The notes beneath the pieces are model-generated. The model had not been told where the DNA came from, did no database searches, and saw only the letters and a list, made by a program, of their open reading frames with translations. A stretch of DNA of 64,000 nucleotides, taken from Opitutia bacterium (GTDB taxonomy: Bacteria > Verrucomicrobiota > Verrucomicrobiia > Opitutales > UBA953). Shown here piece by piece: positions 1 to 64,000 of this stretch. Within the stretch, counting starts at the first letter, position 1; every line of letters begins with the position of its first letter. The position numbers and the translations under genes were made by a program. The stretch is from positions 1 through 64,000 of the forward strand of contig BGOI01000001.1 in the NCBI GenBank assembly GCA_003569165.1. The letters are read 5' to 3'.

Positions 1-2
1 GT

Positions 3-359
3 CGATGCTCCTCGCCGGGTATCATCGTCATCTGTGACGACCACCGAACCGCGCCAGGAAGCGGGTGGCTGCATACGGTCAAGAAGGCCTTAGACATGGA
101 ATCCGTCCTCCTCGATCAGCCTTTCGGACGCGACTCAAGGGCGAGCGACTTTCTCCAAGCGTGCGACATGCTGGCTTATCTCACGAAACAAACAGTCGAA
201 CCAGCTGGCTTCTTCAGCAGGGATAATTCCCGCTGGCTCATCGAAAGATGTGACCGAATGTTCGACGAACGAGGCCTGAGCTTCAGCCTGAAAGGGAAAG
301 GGGGCGCTTACGCGCCCCCTGATAGGATCTCGGCGGGTCTTAGCCGCCTACACACCTGA
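3..359 (+). CDS. DUF3800-like protein, 3' part only
   Basis: The reading frame is open from the left edge, so this is the C-terminal part of a longer gene. About 118 residues are visible. The segment VICDDH near the edge and FLQACDMLAYLTKQ further on resemble the second half of DUF3800 proteins, where a conserved Asp precedes a motif of the type iQlADmiAy. DUF3800 proteins have an RNase H-like fold and are common in accessory regions; their function is not settled. The last 20 or so codons run through a GC-rich hairpin at 300-319 and may not be native, which would fit a small frameshift near the end. The family call is by motif recall only. Confidence 0.5.
   Translation, partial: RCSSPGIIVICDDHRTAPGSGWLHTVKKALDMESVLLDQPFGRDSRASDFLQACDMLAYLTKQTVEPAGFFSRDNSRWLIERCDRMFDERGLSFSLKGKGGAYAPPDRISAGLSRLHT
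300..319. other. GC-rich hairpin at the end of the DUF3800-like gene
   Basis: An 8-bp perfect stem (GGGGGCGC pairing with GCGCCCCC) has a 4-nt loop. It lies inside the last codons of the partial gene. No T-run follows, so a terminator role is uncertain. Confidence 0.45.
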
Positions 360-450
360 AATTGAAAATGATAAGCGAATACCGGCCGCAAGTCGGAAGT
401 GATGGGGGAAATAGTGGGGCACGCGAATGGTGATGGCGGCTAGAAAGTCA

Positions 451-480
451 GAGGACAGCACGTGGTGCTGTCCCTACCTC
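451..480 (-). repeat. GTAGGG-family palindromic repeat, single hairpin
   Basis: Read on the minus strand this is GAGGTAGGGACAGCAC, a 3-nt loop CAC, then GTGCTGTCC. Its 27-base core at 451-477 is the exact reverse complement of 20888-20914. The conserved GGTAGGG edge links it to the three-way-junction repeats at 7171, 21563, 53369 and 54842. The stretch 360-574 holds nothing else except this repeat and the hairpin at 528-553. Confidence 0.8.
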
Positions 481-527
481 GAGAAAACAGGCTATGTCGT
501 GACGCGGTCTCGACCCTACCAAAAGAA

Positions 528-553
528 CAGGGCGGCCCGGAGGGCCCGCCCTG
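528..553 (-). terminator. Probable terminator of the DUF1111 gene
   Basis: An 8-bp stem (CAGGGCGG with CCGCCCTG) lies just beyond the stop of the minus-strand DUF1111 gene. On the minus strand it is followed by a T-rich TTCTTTT, as in an intrinsic terminator. Confidence 0.5.
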
Positions 554-574
554 GTTAGGCGATGGACAGTCGAC

Positions 575-1829
575 TCAGAGGGACAGCACGAAGTCGGTCA
601 GGAGCTTCTGCTGGGTCTTATTCAGCTTGAGGTAGCGATCCTTCGAGACCTTGCCTTCGCCGTCGTGGGCCTTGATCGCTTCATCGATCGTCACAGCGCG
701 ACCATCATGCAGGTAGGGCGCACTCGCGGCAGCACCCCAGAGGGGCGCTGTGCGGAAGTCGCGACCGGTGGCGGTCTCCTGGACGATGCCGTCGCCGAGC
801 GAACACATGTCGTGGAGGAGGAGATCCGAGTAGAGGCGGACTTCCTTGTTGTTCAGCGCGGCGATCTTGCTGTAGCCAGTCCGCATCGTAGGGGTATGGC
901 AGAGCGAGCAGGCAGCGACGTCGAACAGCATCCGGCCAGAAGCCGTAGCCGGCGTGGGCTTATTCACGGGCGGAGCGGCGAGGAACAGCATGAAGTTCGC
1001 GACCTTCTCGAAGTCGGCGAGGCCGGTGGCAGGCGCATCTTCGGGATCCTGGACGAAGTCCGTCTTGGCCAGCCGGACCAAATCGCCGTTCGGGGCGTTC
1101 TCCGTGGGGAAGTAGCGATTCGTCACGCCATCTCGTTGCGGTAGGCGTCGGCCCGCGAAGCCGAGCACCGTGGCCTGCTGGGCCTTCCAGCCAAAGCGAC
1201 CTTGCCATGCGCTTACCACTGATGACGTCGGTCACCCAACCTACACGGCCCTTGATGCGCTCATTGGGATAGGCCTTGGCGTTGCGGACGATCTCCGAGT
1301 CCGGGATGGCCCCGATCAGGCCCAGTCCGAAGAGCGGGGTCGAGTTGCGCAGGATGACCACGTTGGCGATTGAAGGCACCAGTTCCTGGGCCTCGGGCGT
1401 GATGGCATTCTCCTGCAGGAGCGAGCCACCGAGCGAATCGAGTGAATCGAACTTACCCTTCACGGTCAGGCCGAAGCGAGTGACATTAATGATGCTCGCT
1501 CCTCCGGTGACCGGGGAGGAGTGACAGGCGACACACGAGTCACGGTTGAAGATTGGGCCGAGACCGCCGGCAACATCTTCCACGTGCTCGAAGTCGTCCC
1601 TGCCGTCCAGGAAGAGGTTCAGCTGTTCGGCCGTGAGGCCGGGTAGCGGATCCCGAACTGGGTGAGGATGGAGGGGACGTAGGGACGATTATCACCGGAG
1701 TGGGCCGGGCTTGTGAGCGCGGACCGCGGAGGTCTTGCCGGGGTGACCGGCGACGCTGGCTGGATCGCCCGCCAAAGCCTGTTCGGCCGAAGCGAGCACC
1801 GCCAGTAGGGCGATGATGCGAGGATTCAT
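575..1829 (-). pseudogene. Di-heme oxidoreductase, DUF1111 family, multiply frameshifted
   Basis: This resembles DUF1111 (thiol oxidoreductase-like di-heme cytochromes related to c-type peroxidases), expected to act in the periplasm. The start at 1829 gives a signal peptide (MNPRIIALLAVLASAEQALA). Two heme motifs are present: CVACH in the middle and CSLCH in the last third, followed by the family-typical stretch APYLHDGRA. The frame is broken repeatedly: between signal peptide and body (two shifts, about 1650-1720), near 1200, and twice around 1135-1165, where the expected DAYRNEM segment is in another frame. No single frame encodes the product. Either the gene is decaying or the consensus sequence has indels; other genes in the window show the same kind of one-base shift. 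The family call is firm, the functional status is not. Confidence 0.75.
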
Positions 1830-1942
1830 GTTGGTTTTATTGGGGTTGTTACGGAGCCCTCTGCGCTTCCGTACACACCATTAAATCGTGCGCCCCGCTA
1901 ATGGGAAGAGGAGTAGAGTTACTTTTCGATGAAGGGAAAATT

Positions 1943-2149
1943 AAGGAGGGCGCGGGTACGCCCTCCTTGGGGGAACTGCTGGCATGGTGAACCGCTGCGA
2001 AGCAATCGCGCCCAGCGCGAGCTGGCATGGGTACTAGGGATCTGCTGCGAAGCAGAAAAGACCTACCCCCGAACCCCTTAGCGTTTGTTAATGTCACTGC
2101 TTCGCAGCGGTTCACCATGCCAGCAGACCCCCGCGCCCCGCAGGGGCGC
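1943..2149. repeat. Solo copy of the CTGCTGGCATGG inverted-repeat element
   Basis: A left hairpin (1943-1968, 10-bp stem AAGGAGGGCG/CGCCCTCCTT) is followed by GGGGGAA, then a 29-bp arm at 1976-2004 that is the exact reverse complement of 2098-2126. The right arm is followed by ACCCC and a second hairpin (CGCCCC/GGGGCG, 2133-2147). A second, diverged direct copy of the arm lies inside at about 2022-2055. Positions 1969-2057 align with 3907-3996 of the gene-bearing copy, so this looks like the same element with the gene replaced by about 40 bp. It fills most of the gene-free stretch 1830-2215. Confidence 0.85.
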
Positions 2150-2215
2150 TGCATCGTGCATTTAACGCTCGATTAAAGGGGTGGTCACGCATGAAGGATT
2201 CATTAAAACGACCCA

Positions 2216-2809
2216 ATGCCCCTGAAGCGTCTCATTGCGTTGTTGCTCACCCTGCCCTGCTTGGCCCTGTCGGCCAACGAAGTCGGACTAGAATCGACCA
2301 GCCCCAGCCGCTTCGGTGCGAAGTTCGTCGAGGTTAGCGGGAAGGTCACCGCGGAGTTCAATGGCGACAAAGGCGTCTTCGCTTTCTTCAGCTTCTCCGA
2401 CAAAGGCGAATGGTCTGCCGAAGCCCTCGTGACGATGCCGGCCGGCAAGTCGGCCACGCTGACGGGCAAGGTCGCCGGCAAGGCGTACAATGCATCCGGT
2501 AAAATCGAAGGCACGGGTAAGCCTGAGTGGATCTCCCTCGGCACGTTCAACGCTCTCGCCGACGCGCCCGCTTTCTTGCAGCTCGAAGCCAAAGAACGCA
2601 AAGGGTCGGTGACCCTGCACGGCTATCGCTTCACCTGCGCAGCGAACGCTAAGGCCAAGGCGAACGCGGTGCCGCTCCTCCATCTGAAGACCGCCTACAC
2701 CGAATCACCGGAAATCTCGGTCGGCGACCGCGGCGGCGTCGGTGCGGCCACGATCCAAAAATCCGGCGGACGATTGCTCATCCCGTGGTCGTCGAAAAAC
2801 CAGGGGTGA
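2216..2809 (+). CDS. N-terminal part of a DUF5077/DUF3472 secreted protein
   Basis: This starts with a clear signal peptide (MPLKRLIALLLTLPCLALSA) and continues with one beta-rich domain of about 120 residues that contains EGTGKP and GSVTLHG. The following gene begins with a similar domain (EGTGKP, GSVTLNG) and then enters DUF3472. The two frames overlap by 25 bases and differ by one base, so they are best read as one secreted protein (2216-3891) of two DUF5077-like domains plus DUF3472, split near an A5 run (2795-2799) and a G4 run (2803-2806). DUF5077/DUF3472 proteins are often found with polysaccharide-degradation genes; their activity is unknown. The last residues before the stop are probably shifted. 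Confidence 0.65.
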   Translation: MPLKRLIALLLTLPCLALSANEVGLESTSPSRFGAKFVEVSGKVTAEFNGDKGVFAFFSFSDKGEWSAEALVTMPAGKSATLTGKVAGKAYNASGKIEGTGKPEWISLGTFNALADAPAFLQLEAKERKGSVTLHGYRFTCAANAKAKANAVPLLHLKTAYTESPEISVGDRGGVGAATIQKSGGRLLIPWSSKNQG

Positions 2810-3891
2810 AGAAACTCTCCGTACGCTTCACCGCGAACAAGGGCTCGACGGCCACCCTGGCCGCACACGTCGTTGATAACCTCAAGCTGGATGCGCTGAA
2901 GAAGACGGCCAAGGTCGCCGTCCAGCTCGAAGGCACCGGCAAGCCCGCGCTCTCCAAGGAGATCGCCCTCACCTTCCCTGCCGCCGGCACTTATCTCGTC
3001 GCGCTGGAGCCCCGGGAAGCCAACGGGAGCGTGACGCTCAACGGACTTCTGCTCAACGGCGCGACCAATCCGGAAATCTGGGCGCTCCCGAACGGCAATG
3101 CGCAGTCGGTGCACTTCGGCTACCCGGTGCCCAAAGGCGAGACCGCCCTCTGGGCCTACGCCGAATCGAAGTCTCTGCCCGGCCCGCCCACGACCTACAA
3201 CTGCGTGCTGGGCTTTGGCCACGGCTACTTCGGCTACCAACGCAAGACGGCCGGCACCGAGGCCAAGGACCGGGTGTTCATCTACTCGCTCTGGGATAAC
3301 GGCTACGTCAAGAACGACGCCAAGAAGGTCAGCGCCGAAGAACTGCGCGACCTCGTCGTGACGACGGTCGCCAAAGGCCAGGACGTCGTGGCCTCGGCCT
3401 TCGACCACGAAGGCTCGGGCGGCCATAGCCATCTCGATTATTCATGGAAGGACAACACGGCCTATTCATTCCTGCTTGGCGTGAAGGCCGACGGAGATGC
3501 CGCGATCTTCTCGGCCTGGGTGAAGCTTGCCGAGACCGGACAGTGGCGCTTCCTGACGTCGTTCCGGCGTCCGAAGACCGCGGCCAAGCTCGACGGACTC
3601 TATTCCTTCGTCGAGGACTGGTCCGGCTCCTACGGCCAGGTCGAACGCAAATGCCTCTATTCCAACCTCTGGATACGCAACGCTGCCGGCAAGTGGATCG
3701 CGCTCAAGGAAGCCAAGACCAGCGCTACGTCGGAGCTCGGCCGCAAGGACTACGCCCATACCGTCGAAGGGAACTCCGTGGCACTGATCACCGGCGGTTA
3801 CTCGAGTATCGATGGTAAACGCGGCGTTGTGCTGACGATTCCCGCGGGGAAAGGGCCGGTCGTGGATCTGGCGAAGCTGCCGACGAAGTAA
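2785..3891 (+). CDS. C-terminal part: DUF5077-like domain plus DUF3472
   Basis: The nominal start is GTG at 2785, but there is no signal peptide, so this is probably the continuation of the gene starting at 2216. Residues 1-95 or so form a second copy of the beta-rich domain. From about residue 100 the sequence matches DUF3472, with the hallmark GHGYFGYQ followed by VFIYSLWDNGY. The stop codon (3889-3891) lies in the stem of a 10-bp hairpin (3884-3906) that borders the inverted-repeat element downstream. DUF3472 has no proven reaction; carbohydrate binding or processing is an inference from its usual context. Confidence 0.7.
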   Translation: MVVEKPGVKKLSVRFTANKGSTATLAAHVVDNLKLDALKKTAKVAVQLEGTGKPALSKEIALTFPAAGTYLVALEPREANGSVTLNGLLLNGATNPEIWALPNGNAQSVHFGYPVPKGETALWAYAESKSLPGPPTTYNCVLGFGHGYFGYQRKTAGTEAKDRVFIYSLWDNGYVKNDAKKVSAEELRDLVVTTVAKGQDVVASAFDHEGSGGHSHLDYSWKDNTAYSFLLGVKADGDAAIFSAWVKLAETGQWRFLTSFRRPKTAAKLDGLYSFVEDWSGSYGQVERKCLYSNLWIRNAAGKWIALKEAKTSATSELGRKDYAHTVEGNSVALITGGYSSIDGKRGVVLTIPAGKGPVVDLAKLPTK

Positions 3892-4586
3892 GCGAAGCTT
3901 ACTTCGAGGGGGAACTGCTGGCATGGTGAACTGCTGCGAAGCAGTCGCGCCAAGCGCGTGCTGGCATGGGTACTGGTGATCTGCTGCGAAGCAGAGACAA
4001 GGAGGAATCTAGTGGCCGGAAGTGGATTGAAGTAACCAGTTGATTGGAGATGCGAAAGAGGCGCCGCGAAGGCAGGTTGGCTTGATGCATCCCGACGACC
4101 CCGTTTCACCACGTGAAGCTGTCCGCAGCTACCGCGACTTAAACCTCTGGAAAGAAGCAAAGATTCTGGCAATCGAAGTGCTAAGGATCGCCGACGGACC
4201 GACGCTCTCACGCCGGCGTGCCCTCTGCGACCAGATCAGCCGATCGGCCATCTCCGTTCCGTCTAATATCGCCGAAGGAGACGAGCGCTGCAGCAATCGT
4301 GACTCCATCCGATTTCTCTATATCGCCAGAGGGTCGGCGGCCGAACTCGCGACCCAACTCGAGATAGCCCACGACATCGGCGCACTCACCCCAACGGAAT
4401 ATCAATCGACCCATCGAAGGCTTTACTCGGTCAACCAGCTCTTAGGTGGCACGATCCGCATGCGACAGGAACGTCTCCGCCAAGAAGAACGTCACCCCTG
4501 ACCTGCCCACTACCCTTCAAGTATCTGCTTCGCAGCAGTTCACCATGCCAGCAGACCCCACGAGGCGCTTCCTAGAAGCGCCTCGT
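3884..4586. mobile_element. Inverted-repeat element carrying a four-helix-bundle gene
   Basis: The element has perfect 30-bp terminal inverted repeats at 3915-3944 and 4525-4554, each beginning CTGCTGGCATGG from outside. Outside the arms lie GGGGGAA on the left and ACCCC on the right, then hairpins. The left hairpin (3884-3906) contains the stop codon of the upstream gene in its stem. The right hairpin (4560-4586, 12-bp stem) has CTA, the stop codon of the convergent TonB receptor gene, as its 3-nt loop. A diverged direct copy of the arm sits at about 3960-3994. The only gene inside is the four-helix-bundle gene. Mobility is inferred from this architecture and from the gene-less copy at 1943-2149; no transposase or target-site duplication was recognised. 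Confidence 0.6.
4085..4501 (+). CDS. Four-helix bundle protein (23S rRNA IVP/S23 family)
   Basis: The 138-residue product has the family hallmarks of S23-like four-helix bundle proteins (TIGR02436): SYRDLNLWKEA at the N-terminus, LCDQISRSAISVPSNIAEG in the centre, then FLYIARGSAAELATQL. ATG at 4085 gives the usual family length; an in-frame TTG at 4040 would add 15 residues. Relatives are encoded in intervening sequences of 23S rRNA, or stand alone, and share a fold with the Avd protein of diversity-generating retroelements; the function of stand-alone members is unknown. This gene lies between 30-bp perfect inverted repeats, which recalls the stem-loop layout of rRNA intervening sequences, although no rRNA gene is nearby. 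Confidence 0.85.
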   Translation: MHPDDPVSPREAVRSYRDLNLWKEAKILAIEVLRIADGPTLSRRRALCDQISRSAISVPSNIAEGDERCSNRDSIRFLYIARGSAAELATQLEIAHDIGALTPTEYQSTHRRLYSVNQLLGGTIRMRQERLRQEERHP

Positions 4587-6413
4587 CAGGCCCACATACG
4601 CCGAACGGGGCTGGGCGCCGAAGCCGAAGGCGGCGGGCGGAGCGTCCTCGCCGAAGAGGTTCTCGATGCGCAAGGATATCTCGGTGCCGTCCGCGAGGAT
4701 GCGGCGGATCCAGACACGGACGTAGGTCGCATCCGGCAGGCTCACGCGGCTGCTGCTATTCCAATTATAGTCTTCGCGGCCGCGCAGGTGCGCGGCGGAG
4801 AGCCCGAAGGCCCAGTCGTCATTCGGAATGACTTCCACGCCGAGCGTCAGGTGAATGAAGGGGCGGCGTAGTAGTTTGTCGCCGGTCAGACCGGTGCCAA
4901 AGAGGTAGTCGGTGGAGCGGATCTCGCTGTCGAGCCAAGTGGTCGCACCGAAGAGGCGAAGGCCTTTGGCCGGACGCGTCTCAAGGCCAGCCTCAATCCC
5001 CTGCGTCCGGGCTTTCGCGATGTTATAGCTCTGAAAGCTAACGGGATTGCTGTCGATGAGGTCGGTCAGTTCGTTACGGAAAGCGACGAGCGTCCACGAC
5101 AGCGCGCCAGGGACGGCGTTCTCGTGTCGCAGGCCGATTTCAGTACCGGTATTGCTCTCAGGAAGAAGCGGCAGGCCGAGATGAGTGCCGAAAGCGAGGT
5201 CGTTGGCGGCCGGAGCACGGTAAGCGGTGCCGACCTTGGCATGAGCCAGCAGTTCCTTGGTGAAGCGATGGGAATAGGAAACCTCACCCGTGGTCTTGCC
5301 GGCGAAATCGGTGAAGCGATCGTCGCGGACGGAAGCACGGATGCGGTCGACCGAAGTCACCTGCCAGTCAGCACGCGTCCAGACACCAAGGCTCTCATGC
5401 GTGTCCGCCCAGGTCTGGCTGTTCGTGGTCACATCGAACTGCTCGAACGTTGACCGCTCGTAGGTGAGGCCGAGGCCGAGGGTAAGGTCGGGACGCACCT
5501 TGCGGTCGACGAAGGCCGTCAGCTCATCGCGATCCAGCAGATAACGATTAGCGTAGGGCGCCGTGACACTGGAAATTGCGCTACCCGGCGCGAGACCAGA
5601 AGACGGTGGCATCCATGTTCGCATCTTGAAAGCGGAGGCCAGGCGACAGCAGCCAGCCGCTGTCGCGTTGCCAATCCGTCAGGCTCGATGTGCCACCGAT
5701 ATCTTGCCCGGGTAGGCCAGCCTTACCGTGGTCGGCCGAGCCGACGAGGTCGAACACCAGATTAGGAGACAAACGCCACTCGTGTTTGAGATAGGTGCTC
5801 AGCGCATCGCGATCGCCATTCGGACGCCAGCCGTCGTCGTGCGAGGCCGAGAGACTGACGGCGGTGCCATTCGTGGCCGCTTGCGTACCGACAGCGTTGT
5901 TCGACAGGAACGCGAGACCCAGCGAGCCACGTCCGTAGGAACCCCCTTCGGCGACGAGCGTGGAGCCGGCCTTGGCTAAGAGCGGCGACTGCTGACGCAG
6001 ATCGATTACGCCGCCGAGAGCGTTGGCTCCGTAAAGCGACGAGGACGGCCCACGGAGGATTTCCACAGAGGAGAGGCCGAAGATGCGATAGCGTCCGATC
6101 TCATAGGAATTGGAAAAGCCCTGTGGGAGACGGCGGCCATCCAGGAGCACCGCCGTCTGGGTCGAGTTCGTGCCACGGAGGAAGAGTGAACCCACGGAGC
6201 CTTCGCCCGACTGCTCGGTCGCGTAGACGCCCGGTGCGCCCCCAGGAGGCTGGTGAGCGTCGTCAGGCCCGATTCTGTCGCGGCCGTGACATCGAGGCGA
6301 CTGACCGAAGGCGAGGCGTCAGCCAACGGGGCGGCTTGCCGAGTTTCGATCACGACGGTCTCGGGCAGACGGGTGGGCGCTTGAGCGAGGAAGATTGCGA
6401 GGATGCTTAACAT
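4572..6413 (-). pseudogene. TonB-dependent receptor, split by two frameshifts
   Basis: This outer-membrane receptor is BtuB-like in outline. A signal peptide begins at 6413 (MLSILAIFLAQAP). A plug follows (SLFLRG, AVLLDGRRLP, VEILRGPSSSLYGANALGGVIDL), then a long beta-barrel whose last strand ends in Phe (YVGLTRRF). The frame shifts near 6239-6243, where one G is missing from a G5 run on the coding strand, and near 5585-5587, where a G3 run seems one base too long. Restoring both gives one protein of about 610 residues. The stop codon forms the loop of the hairpin bordering the inverted-repeat element. The substrate cannot be told from sequence; no cobalamin riboswitch was recognised upstream. 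Confidence 0.75.
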
Positions 6414-6516
6414 ACATATCTTCGTATTTGAATAAGAAGATGTAAGTCAAGTTAAAGGGGTCGAACTGCTCAGATGGGGCTGGAGAAATGCATCCGGATT
6501 GCCATAATGACTCTCG
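6414..6516. promoter_or_regulatory. Divergent promoter region, receptor and ACT gene
   Basis: This is an AT-rich gap of 103 bases between the divergently read TonB receptor and ACT protein genes. It contains an imperfect palindrome (ACATATCTTC opposite GAAGATGT, about 6412-6452) that could be an operator. No defined -35/-10 pair could be assigned with confidence. Confidence 0.3.
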
Positions 6517-6975
6517 ATGGCCGCCGATATTTCCCAGCAACCTGACCTCGGACCTGTCCGCCAGTTCTCCATCTTCGTCGAGAACAAGGTCGGCCGACTT
6601 AACGAAATGGTCGAATCCCTCGCTGGCGCCGATGTCCACATCATGGCACTGTGCCTAGTGGACACGACCGACTCCACGATCATCCGTATCGTCGTCGATT
6701 ACCCCGAACGCGCCGAACAGATTCTCGACGAACACCGTTTTGCGCATGACGACGTCCCCGTCGTCGCCATCGAACTCCAGTCGGAAGCCCAGCTCAAGGA
6801 CGTCACCCGCCTCCTGCTCAAGGCTGAGATCAATATCCATTACGTCTACCCTTTCCTCTTCCGTCCGAACGGCCGCTACGGTCTCGTCGTCCGCACCGAA
6901 GCGCAGGAACTCGCCGCCTCCGTCTTGTCCAGTCACGGTATCACCGTCCTGGGCCGGAATGATATTGCGCGCTAA
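6517..6975 (+). CDS. Tandem ACT-domain protein
   Basis: The 152-residue cytosolic protein is made of two ACT domains. The first starts around FSIFVENKVGRLNEMVESL with the typical G-R-L after the first strand; the second runs from about residue 85 (VPVVAIELQ) to the end. Stand-alone tandem ACT proteins usually bind amino acids and regulate metabolism or transcription; the ligand here is unknown. The gene is divergent from the TonB receptor. Its stop codon lies inside a 10-bp hairpin stem (6968-6990), directly followed by GGGGAACTGC, the edge sequence of the inverted-repeat element family. Confidence 0.8.
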   Translation: MAADISQQPDLGPVRQFSIFVENKVGRLNEMVESLAGADVHIMALCLVDTTDSTIIRIVVDYPERAEQILDEHRFAHDDVPVVAIELQSEAQLKDVTRLLLKAEINIHYVYPFLFRPNGRYGLVVRTEAQELAASVLSSHGITVLGRNDIAR

Positions 6976-7000
6976 GCGCAGCTTAGCGCGGGGGAACTGC
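6968..7000. repeat. Stop-codon hairpin plus truncated element edge
   Basis: A 10-bp perfect stem (CGCGCTAAGC/GCTTAGCGCG, 3-nt loop) contains the TAA stop of the ACT gene and is followed immediately by GGGGAACTGC. The same arrangement (hairpin across the stop, then GGGGGAACTGC) occurs at 3884-3918. The rest of the element is absent; a second hairpin (GTCCGCC/GGCGGAC, 7004-7021) follows. Confidence 0.75.
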
Positions 7001-7025
7001 AAAGTCCGCCGCAGGGCGGACCAAG

Positions 7026-7228
7026 GTAGGGGCACGATTCATCGTGCACTCCGAAACAGGCAACCGAGAGGTATTGGCGGTTAGCGGTTGGCGGTTGGAA
7101 ACACAGCAAGGCGGGAGGGCGCGGCGAAGCCACGCCCCTACCCTCGGCCGCCCTGCGGCGGCCAGCATCAGGTAGGGCCGAGCATCCCTGCTCGGCCGCA
7201 CGGCCGACCAAGGATGGTCGGCCCTACC
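7026..7228. repeat. Cluster of GTAGGG-family palindromes
   Basis: This fills most of the 403-base gene-free stretch 6976-7378. It holds a single hairpin at 7026-7049 (GTAGGGGCACGA with TCGTGC), a phrase repeat at 7077-7100 (GCGGTTAGCGGTTGGC), and at about 7110-7165 a segment whose reverse complement nearly matches 54826-54877. A complete three-way-junction unit lies at 7171-7228: outer stem GGTAGGGCCGA/TCGGCCCTACC, with inner hairpins GGCCGAGCA/TGCTCGGCC and GGCCGACCA/TGGTCGGCC. No gene was seen here. Confidence 0.8.
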
Positions 7229-7378
7229 CGAGACAATAACACCATGAGGCGTCCTGACCTGGGTTTAAACAGGCGAGCAAAAGGTAATGAAGGTGGAGAC
7301 GTCGGATGGTTCCGCCCTGCGGCGGCCCATCCTTGATTGCATCTCCGCCCGAGATGGGCAAAGTTCCGCTCCCTTCGC

Positions 7379-7831
7379 ATGAGCCGGTACTATTTCGCCT
7401 ACGCTTCCAATCTGGACTCTACCCAGATGGAGCGCCGTTGCCCCGGCTCCAGCTATCGCGGGAAAGCCTTCCTGCCTAAGCATCGCCTCGCCTTCACACA
7501 CCCTAGTTCAACCTGGGGCGGTGGTTCGGCCGACGTCTTGGAAGACCAGGACACTCCCGGCGTCTGGGGCGCAGTCTATGAGATGACGCCCGACGACTGG
7601 AAGCGCATGGATGACGCCGAAGGCTCAGCCTACAAGCGCATCAAGATGACCGTGCTCGAAGCTGGCCTCGAAGACTGCCCGCTCGATTGCCAGGCCTACA
7701 AGGTCGTCGACCCCACCGGTCCGCACCTACCCTCGAAGCTTTACCACGAGAAGATCGTGCGCGGCGCTCTCGCCCGCGGTCTGCCCGCCGGCTGGATTGC
7801 GTGGCTGCGTGGTCTCTCGACCAAGGCCTGA
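7379..7831 (+). CDS. Gamma-glutamylcyclotransferase-like protein
   Basis: The 150-residue product matches the GGCT/AIG2-like fold. The N-terminal nucleotide-like loop reads YFAYASNL (usual form YFAYGSNL), and the probable catalytic Glu lies in MDDAEG, after the family-typical GAVYEMTPDDW. Members of this fold release 5-oxoproline from gamma-glutamyl peptides or amines; the substrate here is unknown. ATG at 7379 puts the motif at residue 4, as usual in the family; an upstream in-frame start at 7337 would add an unconserved tail. The gene stands alone between repeat-rich spacers. Confidence 0.8.
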   Translation: MSRYYFAYASNLDSTQMERRCPGSSYRGKAFLPKHRLAFTHPSSTWGGGSADVLEDQDTPGVWGAVYEMTPDDWKRMDDAEGSAYKRIKMTVLEAGLEDCPLDCQAYKVVDPTGPHLPSKLYHEKIVRGALARGLPAGWIAWLRGLSTKA

Positions 7832-7853
7832 CGTGGCCAAGCCGAAAGCTAGG

Positions 7854-7975
7854 CGGTTGATCAGTTGAACCGTTGGCAGGTTGAATCGAGGGAAATCAAG
7901 GAACCCGGAGGAAAACCGTGGGTCATAACCCGACGTCTCCTCCAGCCAACAATTCAACCGTTCAACTAGGGCCAA
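7854..7975. repeat. Phrase repeat GTTGATCAGTTGAACCG with inverted partner
   Basis: The 22-base sequence at 7856-7877 recurs exactly at 41334-41355. About 70 bases downstream, 7942-7968 carries a looser inverted form (AACAATTCAACCGTTCAAC), followed by a small AGGGCC/GGCCCT hairpin. It lies between the cyclotransferase gene and the DUF6797 gene. The function is unknown. Confidence 0.6.
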
Positions 7976-8054
7976 AGGGGCCCTCAATACGGTGGACAGC
8001 GGGGGGCGGATTCATCAATCCTGCCCCTACCCCGCCACCCCCATTTCCCCTCAC

Positions 8055-10637
8055 ATGACATCCCTGACCCGCACCTCCCTGTCCCTGGCACTCGCGCTGG
8101 CGGCCGTGACCGGCCTCGCCCAAGACGCGACCAAGAAGCCCGAAGCCAAGCCCGCCGCCAAGTGGGAAGCGATGGACTACGGCCGCTTCCTCTCGGCCTC
8201 GATCGATAACACTCAAGGCAAGAGCCCCTTCGACCAGAAGGGCTGCGCGGCCAACAAGGCCGTGCTGGTGAACCTCGGCAACCGCGAAGCGGGTTACGCC
8301 TTCGACACTGAGACGCTCCGCGGCGCTGGCGCCTGGACCGGCGGCTGGATGCAAACCAAGGGCGTCGCCTTTGACGGTAAGCACGGCCCCAACCCTGGCC
8401 CCGCGGTTGGCGCCAAGGTGTTCTTCGAAACCAACCCCGGCCCCGGCTGGAGCTTCAACGGCACTTTCAACGAAACCCGCACCCTACCTAAAGGACCCGA
8501 AGGCGTGATGGCCAAAATCGCTCTCGGCCCGCTCCCGCGCGAACACGCCAAGTATCAGGGCCTCTACCTCCACGGCGACCGCGTCGTCTTCGCCTACACC
8601 GTCGGTTCCGCCGAAGTGCTGGAAAGCGCCGAGATGGAAAACGTCGGCGGCACCATCGTCCTCTCCCGCTCCTTCACCGTCGTGAAGGGCGAACTGGATT
8701 CCTCCGTTCGACTCCTGGACCTCCCCTACGGCGGCAAGGTCGACCTCGCCGACGGCGCCAACGCCATCGTGCGCGTCGAGGTCCCGCTGCCGGCCACCCC
8801 TGCTCCCGGCAAGAAGGCCGACACGAAGGTCAAAACCAAGGTCGCCAAGAACGCTCCGGCCATCGTGAAGCCCGCCGATGAGCTCACCACCGTGACCGTC
8901 AACGGCCTGCCGGCCGGCTCGATCCTCAGCAACAAGGGCAACTTCCTCTCACTCAAGCTCACCAAGGTCGCCGCCGGCACCTCGTTCAAGGTCTCATTTG
9001 CCCACGGCGCCATCAACGCCGGCGACGTGCTCCGCAAAGTACCCTCCAAGGTCGCCGCCGCGACTGACCTACGCGCCTTTACCCAAGGCGGCCCCGCCCA
9101 CTGGGCCCAGGACGTCGTGACCGAAGGCGTACTCGGTGAGACCGACCAGGCCAAGCAGATCGACTCGCTCAAGTCCCGCATCGAAGGCGAACAGGACTCT
9201 GCCCAGAAGCAGTCCCTCAAGGACCAACTCACCGAGCTCCTCGCCGCCCCCTACGTCGTCGACACCGTCACCGTGCCCGCCGAGAACCCTTACAATTCCT
9301 GGATCCGCGTCGGCGCGATCGACTTCTTCAAGGACGGCCGCATCGCCTTCGCCACCTGGAGCGGCGACGTCTGGGTCGGCAAGTTCGCCGACGATAAACT
9401 CAGCAAAATCACTTGGCATCGCTACGCCACCGGCATCTTCCACGGCCTTGGCCTGAAGATCGTCGACGAGAAGATCTACGTCCTCGGCCGCGACCAAATC
9501 ACGCTCCTGCACGATTTCAACAAGGACGGCGAAGCCGACTTCTACCAGAACTTCAACAACGACGTCCAGGTCACGTCGAACTTCCACGAGTTCACGTTCG
9601 ACCTCCAGACGGACTCGCAGGGCAACTTCTACTTCCTCAAGGGCGGACCCGTGAATCCGGGAGGCCGCGGCTGGGGCCCCCTTAGCGAGCACCATGGTTG
9701 CATCTTCAAGGTCTCGCCTGACGGAAAGAAGTTCGAAGTCTACGCCACTGGTATCCGCGCTCCGAACGGTATGGGCGTCGGACCCAACGGCGAAATCTCC
9801 AACGGCGATAACCAGGGTACCTGGGTCCCCGTCGACTACATCCACTTCTCCAAGCCCGGTGAATTCATCGAAGTGCCCGACCTCTCGCACCGCGCCCCAG
9901 CTCCGACGAAGTACAGCCCGCATCTCTGCTGGCTCCCGTACGACGTCGACAACTCCAACGGCGGCCAGATCTGGGTACCCGCCAACAAAGGCAAGTGGGG
10001 TCCGTTCGAAGGCCGCATGCTTTACATGTCTTACGGAAAGTCCTCGCTCTTCGCGGTCTTACAGGAGCGCGTGGGTGACGTCCCCCAGGGCGGCGTGGTG
10101 AAGTTCCCGCTCAAGTTTGCCACCGGCCTGATGCGCGCGCGCTTCAGCCCCACGGACGGCCAGCTCTACGTCGCCGGCCTCAAGGGCTGGCAGACCAATG
10201 GCGTGAAGGACGGTGCAATCCAGCGCGTCCGCTACACGGGTAAGTCCGTGACGATGCAGGAAGCCCTCCACGTCTCGAAGAAGGGCATCACGATTCGCTT
10301 CACCGGCGCGCTCGACAAGAAGTCCGCCTCCGACCCGCAGAACTGGGCCATCGAACAGTATAACTACCTCTGGTCCGGCGCCTATGGCTCCGACACCTAC
10401 AAGGTCAGCAAGCCCGAGGAAAAGGGCTCCGACCAGGTCGCGATTCAATCCGTCAAGCTCGCCGATGACGGCAAGTCGGTCTTCCTCGAAGTGGCCGGCC
10501 TCGTGCCAGTCATGCAGATGCGGATCAAGATGAACGTGAAGGCCGTCGACGGTTCGCGCGTGCCGGACGATATCGCCCACACGATCAACGTCGTCCCGGA
10601 CAAGGAAGGCGAAGACTACCGCTCGTTCGCCAAGTAA
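8055..10637 (+). CDS. DUF6797 domain-containing secreted protein
   Basis: The 860-residue secreted protein has a signal peptide (MTSLTRTSLSLALALAAVTG, cut near LAQ). The N-terminal third, with YGRFLSASIDN and the central GPNPGPAVGAKVFFE, is typical of DUF6797 proteins of Verrucomicrobia and Planctomycetes. The middle (about residues 410-720) looks like a beta-propeller related to PQQ-dependent dehydrogenase-like proteins (NPYNSWIRVGAIDFFKDG, FATWSGDVWVG, APNGMGVGPNGEISNGDNQG). No CXXCH heme motif is present; the pentaheme protein just downstream may supply electron transfer. The ATG at 8055 was chosen because it opens the signal peptide; an upstream in-frame start at 7992 would bury it. The substrate is unknown, with a carbohydrate-related role inferred from neighbours. 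Confidence 0.75.
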   Translation: MTSLTRTSLSLALALAAVTGLAQDATKKPEAKPAAKWEAMDYGRFLSASIDNTQGKSPFDQKGCAANKAVLVNLGNREAGYAFDTETLRGAGAWTGGWMQTKGVAFDGKHGPNPGPAVGAKVFFETNPGPGWSFNGTFNETRTLPKGPEGVMAKIALGPLPREHAKYQGLYLHGDRVVFAYTVGSAEVLESAEMENVGGTIVLSRSFTVVKGELDSSVRLLDLPYGGKVDLADGANAIVRVEVPLPATPAPGKKADTKVKTKVAKNAPAIVKPADELTTVTVNGLPAGSILSNKGNFLSLKLTKVAAGTSFKVSFAHGAINAGDVLRKVPSKVAAATDLRAFTQGGPAHWAQDVVTEGVLGETDQAKQIDSLKSRIEGEQDSAQKQSLKDQLTELLAAPYVVDTVTVPAENPYNSWIRVGAIDFFKDGRIAFATWSGDVWVGKFADDKLSKITWHRYATGIFHGLGLKIVDEKIYVLGRDQITLLHDFNKDGEADFYQNFNNDVQVTSNFHEFTFDLQTDSQGNFYFLKGGPVNPGGRGWGPLSEHHGCIFKVSPDGKKFEVYATGIRAPNGMGVGPNGEISNGDNQGTWVPVDYIHFSKPGEFIEVPDLSHRAPAPTKYSPHLCWLPYDVDNSNGGQIWVPANKGKWGPFEGRMLYMSYGKSSLFAVLQERVGDVPQGGVVKFPLKFATGLMRARFSPTDGQLYVAGLKGWQTNGVKDGAIQRVRYTGKSVTMQEALHVSKKGITIRFTGALDKKSASDPQNWAIEQYNYLWSGAYGSDTYKVSKPEEKGSDQVAIQSVKLADDGKSVFLEVAGLVPVMQMRIKMNVKAVDGSRVPDDIAHTINVVPDKEGEDYRSFAK

Positions 10638-10660
10638 CTGAGGCGAAATCCTCACGGCGA

Positions 10661-10690
10661 AAGGCCCGGTTCACACCGGGCCTTTTTGTT
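10661..10690 (+). terminator. Intrinsic terminator after the DUF6797 gene
   Basis: A 10-bp stem AAGGCCCGGT/ACCGGGCCTT with a TCAC loop is followed by TTTGTT. It separates the DUF6797 gene from the cytochrome gene. Confidence 0.85.
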
Positions 10691-10742
10691 GGGGGCTTGC
10701 CTGACGGCGGGAATACCTCCCAATAGGAAGCGTCCCGCCGCT

Positions 10743-12734
10743 ATGTTTTTCCGCCGCCTCCTCTGCCTGCTCGCCGCGACCCTCGCGACCACCCTCTCCG
10801 CGCAGGACCTGCCCGGGCTCAAGGTGACGTTCACTGCCGCCGGGAAGACCGACGTCCGCTCCGATCGCCTACTCGCCCTCACCGTCCCCGCCGGCCAAGC
10901 ACCCACGCCCTTCCTCGCCGTGGGTCCGTTCGCCGTAAAGTGGGAAGGCGATCTGCAATCGCCTCTGCGCGGCACGTTCAAACTGAGCGCCGAATCCTCC
11001 GGTAAATTCAAGCTGAGCCTCAACGGCCAGCCGCTCCTCGATGGTCCTGGCATCAAGACCGTGCAGCTGAACAAAGGGGCCAACCGCATCGTCGCCGAAA
11101 TCGCCAGCGCCGACAAGGGCGACACCTTCGTCCGACTCAGCTGGGCTTCGAAAGATTTCCCGCTCGAGCCTGTCCCGCCCACGCTCCTGACGCACCCGGC
11201 CGACAAGGAACTCGACGTCGCCACGCAGCGCCGCGACGGCCGCCTGCTCTTCGCACAGATGAACTGTGCCGCCTGCCACGCCGACCCCGCGCTCCTGCCC
11301 GCCAAGGGAACCGGCATGCCGGAACATGGACAGATCGCCCCGCTGCTCTCCGAGCTCGGCACGAAATTCAAGGCGCCCTTCCTTGCCGACTGGATCCATG
11401 ACCCGCACTCCATCCGCCCGCATTCGCTGATGCCCAAGGTCTTCGCCGGTGCTGGCGCCGAACAGAAGGCCGCTGACCTCGCCGCCATGCTCACGCAGGG
11501 CGCCACGCCTAAGGTTGGCGCGGTCGACCTCAAACTCGCCCCACAAGGCGGCGAACTCTTCGCTAACCTCGGCTGTATCGCCTGCCACCAGCGCCCCGAC
11601 GCCGAAGGCAAGGACGCACAGGACCGCGTGCCGATGGGACACATCGCCGACAAGTGGCACCCCGCCGCGCTCATGGAATACCTGCAGGATCCAGCCAAGC
11701 ACTACCCGGCCACGCGCATGCCCCACTTCCGCCTCGAAGAGGAAGAAGCCTCCCAACTCGCGGCCTACCTGCTCGCGAATTCACGCATCATCAAGCGCCA
11801 GGCCCTAGCCGGCGATGCGACCCGAGGCGCCAACCTACTCGTCAGCGCGGGTTGCCTGAACTGCCACGCCGGCATGCCCGCCACGACCCAGCCGACCCTC
11901 GCGACCGTGCTCAAGGCCGGCGACAAGGGCTGTCTTTCCGCCGACGACAAAGCCCGCGCCACCGCGCCTGACTTCGCGCTGACGGACAAGCAGCGCGCCT
12001 CGCTCAAGGCATTCCTTGCGACCGACCTCGCTTCGCTCAAGCAGGACACTCCGGCCGAATTCGCCGAACGCCAGATCAAGAATCTCAACTGCGTCGCCTG
12101 CCACGCGCGCGACGGCGCCGTCAGCACCTGGACCAAGGTCGACGGCGAAGCGAAGAAACTGCGCGACGCCCTGCCGCCGAAGGAACACGTCGAAGGCGAG
12201 CCGGTGCACGACGCGCCCATCCCGCCGCTCACCTGGCTCGGCGAGAAACTGCGTCACGACTGGATGAGCAAGTTCATCGCTGGACAGATCGAAGATAAGC
12301 CACGCCCCTGGCTCATCGGCCAGATGCCTGCTTTCGCTCACTACGCCGATGGCCTGGCGCTCGGCCTCAACCACCAGCACGGCCTGCCGCAGAACGAAGT
12401 CGCCGAGCCGGCTGGCGACGCCGAGAAAATCGCCAACGGCGAGAAACTGATCGGCGCTGACGGCGGCTTCAACTGCATCACGTGTCACGCCGTCGGTGAC
12501 ACGGAAGCCACCGCCGTCTTCGAAGCTCCGGCCATCAACTTCGCGCAGTCCGCCGAACGCCTCCGCAAGGGCTACTTCCACCGCTGGACCCTAGCGCCGA
12601 CGCGCATTGATCCGGACACCAAGATGCCCAAGTATGCCGACCCCGAAGGTGTGACTCAGCTCTCCGACCCCTACGAAGGCAAGGGACCAGCCCAGTTCGA
12701 AGCCATCCGGCAGTATATTAAGTCGGTGAAGTAG
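10743..12734 (+). CDS. Secreted cytochrome c protein with five heme motifs
   Basis: The 663-residue protein begins with a signal peptide (MFFRRLLCLLAATLATTLSA). Residues about 25-140 look like a PA14-type or similar beta-sandwich (VGPFAVKWEGDL, GTFKLSAESSGKFKLSLNG, NRIVAEI). Five CXXCH heme-binding motifs follow: CAACH (175), CIACH (278), CLNCH (371), CVACH (450) and CITCH (578). It is therefore a periplasmic multiheme electron carrier or oxidase subunit. PA14-cytochrome fusions of this sort occur in Planctomycetes and Verrucomicrobia beside dehydrogenase-like propellers, and here it directly follows the DUF6797 protein. ATG at 10743 was chosen over an upstream in-frame start because it begins the signal peptide. 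Confidence 0.8.
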   Translation: MFFRRLLCLLAATLATTLSAQDLPGLKVTFTAAGKTDVRSDRLLALTVPAGQAPTPFLAVGPFAVKWEGDLQSPLRGTFKLSAESSGKFKLSLNGQPLLDGPGIKTVQLNKGANRIVAEIASADKGDTFVRLSWASKDFPLEPVPPTLLTHPADKELDVATQRRDGRLLFAQMNCAACHADPALLPAKGTGMPEHGQIAPLLSELGTKFKAPFLADWIHDPHSIRPHSLMPKVFAGAGAEQKAADLAAMLTQGATPKVGAVDLKLAPQGGELFANLGCIACHQRPDAEGKDAQDRVPMGHIADKWHPAALMEYLQDPAKHYPATRMPHFRLEEEEASQLAAYLLANSRIIKRQALAGDATRGANLLVSAGCLNCHAGMPATTQPTLATVLKAGDKGCLSADDKARATAPDFALTDKQRASLKAFLATDLASLKQDTPAEFAERQIKNLNCVACHARDGAVSTWTKVDGEAKKLRDALPPKEHVEGEPVHDAPIPPLTWLGEKLRHDWMSKFIAGQIEDKPRPWLIGQMPAFAHYADGLALGLNHQHGLPQNEVAEPAGDAEKIANGEKLIGADGGFNCITCHAVGDTEATAVFEAPAINFAQSAERLRKGYFHRWTLAPTRIDPDTKMPKYADPEGVTQLSDPYEGKGPAQFEAIRQYIKSVK

Positions 12735-12965
12735 GACGAATCAGGACTAGGGCTAGGGCCAGGGCTGGGGTCAGCCTACACCAACTGATACCTAAATGAT
12801 TCATAATAGGTTATTAGGAATCCACGGCTAGCCATCCCCCCCACCCCTGCCCCTGCCCCTACCCCTTTCCGGCCGTCCTGCCGTTATTCGGTTAGGCGGT
12901 GCCTAGGAACATTCTCGACTCATCGGGCATCTCAATATGCTCACTCTTCACCCCCAGTCATATCT
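12735..12965. promoter_or_regulatory. Promoter-bearing spacer before the Gfo/Idh gene
   Basis: This 231-base spacer contains a purine-rich phrase run (GGGCTAGGGCCAGGGC), an AT-rich island at about 12784-12825 in otherwise GC-rich DNA, and a pyrimidine run (CCCCTGCCCCTGCCCC) that is roughly the complement of the first. The AT-rich island is the likely promoter area. No terminator hairpin was found. Confidence 0.35.
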
Positions 12966-14519
12966 ATGTCCCACCTCAATCGTCGTACGTTCATCAAGAA
13001 CTCCGCCCTGGCTGCCGCCGTGGCGGGACTCAGTGCCCAGACCTATGCCCAGTCCGCTGGCGCCAACGGTGACCTCCGCGTCGCCGTCGTCGGCTTCCGC
13101 AGCCGCGGTCTGGAACACATCAGGGAGCTCAAGAAGATCAAGGGCGTCCGCATCGTCGCCCTCTGCGACGTCGACTCCAATGTCGTCGCCAAGGGCCTGA
13201 AGGACAACCCGGGCGCCAAGGGCTACACCGACATGCGAAAGATGCTCGAAGACAAGGACATCGACGCCGTCTCCATCGCCTCCCCGAATCACCAGCACTC
13301 CATCCAGGGCATCTGGTCGCTGCAGGCCGGCAAGCACCTCTACGTCGAAAAGCCCCTTTCGCATAACATCTTCGAAGGCCAGCAGCTCGTCGCCGCCTCG
13401 AACCACTTCTCCAAGCTCGTCGTCCAGGCCGGCACCCAGAGCCGCTCCGGCGCCGGCATCCGCGCCGCCATCAAGGACGTCCACGCCGGCAAGTACGGCA
13501 AGGTGAAGCTCGCCCGCGCCATCTGCTACAAGCGCCGCAAGTCCATCGGTCCGGCCCAGAAGAACGCCATCCCCTCCGAGATCGACTACGACCTCTGGCA
13601 CGGCCCGGCCGACATCCAGGAATCCATCCGCGGCAACGAGACCGACAAGGTCCAGCACGCCGCCAACAACGGCCCGGTCCACTACGATTGGCACTGGTTC
13701 TGGAACTACGGCGGCGGCGACCTGTGCAACCAAGCGATCCACGAGATCGACATCGCCCGCTGGTTCCTGAACACGCACGAAGTCTCCGCTGAGGTCGTGT
13801 CCGTCGGCGGCCGCTTCGGCTATGTCGACTGCGCCGAGACCCCGAACACCTTCATCTCGATCCATAACTACGCCGACGCCCCGCTCATCACCGAAGTCTA
13901 CGGCCTCACCTCCGACGGTCAGATCAACGGCGCGATGAACAAGTTCGGCAAGTTCTCCGAACTCAACAAGGGACAGAAGTCGGCAAAGACCCCGGAAATC
14001 GGCATCATCGTCGAGTGCGAAAACGCCACCATCGTCGTCCCGGACTACAACTCCGCCCAAGTCTACGACAAGGACGGCAAGTTCGTAAAGACCTACGGCA
14101 AGACCGTCGACGCGGTCGACCTCACCGGCGGCGCCTCCGGCCACCACGCCAACTGGGTCGCCGGCATCCGCAAGGGTTCCTCCGCCGACATTTACGCCCC
14201 GGTGCGCGAGTGCCACCTGTCCACCGCCCTCGTCCACTCCGCCAACATCTCCTTCCGCCTCGGTGCGAAGAAGAGCGCCGGCGAGATCAAGGAAGCGCTC
14301 AAGGCCAGCTCCGGCCTCTCCGAAGCCTTCGGTCGTATGGCCGAGCACCTCGGCCGTAACGGCGTGAACCTCGACGAGTCCAAGGCCGTCCTCGGCGTCC
14401 CGCTCACCCAGGACACGAAGACCGAACTCTTCACCGGCGCCAACGCCGAGGCCGCCAACCGCGACCTCGTGGCCAAGCGCACCGGCCGCAAGGGCTTCGA
14501 GATCCCGACCACGTTCTAA
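12966..14519 (+). CDS. Tat-exported Gfo/Idh/MocA-family oxidoreductase
   Basis: The 517-residue NAD(P)-dependent oxidoreductase has a twin-arginine signal (NRRTFIKNSALAAAVAG; Arg 6 and 7), so it is probably exported folded with its cofactor. The Rossmann fold starts at LRVAVVGFRSRG. The dinucleotide-binding half also shows VRIVALCDVD and the family motif YVEKPLSHN, with the lysine that normally acts in catalysis. The C-terminal half carries GGGDLCNQAIHEIDIARW. Secreted members are very common in Planctomycetes and Verrucomicrobia and act on sugars, glycosides or inositols. Position before a DUF1080 lipoprotein and three sulfatases fits the newer view that such oxidoreductases and DUF1080 proteins work together in 3-keto glycoside cleavage; that link is inferred. 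Confidence 0.9.
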   Translation: MSHLNRRTFIKNSALAAAVAGLSAQTYAQSAGANGDLRVAVVGFRSRGLEHIRELKKIKGVRIVALCDVDSNVVAKGLKDNPGAKGYTDMRKMLEDKDIDAVSIASPNHQHSIQGIWSLQAGKHLYVEKPLSHNIFEGQQLVAASNHFSKLVVQAGTQSRSGAGIRAAIKDVHAGKYGKVKLARAICYKRRKSIGPAQKNAIPSEIDYDLWHGPADIQESIRGNETDKVQHAANNGPVHYDWHWFWNYGGGDLCNQAIHEIDIARWFLNTHEVSAEVVSVGGRFGYVDCAETPNTFISIHNYADAPLITEVYGLTSDGQINGAMNKFGKFSELNKGQKSAKTPEIGIIVECENATIVVPDYNSAQVYDKDGKFVKTYGKTVDAVDLTGGASGHHANWVAGIRKGSSADIYAPVRECHLSTALVHSANISFRLGAKKSAGEIKEALKASSGLSEAFGRMAEHLGRNGVNLDESKAVLGVPLTQDTKTELFTGANAEAANRDLVAKRTGRKGFEIPTTF

Positions 14520-14531
14520 GCTCCTCCGACG

Positions 14532-14565
14532 AAGCGGAGCGGTCGCCAGGCCGCTCCGCTTTTTC
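14532..14565 (+). terminator. Intrinsic terminator after the Gfo/Idh gene
   Basis: An 11-bp stem AAGCGGAGCGG/CCGCTCCGCTT with an 8-nt loop is followed by TTTC. Confidence 0.85.
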
Positions 14566-14590
14566 ATCTCTAAACCAAATCACACGTACC

Positions 14591-16123
14591 ATGAAAAAGA
14601 ACCTACTCCTCCTGAGCCTCACGGCCGCCGCCCTCCTTATCGTCGGCTGCGCCAACGATGCCCAGACCACCGCCACCAAGGCCGCCCCAGGCGCGCCGAA
14701 GGGTAACCCCAACAAGGTCGAGATCTTCAACGGCAAGGACCTCACGGGCTTCAAGAAGCTCGGCGGCGAAGCCTCCTACGCCGTCAGCCCCGAGGGCAAC
14801 CTCGTCGGCACCTCGACGCTCAATACGCCGAACACATTTCTCGCGACCGACAAGGACTACTCCAACTTCGTGCTCGAGTATGACTTCAAGAACGACCCGC
14901 GCCTGAACTCGGGCGTGCAGTTCCGTAGCCGCTCCGAAGCCAAGGAAGTCACCTACAAGGGCGGCGACGGCAAGCCCGCCAAGGTCCCGGTCGGCCGCGT
15001 CCACGGCTACCAGGCTGAGATTGATACCGATCCGAAGAACGTGAAGAAGGACGCCACCGAGGCCCGCATGTGGTCCGCTGGCCTCTACGAAGAAGGACGT
15101 CGCGGCTGGATCTTCCCCGGTTTCGGCGGCGGCGATGCCCTCGCCTTCTCCAAGCAGGGTCGCGAGCTCTCCAAGATCGGCGAATGGAACCACGTGAAGG
15201 TCGAAGCCAACGGTAACCGCATCCGCACCTGGTTTAACGGCGTGCAGCGCGTCGATGTGCGCGACGACGGCTACAAGAGCGGCTTCATCGCCTTCCAGGT
15301 CCACGGCATCGGCAAGGACGCCGCCAAGGCCGGCACCACGGTCGAATGGCGCAACATCTCGCTCACGAAGATCAACGACAACAGCCTGACCGACTCCGAG
15401 AAGGCCGACGGCTGGAAGCTCCTCTTCGACGGCCGCTCCAGCAAGGGCTGGCGCTCCGCCAAGGGCCCCGACTTCCCCAAGGAAGGCTGGTCCATCGAAC
15501 GCGGCATGCTCCACACCGCCGCTTCGGGCGGCAAGGAATCCGCCGCCGCCGGCGACATCATCACGGTCGACCGCTTCAAGGAGTTCGAGGTGTCCGTCGA
15601 CTTCAAGCTCACCAAGGGCGCCAACAGCGGCCTGAAGTACTTCGTGCAGCCGAACCTCAACCAGGGCGCCGGCTCGGCCTTCGGCCTGGAGTTCCAGATG
15701 CTCGACGACGCCGTCCACCCGGACGCGAAGCTCGGCCGCGACGGCAACCGTACGGTGGCCTCGCTCTACGACCTGAAGACCGCTACGAACAAGCGCGCCA
15801 ACCGTATCGGCGATTGGAACAACGCTTACGTCATCGCCAAGGGCACCAAGGTCGAACACTGGCTCAACGGCTCCCTGGTGATCTCCTACGATCGTAACAC
15901 CGAAGAGTTCCGCGCCCTCGTCGCGAAATCGAAGTACGCCGACCCCAAGTACGGTAAGAGTTTTGGCGAGTGGGCCGACGGCCACATCCTTCTCCAGGAA
16001 CACGGCGACGAGGTCTGGTTCAAGAACGTGAAGCTCCGCGACCTCGCCCCGGCCCCGAAGCCGGCCGCGAAGGGTGGCAAGAAGGCTCCGGCCAAGAAGG
16101 CCGACGCCCCTGCCAAGAAGTAA
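14591..16123 (+). CDS. Lipoprotein with two DUF1080 domains
   Basis: The 510-residue lipoprotein has signal MKKNLLLLSLTAAALL and lipobox IVGC. Two DUF1080 (3-keto-disaccharide hydrolase/LamG-like) domains follow in tandem. The first starts at VEIFNGKDLTGFKKLGG with FVLEYDFKNDPRLNSGVQFR; the second starts at WKLLFDGRSSKGWRS with FEVSVDFKLTKGANSGLKYF. Both end in strands of the type VWFKNVKLRDL. The C-terminus is a Lys/Ala/Pro-rich tail (KGGKKAPAKKADAPAKK), common in this genome. Some DUF1080 proteins cleave 3-keto-glucosides; others may only bind sugars. The domain duplication is clear; the activity is inferred. The Gfo/Idh gene lies 71 bases upstream with a terminator between. Confidence 0.85.
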   Translation: MKKNLLLLSLTAAALLIVGCANDAQTTATKAAPGAPKGNPNKVEIFNGKDLTGFKKLGGEASYAVSPEGNLVGTSTLNTPNTFLATDKDYSNFVLEYDFKNDPRLNSGVQFRSRSEAKEVTYKGGDGKPAKVPVGRVHGYQAEIDTDPKNVKKDATEARMWSAGLYEEGRRGWIFPGFGGGDALAFSKQGRELSKIGEWNHVKVEANGNRIRTWFNGVQRVDVRDDGYKSGFIAFQVHGIGKDAAKAGTTVEWRNISLTKINDNSLTDSEKADGWKLLFDGRSSKGWRSAKGPDFPKEGWSIERGMLHTAASGGKESAAAGDIITVDRFKEFEVSVDFKLTKGANSGLKYFVQPNLNQGAGSAFGLEFQMLDDAVHPDAKLGRDGNRTVASLYDLKTATNKRANRIGDWNNAYVIAKGTKVEHWLNGSLVISYDRNTEEFRALVAKSKYADPKYGKSFGEWADGHILLQEHGDEVWFKNVKLRDLAPAPKPAAKGGKKAPAKKADAPAKK

Positions 16124-16144
16124 GCCTCGCCTGAGGCTCCTGCG

Positions 16145-16177
16145 AAGGCCGGACGACGTAAGTCGCCCGGCCTTTTC
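16145..16177 (+). terminator. Intrinsic terminator after the DUF1080 lipoprotein gene
   Basis: The stem AAGGCCGG...CGAC pairs with GTCG...CCGGCCTT, with one mismatch, a GTAA loop, and TTCTTT following. Confidence 0.8.
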
Positions 16178-16248
16178 TTTGGCCAAGTGGCTGAGGCGTT
16201 GCATGCCGCCCGCCGCTCGGCTTAATAGGCACAACCCCAAGCCATGCC

Positions 16249-17814
16249 ATGCGCCCCACCCTGCTCCTCGCCACCCTGTGCGCCACCTTTGCCAGCCTCG
16301 CCGCTGCCGAGCTGACCCGCCCCAACATCCTGTTCGTCATCGCCGACGACTGGGGCAAGGGCCATGCCGGCGCCTACGGTTGTCCCTGGGTCAAGACCCC
16401 GACCTTCGATCGCATCGCGAAGGAGGGCCTCTTGTTCCTCAACGCCTATACGCCCACCGCCAAGTGCGCGCCCTCGCGCTCCGCGATCATGACCGGCCGC
16501 CATCCGTGGCTGCTCGGCGCCGCCGCGAACCATCAATGCGTATTCCCGCCGGAGATCGGCATCCTCCCCGAAGCCCTCGACAAGGCCGGCTACTTCTACG
16601 CTTCGACCGGCAAGGTCTGGGGACCCGGCGAATCGCACAAAGCCGATGGAACGCCGCGCCCGATGACGGGCAAGGTCTTCGCCCGCCGCAAGGTCGCGCC
16701 GCCGGCCAAAGCCATCGCGAACAACGACTACGCCGCCAACTTCGCCGACTTCCTTCAAGAGACCTCGGCCGATAAACCTTGGCTCTTCTGGCTCGGCTTC
16801 CAGGAACCCCACCGCGCGTACGAAGAAGGCAGCCACGCCCGCTTCGGCAAACAGCCCGGCGACGTGGACCGCGTGCCGAAATACTGGCCCGACAACGCGA
16901 CGGTCCGCGGTGACATGCTTGATTACGCGGTGGAGATCGAACACCTCGACGCCCAGCTGGGCAAGGTCCTCGCGCAACTGGAAGCCCGAGGCGAACTCGA
17001 CCGAACGCTCATCGTCGTGACGTCCGACAACGGGATGCCCTTCCCGCGCGTGAAGGGCTCGACCTACGATGATGCCAACCATCTGCCCTTCGCGGTGCGC
17101 TGGCCAGCCGGTATCGCCCGCTCCGGTCGTAAGGTCAGCGAGTTTATCAGCTTCACCGATCTGGCCCCGACCTTCCTCGAGGCCGCCGGGCTGTCGTGGG
17201 ATAAGTCCGGCCTCCAGCCGACCTCCGGTCGTAGCCTCTTCGACGTCTTCAAGTCCGACGGCGCCAGGCCGCTCCCCGGACGCGACTTCACCCTAATCGG
17301 CCGCGAACGCAACGACCTCGGTCGCCCGCAGGACCAAGGCTACCCAGTGCGTGGCATCGTCACCGCCGGCCTCATCTACCTCGAGAACGCCGAACCCTCC
17401 CGCTGGCCGGCTTGCAATCCGGAAACCGGCTACCTCGACACCGACGCCAGCCCGACGAAATCCTTCATCCTGCAAGCCCGCCGAACGCAAGGCGCCGATC
17501 CGTTTTGGGAACTCTGCTTCGGAATGCGCCCCGGCCGCGAACTCTACGACCTCAGCGACGACGTGGACTGCGTGAAGAACCTCGCCCAGGTCCGCACCGC
17601 CGAAGTCGAGAAACTGCGCACCCAGATGTGGGCTGAACTCAAGGCCCAAGGCGACCTCCGGGCGCTGGGCCGCGGCGCCGAATACGAAGCCTTCCCGCAC
17701 TCCGACGTGCGCCGCCGCAACTTCTATGACCGCTACATGAAGGGCGAGCTCCTCGACGCCAATTGGGTCAAGAAAGCTGACTTCGAGCCAGCCCCGCTCA
17801 AACCCGCCCGTTGA
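16249..17814 (+). CDS. Secreted sulfatase (heparan N-sulfatase-like)
   Basis: The 521-residue type I sulfatase has a signal peptide (MRPTLLLATLCATFASLAAA). The metal-binding pair follows in NILFVIADDWG (Asp 33, 34). The sulfatase signature CAPSR has Cys 73, which would be converted to formylglycine by a maturase. Further active-site residues lie in VVTSDNGMPFPR. The overall layout resembles sulfamidase/heparan N-sulfatase-like enzymes of the S1 family; the exact substrate cannot be read from sequence. It is the first of three sulfatase genes with a 3-base gap and then a 4-base overlap, so they are probably co-transcribed and act together on a sulfated polysaccharide. Confidence 0.88.
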   Translation: MRPTLLLATLCATFASLAAAELTRPNILFVIADDWGKGHAGAYGCPWVKTPTFDRIAKEGLLFLNAYTPTAKCAPSRSAIMTGRHPWLLGAAANHQCVFPPEIGILPEALDKAGYFYASTGKVWGPGESHKADGTPRPMTGKVFARRKVAPPAKAIANNDYAANFADFLQETSADKPWLFWLGFQEPHRAYEEGSHARFGKQPGDVDRVPKYWPDNATVRGDMLDYAVEIEHLDAQLGKVLAQLEARGELDRTLIVVTSDNGMPFPRVKGSTYDDANHLPFAVRWPAGIARSGRKVSEFISFTDLAPTFLEAAGLSWDKSGLQPTSGRSLFDVFKSDGARPLPGRDFTLIGRERNDLGRPQDQGYPVRGIVTAGLIYLENAEPSRWPACNPETGYLDTDASPTKSFILQARRTQGADPFWELCFGMRPGRELYDLSDDVDCVKNLAQVRTAEVEKLRTQMWAELKAQGDLRALGRGAEYEAFPHSDVRRRNFYDRYMKGELLDANWVKKADFEPAPLKPAR

Positions 17815-17817
17815 TCC

Positions 17818-19188
17818 ATGCGCCTCCTCGCCCTCCTTCTTTTGCCTCTGACTGGGTTCGCCCAGACAAAGCCCAACGTCCTGCTCATCATGGCAGATGA
17901 CCTGAGGGACTTCGGCGGAGCGTTTACGAAGGCGGCAGTAAAGACACCGAATCTTGATCGTCTGCGTTCTCGCGGAACGACCTTCGAACGGGCTTACGTC
18001 CAGTATCCCGTCTGCAACCCGAGCCGCAGCAGCATGCTGACCGGATTACGAGCGGAGCAGACAGGCATCGTGGGTAATGACATACCCCTGCGACAAAAGA
18101 TGCCGGACATCGTCACGCTCCCTCAACTCTGCAAGGAAGCCGGCTGGCAGGCGCACGCCTTCGGCAAGATCTACCACCTCGGCGGGGGCAAAGACACGGC
18201 GGCAAGACAGCGCTGGATGGACGCCGGCCGTTCCTGGCAAACGGCACAGGACTTTGAGACGACCAAGGCGGGACGTAAGATGCTTGCAGGCCGGGACGTA
18301 ACCAACGGAGCCTTGAAATGGTGCGTATGGGGGGCCGCTGACGGCACGGATGACGATCAGCCGGATGGCCAGATCGCCGCCGCCACCGTAGCGAAGATCG
18401 AAGAACTCGGGGGCAAGCCTTGGTTCATCGGCTGTGGCTTCATGAAGCCGCACGACCCCTTCATCGCGCCGAAGAAATACTTCGATCTCTATCCGGTCGG
18501 CACCTTGCAGCCGTGGAGCGAATCCGCCGACATCACCCCCGCGCGCAAGGAGAGCGTAGGCTTTGGCGACTACGGCCTAGCCTTCGGCAAATTCACCACA
18601 CTGGAGTGGCAGGAGCTTTTCCGGGCTTACTGCGCAGCGACCAGCTATATGGACGCGCAACTCGGCCGTGTCCTCGACGCACTCGACAAAAACGGACTCT
18701 GGGAGAAAACGGTGGTCATCTTCGTCGGCGACCACGGCTACCACACGGGCGAGCGACAGTGGTGGAATAAGAATACCCTGTTCGAGCGCAGCTGCCGCGC
18801 GCCGCTCATCGTTGCGGCACCCGGGATGAAGGGCGGACAGACGACGCGCTCGCTGACCGAATTCGTCGACATCTATCCCACGATTGCAGACCTATGCGGC
18901 CTGAAGTTGCCGCACGCCGCCGCCGGATTGAGCCTGCGCCCCATCCTAACCAACCCTACCGCCACCATCAAGGACGCCGCCTTCACCCTCGTCACACGCG
19001 GCCCCAAACTTCACGGCCAGAGCGTTCGCACCGCCCGCTGGCGCTTTACCCAGTGGAGCGACGGCCAGACCGAACTTTACGATCACGAACAGGACTCGGA
19101 AGAGTTGCGTAACGTGGCCGACCGACATGCATCGGTAATTCAAGACCTTACCATCCGCCTCCAATCTTTACCTAAACTGACGCCATGA
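17818..19188 (+). CDS. Secreted sulfatase (iduronate-2-sulfatase-like)
   Basis: The 456-residue type I sulfatase has a short signal peptide (MRLLALLLLPLTGFAQ). The metal-binding pair is in NVLLIMADDLR (Asp 27, 28) and the signature CNPSR has Cys 66. GDHGYHTGERQWWNK matches the segment typical of iduronate-2-sulfatases. It starts 3 bases after the previous sulfatase and overlaps the next by ATGA, so translation is probably coupled. Substrate assignment to an iduronate-type sulfate ester is by family resemblance only. Confidence 0.88.
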   Translation: MRLLALLLLPLTGFAQTKPNVLLIMADDLRDFGGAFTKAAVKTPNLDRLRSRGTTFERAYVQYPVCNPSRSSMLTGLRAEQTGIVGNDIPLRQKMPDIVTLPQLCKEAGWQAHAFGKIYHLGGGKDTAARQRWMDAGRSWQTAQDFETTKAGRKMLAGRDVTNGALKWCVWGAADGTDDDQPDGQIAAATVAKIEELGGKPWFIGCGFMKPHDPFIAPKKYFDLYPVGTLQPWSESADITPARKESVGFGDYGLAFGKFTTLEWQELFRAYCAATSYMDAQLGRVLDALDKNGLWEKTVVIFVGDHGYHTGERQWWNKNTLFERSCRAPLIVAAPGMKGGQTTRSLTEFVDIYPTIADLCGLKLPHAAAGLSLRPILTNPTATIKDAAFTLVTRGPKLHGQSVRTARWRFTQWSDGQTELYDHEQDSEELRNVADRHASVIQDLTIRLQSLPKLTP

Positions 19189-20840
19189 GACCCATCCTCG
19201 GATTACTTTATGCTCTGTTCTTCTCCGCATCGGCCTTCGCCGCATCGACGCCGGAGCGTCCAAACATCCTTTTCTTCTTTGCCGACGACTGGGGCCGCTT
19301 CGCGCGTATCTACGGCGAACATCAGCGGACTGCCGGCCTCAACGGCCTCCTGCGTACGCCCCATCTCGATCGCCTGGCGAAGGAAGGCGTACTCTTCCGT
19401 AATGCGCACGTCAACGCGCCCTCCTGCACTCCCTGCCGCAGCTCCTTGCTATCGGGTCAGCATTTCTGGCGCACCGGCCGCGGAGCCATCCTCCAAGGCG
19501 CGGTCTGGGACGAATCCATCCCCACCTACCCGCTGCTCCTCCGCGACGCCGGCTATCACCTCGGGAAGTCTTATAAGGTCTGGGGCCCCGGCTCTCCCGC
19601 CGACGCCCCCTACGGCGGACAGAAGCACGCCTTCGAACAGTCGGGAAGTGCCTTCAACAATTTCTCGGAAAACGCGACCGAGCTCGTGGAGAAAGGTGCC
19701 ACGGTCGAGGCGGCCCGCGCGAAACTCCTCGAAGAGGTCCGCGGTAATTTCAAGGCGATGCTCGCGGCGAAAGCCGCTGGCCAGCCCTTCGCTTATTGGT
19801 TTGGGCCGACCAACACCCACCGCGCATGGGTGCGTGGCAGTGGCCAGAAACTCTGGGGCATCGATCCCGACGCCCTCAAGGGCAAGCTGCCAGCCTTCCT
19901 GCCGGACGTCCCGGTGGTACGCGAAGACCTCGCTGACTACCTCGGCGAAGTCCAGGCCCTCGACGCCGCGATGGGCGTGCTGCTCGAGGAACTCGACCGC
20001 GCCGGGGAACGGAGCAAGACGCTGATCGCCGTGAGCGGCGACCACGGAGCCCCGGGCTTCCCGCACGGAAAGTGCAACCTCTACGGCTTCGGCACGGGCG
20101 TCTCGCTCATCGTATCCGGCGCCGGCGTGCAGGGCGGACGCGTGGTGGACGACATGGTCACGCTGCCCGACCTCGCCCCGACCTTCCTCGAAGCCGGCGG
20201 CGTGAAGCCGCCCGCAGTGATGACGGGTCGTTCGCTCTGGAACGTCCTGAAGTCGGATCGCCAAGGCCAGGTCGACCCGACCCGCACCTGGGTGGTCGCC
20301 GGCCGCGAGCGCCACGTCGAAATCGCCCGCCCGGACTATTCGCCGTATCCGCAGCGCGCCCTGCGCACCCAGGAACATGTGCTGATCGTGAACTTTAAGC
20401 CCGAGCGCTGGCCGCTGGGGAATCCCTATCGCCTCGACGGTGCAGATGAGCCGACCTTCGACGAGGTTGCCCAGACGACTTTCGTGACGCTGCCTGACGA
20501 CGATGCCGGCCCGACCAAGGCCTGGTTCGTCGGCGCCCGTAAATCCCCGGAATGGTCTGCGCTGTTCGATAAGTTCTATGGCCGCCGCCCGATGTTCGAG
20601 CTCTACGACCTGAAGGCGGATCCGCACGAGATGAACAACGTGGCCGAATCACCCGCTTACGCCGCCGTGCGCAAGGAGATGACCGAGCGCCTCTTCACGA
20701 TCCTCCGCGAGACGGGCGACCCGCGCATGCTCGAGGACGGCAAGTATTTCGAGACCCCTCCCCTCGCCGGCCCGCTGCCCAACCAAGGCCAGAAGCGCCT
20801 CCCTGGCGGTCAAGCCGTCAAGAAGGCCAAGAAGAAGTAG
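19185..20840 (+). CDS. Secreted sulfatase with CTPCR active-site motif
   Basis: The 551-residue type I sulfatase has a signal peptide (MRPILGLLYALFFSASAFAA). The metal-binding pair is in NILFFFADDWG (Asp 34, 35). The active-site motif is CTPCR (Cys 81) instead of the usual CXPSR: the first Cys and the Arg are kept, and the Ser two residues before Arg+1 is replaced by Cys. This variant is known among planctomycetal and verrucomicrobial sulfatases. Further active-site residues are in VSGDHGAPGFPHGK. The C-terminal tail is Lys-rich (AVKKAKKK). It is the last gene of the three-sulfatase operon, overlapping the previous one by 4 bases. Confidence 0.88.
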   Translation: MRPILGLLYALFFSASAFAASTPERPNILFFFADDWGRFARIYGEHQRTAGLNGLLRTPHLDRLAKEGVLFRNAHVNAPSCTPCRSSLLSGQHFWRTGRGAILQGAVWDESIPTYPLLLRDAGYHLGKSYKVWGPGSPADAPYGGQKHAFEQSGSAFNNFSENATELVEKGATVEAARAKLLEEVRGNFKAMLAAKAAGQPFAYWFGPTNTHRAWVRGSGQKLWGIDPDALKGKLPAFLPDVPVVREDLADYLGEVQALDAAMGVLLEELDRAGERSKTLIAVSGDHGAPGFPHGKCNLYGFGTGVSLIVSGAGVQGGRVVDDMVTLPDLAPTFLEAGGVKPPAVMTGRSLWNVLKSDRQGQVDPTRTWVVAGRERHVEIARPDYSPYPQRALRTQEHVLIVNFKPERWPLGNPYRLDGADEPTFDEVAQTTFVTLPDDDAGPTKAWFVGARKSPEWSALFDKFYGRRPMFELYDLKADPHEMNNVAESPAYAAVRKEMTERLFTILRETGDPRMLEDGKYFETPPLAGPLPNQGQKRLPGGQAVKKAKKK

Positions 20841-21052
20841 GCGGGTGAGAGTATAGAGTAACGAGTATTGAGTATCGGGGTTAATGGGTAGGGACAGCAC
20901 CACGTGCTGTCCTCCGCCTCGAATAGATTGCTTAAAAAGGTATTAATCCGCGCCACCGCGGATTCCTAATGGGCGACATAATTACGCACACTTTCATATA
21001 TTAGGCATTTAGAAAGTTGGCTGAATTACTGGTCTTAGTAATAATTAACGTC
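20841..21052. repeat. Spacer with GTAGGG hairpin and AT-rich promoter region
   Basis: 20888-20914 is the exact reverse complement of 451-477 (GTAGGGACAGCAC, CAC loop family). A second hairpin (AATCCGCG/CGCGGATT) lies at 20945-20964. From about 20965 to 21050 the DNA is AT-rich and is the likely promoter area of the small membrane protein gene at 21053. Confidence 0.65.
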
Positions 21053-21534
21053 ATGGAAAACCTCCGCACGCCCAACCTGAACCGACTCGGCGCCGTCTAC
21101 GGACTCCTCTGGGGGGCGTCGCCCTCGTGATCCTGAAAGGCATCGGTTTCTCGGGAGATAAGTTCCTGCAGATGACAGGCTGGTATCTGCTGGGCAGCAT
21201 CCCGACTGGCATCCTGGTGACGCGCCTGCTCGCCGGACGCCTCGGCAAGACGAAAGCGTGGAAAGTATGGACTTACGGTCCAGCGGCCTTGCTGCTGGGC
21301 ACGCTGATCTTCGCCGCCTGCATGCTGGTCGTCTTCGCAGGAGTCGAATTCACCCAGAGCCTCGCCTGGCGGGGCGTGCTCGAATCGCTCCAAGGACTGC
21401 GCTTCCACGATTCGCTCATCATGTTCTGGTGGTACCCGCTCTACGGCTTCGCGACGATCGTGCCGATCTTCCTCGCCGTGGGCAACTGCTGGGACCTACG
21501 CCGACGGATGATGCCAGCACCAGCCCAGGGCTGA
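21053..21534 (+). CDS. Small multi-pass membrane protein, frameshifted
   Basis: The ATG at 21053 opens MENLRTPNLNRLGAVYGLLWG and then reads into a stop. The following frame continues VALVILKGIGFSGDKF and encodes about four membrane segments (WYLLGSIPTGILVT, AALLLGTLIFAACMLVVFAG, LIMFWWYPLYGFATIVPIFLA). The join falls in a G6 run (21111-21116), so one base is probably missing there in the consensus. The corrected protein would be about 160 residues. No family was recognised. It is followed by a GTAGGG three-way-junction repeat and then convergent proC. Confidence 0.6.
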
Positions 21535-21562
21535 CCACGATCGGGAAAGTGTGGAATCGTAC

Positions 21563-21626
21563 GCGGGTAGGGTCACGATGCGTCGTGACCTAGGCTAGGT
21601 CAGCACGCAGTGCTGACCCTACCCGC
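21563..21626. repeat. GTAGGG-family three-way-junction palindrome
   Basis: The outer stem is 13 bp (GCGGGTAGGGTCA at 21563-21575 with TGACCCTACCCGC at 21614-21626). It encloses two hairpins, GGTCACGA/TCGTGACC (21571-21590) and GGTCAGCAC/GTGCTGACC (21599-21619), joined by TAGGCTA. This is the clearest unit of the family. It sits between the small membrane protein gene and convergent proC. Confidence 0.9.
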
Positions 21627-21643
21627 AACACCTGGCGGACGCC

Positions 21644-22447
21644 TCACTTCTTACCGAGCTCTTCGCCGCGCTGTTTGGCGGCGATGAGGGCGGAGGCGAC
21701 GATCGCGCGGAACTTACCCGCTTCCATCGCGTCAAGGCCGGCCTTGGTCGTACCGCCGGGCGAGGTCACCTGGATGCGTAGGTTCACGGGCGTCTCGCCG
21801 GTGGCGGCGAGCAGCGCGAGGGAACCGCTAAAAGTCTGGCGGACAAGGAGCTTGGCCTGCTCAGGCGTGAAACCGAGAGCGACGGAAGCTTCTTCGTAGG
21901 CGGCGACGTATTCGAAGAAGAAACCTGGACCGCTGCCAGAGACAGCGGTGACGGCGTCGAACATCGACTCAGGGAGTTCGATCACTGGGCCGAGGCCGGA
22001 GAGGATGGCGTCGACGATCTGGGCGTCGGCGGCAACGAGCGGGGTCGCGGAACAACGTGCGCTGATCCCCTGACCCACTGCTCCAGGCGTATTCGGCATG
22101 GCGCGGGCGACATTGCGAGCGGAGGAGAAGAAGCCGCCGATAGTGGCGAGGCGCGTGCCGGCGAGGATGGAGAGCACGAGCTTACCCTGTGCGAGCGAGG
22201 CGTAGGACTGGTCGAGTTCGGTGAACTGCTGCGGCTTGCAGGCGAGCACGATCGCGTCGGCACCGGTCAGGAGCTCGGCCGGAGTCGCGGCCACGCGGAC
22301 GCCGGTGGCCTTGGAAAGATCGGCGGCGGTGGAATCGTTGCCACCAATGACGGTAATATCAGCCGGGGCGCAGGCACCCGAACGGAGGAGGCCCTGCACC
22401 ATGGCCCCTGCCATGCGTCCGGAACCGATGAAAGCGAGTTTTGGCAT
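21644..22447 (-). CDS. proC: Pyrroline-5-carboxylate reductase
   Basis: The 267-residue cytosolic enzyme catalyses the last step of proline synthesis, reducing 1-pyrroline-5-carboxylate with NAD(P)H. The Rossmann motif is LAFIGSGRMAGAM at the N-terminus. ARAMPNTPGAVGQG and AVSGSGPGFFFEYVAAYEEA match the family, and the signature of the C-terminal dimer domain is VTSPGGTTKAGLDAMEAG. Length is normal. The gene starts 2 bases after the stop of hemL on the same strand, so the two are probably co-transcribed. Confidence 0.95.
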   Translation of the reverse strand: MPKLAFIGSGRMAGAMVQGLLRSGACAPADITVIGGNDSTAADLSKATGVRVAATPAELLTGADAIVLACKPQQFTELDQSYASLAQGKLVLSILAGTRLATIGGFFSSARNVARAMPNTPGAVGQGISARCSATPLVAADAQIVDAILSGLGPVIELPESMFDAVTAVSGSGPGFFFEYVAAYEEASVALGFTPEQAKLLVRQTFSGSLALLAATGETPVNLRIQVTSPGGTTKAGLDAMEAGKFRAIVASALIAAKQRGEELGKK

Positions 22448-22449
22448 GA

Positions 22450-23727
22450 TCAGAGGGCGCGCACGGCGGCGTCGAGGACTTCGCAGGCCTTGTCGATGTC
22501 CGCTCCTTCGTGGGCGGTCGAGATGAAGGCGGTCTCGTAAGGCGAAGGCGCGAGATAGACGCCCTTATCGAGCGCGGTGCGGAAGACCTTGCGATACAGG
22601 TCGCCATTGGAGGCGATGGCCTGGTCGTAGTTACGGACTTTCTCGGTGTTGAAGTAGAGCGAGAACATCGAGCCGACCTGCGGGACCTGGAGCGGGATAC
22701 CCTTGGCCTGCGCGGCGGCGAGGAGCGTATCGCGGACGCGATGACCAAGGACATCGAGACGCGCGAAAGGATTCAGGGCCTTCAATTTGCGGACGGAGGC
22801 GAGGCCAGCGGCCATGGCGAGCGGGTTGCCCGAGAGCGTGCCGGCCTGGTAGACCGGGCCGAGCGGGGCGAGTTTGTCCATGATGTCGACCTTACCGCCG
22901 AAGGCGCCGACCGGGAGGCCGCCGCCGATGATCTTGCCCATGCAGACGAGATCCGGGACGACGTCATGCAGGCCCTGCGTACCCGCGAGGGAGAGACGGA
23001 AGCCCGTCATCACTTCATCGAAGATGAGCACCGTACCATGCTTCGTGCACAGCTCGCGGAGACCGGCGAGGAAGCCGGCGTCGGGCAGGATCAGGCCGAC
23101 GTTGGCCGGGAAAGGCTCGACGATCAGGCCGGCGACCTGTCCGGCGTTGGCGTCGAAGAGCGCGGCGAGCGCCGGGAGATTGTTATATTCGGCGACGAGC
23201 GTATCGGCGGCGGTACCGGGCGTGACGCCGGCGGAATCGGGATTGCCCTGCGTGAGCGCGCCGGAGCCGGCCTTCACGAGGAGCGAGTCGACGTGGCCGT
23301 GGTAGCAGCCCGAGAACTTGATGATCTTATTGCGACCCGTGTAGCCGCGGGCGAGGCGGATGGCGGACATGGTGGCCTCTGTACCGCTGTTGGTCATGCG
23401 GACTTTCTTCACCGCCGGGACGCAAGACAGAATCAGTTCGGCCATCTCGACCTCGAGCGGATTCGGGGTGCCGAAGCTCGTGCCGCGGTCGAGGGCTTCG
23501 CGGATCGCCGCGCGGATGTCCGGGTCGTTATGGCCGTGGATGGCCGGACCCCAGGTCAGGACGAAGTCCACCAGCTCCTGGCCGTCGGCCGTCGTCAGAC
23601 GGGCGCCGTTGGCCGACTTGGTGAAGAAAGGCGTGCCGCCGACCGAGCGAAAAGCCCGGACCGGGGAATTGACGCCGCCCGGGATCATCGAGAGGGCGCG
23701 TTGGAAAAGCTGCTCCGAGGTATTCAC
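22450..23727 (-). CDS. hemL: Glutamate-1-semialdehyde 2,1-aminomutase
   Basis: The 425-residue PLP enzyme converts glutamate-1-semialdehyde to 5-aminolevulinate in the C5 heme pathway. Residues [36 protein letters not shown] and the PLP-lysine motif [15 protein letters not shown] (Lys 265) are all present. The start was taken as GTG at 23727 ([12 protein letters not shown]), which gives the usual family length; an upstream in-frame start at 23784 would overlap the divergent gene's leader. hemB, the next enzyme of the pathway, lies about 7 kb away. Divergent from the DUF1592 gene, with 125 bases between starts. Confidence 0.95.
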
Positions 23728-23852
23728 GGGCCAATCAGATGAAGAAACCGCGGCTCGGGGCAAGGGTTGAGTCAGGCCGGGCAACTCGGGCCGCCCATCC
23801 CCACAAAAGCCTGTTCATCCACCAGCCTTGGCCTAGCCTGCGCCTACCCCCG

Positions 23853-26258
23853 ATGCGCCGAAGCTCCGCCCTTCCCCGCCTCATCTTCCCCTGGCTTCTC
23901 GGGACCGTCCTGCTCTGCGCCGAAACGCCCAAAGACCTCCGTCCTTTCATCGAGAAACACTGCGTCGACTGCCATGACGCCGACGAAGCCAAGGGCGGAC
24001 TCGATTTCGGCAAACTCCCCGCCGACCTCGGCCAGCCCGATACCTTGGCGAAGTGGGTACGCATCTTCGACCGCGTCGACCAAGGCGAGATGCCGCCCAA
24101 GAAGAAAGCCCGCCCCGAGGCCGGCGAGAAGACGGCGTTCACGAAAACCCTGGCCGCGACCCTCGTGACGGCCGATCGCGCGAACAAGGCCACGGTCCTG
24201 CGTCGCCTGAATCGCAACGAATTCGAGCAGACATTGAACGACCTGCTCGGGATCAACGAGGAACTCGCCCCGATGCTGCCCGAGGACGGCCGCGCCCAGG
24301 GCTTCGACAAGGTCGGGGAGGCATTGGACCTCTCCTCGGTACACCTGCAACGCGCCATGGACGCCGTACGCCAGGCGCTCAACGCCGCGATGAACAAGGG
24401 CGAGGCGCCGGCCAGGCTCGACCAGACCATCGCCTTCGACGCCGGCCGCAACGCTACGCACATCGGCAAGAGCTGGCATAAGCTCGCGGATGGCAGCGTG
24501 GTGACCTTCAACGAAGCCACCTACCCCGCGCTCATGGCTGAATTCGAGGCGCCAGTCCCCGGCAATTACCGCATCACCCTCCAAGGTCGTGCCTATCAAA
24601 GCGACAAGCCCATCTTGGCCACGATTTTCTCCGGACCGTTCTTCACGGGGAGCCCGACCCGGCTGCAAAGCGTGCAGGAATTCCCTCCATCCGGCGGCGA
24701 AGTGAAGATCGAGATGCCGCTCAAAGCCCGGGACAAGGTCCGGATTTTTCCCGACCTCCGGGCTTTCGACTATAACCTTAACCAGAAAGTTGGTCCCGCC
24801 AAATACCCCGGCCCTGGCCTTGCGATGAAGCCGATGCGCGTCGAAGGCCCGCTGCTGCCGCAGTGGCCCGGCCTCGGCCATAAGCTCATGTTCGGAGACC
24901 TGCCCAACGCCCCGACCGCCGAAGCTGCCAGGCGGATGAAATACGAGAAGCGCCGCACCCAGCAGATGTACGAAATCACCAGCGCCCAACCTTCCATCGA
25001 CGGCCCGAAGCTGATCAAGGATTTCGTCGCCAAAGTCGTCCGCGCCCAGGCCACTCCGACCCAGGCCGATCCTTATGTCCGCCTGTTCGAAGCCGAACTG
25101 AAGGACGGCACAAACTTCGAGGAAGCCTTGCTGACCGCTTACACCGCGGTCCTCTGCTCGCCCGCGAACCTTTACTTCCACGAACAGCCCGGCCGTCTGG
25201 ACGCCTGGGCCGTGGCCTGCCGTCTCAGCTATATGCTCTGGGGCACCGTGCCCGACGAGGAACTCCGCCGTCACGCCGCGAGCGGCAACCTGCTCAAACC
25301 CGCCACCCTGCGCGCGCAGACCGATCGCCTGCTCGACGACCCCCGCGCCCGGCGCTTCGTCCGCGACTTCACGGACCAGTGGCTCTCGCTGCGCAACATC
25401 GACGCCACCACGCCGGACAAGCAGCTCTACCCTGAGTATGACGACGCCCTCAAGGCAGCCATGCTCGACGAGACCCGCACGTTCTTCTCCGAAGTCCTGA
25501 CGAAGAACCTCAGCGTCACCGACTTCCTGGATTCCGACTGGACGATGCTGAACAATCGTCTCGCCCGCCATTACGGCATCGCCGGGGTCGAAGGGGTCGC
25601 CTTCCGCAAGGTCGCGCTCAAGCCCGAGGACCATCGCGGCGGCCTGCTGACGCACGCCAGCATCCTCAAGGTCTCCGCCAACGGCAACAACACCTCGCCC
25701 GTCGTCCGCGGCGCCTGGGTGCTGGACCGCATCCTGGGTACGCCGCCGTCCCCGCCGCCGCCCGGCACGCCCGGGGTCGAACCTGATATCCGTGGCGCGA
25801 CCACCCTCCGCCAGATGCTCGAAAAGCACCGCTCCACCGAGAGCTGCAATTCCTGCCACGCCAAGATCGACCCGCCCGGCTTCGCCCTCGAGAGCTATGA
25901 CGTCGCCGGCGGCTGGCAGACGCACTACCGCAGCCTTGGGCGGCAGTTCAAGTCGCCGCCCAACCTCAAGCGCGTCCAATGGCGCGTCGGCCCGCCCGTC
26001 GACGCCTCCGGCGTGACCGAAGACGGCAAGGCCTTCGCCGACCTCTCCGAGTTCAAGCAGAAGGTGCTGCTCGCCGACCCCGAGGCCTTCACGCTCGCGC
26101 TGACCCGCAAGCTCGCCGCCTACGGCAGCGGCCGCGCCATGGGCTTCTCCGATCGCGAGGAACTGCGTCGCATCGCCCATGAGACCTTCACGCGCGGCAA
26201 CGGCTTGCGCGACCTCCTCCACAACCTCGTCCAGAGCGACCTCTTCCTGACCAAATGA
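23853..26258 (+). CDS. DUF1592/DUF1588/DUF1585 cytochrome-like secreted protein
   Basis: The 801-residue secreted protein has a signal peptide (MRRSSALPRLIFPWLLGTVLLC). An N-terminal PSCyt1-type heme motif CVDCH (Cys 37) is followed by DUF1587 (LRRLNRNEFEQTLNDLLGI), a carbohydrate-binding-like segment, DUF1595/DUF1592 (LSYMLWGTVPDEELRRHAASG, FTDQWLSLRNID), DUF1588 (HRGGLLTHASILKVSANG, NNTSPVVRGAWVLDRILGTP, then CNSCHAKIDPPGFALESYD at about 665) and DUF1585 at the end. This domain chain is nearly confined to Planctomycetes, Verrucomicrobia and relatives and is usually paired with a DUF1552 gene, as here (4-base overlap). Its function is unproven; an extracytoplasmic oxidative role on polymers has been suggested. 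The ATG at 23853 was chosen because it opens the signal peptide. Confidence 0.9.
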   Translation: MRRSSALPRLIFPWLLGTVLLCAETPKDLRPFIEKHCVDCHDADEAKGGLDFGKLPADLGQPDTLAKWVRIFDRVDQGEMPPKKKARPEAGEKTAFTKTLAATLVTADRANKATVLRRLNRNEFEQTLNDLLGINEELAPMLPEDGRAQGFDKVGEALDLSSVHLQRAMDAVRQALNAAMNKGEAPARLDQTIAFDAGRNATHIGKSWHKLADGSVVTFNEATYPALMAEFEAPVPGNYRITLQGRAYQSDKPILATIFSGPFFTGSPTRLQSVQEFPPSGGEVKIEMPLKARDKVRIFPDLRAFDYNLNQKVGPAKYPGPGLAMKPMRVEGPLLPQWPGLGHKLMFGDLPNAPTAEAARRMKYEKRRTQQMYEITSAQPSIDGPKLIKDFVAKVVRAQATPTQADPYVRLFEAELKDGTNFEEALLTAYTAVLCSPANLYFHEQPGRLDAWAVACRLSYMLWGTVPDEELRRHAASGNLLKPATLRAQTDRLLDDPRARRFVRDFTDQWLSLRNIDATTPDKQLYPEYDDALKAAMLDETRTFFSEVLTKNLSVTDFLDSDWTMLNNRLARHYGIAGVEGVAFRKVALKPEDHRGGLLTHASILKVSANGNNTSPVVRGAWVLDRILGTPPSPPPPGTPGVEPDIRGATTLRQMLEKHRSTESCNSCHAKIDPPGFALESYDVAGGWQTHYRSLGRQFKSPPNLKRVQWRVGPPVDASGVTEDGKAFADLSEFKQKVLLADPEAFTLALTRKLAAYGSGRAMGFSDREELRRIAHETFTRGNGLRDLLHNLVQSDLFLTK

Positions 26259-27571
26259 ACACCCCGCACATCGCCACCAAGACGCGCCTCGACCGACGGG
26301 CATTCCTCCGTAACGCCGGCCTGCTGCTCACGTTGCCGTGGCTCGAGGCGATGGTCCCCAGCTTCGCCAACGCCGCGGAGTCCCGCGCCGCCGTCACGCA
26401 ACCGCGTCGCTTCCTGGCGATGAACTACAGCCTCGGCTTCCACGTGCCGCTGCTCGTGCCGAAGGAAGAAGGCCGCGGCTATGCTCCCTCCTACTACCTC
26501 GAACCGCTGCAGGCCCATCGTGAAGACTTCACGGTCTTCTCCGGCATCTCGCACGACGAGCAAAACGGATCCGACGGGCACACCTCGGAACTGACCTGGC
26601 TGACCTCGGCCAAGCACCCCGGCCTGCCCGGCTTCCGGAACACGATCTCCCTGGACCAGCTCCTGGTCCAGAAGCTGAACCCGGACACCCGGTTCTCGTC
26701 CCTTGTCCTTTCGGCCGGCAACCATGCCTCGATGTCGTGGACGATGAACGGGGTCTGCCTGCCGGCGGAACCTTCGCCCTCGAAGGTCTTCCAGCTGCTC
26801 TTCGTCGAAGGCAGCCCGGGCGAGGTGAAACGCCAGCTCGCAGACCTTCGCCGCGGACGCAGTATCCTGGACACCATCGGCGAGGAAGCTCGGAAATTGA
26901 ACGCCAACCTCGGTCCGCGCGACAAGGAGAAGGTCGACCAATATTTCACGAGCGTCCGCGAACTCGAGGCACGCCTGCTCTCGTCTTCCGCCTGGGCCAC
27001 CCGTCCGAAGCCGAAGGTCGACGCCGTCGCGCCGAAGGATGTCGCGGATCGCACGGACATCATCGCGAAGACCCGCCTGATGCATGAGATGATCACGCTG
27101 GCCTTCCAGACCGATTCGACGCGCTTCATCACCTACAGCGCCGGAGGCATGAACGCCACGCCCAAGATCGACGGCGTCAGCCAGGATTGGCACAACCTTT
27201 CCCACCACGGGCAGGACGAGGCCAAGATCGAGGAGCTGCGTATCATCGAGCGCGCGGAATTCAACGAGATAGCCCGCCTCCTCGGCCTGCTCAAAGGCGT
27301 CAAGGAAGGCCGCGGGACCCTGCTCGACCACACGATCGTCATGGCCGGCAGCAACCTCGGCAACGCCAGCGCCCACAGCACGCGCGACCTTCCGCTGATC
27401 GTGGCCGGCGGAGGCTTCCGCCACGGCCAACACGTCGTGGCCGGAGGCAAGGGTAACGACAACGCACGCTTCGCCAACCTCTTCGTCCAGATCGCCCATC
27501 GCATGGATGTGGGTCTGGAGAAGTTCGGCAGCAGCAACGGCCGCAGCATCAAAGGTTTCGAGCTGGCCTGA
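26255..27571 (+). CDS. DUF1552 Tat-exported protein
   Basis: The 438-residue protein has a twin-arginine signal (DRRAFLRNAGLLLTLPWLEA; Arg 14 and 15). Family hallmarks follow: RFLAMNYSLGFH near the start of the mature part, SDGHTSELTWL, and WHNLSHHGQDEAKIEEL and VMAGSNLGNASAHSTRDLPLI in the last third. DUF1552 proteins have an alkaline phosphatase/sulfatase-like architecture in structure predictions, but no reaction is established. The start overlaps the DUF1592 stop by ATGA, so the pair is translationally coupled. Confidence 0.9.
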   Translation: MNTPHIATKTRLDRRAFLRNAGLLLTLPWLEAMVPSFANAAESRAAVTQPRRFLAMNYSLGFHVPLLVPKEEGRGYAPSYYLEPLQAHREDFTVFSGISHDEQNGSDGHTSELTWLTSAKHPGLPGFRNTISLDQLLVQKLNPDTRFSSLVLSAGNHASMSWTMNGVCLPAEPSPSKVFQLLFVEGSPGEVKRQLADLRRGRSILDTIGEEARKLNANLGPRDKEKVDQYFTSVRELEARLLSSSAWATRPKPKVDAVAPKDVADRTDIIAKTRLMHEMITLAFQTDSTRFITYSAGGMNATPKIDGVSQDWHNLSHHGQDEAKIEELRIIERAEFNEIARLLGLLKGVKEGRGTLLDHTIVMAGSNLGNASAHSTRDLPLIVAGGGFRHGQHVVAGGKGNDNARFANLFVQIAHRMDVGLEKFGSSNGRSIKGFELA

Positions 27572-27573
27572 GC

Positions 27574-28506
27574 ATGCGACTCGCCCTGCTGCTCGGTCTT
27601 TCGGCGCTGCACGTCTTCGGCGCCGAGACCTGGGTCGGCGTCGGCTACGGCGGCCGACGCATGGTCTCGCATGACGGCCTCAACTGGGAGATCACCGCCG
27701 AGTGGGCTCCCAACGGCAAAGACGACAGCAATAACCTGATGTCGGCCGCTTTCGGCGCCGGGAAGTTCATCGTGGTCGGCGGCGGGGGCTGGAGCAAGGA
27801 TACCCAGGCGGGGCATATCCTCACCTCAAACGACGGCACGAAATGGGAGGAAGTGAAGACGCTCCCCTTCCGCGTGAACCCCGTCGTCCACAATGGTCGG
27901 CGCTTCCTCGCCGGAGGACCCGACCGCACCCTCTGGTTTTCCGACGACGGCATCAACTGGACCCAAGGAGCGCAGGCAAAGACGACGGGAATCCCTAGCT
28001 GGGCGCTCTGGTTCCGACATGCCGCCTCCGGGAACGGCGTCACCGTATTCATGGGCGAGGCGGGAGCGAAGAAGGAGTTCTATTGGTGCATGACCACGGC
28101 CGACGGCACCCAAGTCGATTTTCACGCGGACCTTCCCCAACTCCGGGCGCTCGCCTTCGGCGCGAACACCTTCGTCGCCGTCGGCAACGGCCTCGTCATG
28201 ACCTCCGCGGACGGCAAAGGTTGGCAGAAGCAGGAACGATCCAACGAAGAGAAGCTCGATTGGATCCAGTGGACCGGCAAGGAGTTCATCACCGGCGGTG
28301 GTAAGACCGTGCTCACTTCGACCGATGGCAAGAACTGGAAGCCCTCGACCCTACGGCCGCCCGGCCGCGTCCTCTGGACCGACGGCACCCGCTTCATCAC
28401 CAGTTCATGGCCGGGCAAGATGTCCTTCTCGGCTGATGGGAAAACCTGGAAGGCCTCCCCGGCGATGACGCCCAACGGCATCAACGCCGTGGTGAAGACC
28501 CCGTAA
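27574..28506 (+). CDS. Secreted Asp-box (BNR-like) propeller protein
   Basis: The 310-residue protein has a short signal peptide (MRLALLLGLSALHVFG). It contains repeated S-x-D-G-x-x-W motifs typical of Asp-boxes/sortilin-like propellers: SHDGLNW, SNDGTKW, SDDGINW, SADGKGW, STDGKNW and SADGKTW. No catalytic residues could be identified; Asp-box propellers occur in sialidases, photosystem assembly factors and simple binding proteins. It starts 2 bases after the DUF1552 stop, so it probably completes a three-gene operon with the DUF1592/DUF1552 pair. Its role there is unknown. Confidence 0.7.
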   Translation: MRLALLLGLSALHVFGAETWVGVGYGGRRMVSHDGLNWEITAEWAPNGKDDSNNLMSAAFGAGKFIVVGGGGWSKDTQAGHILTSNDGTKWEEVKTLPFRVNPVVHNGRRFLAGGPDRTLWFSDDGINWTQGAQAKTTGIPSWALWFRHAASGNGVTVFMGEAGAKKEFYWCMTTADGTQVDFHADLPQLRALAFGANTFVAVGNGLVMTSADGKGWQKQERSNEEKLDWIQWTGKEFITGGGKTVLTSTDGKNWKPSTLRPPGRVLWTDGTRFITSSWPGKMSFSADGKTWKASPAMTPNGINAVVKTP

Positions 28507-28544
28507 GCAAAGGGCCGGAGTCTCGCGACCCCGACCCTTTGCTT
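28505..28544. terminator. Bidirectional terminator between the Asp-box gene and dnaK
   Basis: A 10-bp stem AAGCAAAGGG/CCCTTTGCTT lies between the two convergent genes. There is only a weak T-run on either side, so the strength is uncertain. Confidence 0.6.
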
Positions 28545-28587
28545 ATCGGACTGGCCCTATCCCTATCCCTGCGACGCTGCGCGTCGC

Positions 28588-30522
<1,935 letters not shown>

Positions 30523-30726
30523 ATGGTGTTTTGGTAGAGGGTTATGCCGTCTTATTGGCAGGGCGTGTGCCAAGGGAAATTCCCGCTTTTGCTGTGATTT
30601 TCTCAGGTATGCCGACGGACTGTCCCTATCCCAATCGGGTCAGAATGACAAAGTGTCCCACCCGAAGGCTTCCCAATGGCTTCTCCGTTGCCCTTCCCCA
30701 CCCTCATCGACTATCTAGACCCTCCG
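30523..30726. promoter_or_regulatory. Divergent dnaK-hemB promoter region
   Basis: This is a 204-base gap between the dnaK and hemB starts. No CIRCE element (TTAGCACTC-N9-GAGTGCTAA) or clear heat-shock promoter was found on inspection. If hemB starts at 30676, the gap is 153 bases. Confidence 0.35.
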
Positions 30727-31737
30727 ATGTCGGCCCAACTCGACCAGTCCGTCCGCCTCCGCCGCCTCCGTGCTTCGGCCGGTATCCGTGCCATGCTCGG
30801 TGAAACGGTTGTCGAACCCCGCCACCTGATCCAGCCGCTCTTTGTCACCGAAGGCGACATCGCTGAGCCGATTAGTTCACTTCCGGGCATCAGCCGTATT
30901 CCGCTCGCCCAGCTCGGTGCCAAGTGCGTCGAACTCCTCGCCCTCGGTATCCATGGCGTGGCCCTCTTCCCGAAGATCGACTCAACCCGCAAGACCGCCG
31001 AAGGCGCCGAAGCCCTCAACCCGTCGAACCTCGCCTTCCGCGCCATCCGCGAAGTGAAGGCGAAGTCTCCTGGCACGGTAATTTTCGCTGACATCGCCCT
31101 CGACCCTTACACCGTGCACGGCCACGACGGCATCCTGAACGCTGCCGGCACCGACGTGGACAATGACCGCACCGTCGATGCGCTCGTGAAGATGTCACTC
31201 TTCACCGCCCAGGCCGGCGCGGATTTCGTCGCGCCATCCGACATGATGGACGGACGCGTGAAGGCCATCCGCAAGGCCCTCGATGCTTCCGGCCACACCG
31301 GCACCGGCATCCTCGCCTACTCCGCCAAGTTCGCCTCGGCCTTCTACGGCCCGTTCCGTGACGCTGTCGGCAGCGCCCGCCAGGCCGGCCAAGCTCCCAT
31401 CTCCAAGGCCACCTACCAGATGAATCCGGCCAATCGCCGCGAGGCCGCCCGTGAGGCGATCCTCGACGCCGAAGAAGGCGCCGACCTCCTGATGGTGAAG
31501 CCCGCGGGCGCCTACCTCGACATCATCCGCGACCTGCGTGAGTCGACGAACCTCCCGATTGCCGCCTACCAGGTCTCCGGCGAATACGCCCAGCTGCACG
31601 CCGCCGCCGAAAAAGGCTGGCTCGATCTCCGCGCCACGCGCGACGAGTCGCTCCTCGCCATCCGCCGAGCCGGTGCCGACGTGATCCTCAGCTACTTCGC
31701 CGAGGCTTACGCCCGCGACTTCGCGGCCCGCAAGTAA
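30727..31737 (+). CDS. hemB: Porphobilinogen synthase
   Basis: The 336-residue enzyme condenses two 5-aminolevulinate molecules to porphobilinogen. The two active-site lysines are in LAYSAKFASAFYG (Lys 201) and LLMVKPAGAYLD (Lys 258). The segment that carries three zinc-binding cysteines in the zinc-type enzyme reads ADIALDPYTVHGHDG here, with Asp/Ala in their places, so this is a magnesium-type HemB without the active-site zinc. An in-frame ATG at 30676 would add 17 residues; 30727 fits the usual family length. No Shine-Dalgarno sequence helps decide. Confidence 0.95.
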   Translation: MSAQLDQSVRLRRLRASAGIRAMLGETVVEPRHLIQPLFVTEGDIAEPISSLPGISRIPLAQLGAKCVELLALGIHGVALFPKIDSTRKTAEGAEALNPSNLAFRAIREVKAKSPGTVIFADIALDPYTVHGHDGILNAAGTDVDNDRTVDALVKMSLFTAQAGADFVAPSDMMDGRVKAIRKALDASGHTGTGILAYSAKFASAFYGPFRDAVGSARQAGQAPISKATYQMNPANRREAAREAILDAEEGADLLMVKPAGAYLDIIRDLRESTNLPIAAYQVSGEYAQLHAAAEKGWLDLRATRDESLLAIRRAGADVILSYFAEAYARDFAARK

Positions 31738-31842
31738 GCGGATGCATGCAGGGCGGCTAACGCTCTGATGACTGGCGACTGGCACGCCAGAAACAATAGG
31801 ACCTATCGCTTTTATCGATTTCCCAAGAAGCGTGATTAAAGC

Positions 31843-31855
31843 TATAATATTACCG
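31843..31855 (+). promoter_or_regulatory. Possible -10 box giving a leaderless mRNA
   Basis: TATAAT at 31843-31848 is 6 bases before the GTG start at 31855, which is where transcription would be expected to begin. No strong -35 was seen. Confidence 0.4.
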
Positions 31856-32241
31856 TGAAAATTAAGAACCTCACCTACGGCCTAGCCGCCGCCTTCGGGC
31901 TCATCGGTCCGGCCTTGTTCCTGCGTAATATCAACCTCTCGGACTGGGGAATGCTGATTGTCGAGCTAGGCTTTGCGCTCTGGCTCGTCTCGCCCTTCGT
32001 CTTGGTCGCTCTGGCAGTCCGCTCCGAAAGAATTTCGTCGATAGGTGCCCTCATCGCCACGATACTGGCGGGCCTCTTTGGCGCCTGGTTTTACACCGAA
32101 CTAACCTTCCACTTCACCACCAAGTCCGATGCTCAGGACGCCATCGCGATGCTCTTCGTGGCTGCCTACCAGCATGCGATTATCATCCTGACCCTGGGGC
32201 TGTTTTCCTTTGTCGGCTGGCTTCAGGGCCGCCGCAAATAA
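31855..32241 (+). CDS. Small four-helix membrane protein
   Basis: The 128-residue protein has four predicted membrane segments (YGLAAAFGLIGPALFL, MLIVELGFALWLVSPFVLVALAV, IGALIATILAGLFGAWF, AIIILTLGLFSFVGWLQG) and a basic C-terminus. No family was recognised. The start is GTG at 31855. A near-perfect -10 box, TATAAT (31843-31848), lies just 6 bases upstream, so the transcript may begin at or near the start codon. It is followed by a hairpin terminator and by a 24-bp perfect palindrome. Confidence 0.65.
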   Translation: MKIKNLTYGLAAAFGLIGPALFLRNINLSDWGMLIVELGFALWLVSPFVLVALAVRSERISSIGALIATILAGLFGAWFYTELTFHFTTKSDAQDAIAMLFVAAYQHAIIILTLGLFSFVGWLQGRRK

Positions 32242-32243
32242 AT

Positions 32244-32267
32244 AAGGCGCGGATCGCTCCGCGCCTT
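32244..32267 (+). terminator. Hairpin after the small membrane protein gene
   Basis: A perfect 10-bp stem AAGGCGCGGA/TCCGCGCCTT with a TCGC loop lies 3 bases after the stop codon. Only a weak T-run follows. Confidence 0.6.
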
Positions 32268-32275
32268 CGTACAAA

Positions 32276-32335
32276 CAGTACGGGGTCAGACCGCTTCTGC
32301 ACGATATCAGTCAGAAGCGGTCTGACCCCGTACTG
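32276..32335. repeat. Perfect 24-bp palindrome (CGGGGTCAGACC type)
   Basis: A left arm at 32276-32299 (beginning CAGTACGGGGTCAGACC) pairs perfectly over 24 bases with 32312-32335, leaving a 12-nt loop. GGGGTCAGACC-type palindromes resemble REP elements mobilised by REP-associated tyrosine transposases (RAYT); no such gene is in the window. It lies between two convergent small membrane protein genes. Confidence 0.85.
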
Positions 32336-32346
32336 ACTTCATCCGT

Positions 32347-32769
32347 TCAAGCCTTCCGACCAAGCAAGGCTCGCCAGATCGCCAAGACGCCGAGGGCCGT
32401 AAAAACGGCCGGTACTTGGAGGAACGGCACGATGAGATAGGTGAGCGCGTGCTCCGAACCGTCAGGCCGGACCCGGTGCTCGGCCTGTGCCATCAGGTAG
32501 AAGCCGCAGCTCAGGATGAGCAGGACGGCGAGGACGATCGTCCCGGTCAGGAGGAACCGATCCTTCAGCAACGTTGCTACGCCGGCGAGCAGGAGGAACG
32601 GGATAGCCGGCGCGAGGACGAAAATTAACTTGATGAGATCGAGCGGCTCCTTGACGGAGAAATCGCCCTCCGGAAGGAGGCCGAGCAACGCAAGGGCGAA
32701 GGCGATGAGTCCGCCGAGCAGGCAGACGATCAACGCAGGGCCGCGGCCCGTTGAGGGCCCGCCGCTCAC
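32347..32769 (-). CDS. Small membrane protein of unknown function
   Basis: The 140-residue protein has four predicted membrane segments (ALIVCLLGGLIAFALALLGL, LIKLIFVLAPAIPFLLLAGV, LLTGTIVLAVLLILSCGFYL, VPAVFTALGVLAIWRALLG). No family was recognised. It begins inside the last codons of uxaE (4-base overlap), so it is probably translated from the same mRNA. Confidence 0.6.
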   Translation of the reverse strand: MSGGPSTGRGPALIVCLLGGLIAFALALLGLLPEGDFSVKEPLDLIKLIFVLAPAIPFLLLAGVATLLKDRFLLTGTIVLAVLLILSCGFYLMAQAEHRVRPDGSEHALTYLIVPFLQVPAVFTALGVLAIWRALLGRKA

Positions 32770-34025
32770 AGGAAGAGCGGCTTGATGTGGCGGTCGAAGA
32801 GGTTGCCGGTCACATTGCGCGCGCAGGACTCGCGGCAGGCCTTGAGCTGCTCGAGGTAGCGCGGGCCCATCTTGGCGGCGACCTTGAAGCCGACGTGGAT
32901 GAGTTGGCGGATGTTGGCGTTGTAGAGCGGGTTCTTCTGGTCGTGGCGCAGGGCGCCGACGAACTGCTCGCTGGTCCAGCCGTTGACGACGGCGGCGGCC
33001 GGGAGCTTGGAACGGTCAATATCGATGACGGTCGCGTAGGGCTGGCAGAGCTCGTCCATGTGCGACAGGGCTTCGGCGTAGATCTCCTTGGCGAGGGCCA
33101 GGCCGGCGCCGCCGGCTTCGGCGAGGCCGATGACCTCTTCGAGCCAGGTCGTACCCGCGGTCTTCACGTGGACGCCGGCGCCATGCTTGGCGAGGGCGCG
33201 GCGGATGGCCGGGTAGATGGAGAACTTATCGCTGCCGCTATGGACGGAGAGCTTCAGGTTGGCCGGGAGGCCGTACTGCTTGACCGCATGGGCGATGACG
33301 CAGAGGTCGTCGTTGAACTCGCGTTCGAACTGGGCGAGGTCGCCGACGTAGTCGACGCCCTTGTTGAAACGGCCGGTGAACTTCGGAGCGATGGTCTGGA
33401 TCGGCACGCCTTCGTCGGCGATGGCCGCGAGGATCACGAGCAGCTCAGGCGGGGTCTGAGGGCTATCGGTCTCGTCCATCGAGATCTCGGGGACGAAGCG
33501 GCCGACGCCCTTCACGGTGACGATGTGGCGGTAGACCTTGCTGGCTTCCTGGACGGCCAAGAGGAACTTGGCGGCCGTGCGCTCGACGTCGGCGCGCGTG
33601 GTGGTGAAGGGACGGTCGATGCCGGCGAGGGTAATCGTGCCGACGAGCTCAGGGTGGCGATCGACGAAGGCCTTGACCGCGGTAGGGTCGGCGGGCTGGG
33701 CGATAAAGTCGGCGACATCGATGGTGAAGAAGTCGGAGACGCCGACGAAACGCTCGACGGTCTTCAGGCCGATGTGGTCGGCATCGAGGAAGTAAGGGGC
33801 GGTCCAACCGAGGGCTTTCACGGCGGCATCGGCCGCGGTGCGCGTGCTCGTCGGTTCCGAGCCGATGATGTTGTGCTCGCGGTTCGACTTGTTCCAAACC
33901 GGGACGATCTCGACACCAAGCTGCTTGGCCGCGAGGCAGGCGGCGAGCTGGGCTTCGGCTTCGTGGGCGAAGCGGTCGCCCATACCGAGGGAGAATTTAC
34001 CGATGACGAGAGGTTGGGAGGACAT
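32766..34025 (-). CDS. uxaE: Tagaturonate epimerase family protein
   Basis: The 419-residue protein resembles UxaE, the metal-dependent epimerase that interconverts D-tagaturonate and D-fructuronate in hexuronate (galacturonate/pectin) catabolism. Recognisable segments are FSLGMGDRFAHEAEAQL near the start, PVWNKSNREHNIIGSEP, PYFLDADHIGLKTV, LSVHSGSDKFSIYP and HVKTAGTTWLEE. ATG at 34025 (MSSQPLVIGKFSLG) fits the family start; a longer frame upstream would overlap the leuB leader. It is divergent from leuB. A hexuronate role agrees with the polysaccharide genes elsewhere, but no other hexuronate-pathway gene is nearby. Confidence 0.8.
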   Translation of the reverse strand: MSSQPLVIGKFSLGMGDRFAHEAEAQLAACLAAKQLGVEIVPVWNKSNREHNIIGSEPTSTRTAADAAVKALGWTAPYFLDADHIGLKTVERFVGVSDFFTIDVADFIAQPADPTAVKAFVDRHPELVGTITLAGIDRPFTTTRADVERTAAKFLLAVQEASKVYRHIVTVKGVGRFVPEISMDETDSPQTPPELLVILAAIADEGVPIQTIAPKFTGRFNKGVDYVGDLAQFEREFNDDLCVIAHAVKQYGLPANLKLSVHSGSDKFSIYPAIRRALAKHGAGVHVKTAGTTWLEEVIGLAEAGGAGLALAKEIYAEALSHMDELCQPYATVIDIDRSKLPAAAVVNGWTSEQFVGALRHDQKNPLYNANIRQLIHVGFKVAAKMGPRYLEQLKACRESCARNVTGNLFDRHIKPLFL

Positions 34026-34163
34026 GTGGGGACAAGTAAGACGGCCAGAGTAGAGGCCTGTTTCAGACGTTGGCAACCACCCGGAGGTATGAAATTCGGC
34101 ATCCGTTATCCTCGCTTCTCCTTGCCCTCCTCGCCGCCGTTCATCTTTACTCCCCTCTCTCCT

Positions 34164-35258
34164 ATGCACCTGAAGATTGCTGTCCTGCCTGGCGATTACA
34201 TCGGCCCTGAAGTCATGGCCGCCGCCCTGCCCGTCCTCGAGGCCGTCCTGAAGAAGTCAGGCCACACCCTCGAGCACTCCACCCACGACGTGGGCGGCGC
34301 GGGCATCGACAACCATGGTAAGGCTCTGCCGGACTCAACCCTCGAGGCCTGCCGCGCCGCGGACGCCATCCTCTTCGGTTCCGTCGGCGGCCCGAAGTGG
34401 GAAAAACTCCCTCCAGCCGAACAGCCTGAGCGCGCCTCCCTCCTGCCCCTCCGCAAGCACTTCACGCTCTACGCCAACGTCCGCCCCGGCCTGCTGCTGA
34501 AGAACCTCATCGACACTTCGCCGATCCGCCCGGATCGCATCCCGAACGGCGTCGATATGGTCTGCATCCGCGAGCTCACCGGCGGACTCTACTTCGGACC
34601 GAAGTCCACCACGACGCTCGCCGACGGCGACATCGAAGCCATCGACACCATGGTCTACCGCAAGTCGGAGATTGAACGCATCACTGACGTCGCCATCGCC
34701 ACCGCGCGCGCCCGTCGCAAGCACATCACCCTCGTCGACAAGGCCAACGTCCTCCAGACCTCCGTCCTCTGGCGCAAAGTCGTCGCCGATCGCCTCAAGG
34801 CCACCGCGCCGGACATCACCCTCGCGGTCATGTATATCGACAACGCCGCGATGCAGTTGATCCTCAAGCCCGGGCAGTTCGACGTCCTCCTCACCGAGAA
34901 CATGTTCGGCGACATCCTTTCCGACGAGATGGCCGTCATCTGCGGCTCCCTCGGCATGATGGCCTCCGCCTCCCTCGGCGCGAACCGCAACCGTCACGGC
35001 TACGGCTACGGCCTCTACGAACCTTCGGGCGGCACCGCCCCCGACATCGCCGGCCAGGACAAGGCCAACCCGTGCGCCCAGATCCTCTCCGCCGCCCTGA
35101 TGCTCCGCCATTCCTTCGGCCTCGAAGCCGAAGCCAAGGCCATCGAGCTCGCGGTCGAGAAGACCATCGCCGAAGGCATCCGCACCGCGGACATCGCCGG
35201 CGGCGGCAAGGCCGTGGGCACGAAGGCCATGGGCGCGGCGATCCTCGCCCGACTCTGA
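34164..35258 (+). CDS. leuB: 3-isopropylmalate dehydrogenase
   Basis: The 364-residue NAD-dependent enzyme carries out oxidative decarboxylation of 3-isopropylmalate in leucine synthesis. The family start is IAVLPGDYIGPEVM. Substrate-binding and catalytic residues lie in CIRELTGGLYFG, HITLVDKANVLQTS and LLTENMFGDILSDEM, with the NAD-site GLYEPSGGTAPDIAGQDKANP. Length is normal. ATG at 34164 fits the family. No other leu genes are adjacent; the next gene starts 2 bases after the stop. Confidence 0.95.
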   Translation: MHLKIAVLPGDYIGPEVMAAALPVLEAVLKKSGHTLEHSTHDVGGAGIDNHGKALPDSTLEACRAADAILFGSVGGPKWEKLPPAEQPERASLLPLRKHFTLYANVRPGLLLKNLIDTSPIRPDRIPNGVDMVCIRELTGGLYFGPKSTTTLADGDIEAIDTMVYRKSEIERITDVAIATARARRKHITLVDKANVLQTSVLWRKVVADRLKATAPDITLAVMYIDNAAMQLILKPGQFDVLLTENMFGDILSDEMAVICGSLGMMASASLGANRNRHGYGYGLYEPSGGTAPDIAGQDKANPCAQILSAALMLRHSFGLEAEAKAIELAVEKTIAEGIRTADIAGGGKAVGTKAMGAAILARL

Positions 35259-35260
35259 CC

Positions 35261-35554
35261 GTGGACGAGGCGGAACGACAGCGCGCGGCCGAACGACGTC
35301 GGGAGGCCGTGTGCAGTCCGTTCATGCGCATCGCGCGCTTCCCGGTCGACGTCGCCCGCGAGCTGCTCGACGCCGGCTACTACCGGGTGGACCAGCTCGC
35401 CGGCCGTTCGCCCGAATCGCTCCTCACCGAGATCGCGGCGCGCAACAAGGCCAAGCTCCCGGCGCACTTCCTGCCCTCCTTGCGCATGGCGGTCTACTTC
35501 GCCGAGTCCGACAGCCCGGATCCGAAGAAGCTGTTTCTGGATCAGTGGCAGTAA
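35261..35554 (+). CDS. Small helix-hairpin-helix protein (Cdd1-like)
   Basis: The 97-residue basic protein starts at GTG 35261, 2 bases after the leuB stop. FMRIARFPVDVARELLDAGYYRVDQLAGRSPESLLTE resembles a degenerate helix-hairpin-helix as in the pathogenicity-locus/Cdd1 small-protein family, and the C-terminal SLRMAVYFAES recalls that family's FRCAVYYA ending. Those proteins have no known function. Only this frame continues to a protein-like C-terminus. Confidence 0.55.
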   Translation: MDEAERQRAAERRREAVCSPFMRIARFPVDVARELLDAGYYRVDQLAGRSPESLLTEIAARNKAKLPAHFLPSLRMAVYFAESDSPDPKKLFLDQWQ

Positions 35555-35784
35555 GCTCGGCGGAAGATAGGTGATAGCGGCTTGCGGTTAGCGGTTGGCA
35601 GTTGGAATACGCAAGAGAGACAAAGATGGCTGCGTCGATGACAGAGGGCTGAGTCGATTTCGGGAAAATACAGGCCCAGCCTTAATTCAGTCATCTGTCC
35701 TCGACTCAGTCATCCGTCCTCGATTCAGCCATCCAAGCCACTCCATCGTTTGCCTTCGGGGGTAATCCTGTCATTATCGGCTCC
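35555..35784. repeat. Spacer with phrase repeat and 19-bp tandem repeat
   Basis: 35584-35607 repeats the phrase GCGGTTAGCGGTTGGC also found at 7077 and 51173. 35685-35734 holds about 2.6 copies of a 19-bp tandem unit (ACTCAGTCATCCGTCCTCG). A degenerate inverted form of the unit lies at about 35633-35658. The remaining sequence is likely the promoter of the LON-domain gene. Confidence 0.55.
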
Positions 35785-36447
35785 ATGGTTCCCACCGTCG
35801 TCGTTCCCGTCATGACCTTGGGCAACTGCGTCTTCCTACCGCAGCAGCTGATGCCGCTACGTATCTTCGAACCCCGCTACCGCAAGATGCTGAAGGAGAC
35901 CCTCGCGGGCAGCCGCATGTTCGCGATCTCGCAGCTGGATGAAGAAAGCCTCACGCCGGACAACGACGAACCGCCCTGCCCCTTCACGTGCGTCGGACGC
36001 ATCGTCGGCCATGTCGAACTCGAGGACGGCACCTCGCACATCATCCTCGAAGGCCTACGCCGCGCGAAGGTCATCAAGGTGAAGCGTAAGACGCCGTATC
36101 CGCAGCTCGAGATCGCACCGGTCGTCGACGAAGCCTCGACCGACCTCATCGGAAGCACGCGCGATATTGCCCGCGTGCTCGCCTTCGCCGAGAACATCGT
36201 CGGCGAGCTCGGCGAGGATGCCGCCCCGATGATGCAGCGCCTGCGCGGACTCGCCAATCAGCCTGGCGCGCTGGCCGATGCCGCAGCCGGACACCTTGTC
36301 GCCGACGCCGCTACGCGCCGCCAGCTACTCGAATGCCTTTCGCAGGATCAGCGCATCAAAGCCGTGGCTGACGAACTCGCCCGCCTCGACGCCCAGCGGA
36401 AGCTGGACGAACAAGGCGGCGGAGAGGAAGCCCGAGGGTTGAACTAA
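35785..36447 (+). CDS. LON peptidase substrate-binding domain protein
   Basis: The 220-residue protein consists of the N-terminal LON substrate-binding domain (PF02190) only. VVPVMTLGNCVFLPQQLMPLRIFEPRYRKML and CVGRIVGHVELEDGTSHIILEGLRRAKV match the domain. The ATPase and protease domains of Lon are absent, so it is a stand-alone adaptor-like protein of unknown partner. The C-terminus is charged (EQGGGEEARGLN). It is followed by a spacer with an AT-rich island and then the Fur-family gene. Confidence 0.85.
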   Translation: MVPTVVVPVMTLGNCVFLPQQLMPLRIFEPRYRKMLKETLAGSRMFAISQLDEESLTPDNDEPPCPFTCVGRIVGHVELEDGTSHIILEGLRRAKVIKVKRKTPYPQLEIAPVVDEASTDLIGSTRDIARVLAFAENIVGELGEDAAPMMQRLRGLANQPGALADAAAGHLVADAATRRQLLECLSQDQRIKAVADELARLDAQRKLDEQGGGEEARGLN

Positions 36448-36706
36448 GGACGAAGTCGAGGGCAGGAGGACACGATGACCGGAGGGCCAGAAATTGAAGG
36501 AGCAATGAGGGAGGACTTGAGGGGCGGAGGCTATAATCCTTAGTATTTCTAGTTATTTTAAGCGAACTAACTTTGGTAACTCTTTGTTAATAAAGGATTA
36601 ACATTTAATTGCCCTCGTGCCCTCGGGCCCACCTGCCCTCGAACCCTCGATTTCCGCCCCTTTCTTCTTGCGGATTAGACTCATTCTAACTGTGTTATCA
36701 CTTAGA
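36448..36706. promoter_or_regulatory. Spacer and promoter region upstream of the Fur-suf cluster
   Basis: The 259-base spacer holds GC-rich phrase repeats (GGAGGGCC and TGCCCTCGGGCCCAC types), an AT-rich island at about 36535-36612 that is the most promoter-like region, and, at the end, the inverted repeat over the Fur-family start codon (annotated separately). Confidence 0.4.
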
Positions 36707-36710
36707 ATGA
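36681..36710 (+). promoter_or_regulatory. Inverted repeat over the Fur-family gene start (operator)
   Basis: TCATTCTAA at 36681-36689 is perfectly repeated in inverted form at 36702-36710 (TTAGAATGA). The ATG start codon of the regulator (36707-36709) lies inside the right half. The palindrome suggests autoregulation by the Fur-family protein; it is not the standard Fur 19-mer and does not match a PerR box exactly. Confidence 0.55.
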
Positions 36711-37153
36711 TTCGAAATCTCACTGAGCATGATAAGGAACACCTTCAAGAAGCCCTCGTAAAGAGCGGCCAGAAGGTCACCCCCCAGCGTGAAGCCGTCT
36801 TCACGGTCCTCCTAGCCGAGCGCGACCACCCTACGGTCGACGAGGTCTTTAACCGCGCCCGTGAGGTCATGCCCGGCCTCTCCCTGGCTACGGTCTACAA
36901 CTGCCTCGAAACCTTCGTCGGCTGCGGTCTGGTCCGTCAGGTCAACCACGAGCGCGAGTCCACCCGCTATTGCCCCAACCTGGCCCCGCACGCGCACTTC
37001 CGCGACAAGGAGACCGGACAGGTCCACGACATCGAGCTCCCGCCCGAGGTGATGAAGAGCCTCCGCTCGATCCTCCCGCCCGGCTTCGATTCCGAAGTCA
37101 TCGAAATCAGCTTCCTCGGCCGCGCTCAGGCCAAGGACACTCATTCCAATTAA
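36707..37153 (+). CDS. Fur-family transcriptional regulator
   Basis: The 148-residue protein has the Fur winged-helix domain ([32 protein letters not shown], then [22 protein letters not shown]). The metal-binding half has [18 protein letters not shown]; the two CxxC pairs that hold structural zinc in many Fur/PerR proteins are missing. It is the first gene before sufC (19-base gap), which suggests it controls Fe-S cluster assembly, iron or peroxide responses. Whether it senses iron, peroxide or another signal cannot be decided from sequence. Confidence 0.85.
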
Positions 37154-37172
37154 TCCCCCTTCCCTTTCCGCC

Positions 37173-37931
37173 ATGTCTGACTCGCTTGTCATCAAGAATC
37201 TCAACGCCTCCATCGGCGACCGCCCGATCCTGAAGGATTTTTCCCTCACGGTCCCGAAAGGCGAAGTGCACGCCATCATGGGGCCTAATGGCACCGGCAA
37301 GAGCACGCTCGCCAAGGTCCTCGCCGGCCACCCCGACTACTCCGTGCAGTCCGGCGAAGCCTTCCTCGACGGCGAACAGATCATCGGCCTCGAGCCTGAT
37401 GTCATCGCCCGCGCCGGCCTCTTCCTCGCGTTCCAATACCCGAGCGAGATCCCCGGTGTGACCATCGCTAACTTCATCCGCGCCGCGATCGTCGCCCGCC
37501 AGGCCAAGGGCGCGCCATTCGACGCCAAGGCCTACTACACCGAGCTCTACGCGAAGATGGACGCCCTCAAGATGGATCGGAAGTTCACCTCCCGCTTCGT
37601 CAACGAAGGCTTCTCCGGCGGCGAAAAGAAGCGCTGCGAGATCCTCCAGCTGATGATGCTCAAGCCGAAGTATGCCGTCCTCGACGAGACCGACTCCGGC
37701 CTCGACATCGACGCCCTCCGCATCGTCTCCGAAGGCGTCAACGCCATGCGCGGGCCCGACATGGGCTTCCTCGTCATCACCCACTACCAGCGCCTGCTCG
37801 AGTACATCGTGCCTGACCGCGTCCACATCATGTGGGACGGCCGTATCGTCCACAGCGGCGGCAAGGAACTCGCCCTCGAACTCGAAGCCAAGGGCTATGA
37901 TTGGGTGAAAACCGAACTCGCCTCCGCCTAA
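37173..37931 (+). CDS. sufC: Fe-S assembly ATPase SufC
   Basis: The 252-residue ABC-type ATPase of the SUF scaffold energises the SufBD complex in the cytoplasm. Walker A is GPNGTGKST (Lys 43), the signature is FSGGEKKR, Walker B and following are [11 protein letters not shown], and the switch His is in VITHYQRLL. All key residues are present. Six bases separate it from sufB. Confidence 0.97.
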
Positions 37932-37936
37932 ACCAG

Positions 37937-39364
37937 ATGGCCGAAATCGACGAATCCCAGGCGCAGCGCGAAGCGATCGAAGTCGATCGCTCCAAGGGCG
38001 ACTTCAAATACGAAGAGAACTATACCTTCGACGCTGGCGTGGGCCTCTCTGCCGCGACCGTGGACTATATCGCCAAGGTCAAGGGCGAGGAGGAATGGAT
38101 CCGCGAGTTCCGCCAGAAGTCGCTGAAGATCTTCCAGGACATGCCGATGCCGACGCATTGGGCCACGACCGACCTCGAGAACATCAAGTTCGAGGATATC
38201 CGTTACTACCTCTCCAAGGGCCAGAAGCCCGTCCGCACATGGGAAGAAGTCCCGGACGACGTGAAGAAGACCTTCGAACGCCTCGGCATCCCGGAGTCGG
38301 AACGTAAGTTCCTCGCCGGCGTCGAAGCCCAGTTCGATTCCGAAGCGGTCTACTCCCGCATGAAGGAAGAGCTCGAGAAACTCGGTGTCATCTTCTGCGG
38401 ACCGACCGAAGGCCTGCGCGACCACCCGGAGATCTTCCGCAAGTGGTTCGGCAAGGTCATCCCAATCGGCGACAACAAATTCTCGGCCCTCAATTCCGCG
38501 GTCTTCTCCGGCGGCTCGTTCATCTACATCCCCAAGGGCGTGAAGGTGGCTCAGCCACTGCAGGCTTACTTCCGCATCAACGCCGAGAACTTCGGCCAGT
38601 TCGAGCGTACGCTCATCATCGCCGACGAAGGCGCGGAAGTCACCTACATGGAAGGCTGCACAGCTCCCAAGTTCGAGACCGCCACCCTGCACTCCGCGGT
38701 CGTCGAGCTCGTCGCCCTCAAGGGGGCGAAGATCCAATACATCACCGTCCAGAACTGGTCCGCCAACGTCTTTAATCTCGTGACGAAGCGCGGCGTGGCC
38801 GAAGAGGACGCCGAAGTCCGCTGGATCGATTGCAACATCGGTTCCCGCCTGACGATGAAGTACCCCGGCGTGGTCCTGCGCGGCAAGCGCGCCCGCGGCG
38901 AGGTCCTCTCGATCGCCCTGGCCAACGACGGCCAGCACCAGGACACCGGCGCGAAGATGATCCACGCGGCCGACGACACGACCTCGAACATCATCGCGAA
39001 GTCCATCTCCGTCGGCGAAGGCCGTTCGACCTACCGCGGCCTGGTCCACATCCCGAAGACGCTTTCGAACTGCCGCAACAACACCGAGTGCGACGCCCTG
39101 CTCATCAACGAGCACAGCCGCACCGACACCTACCCGGCGATCTCCGTGCGCGGCCGCAAGAACTCCGTCCAGCACGAGGCCAGCGTCTCGAAGGTCTCGG
39201 CCGAGCAGATCTTCTACATGATGCAGCGTGGCCTGTCCGAAGGCGAAGCAATGTCCCTCGCCGTGAACGGCTTCGTCAACGACCTGGTGAAGGAATTCCC
39301 GATGGAATACTCCGTCGAGTTGAAGCGCCTCATCGAACTGCAGATGGAAGGATCCGTCGGATGA
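37937..39364 (+). CDS. sufB: Fe-S assembly scaffold SufB
   Basis: The 475-residue main scaffold of the SUF system binds the nascent cluster with SufC and SufD. Recognisable features are the N-terminal [52 protein letters not shown] and [24 protein letters not shown], with the conserved C-terminal [13 protein letters not shown]. Length and conserved cysteines are typical. ATG at 37937 was chosen over an in-frame upstream start lying inside sufC. It overlaps sufD by ATGA. Confidence 0.97.
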
Positions 39365-40686
39365 ACGCCGTCGCCTCCGCTCCCGCCGGCGTCCTCGACG
39401 TCGCCCAGCAGTCCGCCGAGACCACCCAGTTCCGCGCGCAGGATTGGTTCGCTGTCCTCCGCCAACAGGGCTGGCATACCTTCCAATCGTTGCCGATGCC
39501 CACGCGCGACAACGAGAAGTGGCGCTTCTCCGACGCACGTTCGCTTTCGCTCGACGGCTATGCCCCCACGGCCGCCCCAACCGCCGCCCAGGCCGCCGAC
39601 CTGATCGCGCGATCTCGCCTCATTTCTGACGCTGCCGGCCTCATCGTCCACGTCGACGGACATTGCGTGCTGAAGCCGACGCTCTCCGCCGAGCTCGTCG
39701 CCCAAGGCGTGGTCTTCGAATCCCTTGAAGACGCGGTCCGCACCCGCCCCGCCCTCCTCCAGGAACACCTCCTGAAGCACCCCGTGCTCCTCGGTAGCGA
39801 TAAGTTCGCCGCGCTCCATCGCGCGTGGCTTCGCGCCGGCTACGTCCTCCACGTCCCCAAGGGCGTCGAGGTGAAGCAACCGTTCGTCGCAGTCACTTGG
39901 ACGCTCACCGATGGCGTCGCGATCTTCCCGCACGCGCTCATCATCGCCGGCGAGCGCGCCAAGGCCGACCTCCACGACTTCCACCTCTCCGCCAAGGCCG
40001 ACCAGCGCGCCTTGGCGATCTCCGCCGTCGACATCCATGCCGGCACGGGCTCGCAGGTCCGCCGCCTCGCCGTGCAGGCCTGGGGTTCCGCCACGCAGTC
40101 CTTCCAGATCGACAATACCTGCGGTGGACGTGATGCGCTCATCAGCTCCGTCAACGCCGCCGTCGGTTCCCGTCGCGCCCGTCTCGAGAACTGCGTCCGT
40201 ATCGACGGCGAAGGCGCCGACGTCCGCCTCTACGGTATCTCCGTCGCCACGGGCGAACAGGAGTTCGACCAGCGCACGCTGCAGATCCACGCCGCGGGCC
40301 ACGCGAAGTCCGACCTGCTCTTCAAGAACGCCCTGCTTGGCAAGGCGCGTACGATCTTCTCGGGCCTCATCAAGGTCGCCCCGGACGCCCAGCGCACCGA
40401 CGCCTACCAGACCAACCGCAATCTCCTGCTCTCGCCGGACGCCGAAGCGGATTCCCTGCCTGGTCTCGAGATCGAAGCCAACGACGTGAAGTGCTCGCAC
40501 GGCGCGACGACCGGTCAGATCGACCCCGCCGAGCTCTTCTACCTGCGCGCCCGCGGCATCCCGCTCGCCGTCGCCCAGGAACTACTCGCGCAGGGCTTCC
40601 TCGAGGAAGTCCTCGCCAAGGTCGGCCACGAAGAAGCCGCCGCCGCGGTGCGCGAGATGCTCCGCCTCAAATTCCACCAAGCCTGA
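39361..40686 (+). CDS. sufD: Fe-S assembly protein SufD
   Basis: The 441-residue partner of SufB is a beta-helix protein with [22 protein letters not shown] at the N-terminus and [24 protein letters not shown], and a C-terminal segment with [24 protein letters not shown], where the His/Cys at the SufBD interface are kept. It is translationally coupled to sufB and is followed 2 bases later by sufT. Confidence 0.95.
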
Positions 40687-40688
40687 AC

Positions 40689-41315
<627 letters not shown>

Positions 41316-41535
41316 GCGGAGCGCTTACGCGCCGTTGATCAGTTGAACCGTTGGCCGGTTGGCCAGAGGAGAGACATGACCCGCAGGGAGACCAAGGGCC
41401 GGGCTGAAGTGGACATCCTCGCGCCCTCCGGCCCTCAGGCCCACGGGCCCTCCTTTGAATCCTCTCCCCGCTTGCGCTCCCGCATCTTTTCCTAACCCTG
41501 CGGGGACCCCAATCATTCCCCAAGGTCACCCTCCC
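41316..41535. repeat. Spacer with shared 22-base phrase and GC repeats
   Basis: 41334-41355 is identical to 7856-7877 (GTTGATCAGTTGAACCGTTG plus two bases). A run of GC-rich phrases (GCCCTCCGGCCCTCAGGCCC) follows, similar in style to those at 36615 and 51296. No terminator was recognised after sufT. Confidence 0.55.
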
Positions 41536-44223
41536 ATGGCTTCTACCCCTGTCCGCCTCCTTTCCCTCCTCGGCGCCGCCGTGCTGGCCGTCGCCCCGGC
41601 CGCCCGCGCCGCCGACCCCATGCCGGAGGACGTGCGCTTCCAGACCGAGACGCTGCTCACCGGCCTCCCGCAGCCGATGCACCTCGAGTTCGCCCCCGAC
41701 GGCCGTCTCTGGTTCAACGAATACGGCGGCGCCCTCAAGGTCTACGACCCGAAGACCAAGCGCGTGAAGCTCGTGGCGGAGATGGAGATCTTCAAGACGC
41801 AGGAGAACGGCTTCCTCGCCTTCGCCCTCGACCCGAAGTTCGCGCAGAACGGTTGGATCTACCTGATCTACTCGCCCGTCGGTTTCGACGGCCAATACCT
41901 CTCCCGCTTCCAGGTGAAGGACGACCAGCTCGTCGCCGGCAGCGAGAAGCTCATCCTGAAATATGAAGAACAGCGCCTGCAGTGTTGCCACCACGGCGCG
42001 ACGTTGAAGTTCGGCCCGGACGGCTGCCTGTATTTCTCGACCGGCGACAACACCAGTCCGTTCGGCGACAGCAAGGGCTACGCCCCGCTCGACCAGCGCC
42101 CCGGCAAGGAGCCTTGGGACGGCCAGCGCACCTCCGCCAACACCAACACCCTGGTCGGCAAGGTGAACCGCATCCGCGTGCACGACGACGCGACCTACAG
42201 CATCCCGGAAGGCAACCTCTTCAAGCCCGGCACGCCCAAGACCCGTCCCGAGATCTTCGCGATGGGCACGCGCAATCCGTGGCGCCTGAGCATCGACCCG
42301 AAGACCGGTTACGTCTACTGGGGCGAAGTCGGCCCCGACGCGCGCGTCGACGGCCCTCGCGGCTCCCGCGGCTACGATGAGATCAACCAGGCGAAGAAGG
42401 CCGGTAATCACGGCTACCCGCTCTTCGTCGGCAACAACTTCCCTTACGCGGAATATGACTACGCGACCGAGAAGGTCGGCGCGCTCTTCGATCCGAAGGC
42501 CCCGCTCAATAAGAGCCGCAACAACACCGGCCTCGTCGAGCTCCCGCCCGCCGTGCCGGCCTTCATCTACTGGCCTTACGCCGTCTCCGAACAGTGGCCG
42601 GAACTCGGCGAAGGCGGCCGTACCGCCTGCGCGGGCCCGGTCTTCTACTGGCAGGAGTCCTACGAGCAGACCAACGGCTTCCCGAAACACTTCGACCGCT
42701 CCCTGCTCTTCTGGGATTGGCAGCGTCCGTTCATCAAGTGGGCCCGCCTCGACGCGAACTCCGACCTCAAGGGCCTCGAGGCCTTCGCGCCGACGGCCTT
42801 CGTAACCGCCAACACCGACGAACAGCGCAAGAAGCAGCAGGCCCTCATCGACAACGGCGCGACGATCCTCCGCCGCCCGGTCGACGCGACCTTCGGTCCG
42901 GACGGTTGCCTCTACCTGCTCGATTACGGCGACACCTGGGGCGTCAACCCGGACTCGGCCCTGCTGAAGATCTCCTACGTGCGCGGCAACCTCCAGCCGA
43001 TCGCCAAGCTCGCCGTCTCGACCCCGGCCGGCCCGTCACCGCTCAAGACGACGCTCTCCGCCAAGGGGTCGCGCGACCTCGACGGCGGCAAGCTGAGCTA
43101 TGCCTGGAAACTGCAGCCCGGCGACAAGCAGCTCGGTGAAGGCGAAGAACTGACCGTGGCCCTCGAGACCGCCGGCAACTTCAACGTCGAACTCACCGTC
43201 ACCGACGGACAGGGCGGGTCCGTGACCCGCGCGACCCCCGTCGTCGTCGGCAATACCATGCCGACCGTCCGCTTCCTCGCCCCGCAGGACGGCGACTTCT
43301 TCACGCCCGGCAAGCCGCTCGACTTCAAGGTCGCCGCGCAGGACGCCGAGGACGGCACCTCCGAGGCCAAGCCCGCCGAGTTCGCCGCGCGCACGCTGGT
43401 GACCTCCGCCTTCCTCCCCGCCGACGGCAAGGCCGTGGCGGTCGACCCGGGCCTCTCGCTGATGCGCCAGAGCGACTGCTTCAACTGCCACGCGGTCGAG
43501 ACCCAGCTGGTCGGTCCGTCGTTCGTCGCCATCGCCGAAAAATACCGGAAGCAGCCCGGCGCCGACGACCTCCTCAACAAGAAGGTCCGCCTCGGCGGCA
43601 GCGGCGTCTGGGGCCAGGTACCGATGCTCGCCCACCCGCAGCACACCGAGGACGAAGTCGCCATCATGCTCCGCTGGATGCTCGCCCTCGAGAAGGGCAA
43701 GGGCGGCCCGACCCTCACCCGCGGCCTCGAAGGCCAGCTGACCGCACCGAAGGATAACAAGCCCGGCACCCTGCTCCTCGAAGCCGTCGTCACCGACGCC
43801 GGCGCCGGCGCCGCGGGACCGCTGACCGGCAAGGGTGTCGTCCGACTCCGCCACCGCCGCGTGGAAGCCGAGACCGCCGAGATCACCGGAGGCAAGAACA
43901 CCGGCAAGGCCGTCGGCTCGACCAATCACGGCGCCACGCTCAAGTTCGCCAACCTGAACCTCGCCAACACCAAGAACATCAAGATCAACGCCTCCGCCGG
44001 CGGCGGCGCCAAGGGCAGCCAGATCGAAGTCCGCCTGGATTCGCCGACCGGACCGATCGTCGCCACCGTCGACATCGCCCACACCGGCGACTGGGGCAAG
44101 TTCATGGAGAACAAGGCCAAGCTCACGCCCACGCCCGGCCGCCATGACGTCTACCTGGTCCTCACCCACCCCAAGAAGGGCGGCGGCCTGATGAACGTGG
44201 ACTGGGTGGAATTCGGCCAATAA
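41536..44223 (+). CDS. PQQ-type sugar dehydrogenase with PKD, cytochrome c, CBM
   Basis: The 895-residue secreted multidomain protein has a signal peptide (MASTPVRLLSLLGAAVLAVA). Residues about 35-500 form a soluble PQQ-dependent glucose/sorbosone-dehydrogenase-like propeller (GLPQPMHLEFAPDGRLWFNEYGG, NRNPW-type segment MGTRNPWRLSIDPKTG, GCLYLLDYGDTWG). A PKD-like domain follows (LSAKGSRDLDGGKLSYAWKL), then a cytochrome c domain with CFNCH (Cys 648), and a C-terminal carbohydrate-binding-like module (NHGATLKFANLNLA, GRHDVYLVLTHPKKG). Electrons from sugar oxidation would go through the built-in heme to the respiratory chain. The same domain chain recurs in PVC genomes. The substrate is unknown. 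Confidence 0.88.
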   Translation: MASTPVRLLSLLGAAVLAVAPAARAADPMPEDVRFQTETLLTGLPQPMHLEFAPDGRLWFNEYGGALKVYDPKTKRVKLVAEMEIFKTQENGFLAFALDPKFAQNGWIYLIYSPVGFDGQYLSRFQVKDDQLVAGSEKLILKYEEQRLQCCHHGATLKFGPDGCLYFSTGDNTSPFGDSKGYAPLDQRPGKEPWDGQRTSANTNTLVGKVNRIRVHDDATYSIPEGNLFKPGTPKTRPEIFAMGTRNPWRLSIDPKTGYVYWGEVGPDARVDGPRGSRGYDEINQAKKAGNHGYPLFVGNNFPYAEYDYATEKVGALFDPKAPLNKSRNNTGLVELPPAVPAFIYWPYAVSEQWPELGEGGRTACAGPVFYWQESYEQTNGFPKHFDRSLLFWDWQRPFIKWARLDANSDLKGLEAFAPTAFVTANTDEQRKKQQALIDNGATILRRPVDATFGPDGCLYLLDYGDTWGVNPDSALLKISYVRGNLQPIAKLAVSTPAGPSPLKTTLSAKGSRDLDGGKLSYAWKLQPGDKQLGEGEELTVALETAGNFNVELTVTDGQGGSVTRATPVVVGNTMPTVRFLAPQDGDFFTPGKPLDFKVAAQDAEDGTSEAKPAEFAARTLVTSAFLPADGKAVAVDPGLSLMRQSDCFNCHAVETQLVGPSFVAIAEKYRKQPGADDLLNKKVRLGGSGVWGQVPMLAHPQHTEDEVAIMLRWMLALEKGKGGPTLTRGLEGQLTAPKDNKPGTLLLEAVVTDAGAGAAGPLTGKGVVRLRHRRVEAETAEITGGKNTGKAVGSTNHGATLKFANLNLANTKNIKINASAGGGAKGSQIEVRLDSPTGPIVATVDIAHTGDWGKFMENKAKLTPTPGRHDVYLVLTHPKKGGGLMNVDWVEFGQ

Positions 44224-44235
44224 GAAGCATCGTTC

Positions 44236-44319
44236 CGGGTGGCAGGTGGCGGCCCCGGGTTACGGGTGGCGGGAATAAAAACCTGTCACCTGCCACCTGC
44301 GGCCGCCACCTGCCACCCG
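44236..44319. repeat. 19-bp perfect inverted repeat (CGGGTGGCAGGTGGCGGCC)
   Basis: CGGGTGGCAGGTGGCGGCC at 44236-44254 pairs perfectly with 44301-44319. Between them are degenerate copies of the same phrase in both orientations (ACGGGTGGCGGG and CTGTCACCTGCCACC). A related phrase occurs at about 51225-51285. It lies between the sugar dehydrogenase and hflX and could form a long, partly multi-branched stem. Confidence 0.75.
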
Positions 44320-44382
44320 AATCTGCTCTCGCCTGACTTGGGGCGGTCGCCAAAGTTATCTTCCCTTTTTTATTTCCGCCAC

Positions 44383-45699
44383 GTGTCTGACGAATCCGAA
44401 GAAAAACAAGATAAGCCGCTCGACCCTTTCGACCCCGAGGTCATCGCCCGTTCTAACCGCGCGATCCTGGTCGGCCTGCAACGCCCGGACGATACGGCTA
44501 CCGAAGCCCAGGCGTTGCTCGCCGAGCTCCACGAGCTCGTCAGCAACGTCGGCGTCGAGATCCGCGGGTCGATCATCGCAAGGCTGCGCGAAGAGAACCC
44601 GCGCACGCTCGTTGGTTCCGGCAAGCTTGAGGAGATTGCCCAGCTAGCTCGCGACAACGAATGTGGCCTCATCATCTTCGACGACGAGCTCACGCCCGCG
44701 CAGCAGCGCAACTGGGAGAAGGACGCCAAGCTGCGCGCCATCGACCGCCAGGAGATCATCCTGGACATCTTCATCACCCGGGCGAAGACCCGTGAAGCCG
44801 TCCTCCAGGTCGAGCTCGCCGCGCTGCAGCAGATGCTGCCGCGCCTGAAGCGACTCTGGTCCCACCTCGACCGTCAGCGCGGCGGCGGCACGATGCAGCG
44901 CGACGCCGGCGAAACCCAGCTGGAGATGGACCAGCGCAAGATCCGCGACAAGATCGCCAAGGTCCGCCGCGACCTCGCGGAAGTCGTCGCCCAGCGCGCG
45001 ACGCAGCGCAAGCAGCGCAAACGCGTCCCGCTGCCGACCTTCTCGATCGTCGGCTACACCAACGCCGGCAAGTCCTCACTGCTCAACAAACTCACCGGCT
45101 CCGAGGTGCTCGCGGCGAACAAGCTCTTCGCCACGCTCGATCCGACCACGCGTCGCCTCGCCCTGCCCTCCGGCCGCGCCCTCCTCCTGACCGACACGGT
45201 GGGCTTCGTGCGCCGCCTCCCGCACCGACTCGTCGAAGCCTTCAAGGCGACGCTCGAAGAAGCCGTGCAGGCCGACTTCCTGGTGCACGTCATCGACCTC
45301 GGCTCTCCGGAACGTGACAAGCATGCCGAGACGACCTTGCAGGTACTGACCGAAATCGGCGCCGGCGACCGTCCGGTGATCACCGTCCTCAACAAGGCCG
45401 ACCTCTGCGACGAAGTCGAACGCGCCCAGGCCCTCGCCGCCTACCCGGACGCCAAGCTCGTCAGCACCAAGACCGGGGAAGGCCTACCCGCCCTCCTCCA
45501 ACGCCTGGAGGAATGCGCTGCCAGCCGGGATGAGCACATGACCCTACTCATCCCCCACGATCAATACGCCATGCTCTCCAAGCTGCATGCCGGGGCCACT
45601 ATCCTCAATTCTAAGGCCCTTCCCGAGGGAACTCGGGTGGAAGTCTACGTCCCCACCCGCCTGCAGGAGACCTGCCGGGCCTGGGCGATCAAGGAGTAG
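44383..45699 (+). CDS. hflX: GTPase HflX
   Basis: The 438-residue ribosome-associated GTPase acts in ribosome splitting under stress. An N-terminal HflX domain (RAILVGLQRPD, NPRTLVGSGKLEEI, DRQEIILDIFITRAKT, RLKRLWSHLDRQRGG) is followed by the G domain with G1 GYTNAGKSS, G3 DTVGF and G4 NKAD. The GTG at 44383 gives the family start; the frame is open further upstream but crosses the palindrome at 44236-44319. Confidence 0.93.
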   Translation: MSDESEEKQDKPLDPFDPEVIARSNRAILVGLQRPDDTATEAQALLAELHELVSNVGVEIRGSIIARLREENPRTLVGSGKLEEIAQLARDNECGLIIFDDELTPAQQRNWEKDAKLRAIDRQEIILDIFITRAKTREAVLQVELAALQQMLPRLKRLWSHLDRQRGGGTMQRDAGETQLEMDQRKIRDKIAKVRRDLAEVVAQRATQRKQRKRVPLPTFSIVGYTNAGKSSLLNKLTGSEVLAANKLFATLDPTTRRLALPSGRALLLTDTVGFVRRLPHRLVEAFKATLEEAVQADFLVHVIDLGSPERDKHAETTLQVLTEIGAGDRPVITVLNKADLCDEVERAQALAAYPDAKLVSTKTGEGLPALLQRLEECAASRDEHMTLLIPHDQYAMLSKLHAGATILNSKALPEGTRVEVYVPTRLQETCRAWAIKE

Positions 45700-45760
45700 G
45701 TCATTTTTTGCTCCCAAGTGGGAAACTTTTCGTTTTGTTTAGTGTTACCTAAGAACACCC

Positions 45761-46153
45761 ATGCGCACCCTCGCCCTCCTCGCCCTGCTCTCCGCCTCCT
45801 CGGCCTTCGCCGCCTCCGAAGCCGATCGCGAAAAGGCCTTCAAGGCCGACATCGCTCCGCTCCTCGAAAAGAGCTGCGCCAACTGCCATGACCCGAAGAA
45901 GGCCAAGAACGGTAAGGTCAAGTCCGGCTTCAATTCCTCCAGCCTCGCTGACGTCATTAAAGGCGGAACCGACGACGGCGTCGGCATCACCTGGGGCGAC
46001 GCTTCCAAGAGCTCACTTTACAAGTCCGTCAATATGGCCCTGACCGACCCCGAGCACGACGACGCGATGCCCCCGAAGAAGTCCCAGGAGAAGAACCCGC
46101 CCCTCACCAAGGAGCAGGTCGCCAAAATCAAGGCCTTCATCGAAGCTAAGTAA
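45761..46153 (+). CDS. Small secreted c-type cytochrome (PSCyt1-like)
   Basis: The 130-residue protein has a signal peptide (MRTLALLALLSASSAFAA) and one heme motif CANCH (Cys 39). The family-typical AMPPKKSQEKNPPLTKEQVAKIKAFIEA at the end contains the probable distal Met. Planctomycete-type cytochromes of this kind carry electrons in the periplasm. It is the first of three small cytochrome genes but is cut off from the next by a strong terminator. Confidence 0.85.
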   Translation: MRTLALLALLSASSAFAASEADREKAFKADIAPLLEKSCANCHDPKKAKNGKVKSGFNSSSLADVIKGGTDDGVGITWGDASKSSLYKSVNMALTDPEHDDAMPPKKSQEKNPPLTKEQVAKIKAFIEAK

Positions 46154-46171
46154 GCCTTCCGGCTCACCTAT

Positions 46172-46203
46172 AAAAAGCCCGCGGCAACCCGCGGGCTTTT
46201 TTT
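46172..46203 (+). terminator. Strong intrinsic terminator
   Basis: A 13-bp perfect stem AAAAAGCCCGCGG/CCGCGGGCTTTTT with a 4-nt loop runs into T's. Confidence 0.93.
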
Positions 46204-46290
46204 GTGTCTAATAAGCAGGACCTCGTGCGGCCGCTTGCATTTGACCCCAAGGCAGCCCGACCCCATAAACATATAACCCACTTTCGCTCC

Positions 46291-47232
46291 ATGACCCCTC
46301 TCCACCGTATCGAAGAACGCCTCCACGCTCTGACCGTCCGCCAAGCCATCGGATGGGTCACCGGTACTAACCTCTTCTTGGTCGCACTGGCGTTCGCCCT
46401 TCCGGCCGACGGAGAAACGCGCGGTCCGGCCATCCTCTCGGTCCTCGGCAACTTCCACATCCTCGCCCTGCACATCCCGGCCGCCGTTCTGCTCGTCGTA
46501 CCTCTGTTTGAGTTCTTCGAACGCCACGAGCAGGCCACCGCGACCGTTCGCCGCCTTTCCGTCTTCTCGGCCGCCAGCACTTGGGCCGCGGTCTTGTGCG
46601 GTATCGTGCACGCCCACTACAACGGCTTCAGCGGCGAAAGCATCCAACTGCACCTCTGGGGCGGCATCGCAGCTTCGATCTTTGCCGGCATCGCCAGCCT
46701 CCTCCTCTCCCAAGGCTTCCTGCTTCGCCTCGTTGGTCAGGTCGTGGCCATTGGCGTGATGGGCTTCGCGGCCCATGTCGGTGGCGAACTCCAACACGGC
46801 GAAGGTTTCCCCTTCAAGCCGAACAAGGTCGCAGCGCCCGAGAAAGAAGAGACTCCTCGCGTCGTCACCACCAGCCAGAAACGCGATGACTACACCCAGG
46901 TCATTCGCCCGATTCTCGAGGCCCATTGCGTCGAGTGCCATGGCGCCAAGAAGGTGAAGGGTAAGCTCCGCATGGATACACTCGAAGCCCTTAAGAAAGG
47001 CGGCTCGGAAGGCTCGGCCTTCGTCGCCGGCGACCTGAAGAAAAGCCTCATGCACGTACGCGTGACCCTCGATCCCGCAGACGATGAATTCATGCCGACC
47101 GAAGGCAACCCGCTTACGAAGGAACAGGTGCAGGCCATCGCCCTCTGGATCGAAGCCAAGCCCATCCCCGATGATGTGGCCAAGCTAGCGCTCGCCGCGA
47201 CCAAGGCCCCCAAGCAGGCGCCAAAGAAGTAA
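46291..47232 (+). CDS. Membrane-anchored cytochrome c (DUF2231-like + PSCyt1)
   Basis: The 313-residue protein has about four membrane segments in the first half (AIGWVTGTNLFLVALAFALP, LALHIPAAVLLVVPLFEFF, WAAVLCGIVHAHY, LLRLVGQVVAIGVMGFAAHVGG) and conserved His near membrane edges, resembling DUF2231. A PSCyt1-type domain follows with CVECH (Cys 213) and DDEFMPTEGNPLTKEQVQAI. It would anchor a heme domain to the cytoplasmic membrane. The ATG at 46291 was chosen over an in-frame start at 46204 because the latter begins inside the terminator's T-run. The next cytochrome gene starts 4 bases after its stop. Confidence 0.75.
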   Translation: MTPLHRIEERLHALTVRQAIGWVTGTNLFLVALAFALPADGETRGPAILSVLGNFHILALHIPAAVLLVVPLFEFFERHEQATATVRRLSVFSAASTWAAVLCGIVHAHYNGFSGESIQLHLWGGIAASIFAGIASLLLSQGFLLRLVGQVVAIGVMGFAAHVGGELQHGEGFPFKPNKVAAPEKEETPRVVTTSQKRDDYTQVIRPILEAHCVECHGAKKVKGKLRMDTLEALKKGGSEGSAFVAGDLKKSLMHVRVTLDPADDEFMPTEGNPLTKEQVQAIALWIEAKPIPDDVAKLALAATKAPKQAPKK

Positions 47233-47236
47233 GCCC

Positions 47237-47701
47237 ATGCGCACCCTGCTGCTTTTCTCCGCCGCCACGCTCGCGGCCGCGACTTACACCCCGAAGAAGC
47301 CCGAGCCGGCGAAGCCGCTCACGGCGGCGCAGAAGGCGGACTACGCCAAGGTCATCCAGCCGATATTCGACGCGCACTGCGTGTCGTGCCACGGCCCGAA
47401 GAAGGAAAAAGGTAAGCTGCGCCTCGACACCCTCGAAGCCACGCTCAAAGGCGGCAAGAATCCGACCTTCGTCATCGGCAAGCCCAACAGCAGCATGCTG
47501 CTCTCCCGCGTCTTCCTCGACCGCACCGCGGGGGATGTCATGCCGCCCAAGGAAGAACATCCGCTGACCGAGAAGCAGAAGGAAGCCCTCTACGCCTTCG
47601 TCGAAGGCCAGCCCATTCCCGACGAACTGGCCAAAGCCGCCATAGCCGACACGAAAGCGGCCCTGACGGCCGCCAAGTCGGCGCCGAAGGCCAAGAAGTA
47701 A
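47237..47701 (+). CDS. Small secreted c-type cytochrome (PSCyt1-like)
   Basis: The 154-residue protein has a short signal peptide (MRTLLLFSAATLAAA) and one heme motif CVSCH (Cys 48). GKLRLDTLEATLKGG and GDVMPPKEEHPLTEKQKEAL are very similar to the cytochrome domain of the preceding gene, so the two probably arose by duplication. The tail is Ala/Lys-rich (ALTAAKSAPKAKK). Periplasmic electron carrier; partner unknown. Confidence 0.85.
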   Translation: MRTLLLFSAATLAAATYTPKKPEPAKPLTAAQKADYAKVIQPIFDAHCVSCHGPKKEKGKLRLDTLEATLKGGKNPTFVIGKPNSSMLLSRVFLDRTAGDVMPPKEEHPLTEKQKEALYAFVEGQPIPDELAKAAIADTKAALTAAKSAPKAKK

Positions 47702-47750
47702 GTTTTCTTTTGCCCGCCGACCCCCGGACCCCCTTTATCTCAGCTACCCC

Positions 47751-48596
47751 ATGAAACTCCGCACCCTCCTCGCGCTGACCGCCCTCGTCGGCCTGACCTC
47801 CACGCTCTCGGCTGAGCAGAAGCCTCTCCGCGTCCTCGTCGTCGCCGGCGGCTGCTGCCACGATTACGCCACGCAGAAAGAAGTCCTGAAGAAGGGCATC
47901 GAAGCCCGCGTGAACGCCGTGGTCGAAGTCGCCTACGATCCGACCAAGTCGACCAAGCCGCTCTTCGAGCTCTTCAAGAGCCCGGACTGGGGTAAGAACT
48001 TCGACGTCGTCGTCCACGACGAGTGCGCCGCCGACATCACCGACCAGGCCTACGTCGCCAACATCGTCAACGCCCACAAGAACGGCCTGCCCGCCGTGAA
48101 CCTCCACTGTGCCATGCACAGCTACCGCTGGGGCAACTTCAAGACGCCCGTGAAGGCCGGCGATGACAACGCCAGCTGGTACGAGATGCTCGGCCTCCAG
48201 TCCACCGGCCACGGCCCGCAGCAGCCCATCGCCATCACGTTCACCGACAAGTCCCACCCGATCACCACGGGCCTCGCCGACTGGACCACGATCAACGAAG
48301 AGCTCTACAACAACGTCCAGGTCCTAGGCGCCAAGACCCTCGCCACCGGCCTCCAGAAGATCCCGGAGAAGAAGGACAAGAAGGGCAAGGTAACCGCGGC
48401 CTCCGAAGCCAACGCCATCGTCGCCTGGACCAACGAGTTCGGCCCCAAGAAGACCCGCATCTTCAGCACCACAATCGGCCATAACAACGCCACCGTCGAA
48501 GACGCCCGCTACCTCGACCTCGTCGCTCGTGCCGTGCTCTGGTCCGCCGGCAAGCTCGAAGCCGACGGCAAGGCCTCGGCCGGCTTCGGCAAGTAA
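47751..48596 (+). CDS. Secreted ThuA-domain protein
   Basis: The 281-residue protein has a signal peptide (MKLRTLLALTALVGLTSTLSA). The ThuA (trehalose utilisation) glutamine-amidotransferase-like fold is seen in LRVLVVAGGCCHDYATQKEVL, FDVVVHDECAADITDQ, PAVNLHCAMHSYRWG and ARAVLWSAGKL. ThuA-like proteins are thought to act on sugars, including oxidation of trehalose to a 3-keto product, and secreted ones are numerous in PVC bacteria. It is flanked by a terminator and an esterase. Confidence 0.88.
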   Translation: MKLRTLLALTALVGLTSTLSAEQKPLRVLVVAGGCCHDYATQKEVLKKGIEARVNAVVEVAYDPTKSTKPLFELFKSPDWGKNFDVVVHDECAADITDQAYVANIVNAHKNGLPAVNLHCAMHSYRWGNFKTPVKAGDDNASWYEMLGLQSTGHGPQQPIAITFTDKSHPITTGLADWTTINEELYNNVQVLGAKTLATGLQKIPEKKDKKGKVTAASEANAIVAWTNEFGPKKTRIFSTTIGHNNATVEDARYLDLVARAVLWSAGKLEADGKASAGFGK

Positions 48597-48614
48597 GCCG
48601 TCAGGCTATCAATC

Positions 48615-48641
48615 AAAGCCCCGGACCTCCGGGGCTTTTTT
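48615..48641 (+). terminator. Intrinsic terminator after the ThuA gene
   Basis: An 11-bp stem AAAGCCCCGGA/TCCGGGGCTTT with a 2-nt CC loop is followed by TTT. Confidence 0.9.
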
Positions 48642-48714
48642 GTGCCTGCCTACCCCGCGCTTCACCCTTAAACCTACCCTTACCCCAACCCCTCTCCCTG
48701 CCCCTTTAAACCCC

Positions 48715-49557
48715 ATGCGCCTCCTCGCTCTCCTCGCGTTCACCACGTCGGCCTTTGCCGCCGAAACCCTTCCGCTCTGGAAAGGCGACGCTCCTGAAGG
48801 CGACGGCAAGTTCTCCGACTCCTCTAAGGCCAAGCTCACTGTGCACCTGCCCGAGAAGCCTAACGGCGCCGCGATCGTGATCTGCCCCGGTGGCGGCTAC
48901 GGCGGATTGGTGACCAAGGGCGAAGGCCATGGCATCGCTACCTGGCTCAACGCCCACGGTATCGCCGGTATCGTCCTCGAATACCGCCTGCCCGCCGGTC
49001 GTCCTTACGTCCCGCTGCTCGACGCGCAGCAGGCCATCCGCACCGCCCGTGCGAACGCCGCGTCTTGGAAAATCGACCCGAAGAAGATTGGTATCATCGG
49101 CTTCTCCGCCGGCGGACACCTCGCCTCCACCGCGACCGTGCACTTCGAGACCATCGAGACGCGCGCGCCTAACGCCGTCACCGGACAGAGCAGCCGCCCG
49201 GATTTCTCGATCCTGATCTACCCGGTCATCAGCATGGACGAAGGCGTCCATCGCGGCTCGAAGAAGAACCTGATGGGCGAGACGCCCGCGCACGGCCTGT
49301 CGGAATATTTCTCGACGCAGAAGCACGTGAAAGCCGGTACCCCGCCCGCCTTCCTCGCGCACGCGCTCGATGACAAGGTCGTCGATATCGAGAACAGCCG
49401 CATGTTCTTCGAAGCCCAGAAGAAGGCCGGACTACCGACCCGCCTCGTCGAACTGCCCAACGGTGGCCACGGCCTCAACGGCTACAAGGGCCCGTCCTGG
49501 GATAAATGGCAGGCCGAATCGCTGCTTTGGCTCAAGGAAATCAAGGTGCTCCCTTAA
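48715..49557 (+). CDS. Secreted alpha/beta-hydrolase (acetyl-xylan esterase-like)
   Basis: The 280-residue protein has a signal peptide (MRLLALLAFTTSAFA). It is an alpha/beta hydrolase of the dienelactone/esterase type: oxyanion-hole strand CPGGGYGGL, nucleophile elbow GFSAGGH (Ser 131), Asp in HALDDKVV, His in GGHGLNGYKG. Homologues in PVC genomes are annotated as acetyl-xylan or related esterases. It would remove acetyl or similar groups from polysaccharides. ATG at 48715 opens the signal peptide. Confidence 0.85.
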   Translation: MRLLALLAFTTSAFAAETLPLWKGDAPEGDGKFSDSSKAKLTVHLPEKPNGAAIVICPGGGYGGLVTKGEGHGIATWLNAHGIAGIVLEYRLPAGRPYVPLLDAQQAIRTARANAASWKIDPKKIGIIGFSAGGHLASTATVHFETIETRAPNAVTGQSSRPDFSILIYPVISMDEGVHRGSKKNLMGETPAHGLSEYFSTQKHVKAGTPPAFLAHALDDKVVDIENSRMFFEAQKKAGLPTRLVELPNGGHGLNGYKGPSWDKWQAESLLWLKEIKVLP

Positions 49558-49612
49558 CCACGATTAAGGACTTCAAATCAACCGGCGAACCTCTCATAAA
49601 ACCCTTCCCCCC

Positions 49613-50263
49613 ATGAAATCCCTGCTCCTCGCCCTGCTCGCCACCGGCTCCCTCTTCGCCGGCGAAAAGGCCACCCTCACGCTCGCTGACTTTACCGACC
49701 TCAACGGCGGCGCGCCTGCCGGCGGCTGGAAGACCCAAGAAGGCGGCGTCATCCACCTCGCCGCCCAGAAGGGCACCGGCGCGCTGATCTCCAAGAAGGA
49801 GTACACGAACTTCGAACTGACCTGGGAATGGCGCCTCGAATCCGCCGGCAACAACGGCATCAAGTATTGGGTCACCAACATCAAGGACGCCAAGGGCAAG
49901 GGCGAGTGGCTCGGCATCGAGTACCAGATGATCGACGACGACAAGCACCCCGACGGCCTCAAGGGCGGCAGCCACAACACCGGCTCGATCTACGACATCG
50001 TCGACTCCGCCAAGGACAAGGCCAAGAAACCCATCGGCGAATGGAATCAGAGCCGCATCGTGGTGAAGGACGGTAAGATTGAACATTTCCTCAACGGCAA
50101 GCTGAGCTCTTCGGCTGACACGAAGTCCGACGAATGGAAGGCCGCCGTCGCGAAGAGCAAGTTTAAGAACAAGAAGGGCTTCGGCCCCGGCCAGGGTAAG
50201 CTCATGCTCACCGAGCACGGCGATCCCTGCTGGTTCCGCAACATCGTCGTCACCGAACTCTGA
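49613..50263 (+). CDS. Secreted DUF1080 protein (single domain)
   Basis: The 216-residue protein has a signal peptide (MKSLLLALLATGSLFA) and one DUF1080 domain: FTDLNGGAPAGGWKTQEGGVIHL, FELTWEWRLESAGNNGIKYWV, LGIEYQMIDDDKHPDG, GEWNQSRIVVKDGKIEHFLNGK, and the terminal strand PCWFRNIVVTEL. Related to the two-domain lipoprotein at 14591. Activity on 3-keto glycosides is possible but unproven. Confidence 0.88.
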   Translation: MKSLLLALLATGSLFAGEKATLTLADFTDLNGGAPAGGWKTQEGGVIHLAAQKGTGALISKKEYTNFELTWEWRLESAGNNGIKYWVTNIKDAKGKGEWLGIEYQMIDDDKHPDGLKGGSHNTGSIYDIVDSAKDKAKKPIGEWNQSRIVVKDGKIEHFLNGKLSSSADTKSDEWKAAVAKSKFKNKKGFGPGQGKLMLTEHGDPCWFRNIVVTEL

Positions 50264-50285
50264 GCCCTCTCAGAGCTTGTGAATC

Positions 50286-50313
50286 AAGGGCGCCCGTCGG
50301 GCGCCCTTTTTCG
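50286..50313 (+). terminator. Intrinsic terminator between DUF1080 and MBL genes
   Basis: A 10-bp stem AAGGGCGCCC/GGGCGCCCTT with a GTC loop is followed by TTTCG. The MBL gene converges on it. Confidence 0.85.
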
Positions 50314-50320
50314 TGCCCGC

Positions 50321-51115
50321 TTAAGCGCCGAGCTTGATTCGCAGTCCATCGTAGCAGAGGCCGACCTTCGGGTGCGTCTTGTGCAACTGGGCCATCGTGG
50401 TCTCGTAATTGATCTGAAAGGTCATGTGCGTGAGCAGCGCCCGCTTGGCGCGCAGGTCGTGTGCCGCCTGACAGGCTTCGTCGACCGTCATGTGCGTCGG
50501 GTGCGGATTCGGACGCAGGCCGTCGAGGATTGCAAGGTCGGCATGCTCGCCGAGCTCGAGCGACTTCTCGGTCATCGCGCGACAATCGGTGTAATAGGCG
50601 AACTTCATGCCCGTCGAAGGCTCCTCAAAGACGAGGCCCAGGGTGGATTCGTTACCGTGCGGCAGCAGCGTTGAATAGATGATGCCGCCGCCAGGTAGGA
50701 TGAGTTTCGAAGGCATCAGACTCAGGCTCAACGAAACGTAGCCCGAAGCCTGCGGCTTACCGACGGCATACGGGAAGATGGCCTTGATCCGCTCCAGGCC
50801 GACGTCGGTCGAATACACCGGGATGGCCGCCCCACCCTTGTTCGTGCAGAACTGACGGAGGTCGTCCATGCCGAGGACGTGGTCGGCGTGGCCGTGCGTC
50901 AGGATGAACGTGTCGACCTCGCGAACGTCGTACTTCAGGCACTGCGTCCGGAACTCCGGCGAGGCGTCGACCTGAACGTGATGGCCTTCGATGACGACGT
51001 GCACGCTCGTCCGGGCGCGCCAGTTGCGCGGGTCCTTCAGGTCCAGCCCCGGATTGTCATGGGCGGGCAAAGGACAGCCCTGCGACGTACCGCAGCCCAT
51101 GATGAGGATTTCCAT
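50321..51115 (-). CDS. MBL-fold metal-dependent hydrolase (PhnP-like)
   Basis: The 264-residue metallo-beta-lactamase-fold protein begins [15 protein letters not shown], which is typical of the PhnP/RNase Z-like group. The metal motif is [18 protein letters not shown] (HxHxDH at about 73-79), with further ligands in [13 protein letters not shown] and [12 protein letters not shown]. PhnP-type enzymes act as phosphodiesterases on cyclic phosphates; the substrate here is unknown. ATG at 51115 gives the family N-terminus. Confidence 0.85.
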
Positions 51116-51380
51116 GAGGCGAAGAAGACGAGAAAGGCGGCGGATGCAAAGCAGATACCATGGTAGGTGGTGGCGGTTAGCGGTTGGCGGTTGGCGGTTA
51201 AGCGTTCTCAGGGTGCGGGTGGCAGCCCCAGGTAGAGGGTGGCGGGCGAGGCATGCCCATCGATTCCTGCCACCTGTATCTTTGTTTTCTCCAGTCCTCA
51301 GGCCCTCGGGTCCTCCGGTCCTCTTTTCCACGCTCTCCTGCCTTGTCTCCCGCCCCTCCCTGCTTTCTCCTTCCCCTCCC
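51116..51380. repeat. Phrase-repeat spacer upstream of ffh
   Basis: 51173-51199 carries GCGGTTAGCGGTTGGCGG extended by another GCGGTT unit (related copies at 7077 and 35584). 51222-51285 has GGGTGGC and GCCACC phrases like those at 44236-44319. From 51296 there are CCCTCGGGTCCTCCGG phrases. No promoter could be picked out. Confidence 0.5.
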
Positions 51381-52751
51381 GTGTTCGCCAACCTCACCGA
51401 TAAACTCACCAAGGCCCTCCGCGACCTCCGGGGGCTCTCGAAGCTCTCCGAGGAGAACATCGCCCCAGCTCTGAACGAGGTGCGCTCGGCGTTGATGTCC
51501 GCCGACGTCAATTTCAAGGTCGCCAAGGACTTCACCGAACGCGTGAAGGTCGCCTGCCTCGGCCAGGCGGTCATCGAGTCCGTCAACCCGGGCCAGATGG
51601 CTGTCAAGATCGTGTCCGACGAGCTCACGAAGCTCCTCGGCGAAGGCGAACGCCCGATCGACCCCCGCCGCCCGCTCCGCGTGCTCCTCGTCGGCCTTCA
51701 GGGCTCAGGCAAGACCACCAGCGCCGCCAAGCTCGCCAAGCACCTCGTGAAGAAGGAAGGCATCCGGAAGCCTTCCCTCGTCGCCGCCGACTTGCGCCGC
51801 CCAGCGGCCATCGACCAGCTCGAGACCCTCGCCAAGAACGAAGGCTTCGACTTCCGCGCCGACCGCGCCGCGACCGACGTCGCCGCGATGGTGGGACGCC
51901 TGGTCAAGGAAGCCGAAGGCGCCGCCGCTGACCTCGTCATCGTCGACACCGCCGGCCGCCTGCAGATCGACGGAGACCTGATGGAGGAAGTCCGCCGCGT
52001 GCGCGACGCGTTCCAGCCGCACGAGGTCTTCCTCGTCGCCGACGCCGCTCTCGGCCAGCAGGCCGTCGATGTGGCCGCTAAGTTCCACGAATCCACGCCC
52101 CTCACGGGCATCATCCTGACCAAGCTCGACGGCGATGCCCGCGGTGGCGCGGCGTTGTCGATGAAGTCGGTCACGGGCGTCCCGATCCGCTACATGGGCA
52201 CGGGCGAGAAGTCCTCAGACTTCGACACCTTCCACCCCGACCGCATGGCCCAGCGCATCCTGGGCATGGGCGACGTCGTCTCCCTCGTCGAGAAGGCCCA
52301 GGAGGTCGTCGACCACAAGGAAGCCGAACGCTTGGCCGAAAAGATGAAGAAGGCCGACTTCGACCTCGAGGACTTCCTCGCGCAGATGTCGCAGATGAAG
52401 AAGATGGGGCCGCTCGGCGACATCATGAAGATGATGCCTGGCATGGGTAACGTCCAGGTCGGCGCCAAGGAAGAGAAGCACCTCGCCAAGACCGAAGCCA
52501 TCGTGCTCTCGATGACTAAGAAGGAGCGTCGCAACCCCGACATCCTCAACGGCTCCCGCCGTCTCCGCATCGCCAAGGGCTCCGGCACCCAAGTCAGCGA
52601 CGTCAACGCGCTGATCAAGCAGTTCTCCCAGATGCGCGAGATGATGCGCATGATGAAGGGCGGCAAGGGCAAGGAACTCATGCGTCGCATGGGCCAGATG
52701 GGCGGCGGCCGCGGCGGCTTCCCGGGCGGCGGTTTCCCCGGCATGCGCTGA
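51381..52751 (+). CDS. ffh: Signal recognition particle protein Ffh
   Basis: The 456-residue SRP54 GTPase binds signal peptides and 4.5S RNA for co-translational targeting to the membrane. An N domain ([14 protein letters not shown]) is followed by the G domain with G1 [34 protein letters not shown] and [14 protein letters not shown]. The Met-rich M domain follows ([34 protein letters not shown], then [18 protein letters not shown]). A Gly-rich tail ends [16 protein letters not shown]. The start is GTG at 51381. Confidence 0.97.
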
Positions 52752-52756
52752 TCGCC

Positions 52757-53365
52757 ATGTCCCCGATGATTCCCTTCGACCCGGCCCTCCTCTCTCGTCC
52801 GGGCTGGATCTTCGACTGCGACGGCACCCTCGCGGCCTCCATGTGGATCCACCACCGCAGCTGGACCCACATCGTCAGTAAGCAGCTCGGCCGCCCGTTC
52901 GACTTCCCCTGGCACCTCTTCTGCTCGATGGGCGGGATGTCCGCCGTCGATACCTGCAAGCGCCTCAAGGCCGACTACGGCTTCGACCTGAACGTCGAGC
53001 AGCTGCTCGCCGACGGCCATGAATTCCTCGAGGAGCACCTCGCCAAGGACGTCACCGCCCGCCACGAAGTCGTCGCCGTCGTCCACCACGTCCGCGGCCT
53101 CGGCCACAAGACCGCCGTCGCTTCGGCCGGACGTCGCGACCACGTGCATACGACGCTCAAGCGCATCGACATCACGCACCTCTTCGACGCGGTCATCACC
53201 GCCGAAGACGCCCCGCGCTCCAAGCCGCACCCCGACCTTTTCCTCGCCGCGGCGGACCGACTCGGCCTGAAGCCCGCGGACTGCGTCGTCATCGAAGACA
53301 GCCCGCGCGGCAAGGAAGCCGCCGACGCCGCCGGGATGCCGTGCATCCTGGTGGAGCCGGCCTGA
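52757..53365 (+). CDS. HAD-superfamily hydrolase (phosphoglucomutase-like)
   Basis: The 202-residue HAD protein, subfamily IA, has motif I in WIFDCDGTLAASM (Asp 20 and 22), motif II in VASAGRR, motif III Lys in APRSKPHPDLF, and motif IV in VVIEDSPRGKEAADAAGM. The cap is helical, as in beta-phosphoglucomutases and related phosphatases. Substrate unknown. It starts 5 bases after the ffh stop. Confidence 0.85.
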   Translation: MSPMIPFDPALLSRPGWIFDCDGTLAASMWIHHRSWTHIVSKQLGRPFDFPWHLFCSMGGMSAVDTCKRLKADYGFDLNVEQLLADGHEFLEEHLAKDVTARHEVVAVVHHVRGLGHKTAVASAGRRDHVHTTLKRIDITHLFDAVITAEDAPRSKPHPDLFLAAADRLGLKPADCVVIEDSPRGKEAADAAGMPCILVEPA

Positions 53366-53368
53366 CCT

Positions 53369-53444
53369 GAGGTAGGGGCAGCACCGCGTGCTGCCCTACT
53401 GAAATCAATTCAACTAGGGCACGACGCGGTCGTGCCCCTACCTC
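53369..53444. repeat. GTAGGG-family three-way-junction palindrome
   Basis: The outer stem GAGGTAGGGG (53369-53378) pairs with CCCCTACCTC (53435-53444). Two inner hairpins follow the family pattern: GGCAGCAC/GTGCTGCC around 53377-53394 and GGCACGAC/GTCGTGCC around 53418-53436. They are separated by an AT-rich linker. Confidence 0.85.
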
Positions 53445-53454
53445 GATACAGGCA

Positions 53455-53485
53455 CAAAAAAGGACGGCACCGGGTGCCGTCCTTT
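53455..53485 (-). terminator. Terminator of the aminotransferase gene
   Basis: GGACGGCACC and GGTGCCGTCC form a GC-rich stem. On the minus strand it is followed by a run of seven T's (A's at 53455-53461), which fits termination of the minus-strand aminotransferase; on the plus strand TTTCGTTT could serve the HAD gene. Confidence 0.8.
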
Positions 53486-53511
53486 CGTTTAGCAGCGAAC
53501 GCTTGCGGCGA

Positions 53512-54705
53512 TTACTTTTTGAGCTTCGCGCAGAAACGACCGAGGCGCTCGAGGCCCTGGGCGATGACCTGGTCGGAGGTCGCGTAGCTGAGGCGTATGT
53601 AGCCTTCGGAGCCGAACGCGGAACCGGGGACGACGGCCATGAGCTCTTCTTCGAGCAGGCGGTCGGCGAACTGGGCGGAGGTCAGGCCGAACGACTTGAT
53701 GTTCGGGAAGAGGTAGAAGAAGGCGCCCTGCGAGCGGTAGCAGGTCAGGCCGGGGATGGCGTTGAGGCCGGCGAGGAGGTTCAGGCGGCGCTTATCGAAG
53801 ACGGCGCCCATCTCGGCGAGGGAAGCCTTGGCCTTATCGGGGTGCTGGTGGACCGCCAGGGCGCCGAACTGGGCGAAGGTGGTGGCGTTGGACGAGATCT
53901 GGCTCTGCAGGTCGGCCACAGCGGCGGCGAGGGCCTTGTCGGAGGCGACGAGGGTGCCGAGGCGCCAGCCGGTCATGGAATAGCTCTTGGCGTAGCCGGA
54001 GACGGTGATGGTCAGGCGGGCGGCTTCGGGGGAGAAGGTGGCCGGGCTGCAGGTGGTCTGGCCGTCATAAACGAGGTTCTCGTAGATCTCGTCGGACATG
54101 ATCCAGACGTTGGCCTTCACGCAGATGGCCACGAGGGCTTCGAGCTCGGCGCGGGTGTAGACGGCGCCGGTCGGGTTGGACGGGCTGTTGATGATGACCA
54201 TGCGCGTCTTCGGAGTGAGCGCGGCGGTCAGCTGGGCCGGGGTGATCTTGAAACCGGTGACGTCTTCGGCGTTCACGACGACGGGCGTGCCGCCGGCGAG
54301 CTTCACCATCTCGGGGTAGCTCACCCAATACGGGGCCGGGATGATGACTTCGTCGCCCGCACTGATGGTGGCGAGGATGGCGAGGTAGCAGGACATCTTG
54401 CCGCCCGGGGAGACGACAACGTTGGCGTCGGCGATACCGGTGAAGCCGCGACGGGTGTAGTCCTCGGCGATGGCCTTGCGGAGAGCGGGGATGCCTGGCG
54501 TGGGGGCATACTTCGTCTGGCCATCGGCCAGGGCCTTGGCGCAGGCGTCCTTAATGAACTGCGGGGTGTCGAAGTCGGGCTCGCCGACGCCGAAGCCGAC
54601 GACGTCCTTGCCGGCGGCCTTGAGGGCCTTCGCCTTGGCATCGACGGCGAGGGTCGGTGAAGGGGCGACGTTGCGGGCCCAGGAGGAGAGAGCGGGATTC
54701 GACAT
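53512..54705 (-). CDS. Class I aspartate/aromatic-type aminotransferase
   Basis: The 397-residue PLP enzyme of fold type I is close to aspartate aminotransferase subgroup Ib. It has [15 protein letters not shown] near the start, the cofactor-binding [12 protein letters not shown], and the PLP-lysine in [15 protein letters not shown] (Lys 240). The C-terminal Arg that binds the alpha-carboxylate is in GYIRLSYAT. It would transfer amino groups between aspartate (or a related amino acid) and 2-oxoglutarate. Confidence 0.92.
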
Positions 54706-54962
54706 GGCTTAGAGCCCCCACGCAAAGGACTCCCAGCAGATTGGCAAGACTGAGTGAATACGAGGGCCCGAGGGCCGGAGGACCGGAGGGCCGGAGAGAC
54801 CTAAGATACGGGTGGCACATGGCCGCCGCAGGGCGGCCCGAGGTAGGGGCGTGGCTACGCCGCGCCCTCCTGCCATGGAGTGCAAGGCAAAGCCTTGCCC
54901 CTACCATTGTTCGCCCTGCGGCGAACAAGAATCCGCCACCTGAAACGACTGTCCTGCCCGCC
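54706..54962. repeat. Repeat-rich spacer with three-way-junction palindrome
   Basis: 54760-54800 carries GGGCCGGAGGACCGGAGGG-type phrases. 54826-54842 is a GGCCGCC/GGCGGCC hairpin. 54842-54905 is a GTAGGG-family unit: outer GGTAGGGGC/GCCCCTACC, inner GGCGTGGC/GCCGCGCC (one G-T type mismatch) and GCAAGGC/GCCTTGC. A TTCGCC/GGCGAA hairpin follows. Positions 54826-54877 are nearly the reverse complement of 7116-7168. No gene was seen. Confidence 0.75.
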
Positions 54963-55409
54963 TCAGATGTCGATGGCGTCGTCCTTGGGCTGCTTGGCTT
55001 GCCCGCCTGGAAACGATCTGCCCTGGGCATGATCGATACCGGAAAAGGAAGCGAAGACCGAGCCCACGGTAATAACCAAAGAGGCGAGCCACGGCGACAT
55101 CAGCGGAACGCCTAGCAACTTGCAGACCAGCCAAAGCATGATGACATTTGTGACGAACATCAGGCCGAAGCTACCCAAGACCTGCATCAGCAAACGCGGC
55201 AGGCGAAGAATCAGGAGGAATGGAAGCGAAACCAGCATGATGATTACCATCACCAAGGGGCGGACGATGATATTGACGAAGCCGAGCAGGAGGGCGATCC
55301 AAAGGACGTCCCAGTAGTTTCCTCTGAGATTCAAAAAATGCAGCCGGTCGCACAACAAGATCGTCAATGGGAGCGCGAAGACTCGGGCAATTAGAAGCAA
55401 ACAACTCAT
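54963..55409 (-). CDS. Phage-holin-family (PF04020) small membrane protein
   Basis: The 148-residue protein matches the four-helix membrane family named after a phage holin but found mostly as a chromosomal protein of unknown role. It has GNYWDVLWIALLLGFVNIIVRPLVM, VIIMLVSLPFLLILRL, SFGLMFVTNVIMLWLVCKLLGV and LASLVITVGSVFASFS. The family name does not imply a prophage; no phage gene is nearby. Confidence 0.75.
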   Translation of the reverse strand: MSCLLLIARVFALPLTILLCDRLHFLNLRGNYWDVLWIALLLGFVNIIVRPLVMVIIMLVSLPFLLILRLPRLLMQVLGSFGLMFVTNVIMLWLVCKLLGVPLMSPWLASLVITVGSVFASFSGIDHAQGRSFPGGQAKQPKDDAIDI

Positions 55410-55438
55410 CTATACGTCAATAACGTAGGAAAAGGCAT

Positions 55439-55466
55439 ACGATTGACGCAGTCCAGCGTCAATCGT
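55439..55466. other. 11-bp perfect hairpin after phoU
   Basis: The stem ACGATTGACGC/GCGTCAATCGT has a 6-nt loop. It lies between phoU and the holin-family gene on the same strand. The T-run is weak, so it could be a terminator or processing site. Confidence 0.5.
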
Positions 55467-55491
55467 CGCCATCCCAACCAGATACCAGCCC

Positions 55492-56145
55492 TTAGCGGGC
55501 GTGACGGACGTCCTCGCCGGAGAGGAGGAAGATGACCTGTTCGGCGATATTCTTGGAGTGATCACCGATGCGCTCGAGGGCCTTGGAGATGAAGATCAGC
55601 TCGACGTGGGAAGCGGACACCTTGGCGGCGTCGCCGGCCTTGCCGAAGAGCTCTTCATAGTTCTTACGATTCAAGGCGTCGATCTCAGCGTCACGCTCCA
55701 GGACCAGACGGGCCTTGGCGATGTCCCCTTCGATGAAGCTGTCGAGCGCAAGGCGCAGGACTTCACAGGCGATGATGCCTTCGGCCGGAACGTGCAGGAG
55801 GTTCTTCAGCGGTCCGCGCTCGGAGATGACCATCGCGCGCTTGGCGATGACCGAAGCTTCGTCGGCGATACGCTCGATATCATGGCCGATATCGCGGGCA
55901 GCGAGCAGCAGGCGAACATCGCTGCCCATGGGACCAAAGAGGGTCAGGTAGCGCATGATTTCGTGGTCGACGCGCTTCTCGAGTTCATCGACACGGTCAT
56001 CCATACCGCGGACCTGAAGGGCCAAGGAGTCGTCGCCGGTCTCAACGGCACGGAGCACCAGGCGGGACATGTCGAGCGAGCGCTCGCCCATCAGGATCAG
56101 GTCGTCCCGGAGTTGGCGGAGTTCGTCGTGGAAGAAGCGTTGCAT
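55492..56145 (-). CDS. phoU: Phosphate transport regulator PhoU
   Basis: The 217-residue all-helical protein consists of two PhoU three-helix repeats. Each carries the metal-binding E/DxxxD-type helix: ERSLDMSRLVLRAVETGD... with RDIGHDIERIADEA in the first, and SKALERIGDHSKNIAEQVI in the second. PhoU links the Pst transporter to phosphate signalling. It is the last gene of the pst operon, 20 bases after pstB. Confidence 0.95.
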   Translation of the reverse strand: MQRFFHDELRQLRDDLILMGERSLDMSRLVLRAVETGDDSLALQVRGMDDRVDELEKRVDHEIMRYLTLFGPMGSDVRLLLAARDIGHDIERIADEASVIAKRAMVISERGPLKNLLHVPAEGIIACEVLRLALDSFIEGDIAKARLVLERDAEIDALNRKNYEELFGKAGDAAKVSASHVELIFISKALERIGDHSKNIAEQVIFLLSGEDVRHAR

Positions 56146-56165
56146 GGTATTTTGTGTTTAAAGGA

Positions 56166-56990
56166 TCAACCGAAACGGCCCGAGATGTAGGCCTCGGTCT
56201 GGGCCTGCGACGGATTCATGAAGATCTTCTCGGTGGTATCGTATTCGATCTGCTTGCCGAGGTAGAAGAAGGCCGTGCGGTCCGACACACGGGCGGCCTG
56301 CTGCATGGAGTGGGTCACAATCACGATCGTGAACTGCTCCTTGAGTTCGTGGATGAGTTCCTCGATCTTGCCGGTGGCGATCGGGTCGAGGGCCGAGCAA
56401 GGCTCGTCCATCAGCAGGATCTCCGGGCGATTGGCGATGGCGCGGGCGATGCACAGACGCTGCATCTGGCCGCCGGACAGGCCGAGGGCGCTGTCGTCGA
56501 GGCGGTCCTTCACTTCGTCCCAGAGCGCAGCCTTACGGAGCGAGGTCTCGCAGGCTTCTTCGAGGACGGCACGGTCGCGGACGCCGACCACGCGGAGGGC
56601 GTAGACAACGTTCTCAAAGATGGACTTCGGGAAGGGGTTGGACTTCTGGAAGACCATGCCGACGCGGCGGCGGAGGGAGATGACCTCCAGGCCGGGGTCA
56701 TAGATCGAACGGCCGTTGATGGTGATGTCCCCTTCGTGACTGATGCCATCGACGAGGTCGTTCATGCGGTTCAGGTTGCGCAGGAGTGTGGACTTACCAC
56801 AGCCGGACGGACCGATGAAGGCGACCACTTGGCGCTCCGGGATGTCGAGGGAGATGGCGTCGAGGGCCTTCTTCTGGCCATACCAGAAACCGTAATCCTT
56901 GATGGTGATATAGTCCTTGCGGCCTTCACGTTCGGCGGCGGGGCGGACCTTGATGCGAGATGAGGACGGAGGGTTCATGATTTGGGGCAT
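56166..56990 (-). CDS. pstB: Phosphate ABC transporter ATPase PstB
   Basis: The 274-residue ATPase has Walker [10 protein letters not shown], PstB-specific [13 protein letters not shown]-loop [17 protein letters not shown], signature [16 protein letters not shown], Walker [14 protein letters not shown] and H-loop [13 protein letters not shown]. The product powers high-affinity phosphate import. The gene starts 14 bases after pstA. Confidence 0.97.
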
Positions 56991-57004
56991 GAGGTAGTTT
57001 GTTT

Positions 57005-58639
57005 TTAGAAGGAGGCGCCTTTGAAGCGAGCGCGAAGGCGGTTGCGGATCGTGATTGCACCGATGTTTAGGCAGACGACCAGGAAGATGAGTAGGAGCGT
57101 GGTGGCGAAGACCATCGGGCGGGCGGCGTCGGAGTCCGGCGACTGGAAGCCGAGGTCATACACGTGGAATCCCAAGTGCATGAACTTACGGTCCATATGC
57201 AGGAAGGGGGCGGAACCGTCGAAAGGCAGGGTCGGGGCGAGCTTGACCACGCCGACGAGCATCAGCGGAGCGACCTCCCCTGCCCCACGGGCCATGGCGA
57301 GGATGACGCCGGTCAGGATGCCCGGGGCGGAGGCCGGCAGGAGGATGTCGCGGATTGTCTGCCACTTCGAGGCACCCGTGGCGAGGGAAGCCTCGCGCAT
57401 GCCGCGCGGGACGGCTGCCAGGGCTTCCTCCGTGGCGACGATGACCACCGGGAGGGTCATTAGGGCGAGCGTGAGGGAGCACCAAAGCAGGCCGCCCGTG
57501 CCGAAGACGGGCGTGTTGTTGTTGTACTTGAGCTGGTCGGAGAAGAACAGTTGGTCAATCGAACCACCGAGGACGTAGACGAAGAAGCCGAGGCCGAAGA
57601 CGCCGAAGACGATGGAGGGGACACCGGCGAGGTTATTGACGCTGATACGCACGATACGCAGGACGGGACCATTCTGGGCGTATTCGCGAAGATAGATGGC
57701 GGTGATCACGCCGAAGGGCGTGACCATCAGGCTCATGAACACCGTCATCACCAGCGTGCCGAAGATGGCCGGCATCAGGCCGCCCTCAGTGTTGGCCTCG
57801 CGGGGTTCGTCGAAAATGAACTCTCCGAGACGGGAGAAGAAGAGCTGTACGCGACCCCACGTGTCGAGGCGGTTAGGGAACCAGGCGCGGATGACTTGGG
57901 TGAGCGGGACGACGACCTCACGGCCAGCGGCGTCCTTGGAGACGAGCGAGGCCACCGCGCCGCCGTCGACGACCTTCTTGGCTTCGGCCTGCAGGCCGGC
58001 GAAACGTTCTTCCAGTCCGGCGATCTGACGGCGGCGGTCGGCGACCTCGTCGGCCAGCTTGAGGTCTTCGGCCCGGCGCAGGGCCACGCGGGCTTTATCC
58101 ATCTCTTCGTTCACGTCGCCGATTCGGTGGCGGGTGATTTCAACGAGCTTCTCGCGGACGGCGGAAGCCGCGGCGACTTCAGCCTGGAAGGCAGTCTCGA
58201 AGGCCGCATCCGTCGCCGCGATCAGCTTACCGTCGGTCTTGCGCAGGGAAAGCGGACGGACGAAGGCAGGTCCGTTCTCGACACGCTCGAGGCCAAGCAC
58301 GTCGGCGGGGAAGGTCTCGGACTTGATCTTGGCTTCGTCGACCCAGAGGTAGGAGTTACCGTTGAGCTCACGCAGGCCGACCTGGTACTGGAGCTCATAG
58401 CGCGGGTGGTCGGCGGGCGAGCCGGCGCGGATGCGACGCTGGGCCAGCTGACCGATGATGGTGCGGCCGTCGTCGACCTGCGCGACCGGCACCTGCGGTG
58501 CCCAGAAGACCGTGACCCCGTTAAAGATGACCAGCGACAGCAGGCCGATGACCATGCCCAGACCGATGATGAGTCCTAGTCCAGTAAACCAGACCCAAGA
58601 TTCGCCGCGAGGCGTGCTGCTATCAGAAGAGGAGGCCAT
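57005..58639 (-). CDS. pstA: Phosphate ABC transporter permease PstA, enlarged
   Basis: The 544-residue permease is far longer than the roughly 290 residues of the E. coli protein. The N-terminal membrane segment ([20 protein letters not shown]) is followed by an extracytoplasmic insertion of about 220 residues with a coiled-coil-like stretch ([25 protein letters not shown]). The normal permease core follows, with five membrane segments and the EAA-like loop [36 protein letters not shown]. Large PstA/PstC pairs of this kind are also known in Pseudomonas. The insertion may interact with PstS or the enlarged PstC. Confidence 0.93.
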
Positions 58640-58642
58640 GAC

Positions 58643-58909
58643 TTAGACGACTTTGTAGCGCTCACGCAGGCGCTGGCGGAGGATTTCCGCGAGGGTGTTG
58701 ATCACGAAGGTGAGCAGGAAGAGGCAGCAGGCGCCCAGGAAGAGCGCGCGATAGTGGGTGTGTCCGGCGGCGGCTTCGGGGAGCTCGACCGCGATGTTGG
58801 CAGAGAGTGTGCGCATACCGCTGAAGGGATTAGCTTCCATCACCGCGGTGTTACCCGTGGCCATCACGACGATCATCGTCTCACCGATGGCGCGACCGAA
58901 GCCGATCAT
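58643..58909 (-). CDS. pstC: PstC permease, C-terminal fragment
   Basis: The last 88 residues of the permease (MIGFGRAIGETMIVVMATGNTA..., final membrane segment LGACCLFLLTFVINTLAEIL) are in a different frame from the main part. The junction needs one extra G near 58914 (reading TCGGGTGTCATG instead of TCGGTGTCATG), after which SGIVSGVMIGFGRAIGE is continuous. It is therefore the C-terminus of the gene at 58906-60941, not a separate gene. Confidence 0.75.
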   Translation of the reverse strand: MIGFGRAIGETMIVVMATGNTAVMEANPFSGMRTLSANIAVELPEAAAGHTHYRALFLGACCLFLLTFVINTLAEILRQRLRERYKVV

Positions 58910-60941
58910 GACACCGAGACAATCCCCGAGATAGCCGTCGGTACCACGACGCTCCAGACCGTCTGCCAGCGGCTAGCGCCGAGGGCGAGGGAGCCGGAGA
59001 TCAAGGAGTTCGGGACGTTGGAAAGGGAGTCTTCGGCGATGGTGAAGACGATCGGGATGACCGCGAAGCCCATCACGAAGCCGACCACGAGGGAGTTGCG
59101 GGAGTCATACGTCTCGCCGGTCGTCTGGCGCCACCACTCGCGGAAGTCGGCGATCGGCAGGCCACTCGCAGTATCCTTGACGGTGAAGAAGGCAGCTTCG
59201 ACGGCAGGACCAGCCTGCCAAGCGAAGTAAGCACAGAGAGCGAGGAACGGCAACAGCCAGAGGAACTCCATGCCGGGCTTAACCTGGCGGCGGACCGGCT
59301 GCGGGAGCGCGGACCAGAGAAAACCAGCGAACAGGGCCGCGGGGGCAAGGATGCCGACGGCGCAGAAAATCGAGATCAGCCGTGGGTCAACGAGCGGGGC
59401 CAGCCAGAGACCGGCGAGGAAGCCGAGGACCACGGACGGCAGCGAGGCCATGATCTCCATGACGGGCTTCACGACATTGCGGTATTCCGGGCGAAGAAAC
59501 TGGGAGACGTAGATCGCCGCGGTCAGCGCAATCGGCAGGGCGAAGAGCAGCGCAAAAATGGTGCCCTTAGCCGTGCCGTATATGAGAGGGATGAGGGAAT
59601 ACTTCGCTTCGAACTCATCGGAGCCTGCGCTCGACTGCCAGGTGTAATCCGGACCACTGGCGCCTTCGTACCAGATCTTACCGAAGAATGCACCCCAGGA
59701 AGATTCCGGGTGATGGTCGACGATACTCCAGCGGTGGAGCTTGCCGTCGGCCGACAGTGCAGTGAAGCGGTCGTAGTTTCCCGCAAAAGCGACTTGGCGT
59801 ATCGTTCCGGCCGGCGCGTCGCCTTCCCAGCGAAGCGTGCCAGTGGTCATGTTGCGGAGCTGCAGTTTACCTCCGGCGACCGCGATGTAGCACTTATTTC
59901 CCTCAGCGGCGTAAACCCCTTCGCCGGCGCCGGCAAGAACCTCTCCGTCATGGATTTTACCCCAGCGGCGCAGACTCTTACCGTCCGGTTGGAGCTGCGG
60001 ATACATCGACCATACCTGCTGCTCACCCGAGCGGCAAACGAAGACGACCGACACGTTACCGAAAATCAGTCCAGCCGAAGAAACCGCTGGATCGCGCGAC
60101 TCCTTGAAGGGCACGAAGGCCTGGAGAAAGGAGAAATTGGTGCCGTCGTCGGCATAGGTACGCACCTCGCCAGACTTCCCGACGATGATGAGCGATTCGG
60201 CCGTGGAAGGCAGGAGCACCTGTTCGACCGAAGTAGCATCGGCCGCGACCACGAACGGGGCGCTGGTGGTCACTCTGGCTTTGCCGCCGAGGCCTTTGCG
60301 CTCCACCACACGAACAGCGGTGAGGAGCGGCTTGCCGGCCGATTCTTGGCGCACAAGCAAGAGGCGCGATTGCAGGCCCTTGGCGTTCCAGACGTCCACG
60401 CAAGGCACGCCCGGCTTGCCGATCGCGACAGGCTCGAGGGCGGTGACGGACGGCTCGACAGTCCGTTTGCCGGCGGCGTCGAAGGTCGAACGATAAGCGA
60501 TACGGACTTCCTGGACGGAGCCGTCGGAAAGGCCGAAGAACACGAGTCCGGTACGTGGGTAGCTGCGGACCGCGGTCACGCGACGAGCGCCGAGCGAGGG
60601 AGACCATTCGAGGAGCTTCGAGCCGTCCTTGGCGCGCTGGAAGACCACCTTGCCGTCCGCCTGAACGACATAGGGGAAGTCGCCGTACTCATCTTCGCCG
60701 AAGGCGACGGCGGCAGCCGGGACACCGAGGGCGCCCAGCGGGGTCACCTTGGCGCCGGTGAAGAGCGGGAAGACCTGGAAGATCAGAAAGGCCAGCATCC
60801 GAAGACCGCGAGCACCACGCCGACTCCGCCGATGCGGATGAGGCGGCCCATCCACCGGTCGGCGGCGAGGGTCATGGTACTCACCGTAAAACGCGATTCC
60901 GGCGCGGGCGCAGGAGCGGGCTTTTTGTCGGAAGTTTCCAT
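58906..60941 (-). CDS. pstC: PstC permease with periplasmic propeller-like insert, frameshifted
   Basis: The start at 60941 reads METSDKKPAPAPAPESRFTV and a membrane segment (LIRIGGVGVVLAVFG), then shifts frame near 60796-60803 into MLAFLIFQVFPLF. About 390 residues of extracytoplasmic sequence follow, with WD40/propeller-like repeats (VAFGEDEYGDFPYVVQADG, SYPRTGLVFFGLSDGSVQEVR, FTALSADGKLHRWSIVD). The permease core then runs from GTAKGTIFALLFALPIALTAAIYV to SGSLALGASRWQTVWSVVVP. A second shift near 58914 separates the last 88 residues. The gene as a whole would be about 765 residues. Phosphate permeation is the family role; the propeller insert is unexplained. Confidence 0.82.
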
Positions 60942-61082
60942 TGGGTTACGGTCTGGTGTCGTTGGCTCTAATAAAGGGTAAGGCGGGGAGACCCCGCCTT
61001 GGGAGGACCCGAGACCGTACCGTCGCTCTTTTAAACCGACCCCGGAGGGCGTGGTGGCGACGGTACGGTTTCGAGACCAAAC
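60942..61082 (-). promoter_or_regulatory. pstS-pstC spacer with two hairpins (attenuator-like)
   Basis: In transcription order from pstS there is first a 13-bp inverted repeat (GCGACGGTACGGT at 61057-61069 and its partner at 61014-61026, 30-nt loop), then a compact 9-bp hairpin (AAGGCGGGG/CCCCGCCTT, 60980-61000) followed on the minus strand by a weak T-rich stretch (CCCTTTATT). A partial terminator here would give more pstS than pstCAB mRNA, as is common in pst operons. Confidence 0.6.
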
Positions 61083-62084
61083 TTATTCGGCGCTGTAGTA
61101 CTTGAGGGAGGCGCGACCTTCGGCAGAGACTTCAGGAGGCAGCGGGAAGTAGCCGTCCTTGATCGTGATTTCCTGGCCCTGCTTGGAGACCACGAAGGTC
61201 ATGAATTCGCTGGTGAGCTTGTCCATGTCCTTGGAAGGAGCCTTGTTCACGTAGACGTACAGGTAGCGGGCGAGCGGGTAGGTTCCGTTGAGGCAGTTCG
61301 CGTAGTTGGCTTCGACGAAGGGCGAGCCGTCTTCGACGGACAGGGCGAGGGCCTTGACGCCGGAGGTCTTGTAACCGATGCCGGAGTAACCGATCGCACC
61401 GAGGTCGGCGGCGATACCCTGGACGACGGAGGAGGAACCGGGCTGCTCCTTGACGGAGGACTTGTAGTCACCGTTCTTCAGGGCATTGTCCTTGAAGAAG
61501 CCGTAGGTACCGGAAGCGGAGTTACGACCGAAGGAGGAGATCGTCTTACCAGCGAAGGCGCCGGTCAGCTTGGCATCACCCCAGGTGGAGATGTCCTGGC
61601 CACCGCGCTTTCGGGTGGAGGAGAAGATGCCGTCAACCTGTGAGAGGGAGAGACCAGCAACCGGGTTGTCTTTGTGGACGAAGACGGCGAGAGCGTCGAT
61701 GGCGACGGCAATCTTGGTCGGCTTGTGGCCGAACTTACCGGCGAAACCAGCGACCTCGGAGGACTTCATCTCGCGGCTCATCGGACCAACCTGGGCGGCA
61801 CCGGAGGTGAGGGCGACCGGGGCGGTGCCCGATCCCTTGCCTTCGACCTGGATGTTGACGTTGGGGTACTTGGCCTTGAAGCCTTCGCTCCAGAAAGTCA
61901 TCAGGTTGTTGAGGGTGTCGGAACCAACCGAGTTCAGGTTACCCGAGACGCCGGAGGTGACGACGTAATCAGGCAGCTTGGCATCGACGACGACAACCTC
62001 GGCGGCGGCCGGGGCGGCGGACTGGGCGGAAACGATGCTCGCCGTGAGGGCGAGCAGCGCGAGGGACTTGAGGGAGGTATGCAT
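61083..62084 (-). CDS. pstS: Phosphate-binding protein PstS
   Basis: The 333-residue periplasmic binding protein has a signal peptide (MHTSLKSLALLALTASIVSA). The PstS-like fold includes LNSVGSDTLNNLMTFWSEGFKAKYPNV, VEGKGSGTAPVALTSGAAQVGPMSREM and FGRNSASGTYGFFKDNAL with phosphate-contacting Ser/Thr/Arg. It is the first gene of the pst operon on the minus strand. The spacer upstream (62085-62196) includes CTGTAACAATTGCATGA on the minus strand, a weak resemblance to a Pho box. Confidence 0.95.
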   Translation of the reverse strand: MHTSLKSLALLALTASIVSAQSAAPAAAEVVVVDAKLPDYVVTSGVSGNLNSVGSDTLNNLMTFWSEGFKAKYPNVNIQVEGKGSGTAPVALTSGAAQVGPMSREMKSSEVAGFAGKFGHKPTKIAVAIDALAVFVHKDNPVAGLSLSQVDGIFSSTRKRGGQDISTWGDAKLTGAFAGKTISSFGRNSASGTYGFFKDNALKNGDYKSSVKEQPGSSSVVQGIAADLGAIGYSGIGYKTSGVKALALSVEDGSPFVEANYANCLNGTYPLARYLYVYVNKAPSKDMDKLTSEFMTFVVSKQGQEITIKDGYFPLPPEVSAEGRASLKYYSAE

Positions 62085-62196
62085 GTTTGTGGAAACAGCG
62101 GCATCATCTCATGCAATTGTTACAGTTTCGTGTCGGCGGGGTGTTTCTTGGGCAATAGCCCCACCCCCCTTCCCCGCCTCTAAAACAAGAAACCCC
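62085..62196 (-). promoter_or_regulatory. Probable pst operon promoter region
   Basis: This 112-base spacer lies between the GDSL gene and pstS, both on the minus strand. On that strand it holds an AT-richer segment with CTGTAACAATTGCATGA, loosely like a Pho box (repeat of CTGTCAT-type heptamers). The match is weak and no phoB/phoR gene is in the window. Confidence 0.3.
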
Positions 62197-63081
62197 TTAT
62201 TTCTTGAGGTATTCGCCAATCAGGTCGGCCGAACGGGCCTCCGCCTCGGCCACCGGCAGGCCACCCTTCACCCCAGGACGCTTGTGCCCGGTCTGGGTGA
62301 GCCAGGCATCGCGCAGGAGTGCCGAACTTTCACGAAGGCTCTTCAGCTTCACGCCGTCAGCAAACACGACATCAGATTTCCATTTCATCATCGGCGCAAG
62401 CGACTGCCACACGGCCTTCGCCATGAAGAGATGACCCTGCTCGCCGGGATGCAGATTATCTTTCGCGTAGATGAAAGTCGGATCGGCCTTCTTCGCGGCG
62501 TCGACCGATTGATGAAGTAGCGGATGAATGTCGATGACCTGCCAACCAGCGGAACGCTGCGCGACGAGCCACGCGCCATAGGCCTCCATCACGCCGTCGT
62601 AGTTGATGGTATCCTTCGCACGATTGTCAGGAGCATACAAAGGCGGCGTGACGATGACAATCTGCGCACCGGCACGAATACAGGCGAGGCGCAGCTTGAT
62701 AATGCCGTCCTGGAAGGCGAGCTGACGCGAAGCGTCGAGCGGCTGATATATTCCGTCGTTAATCCCATAGCAGGCGACAACGAGCGTTGGCTTGAACTGC
62801 GCTAGCACGCGACCGAGACGCTCGTGCAGATCAGGACGCGGGAAGCTGCCGCCGGCATGACCGGGCTCGGAGAGACCCGAGGTCGTCTCGCTCGAGAGTC
62901 CCATGTTCACGATCGTCGCGCGACCCATGCCCTTCTGCGCACGGATCGCCGATTCGACGTAGACCGTCCAGTTGCCGCCGTACGTGATGCTGTCGCCGAG
63001 GAAGAGGACGCGCGGTTCAAGCTTATCGGCGGAAGCGCGCGCGGTGAAGAGACACAGGAGGACAAGGAAAAGCCGGGGCAT
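62197..63081 (-). CDS. Secreted SGNH/GDSL-family hydrolase
   Basis: The 294-residue protein has a signal peptide (MPRLFLVLLCLFTARASA). SGNH blocks are block I VLFLGDSITYGG (Ser 31), block II NMGLSSETTSG, block III CYGINDGI and block V DNLHPGEQGH with the catalytic Asp-His. Secreted SGNH proteins in PVC genomes are often sugar-ester deacetylases; the substrate is unknown. ATG at 63081 gives the signal peptide; a longer frame upstream to 63234 would run into the uvrA-like gene on the other strand. Confidence 0.87.
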   Translation of the reverse strand: MPRLFLVLLCLFTARASADKLEPRVLFLGDSITYGGNWTVYVESAIRAQKGMGRATIVNMGLSSETTSGLSEPGHAGGSFPRPDLHERLGRVLAQFKPTLVVACYGINDGIYQPLDASRQLAFQDGIIKLRLACIRAGAQIVIVTPPLYAPDNRAKDTINYDGVMEAYGAWLVAQRSAGWQVIDIHPLLHQSVDAAKKADPTFIYAKDNLHPGEQGHLFMAKAVWQSLAPMMKWKSDVVFADGVKLKSLRESSALLRDAWLTQTGHKRPGVKGGLPVAEAEARSADLIGEYLKK

Positions 63082-63183
63082 ACCCCACACACTGGCAATC
63101 CGGCCGAGAAGGTGAAAGCGGATTAAGGGGCGACTTATTAACGGACCAGCCACTTCCGCCTTCTCCCGGAGGGCGGACGGGCT

Positions 63184-64000
63184 ATCGTCGACCATCTGAA
63201 CCCGCCCATCCACATCAAGGGAGCCCGCACCCACAACCTCAAGGATGTGGAACTGACCATTCCCCGTTACCAGCTGACCGTCATCACCGGCGTCAGCGGA
63301 TCGGGTAAATCCTCCTTAGCCTTCGATACCCTGCACGCCGAAGGGAGCCGCCAATACCTCGAATCCCTCTCGGCCAAGGCCCGTGGGATGCTGGATTCGG
63401 CCCCGCGCCCGGACGTGGACTTCATCCGGAGCCTTTCCCCGGTCATCGCCATCGCCCAGCGTACCGGCGGCAACACCAATCCCCGCTCGACGGTCGCCAC
63501 CCTGACCGAGATCGCGGACCATGCCCGCCCCCTCTGGATCATCGCCGGCGACCGCCGCTGCCTCAAAGACGGCCAGCCGGTCCGCCGCCGCTCGCTCGAC
63601 GACAACCTGCTCGCCCTCGAAGGTATCCCCGCCGGCACGCGCCTAATGGTCGTCGCCCCGGTCGCCAAGGACCGCCCTTCCGTCCTCCTCGAAGCCTCCG
63701 CCGACCTCGGTCGGCGAGGATTCTCGCGTGTCCGCGTCGATGGCGTCGTCGCCACCCTCGAAGAAGCCGCCGGCCTGCTAACGGGCCGTGAGGCCAAGCA
63801 GCTTGATGTCGTGGTCGACCGCATCGTCGCAGGCCCCGACCAGCGCAGCCGCTTGGCCGACTCGCTCGAACTCGCCTTCCGCGAAGGCCGCCACCGCGCG
63901 AGCGTGCTCGCCGAAAAAGACGGACGCTGGGAAGAGCACGTGCTCTCGCTCCACCTCGCCTGCGAACATTGCGGCGAGACGTATGAGCCCATCAGCCCGC
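63184..64000 (+). CDS. uvrA: UvrA-like excinuclease ATPase, 5' part
   Basis: The frame runs off the right edge; about 272 residues are visible. VDHLNPPIHIKGARTHNLKDV, Walker A GVSGSGKSSLAFDTLHAEGSRQYLESLSAKARG and QRTGGNTNPRSTVATLTEIADHARPLW match UvrA, and HLACEHCGETYEPISP near the edge fits the first zinc-binding region. Some positions differ from canonical UvrA (ARGMLDSAPRPDVDFIRSLSPVIAIAQRT), so a UvrA paralogue is possible. No ATG, GTG or TTG lies between the in-frame stop at 63139 and the conserved region; ATC at 63184 follows a GGAGG (63168-63172), and CTG at 63196 is another option. The given start is provisional. Confidence 0.85.
   Translation, partial: MVDHLNPPIHIKGARTHNLKDVELTIPRYQLTVITGVSGSGKSSLAFDTLHAEGSRQYLESLSAKARGMLDSAPRPDVDFIRSLSPVIAIAQRTGGNTNPRSTVATLTEIADHARPLWIIAGDRRCLKDGQPVRRRSLDDNLLALEGIPAGTRLMVVAPVAKDRPSVLLEASADLGRRGFSRVRVDGVVATLEEAAGLLTGREAKQLDVVVDRIVAGPDQRSRLADSLELAFREGRHRASVLAEKDGRWEEHVLSLHLACEHCGETYEPISP

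Follow-up and report, generated by a model that had tools for sequence, protein, structure and literature searches.

We read the S23 gene of the window (the whole stretch of DNA analyzed, 64,000 nucleotides) and the inverted arms around it as the member that carries the gene in a repeat system of two parts, in which the S23 protein lets array doublets spread, a reading that we believe and doubt in equal measure. The first part would be a mostly single-copy S23 gene, fixed within the genus and enclosed by a pair of convergent short-unit arrays. The second would be gene-less arrays, often convergent doublets, scattered round the genome. Comparison among genomes brings out this two-part anatomy, its generality across phyla, the co-variation of arms and protein, a copy number linked to the cognate gene, polymorphism and signs of purifying selection.

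The element is flanked by two host genes identified by profile match, a DUF3472 gene (2785..3891, plus strand) and the C-terminal part of a TonB-dependent receptor gene (4572..5624, minus strand). Its left side consists of two arm copies and its right side of one. Read by eye, copy 1 of the left arm (3908..3944, plus strand) has a periodicity of 8 nt, with the units GGGGGAAC TGCTGGCA TGGTGAAC TGCTGCGA AGCAG, an array that resembles AGGGGACA CGTGGGCA CGGTGACA CGTGGACA of the P00 cluster (arm and S23 families are referred to by P numbers). Copy 2 (3959..3994, plus strand) is a partial direct repeat of copy 1, in which positions 3974-3994 are 95% identical to part of the arm. The right arm (4525..4559, minus strand), like copy 2, was delimited by repeat comparison and is an inverted copy. 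The perfect 30-bp inverted repeat described in an earlier note on this DNA is indeed there, positions 3915-3944 and 4525-4554 being fully complementary, and the arms are 94% complementary over 35 bp (3910-3944/4525-4559). It is not a chance occurrence, since a flanking inverted repeat score of at least 30 was reached by just 2 of 422 control ORFs from the fetched loci. The enclosed S23/IVP-family gene was also rightly recognized: the arms enclose one recognizable gene (4085..4501, plus strand; 138 aa), assigned by profile match and predicted fold, which starts at ATG 4085 or TTG 4040 and ends at 4501. The sole family match between the arms in the profile search was PF05635, and no transposase of the element's own was found there.

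The two hairpins at the outer edges (3884-3906, plus strand; 4560-4586, minus strand) are both real, but they are not the ends of the element. Each is the 3' hairpin of the adjoining host gene and overlaps its stop codon, that of the DUF3472 gene upstream and that of the convergent TonB receptor gene downstream. Equivalents of both persist in G037 (genomes of the genus are referred to by G numbers), whose site has no S23 gene, and the hairpins are therefore host features. The ends of the element are repeated in a gene-less miniature at 1969..2131 (no strand assigned), identified by alignment to both element ends. Its left block (1969-2056) is identical at 81 of 88 positions and its right block (2097-2131) at 34 of 35, its middle is short and its flanks are unrelated to those of the S23 element. 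Homology of the miniature to the left arm begins at GGGGG, and copy 2 of the left arm is found in it as well. The earlier note mentions neither copy 2, nor the miniature, nor the 8-nt periodicity of the arm.

The window protein matches PF05635 (1e-28, 100.1 bits against a curated cut-off of 33.8) and TIGR02436 (1.5e-28, 99.1 bits against a curated cut-off of 24) and is predicted to form a four-helix bundle (AlphaFold2, pLDDT 93). We know of no catalytic domain in S23. The best solved fold for the model is Xcc0516 (PDB 2GSC, E 9.5e-7), BT_0352 (2RLD) is also among the closest, and Avd of diversity-generating retroelements (4DWL) is a more distant match (TM 0.69, E 7.6e-3). A sequence search of solved structures returned 2GSC and 2RLD, plus one match at E 1.6. 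Both 2GSC and 2RLD have five chains in the PDB list, and the title of a reference on Xcc0516 mentions five four-helix bundles. PF05635 has been termed a functionally uncharacterized family and reported within rRNA insertions of CPR bacteria (PMC11270868); it has also been reported in diversity-generating retroelement data (PMC10053308). Carriage of the S23 gene by a phage was considered and rejected, the window protein having no match.

Beyond the window, 122 S23 genes were collected, 103 from the genus (the window copy included) and 19 from the family and order, together with a broad set of 80 named loci from many phyla, in which the misframed ORFs L199, L211, L216 and L247 were kept. Loci were excluded when either side was shorter than 120 bases (9 of 122 and 1 of 80, respectively), control ORFs were taken from the same loci as the S23 genes, and the threshold for a flanking inverted repeat was a score of at least 18. 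Inverted arms, whose co-occurrence with S23 genes the earlier note had proposed to look for, are common round this family. The threshold was reached at 81 of 113 S23 loci of the genus and its relatives versus 10 of 422 control ORFs (median scores 22 and 9), and at 37 of 79 S23 loci of the broad set versus 8 of 256; the arms score below 18 at 32/113 and 42/79 loci, respectively. Plasmid records with an S23 relative numbered 19, of which 15 are cyanobacterial and 4 from Riemerella. Loci were fetched from 12 of them, all cyanobacterial, and 9 of these 12 carry an inverted repeat, a count made without control ORFs.

The arms are inverted tandem arrays of short G-rich units, mostly of 6-8 nt. Periodicity was found in 165 of the 184 first-set arms and in all 76 of the broad set (5 and 2 after shuffling). 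The periods are mainly 6, 7, 8/16 and 12 in the first set, and 58 of the 76 broad arms have a period of 7 or 14. Four to five units is the commonest class of array length, with a long tail and medians of 5.5 and 6.1, and the same holds in control flanks. G exceeds C in the left arm in 93/94 and 36/42 cases. Arm similarity tracks protein identity among 24 genus representatives (Mantel r 0.32, p 0.001), and the correlation is weak over all 82 representatives (r 0.08, p 0.013). Tested as a whole matrix, the 58 non-genus representatives gave no significant Mantel correlation (r 0.04, p 0.14); among pairs of the broad set at least 50% identical (n=46), arm similarity was 0.341 versus 0.239 (p 0.0005). 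The arms therefore diverge fast, related proteins tending to have related arms.

Orthologous sites support the earlier note in its view of a discrete element tied to the bundle protein. The insertion polymorphism that it suggested looking for was found, the S23 element being present, absent or inverted at the orthologous site. A relative of the DUF3472 gene is present in 22 of the 55 genus genomes, and in 10 of these 22 the fetched locus includes the TonB receptor gene, pointing towards it; in G014, G051 and G039 the TonB gene lies on the other side of the DUF3472 gene. The S23 gene is held at 7 of the 10 DUF3472-TonB sites. The element has one orientation in G000, G013, G042, G029, G015 and G012, and is inverted as a whole in G004, two-copy side included. 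Where the gene is missing, the site is collapsed to GGGGGAA/GTTCCCCC (G037), carries a gene-less hairpin repeat instead (G007) or has a weak Y1_Tnp match (21.9 bits, below the cut-off) between the same outer arm ends (G054). In G016 an S23 gene of the same cluster adjoins the DUF3472 gene, but with different arms and another neighbor. Another conserved gene served to read two further sites in 30 loci, of which some stop short at a contig end; S23 genes of other clusters were found there at 6/30 and 8/30 loci. At the second of these sites the neighbor genes are separated by 43-44 bp in G017 and G046 and by 77 bp in G029, with neither array nor S23 gene; G018 keeps the fused outer arm ends alone, without the S23 gene, and other S23-less loci carry other repeats. 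Because G037 and G018 keep outer arm ends, they look like deletions rather than never-filled sites. No target-site duplication was noticed by eye at the sites read.

At two sites (G004; G016/G032 versus G051/G022/G031), both flanks confirm that the gene-bearing unit is flipped in place. This inversion is what could suggest an invertible switch, in which recombination at the arms flips the expression of the gene. However, the inversions observed separate species and most S23 clusters are without any within-cluster flip of orientation, and we consider a switch hardly credible. The flip in G004 takes in everything between the arms, so that no outside promoter is implied.

Within the genus, the S23 gene stays in place. 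At 70% identity, the 103 genus genes, to which 3 were added by hand, group into 25 clusters, and each cluster is confined to one of 16 neighborhoods, which were built by single linkage on flank matches and which repeats could over-merge. One copy per genome was found in 10 of the 11 clusters counted, the exception being two contigs of G034. The gene is probably kept vertically as a single copy, its vertical descent being suggested by the shared neighborhoods. A tree of 103 proteins unites fourteen genus clusters in a single group with support (100/98); this group also takes in one row from the same family and, at zero distance from the S23 copy of G051, L173 (Opitutae bacterium BS10). Two other genus rows are placed elsewhere in the tree, the remainder of which intermingles phyla (33 label changes where at least 15 are needed). 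No recent jump or transposition of the S23 gene was seen in the comparison of genus neighborhoods. Given the fixed neighborhoods, the single copy and the tree, the gene seems to have reached its many sites by multiplying over a long period. A median dN/dS of 0.10 among 4 members of the window protein's cluster, and medians of 0.06-0.22 in nine S23 clusters, indicate that S23 genes are under purifying selection.

The arms, for their part, are dispersed. The window arm motif occurs in 26 of the 55 genus genomes with up to 38 matches (reversed control 0), and many of these genomes lack the window's S23 type. Other arm motifs were found in 31 (P05), 45 (P00), 39 (P01) and 41 (P08) genus genomes, the reversed control of P01 not being clean (up to 9 per genome). 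Among the 488 arrays listed from chosen genomes, the arms of the S23 genes themselves excluded, S23-less neighbor arrays at most 1 kb apart comprise at least 34 convergent, 2 divergent and 5 same-direction pairs, S23 absence being judged among the S23 matches listed save for pairs read directly. The P08 family has no S23-less pair within 1 kb among the arrays listed. A convergent S23-less doublet has the layout of the S23 element minus its gene, and some gene-less arrays are nested within others.

Copy number was compared with gene presence for five array families and five S23 clusters in the 55 genomes, counting pattern matches rather than arrays and subtracting matches in the fetched S23 locus. 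The cognate S23 cluster was the best predictor in each row, with AUC values of 0.93, 0.86, 0.70, 0.83 and 0.86 for the five families, and of the 120 possible pairings the cognate assignment came out best. In the case of P00 the lead is narrow (0.70 versus 0.69). Genomes were scored as cognate-less among the matches listed, so some may have the gene; the P23 gene of G017 was counted under P08, and G016, where the P04-cluster copy has different arms and a different neighbor, was not counted under P04. The link is inflated by shared ancestry, for which the off-diagonal cells control in part. In each of the 44 cognate cases there is a further array copy beyond the gene's own arms. The earlier note had regarded arms that are widespread with no link to bundle genes as evidence against its proposal: they are widespread, often in genomes without this S23 type, but the copy number of the window arm motif is tied to its cognate gene (AUC 0.93). 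Eleven genus genomes have no S23 hit among the matches listed and 9 of them carry at least one of the five motifs (11 P00-type matches in G053 and 10 P08-type in G043; none in G041 and G049), so a resident gene is not needed for the arrays to persist.

The arrays could also be ordinary REPs that owe their movement to RAYT transposases, with the S23 gene as a passenger. RAYT-type Y1_Tnp matches occur in 28 of the 55 genus genomes (24 over the cut-off), and the orthologous site of G054 with its weak Y1_Tnp match agrees with such a role. RAYT presence predicts the P08 arrays as well as the cognate gene does (AUC 0.86 each) and P01 weakly (0.66), but it is a poor predictor of P04 (0.58), P05 (0.58) and P00 (0.60), for which reason RAYT was rejected as a general driver. 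In RAYT-negative genomes, too few for P01 and P08, the cognate S23 gene predicts P04 (AUC 0.94, n=3) and P05 (0.93, n=5) and has no effect for P00 (0.59, n=5). Inverted arrays in the flanks of S23 genes from many phyla also argue against RAYT-borne REPs with a passenger gene, which we hold to be improbable.

The earlier note had proposed a free-standing IVS-like RNA/DNA element; as RNA, its arms would form a stem excised by RNase III. The protein family is the same, and in Coxiella, too, the rRNA intervening sequence (IVS) encloses an S23 ORF between terminal inverted repeats, with a 28-bp stem (PMC4990558). RNA pairing would make G-U mismatches commoner than A-C ones. Read in the transcript sense, the mismatches show no such bias (76 versus 73; 28 versus 36), in a count that takes related loci repeatedly and that tandem-unit registers may blur, and the arms therefore do not look kept as an RNA stem; a tRNA control for wobble comprised only 4 tRNAs and was not used. 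The flanks of the element are protein genes, no Rfam family matched between 3700 and 4800 at the window locus, the outer hairpins belong to the host and S23-less doublets are dispersed. The RNA proposal is thus unsupported and, in our view, highly improbable. A reverse-transcriptase partner was likewise rejected, RVT_1 being matched in just 1 of the 55 genus genomes, many of them incomplete, and not in the window's own. With an RNA stem and retro-mobility both disfavored, what remains is a partnership at the DNA level.

Such a partnership may be modeled as follows. The S23 pentamer would recognize its own array, lying along four to five units side by side on DNA that is perhaps single-stranded, at the replication fork. 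Binding would let the doublet be copied, fixed or kept at new intergenic sites, much in the way that RAYT acts on REPINs. The host would supply the enzymatic step, S23 having no known catalytic domain. It is this role of S23 as the driver of array spread that we infer. The chief alternative is a host factor that binds repeats and moves nothing: S23 would serve the nucleoid, replication or regulation and sit among arrays for autoregulation, the arrays spreading otherwise. Purifying selection, the fixed neighborhoods with a mostly single copy, arrays in genomes without an S23 hit among the matches listed and the lack of a known catalytic domain all suit a host factor. It does not readily explain the convergent doublet form of S23-less arrays, the miniature at 1969-2131 with the exact ends of the element or a copy number that follows the cognate gene, and it appears unlikely to us. 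Under the preferred reading of an S23 protein that spreads its doublets, the pairing of gene and repeats across bacteria hints at a repeat-spreading partnership.

To our knowledge, no described repeat system includes the S23 system by protein homology. By function alone it could be classed with the REPINs, as a variant. RAYT genes are reported to occur as single copies, to pass on vertically and to accompany higher REPIN numbers (PMC8049555). The REPIN-RAYT system (PMC8049555, PMC3116915) resembles the S23 system in its dispersed inverted doublets, in a single-copy, vertically kept gene adjoining its own repeat type and in repeats that are more numerous where the gene is present, a likeness that is weak for P00 and inflated by shared ancestry. 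In contrast, its gene encodes a Y1 tyrosine transposase and its repeat is one imperfect palindrome, whereas here a PF05635 four-helix-bundle gene lies between arms that are arrays of short units. Intervening sequences of 23S rRNA (PMC4990558) share with the window element an S23-family ORF between inverted repeats; the window element differs by lying between DUF3472 and TonB receptor genes and not inside rRNA, and elements of its type by showing no sign of RNA-level pairing and by their dispersed S23-less copies. Avd (PMC10053308; PDB 4DWL, 8UB7) has a fold similar to that of the window protein and a relation to PF05635, but diversity-generating retroelements need a reverse transcriptase, for which there was no match in 54 of the 55 genus genomes, many of them incomplete.

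Arrays of comparable form have been recorded elsewhere. Rehm et al. (PMC4692102) described dispersed G-rich heptamers in Xanthomonas and Nostoc, enriched in non-coding DNA and preferentially made up of four units; convergent pairs number 70 and 75 in two Xanthomonas genomes, and pairs are few in Nostoc PCC 7120, with none on its plasmids. These are 7-nt arrays dispersed and paired convergently like those of S23, generally without an associated mobile element according to that account, the relevant passages of which draw no link to S23 (PMC4692102). Xanthomonas campestris encodes the S23 protein Xcc0516 (PDB 2GSC). TAACTGA repeats of Beggiatoaceae, Cyanobacteria and Bacteroidetes (PMC4679880) are likewise mostly intergenic heptamer arrays of patchy distribution; unlike S23 arms they are direct, with one inverted case, and the available text of that paper does not contain 'four helix', '23S' or 'S23'. 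No report linking S23 genes to flanking arrays was found in the open-licence PMC literature.

More broadly, and only tentatively, S23 proteins may be the trans-acting agents of a bacteria-wide class of repeats, each pentamer reading its own array and spreading doublets through host replication or repair with neither transposase nor reverse transcriptase. The cyanobacterial and Xanthomonas heptamers, the REP-like repeats of the window and the intervening sequences of 23S rRNA would then all be products, the rRNA insertions being odd outliers. A protein type tied to its own array type provides a concrete candidate ligand for PF05635, and the heptamer arrays, recorded without an agent in the account of Rehm et al. 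(PMC4692102), gain a candidate one. The whole would be a repeat-gene system parallel to REPIN-RAYT and built on a protein without known catalytic domain, of which the rRNA intervening sequences that gave the family its name could be a side branch.

The gene-less miniature found at 1969-2131 of the window, 1.8 kb away from the S23 element, has the same ends as that element. P01-type arrays, i.e. short-unit arrays of the family cognate to the S23 protein cluster P01, were also identified in the window. One lies inside a hairpin-repeat mosaic of the GGTAGGGGC type (6990-7230), and another (GCGGTTAGCGGTTGGCGG) is intergenic at 51162-51199, a site that houses an S23 gene of cluster P05 in relatives. 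The intergenic region between the DUF3472 and TonB receptor genes, which flank the S23 element in the window, contains in the genus genome G054 (locus L051) a weak match to Y1_Tnp, the RAYT-type transposase of REPIN repeats, accompanied by GGTAGGGGC repeats. The outer arm ends around this match and these repeats are those enclosing the S23 gene in the window.

Three S23 genes are present in the window's own genome, one of which (L074, on G000:C16) carries an in-frame stop and may therefore be decaying. Among the 55 genus genomes, G041 and G049 had no S23 match among the matches listed and none of the five array motifs in the motif search.

Four-helix-bundle genes accompanied by inverted short-unit arrays were also observed on cyanobacterial plasmids. 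In Pseudanabaena and Anabaena (L360, L361) they are bordered by cas6 on one side and cas4 on the other, and in Nostoc edaphicum (L357) the gene and its arrays have on one side a gene whose annotation is ribonucleotide reductase beta subunit and on the other one annotated as the alpha domain of this enzyme.

At two loci (L313 and L319), one array doublet, a pair of mostly convergent arrays devoid of S23 gene, is nested within another, as if newer doublets inserted into older ones.
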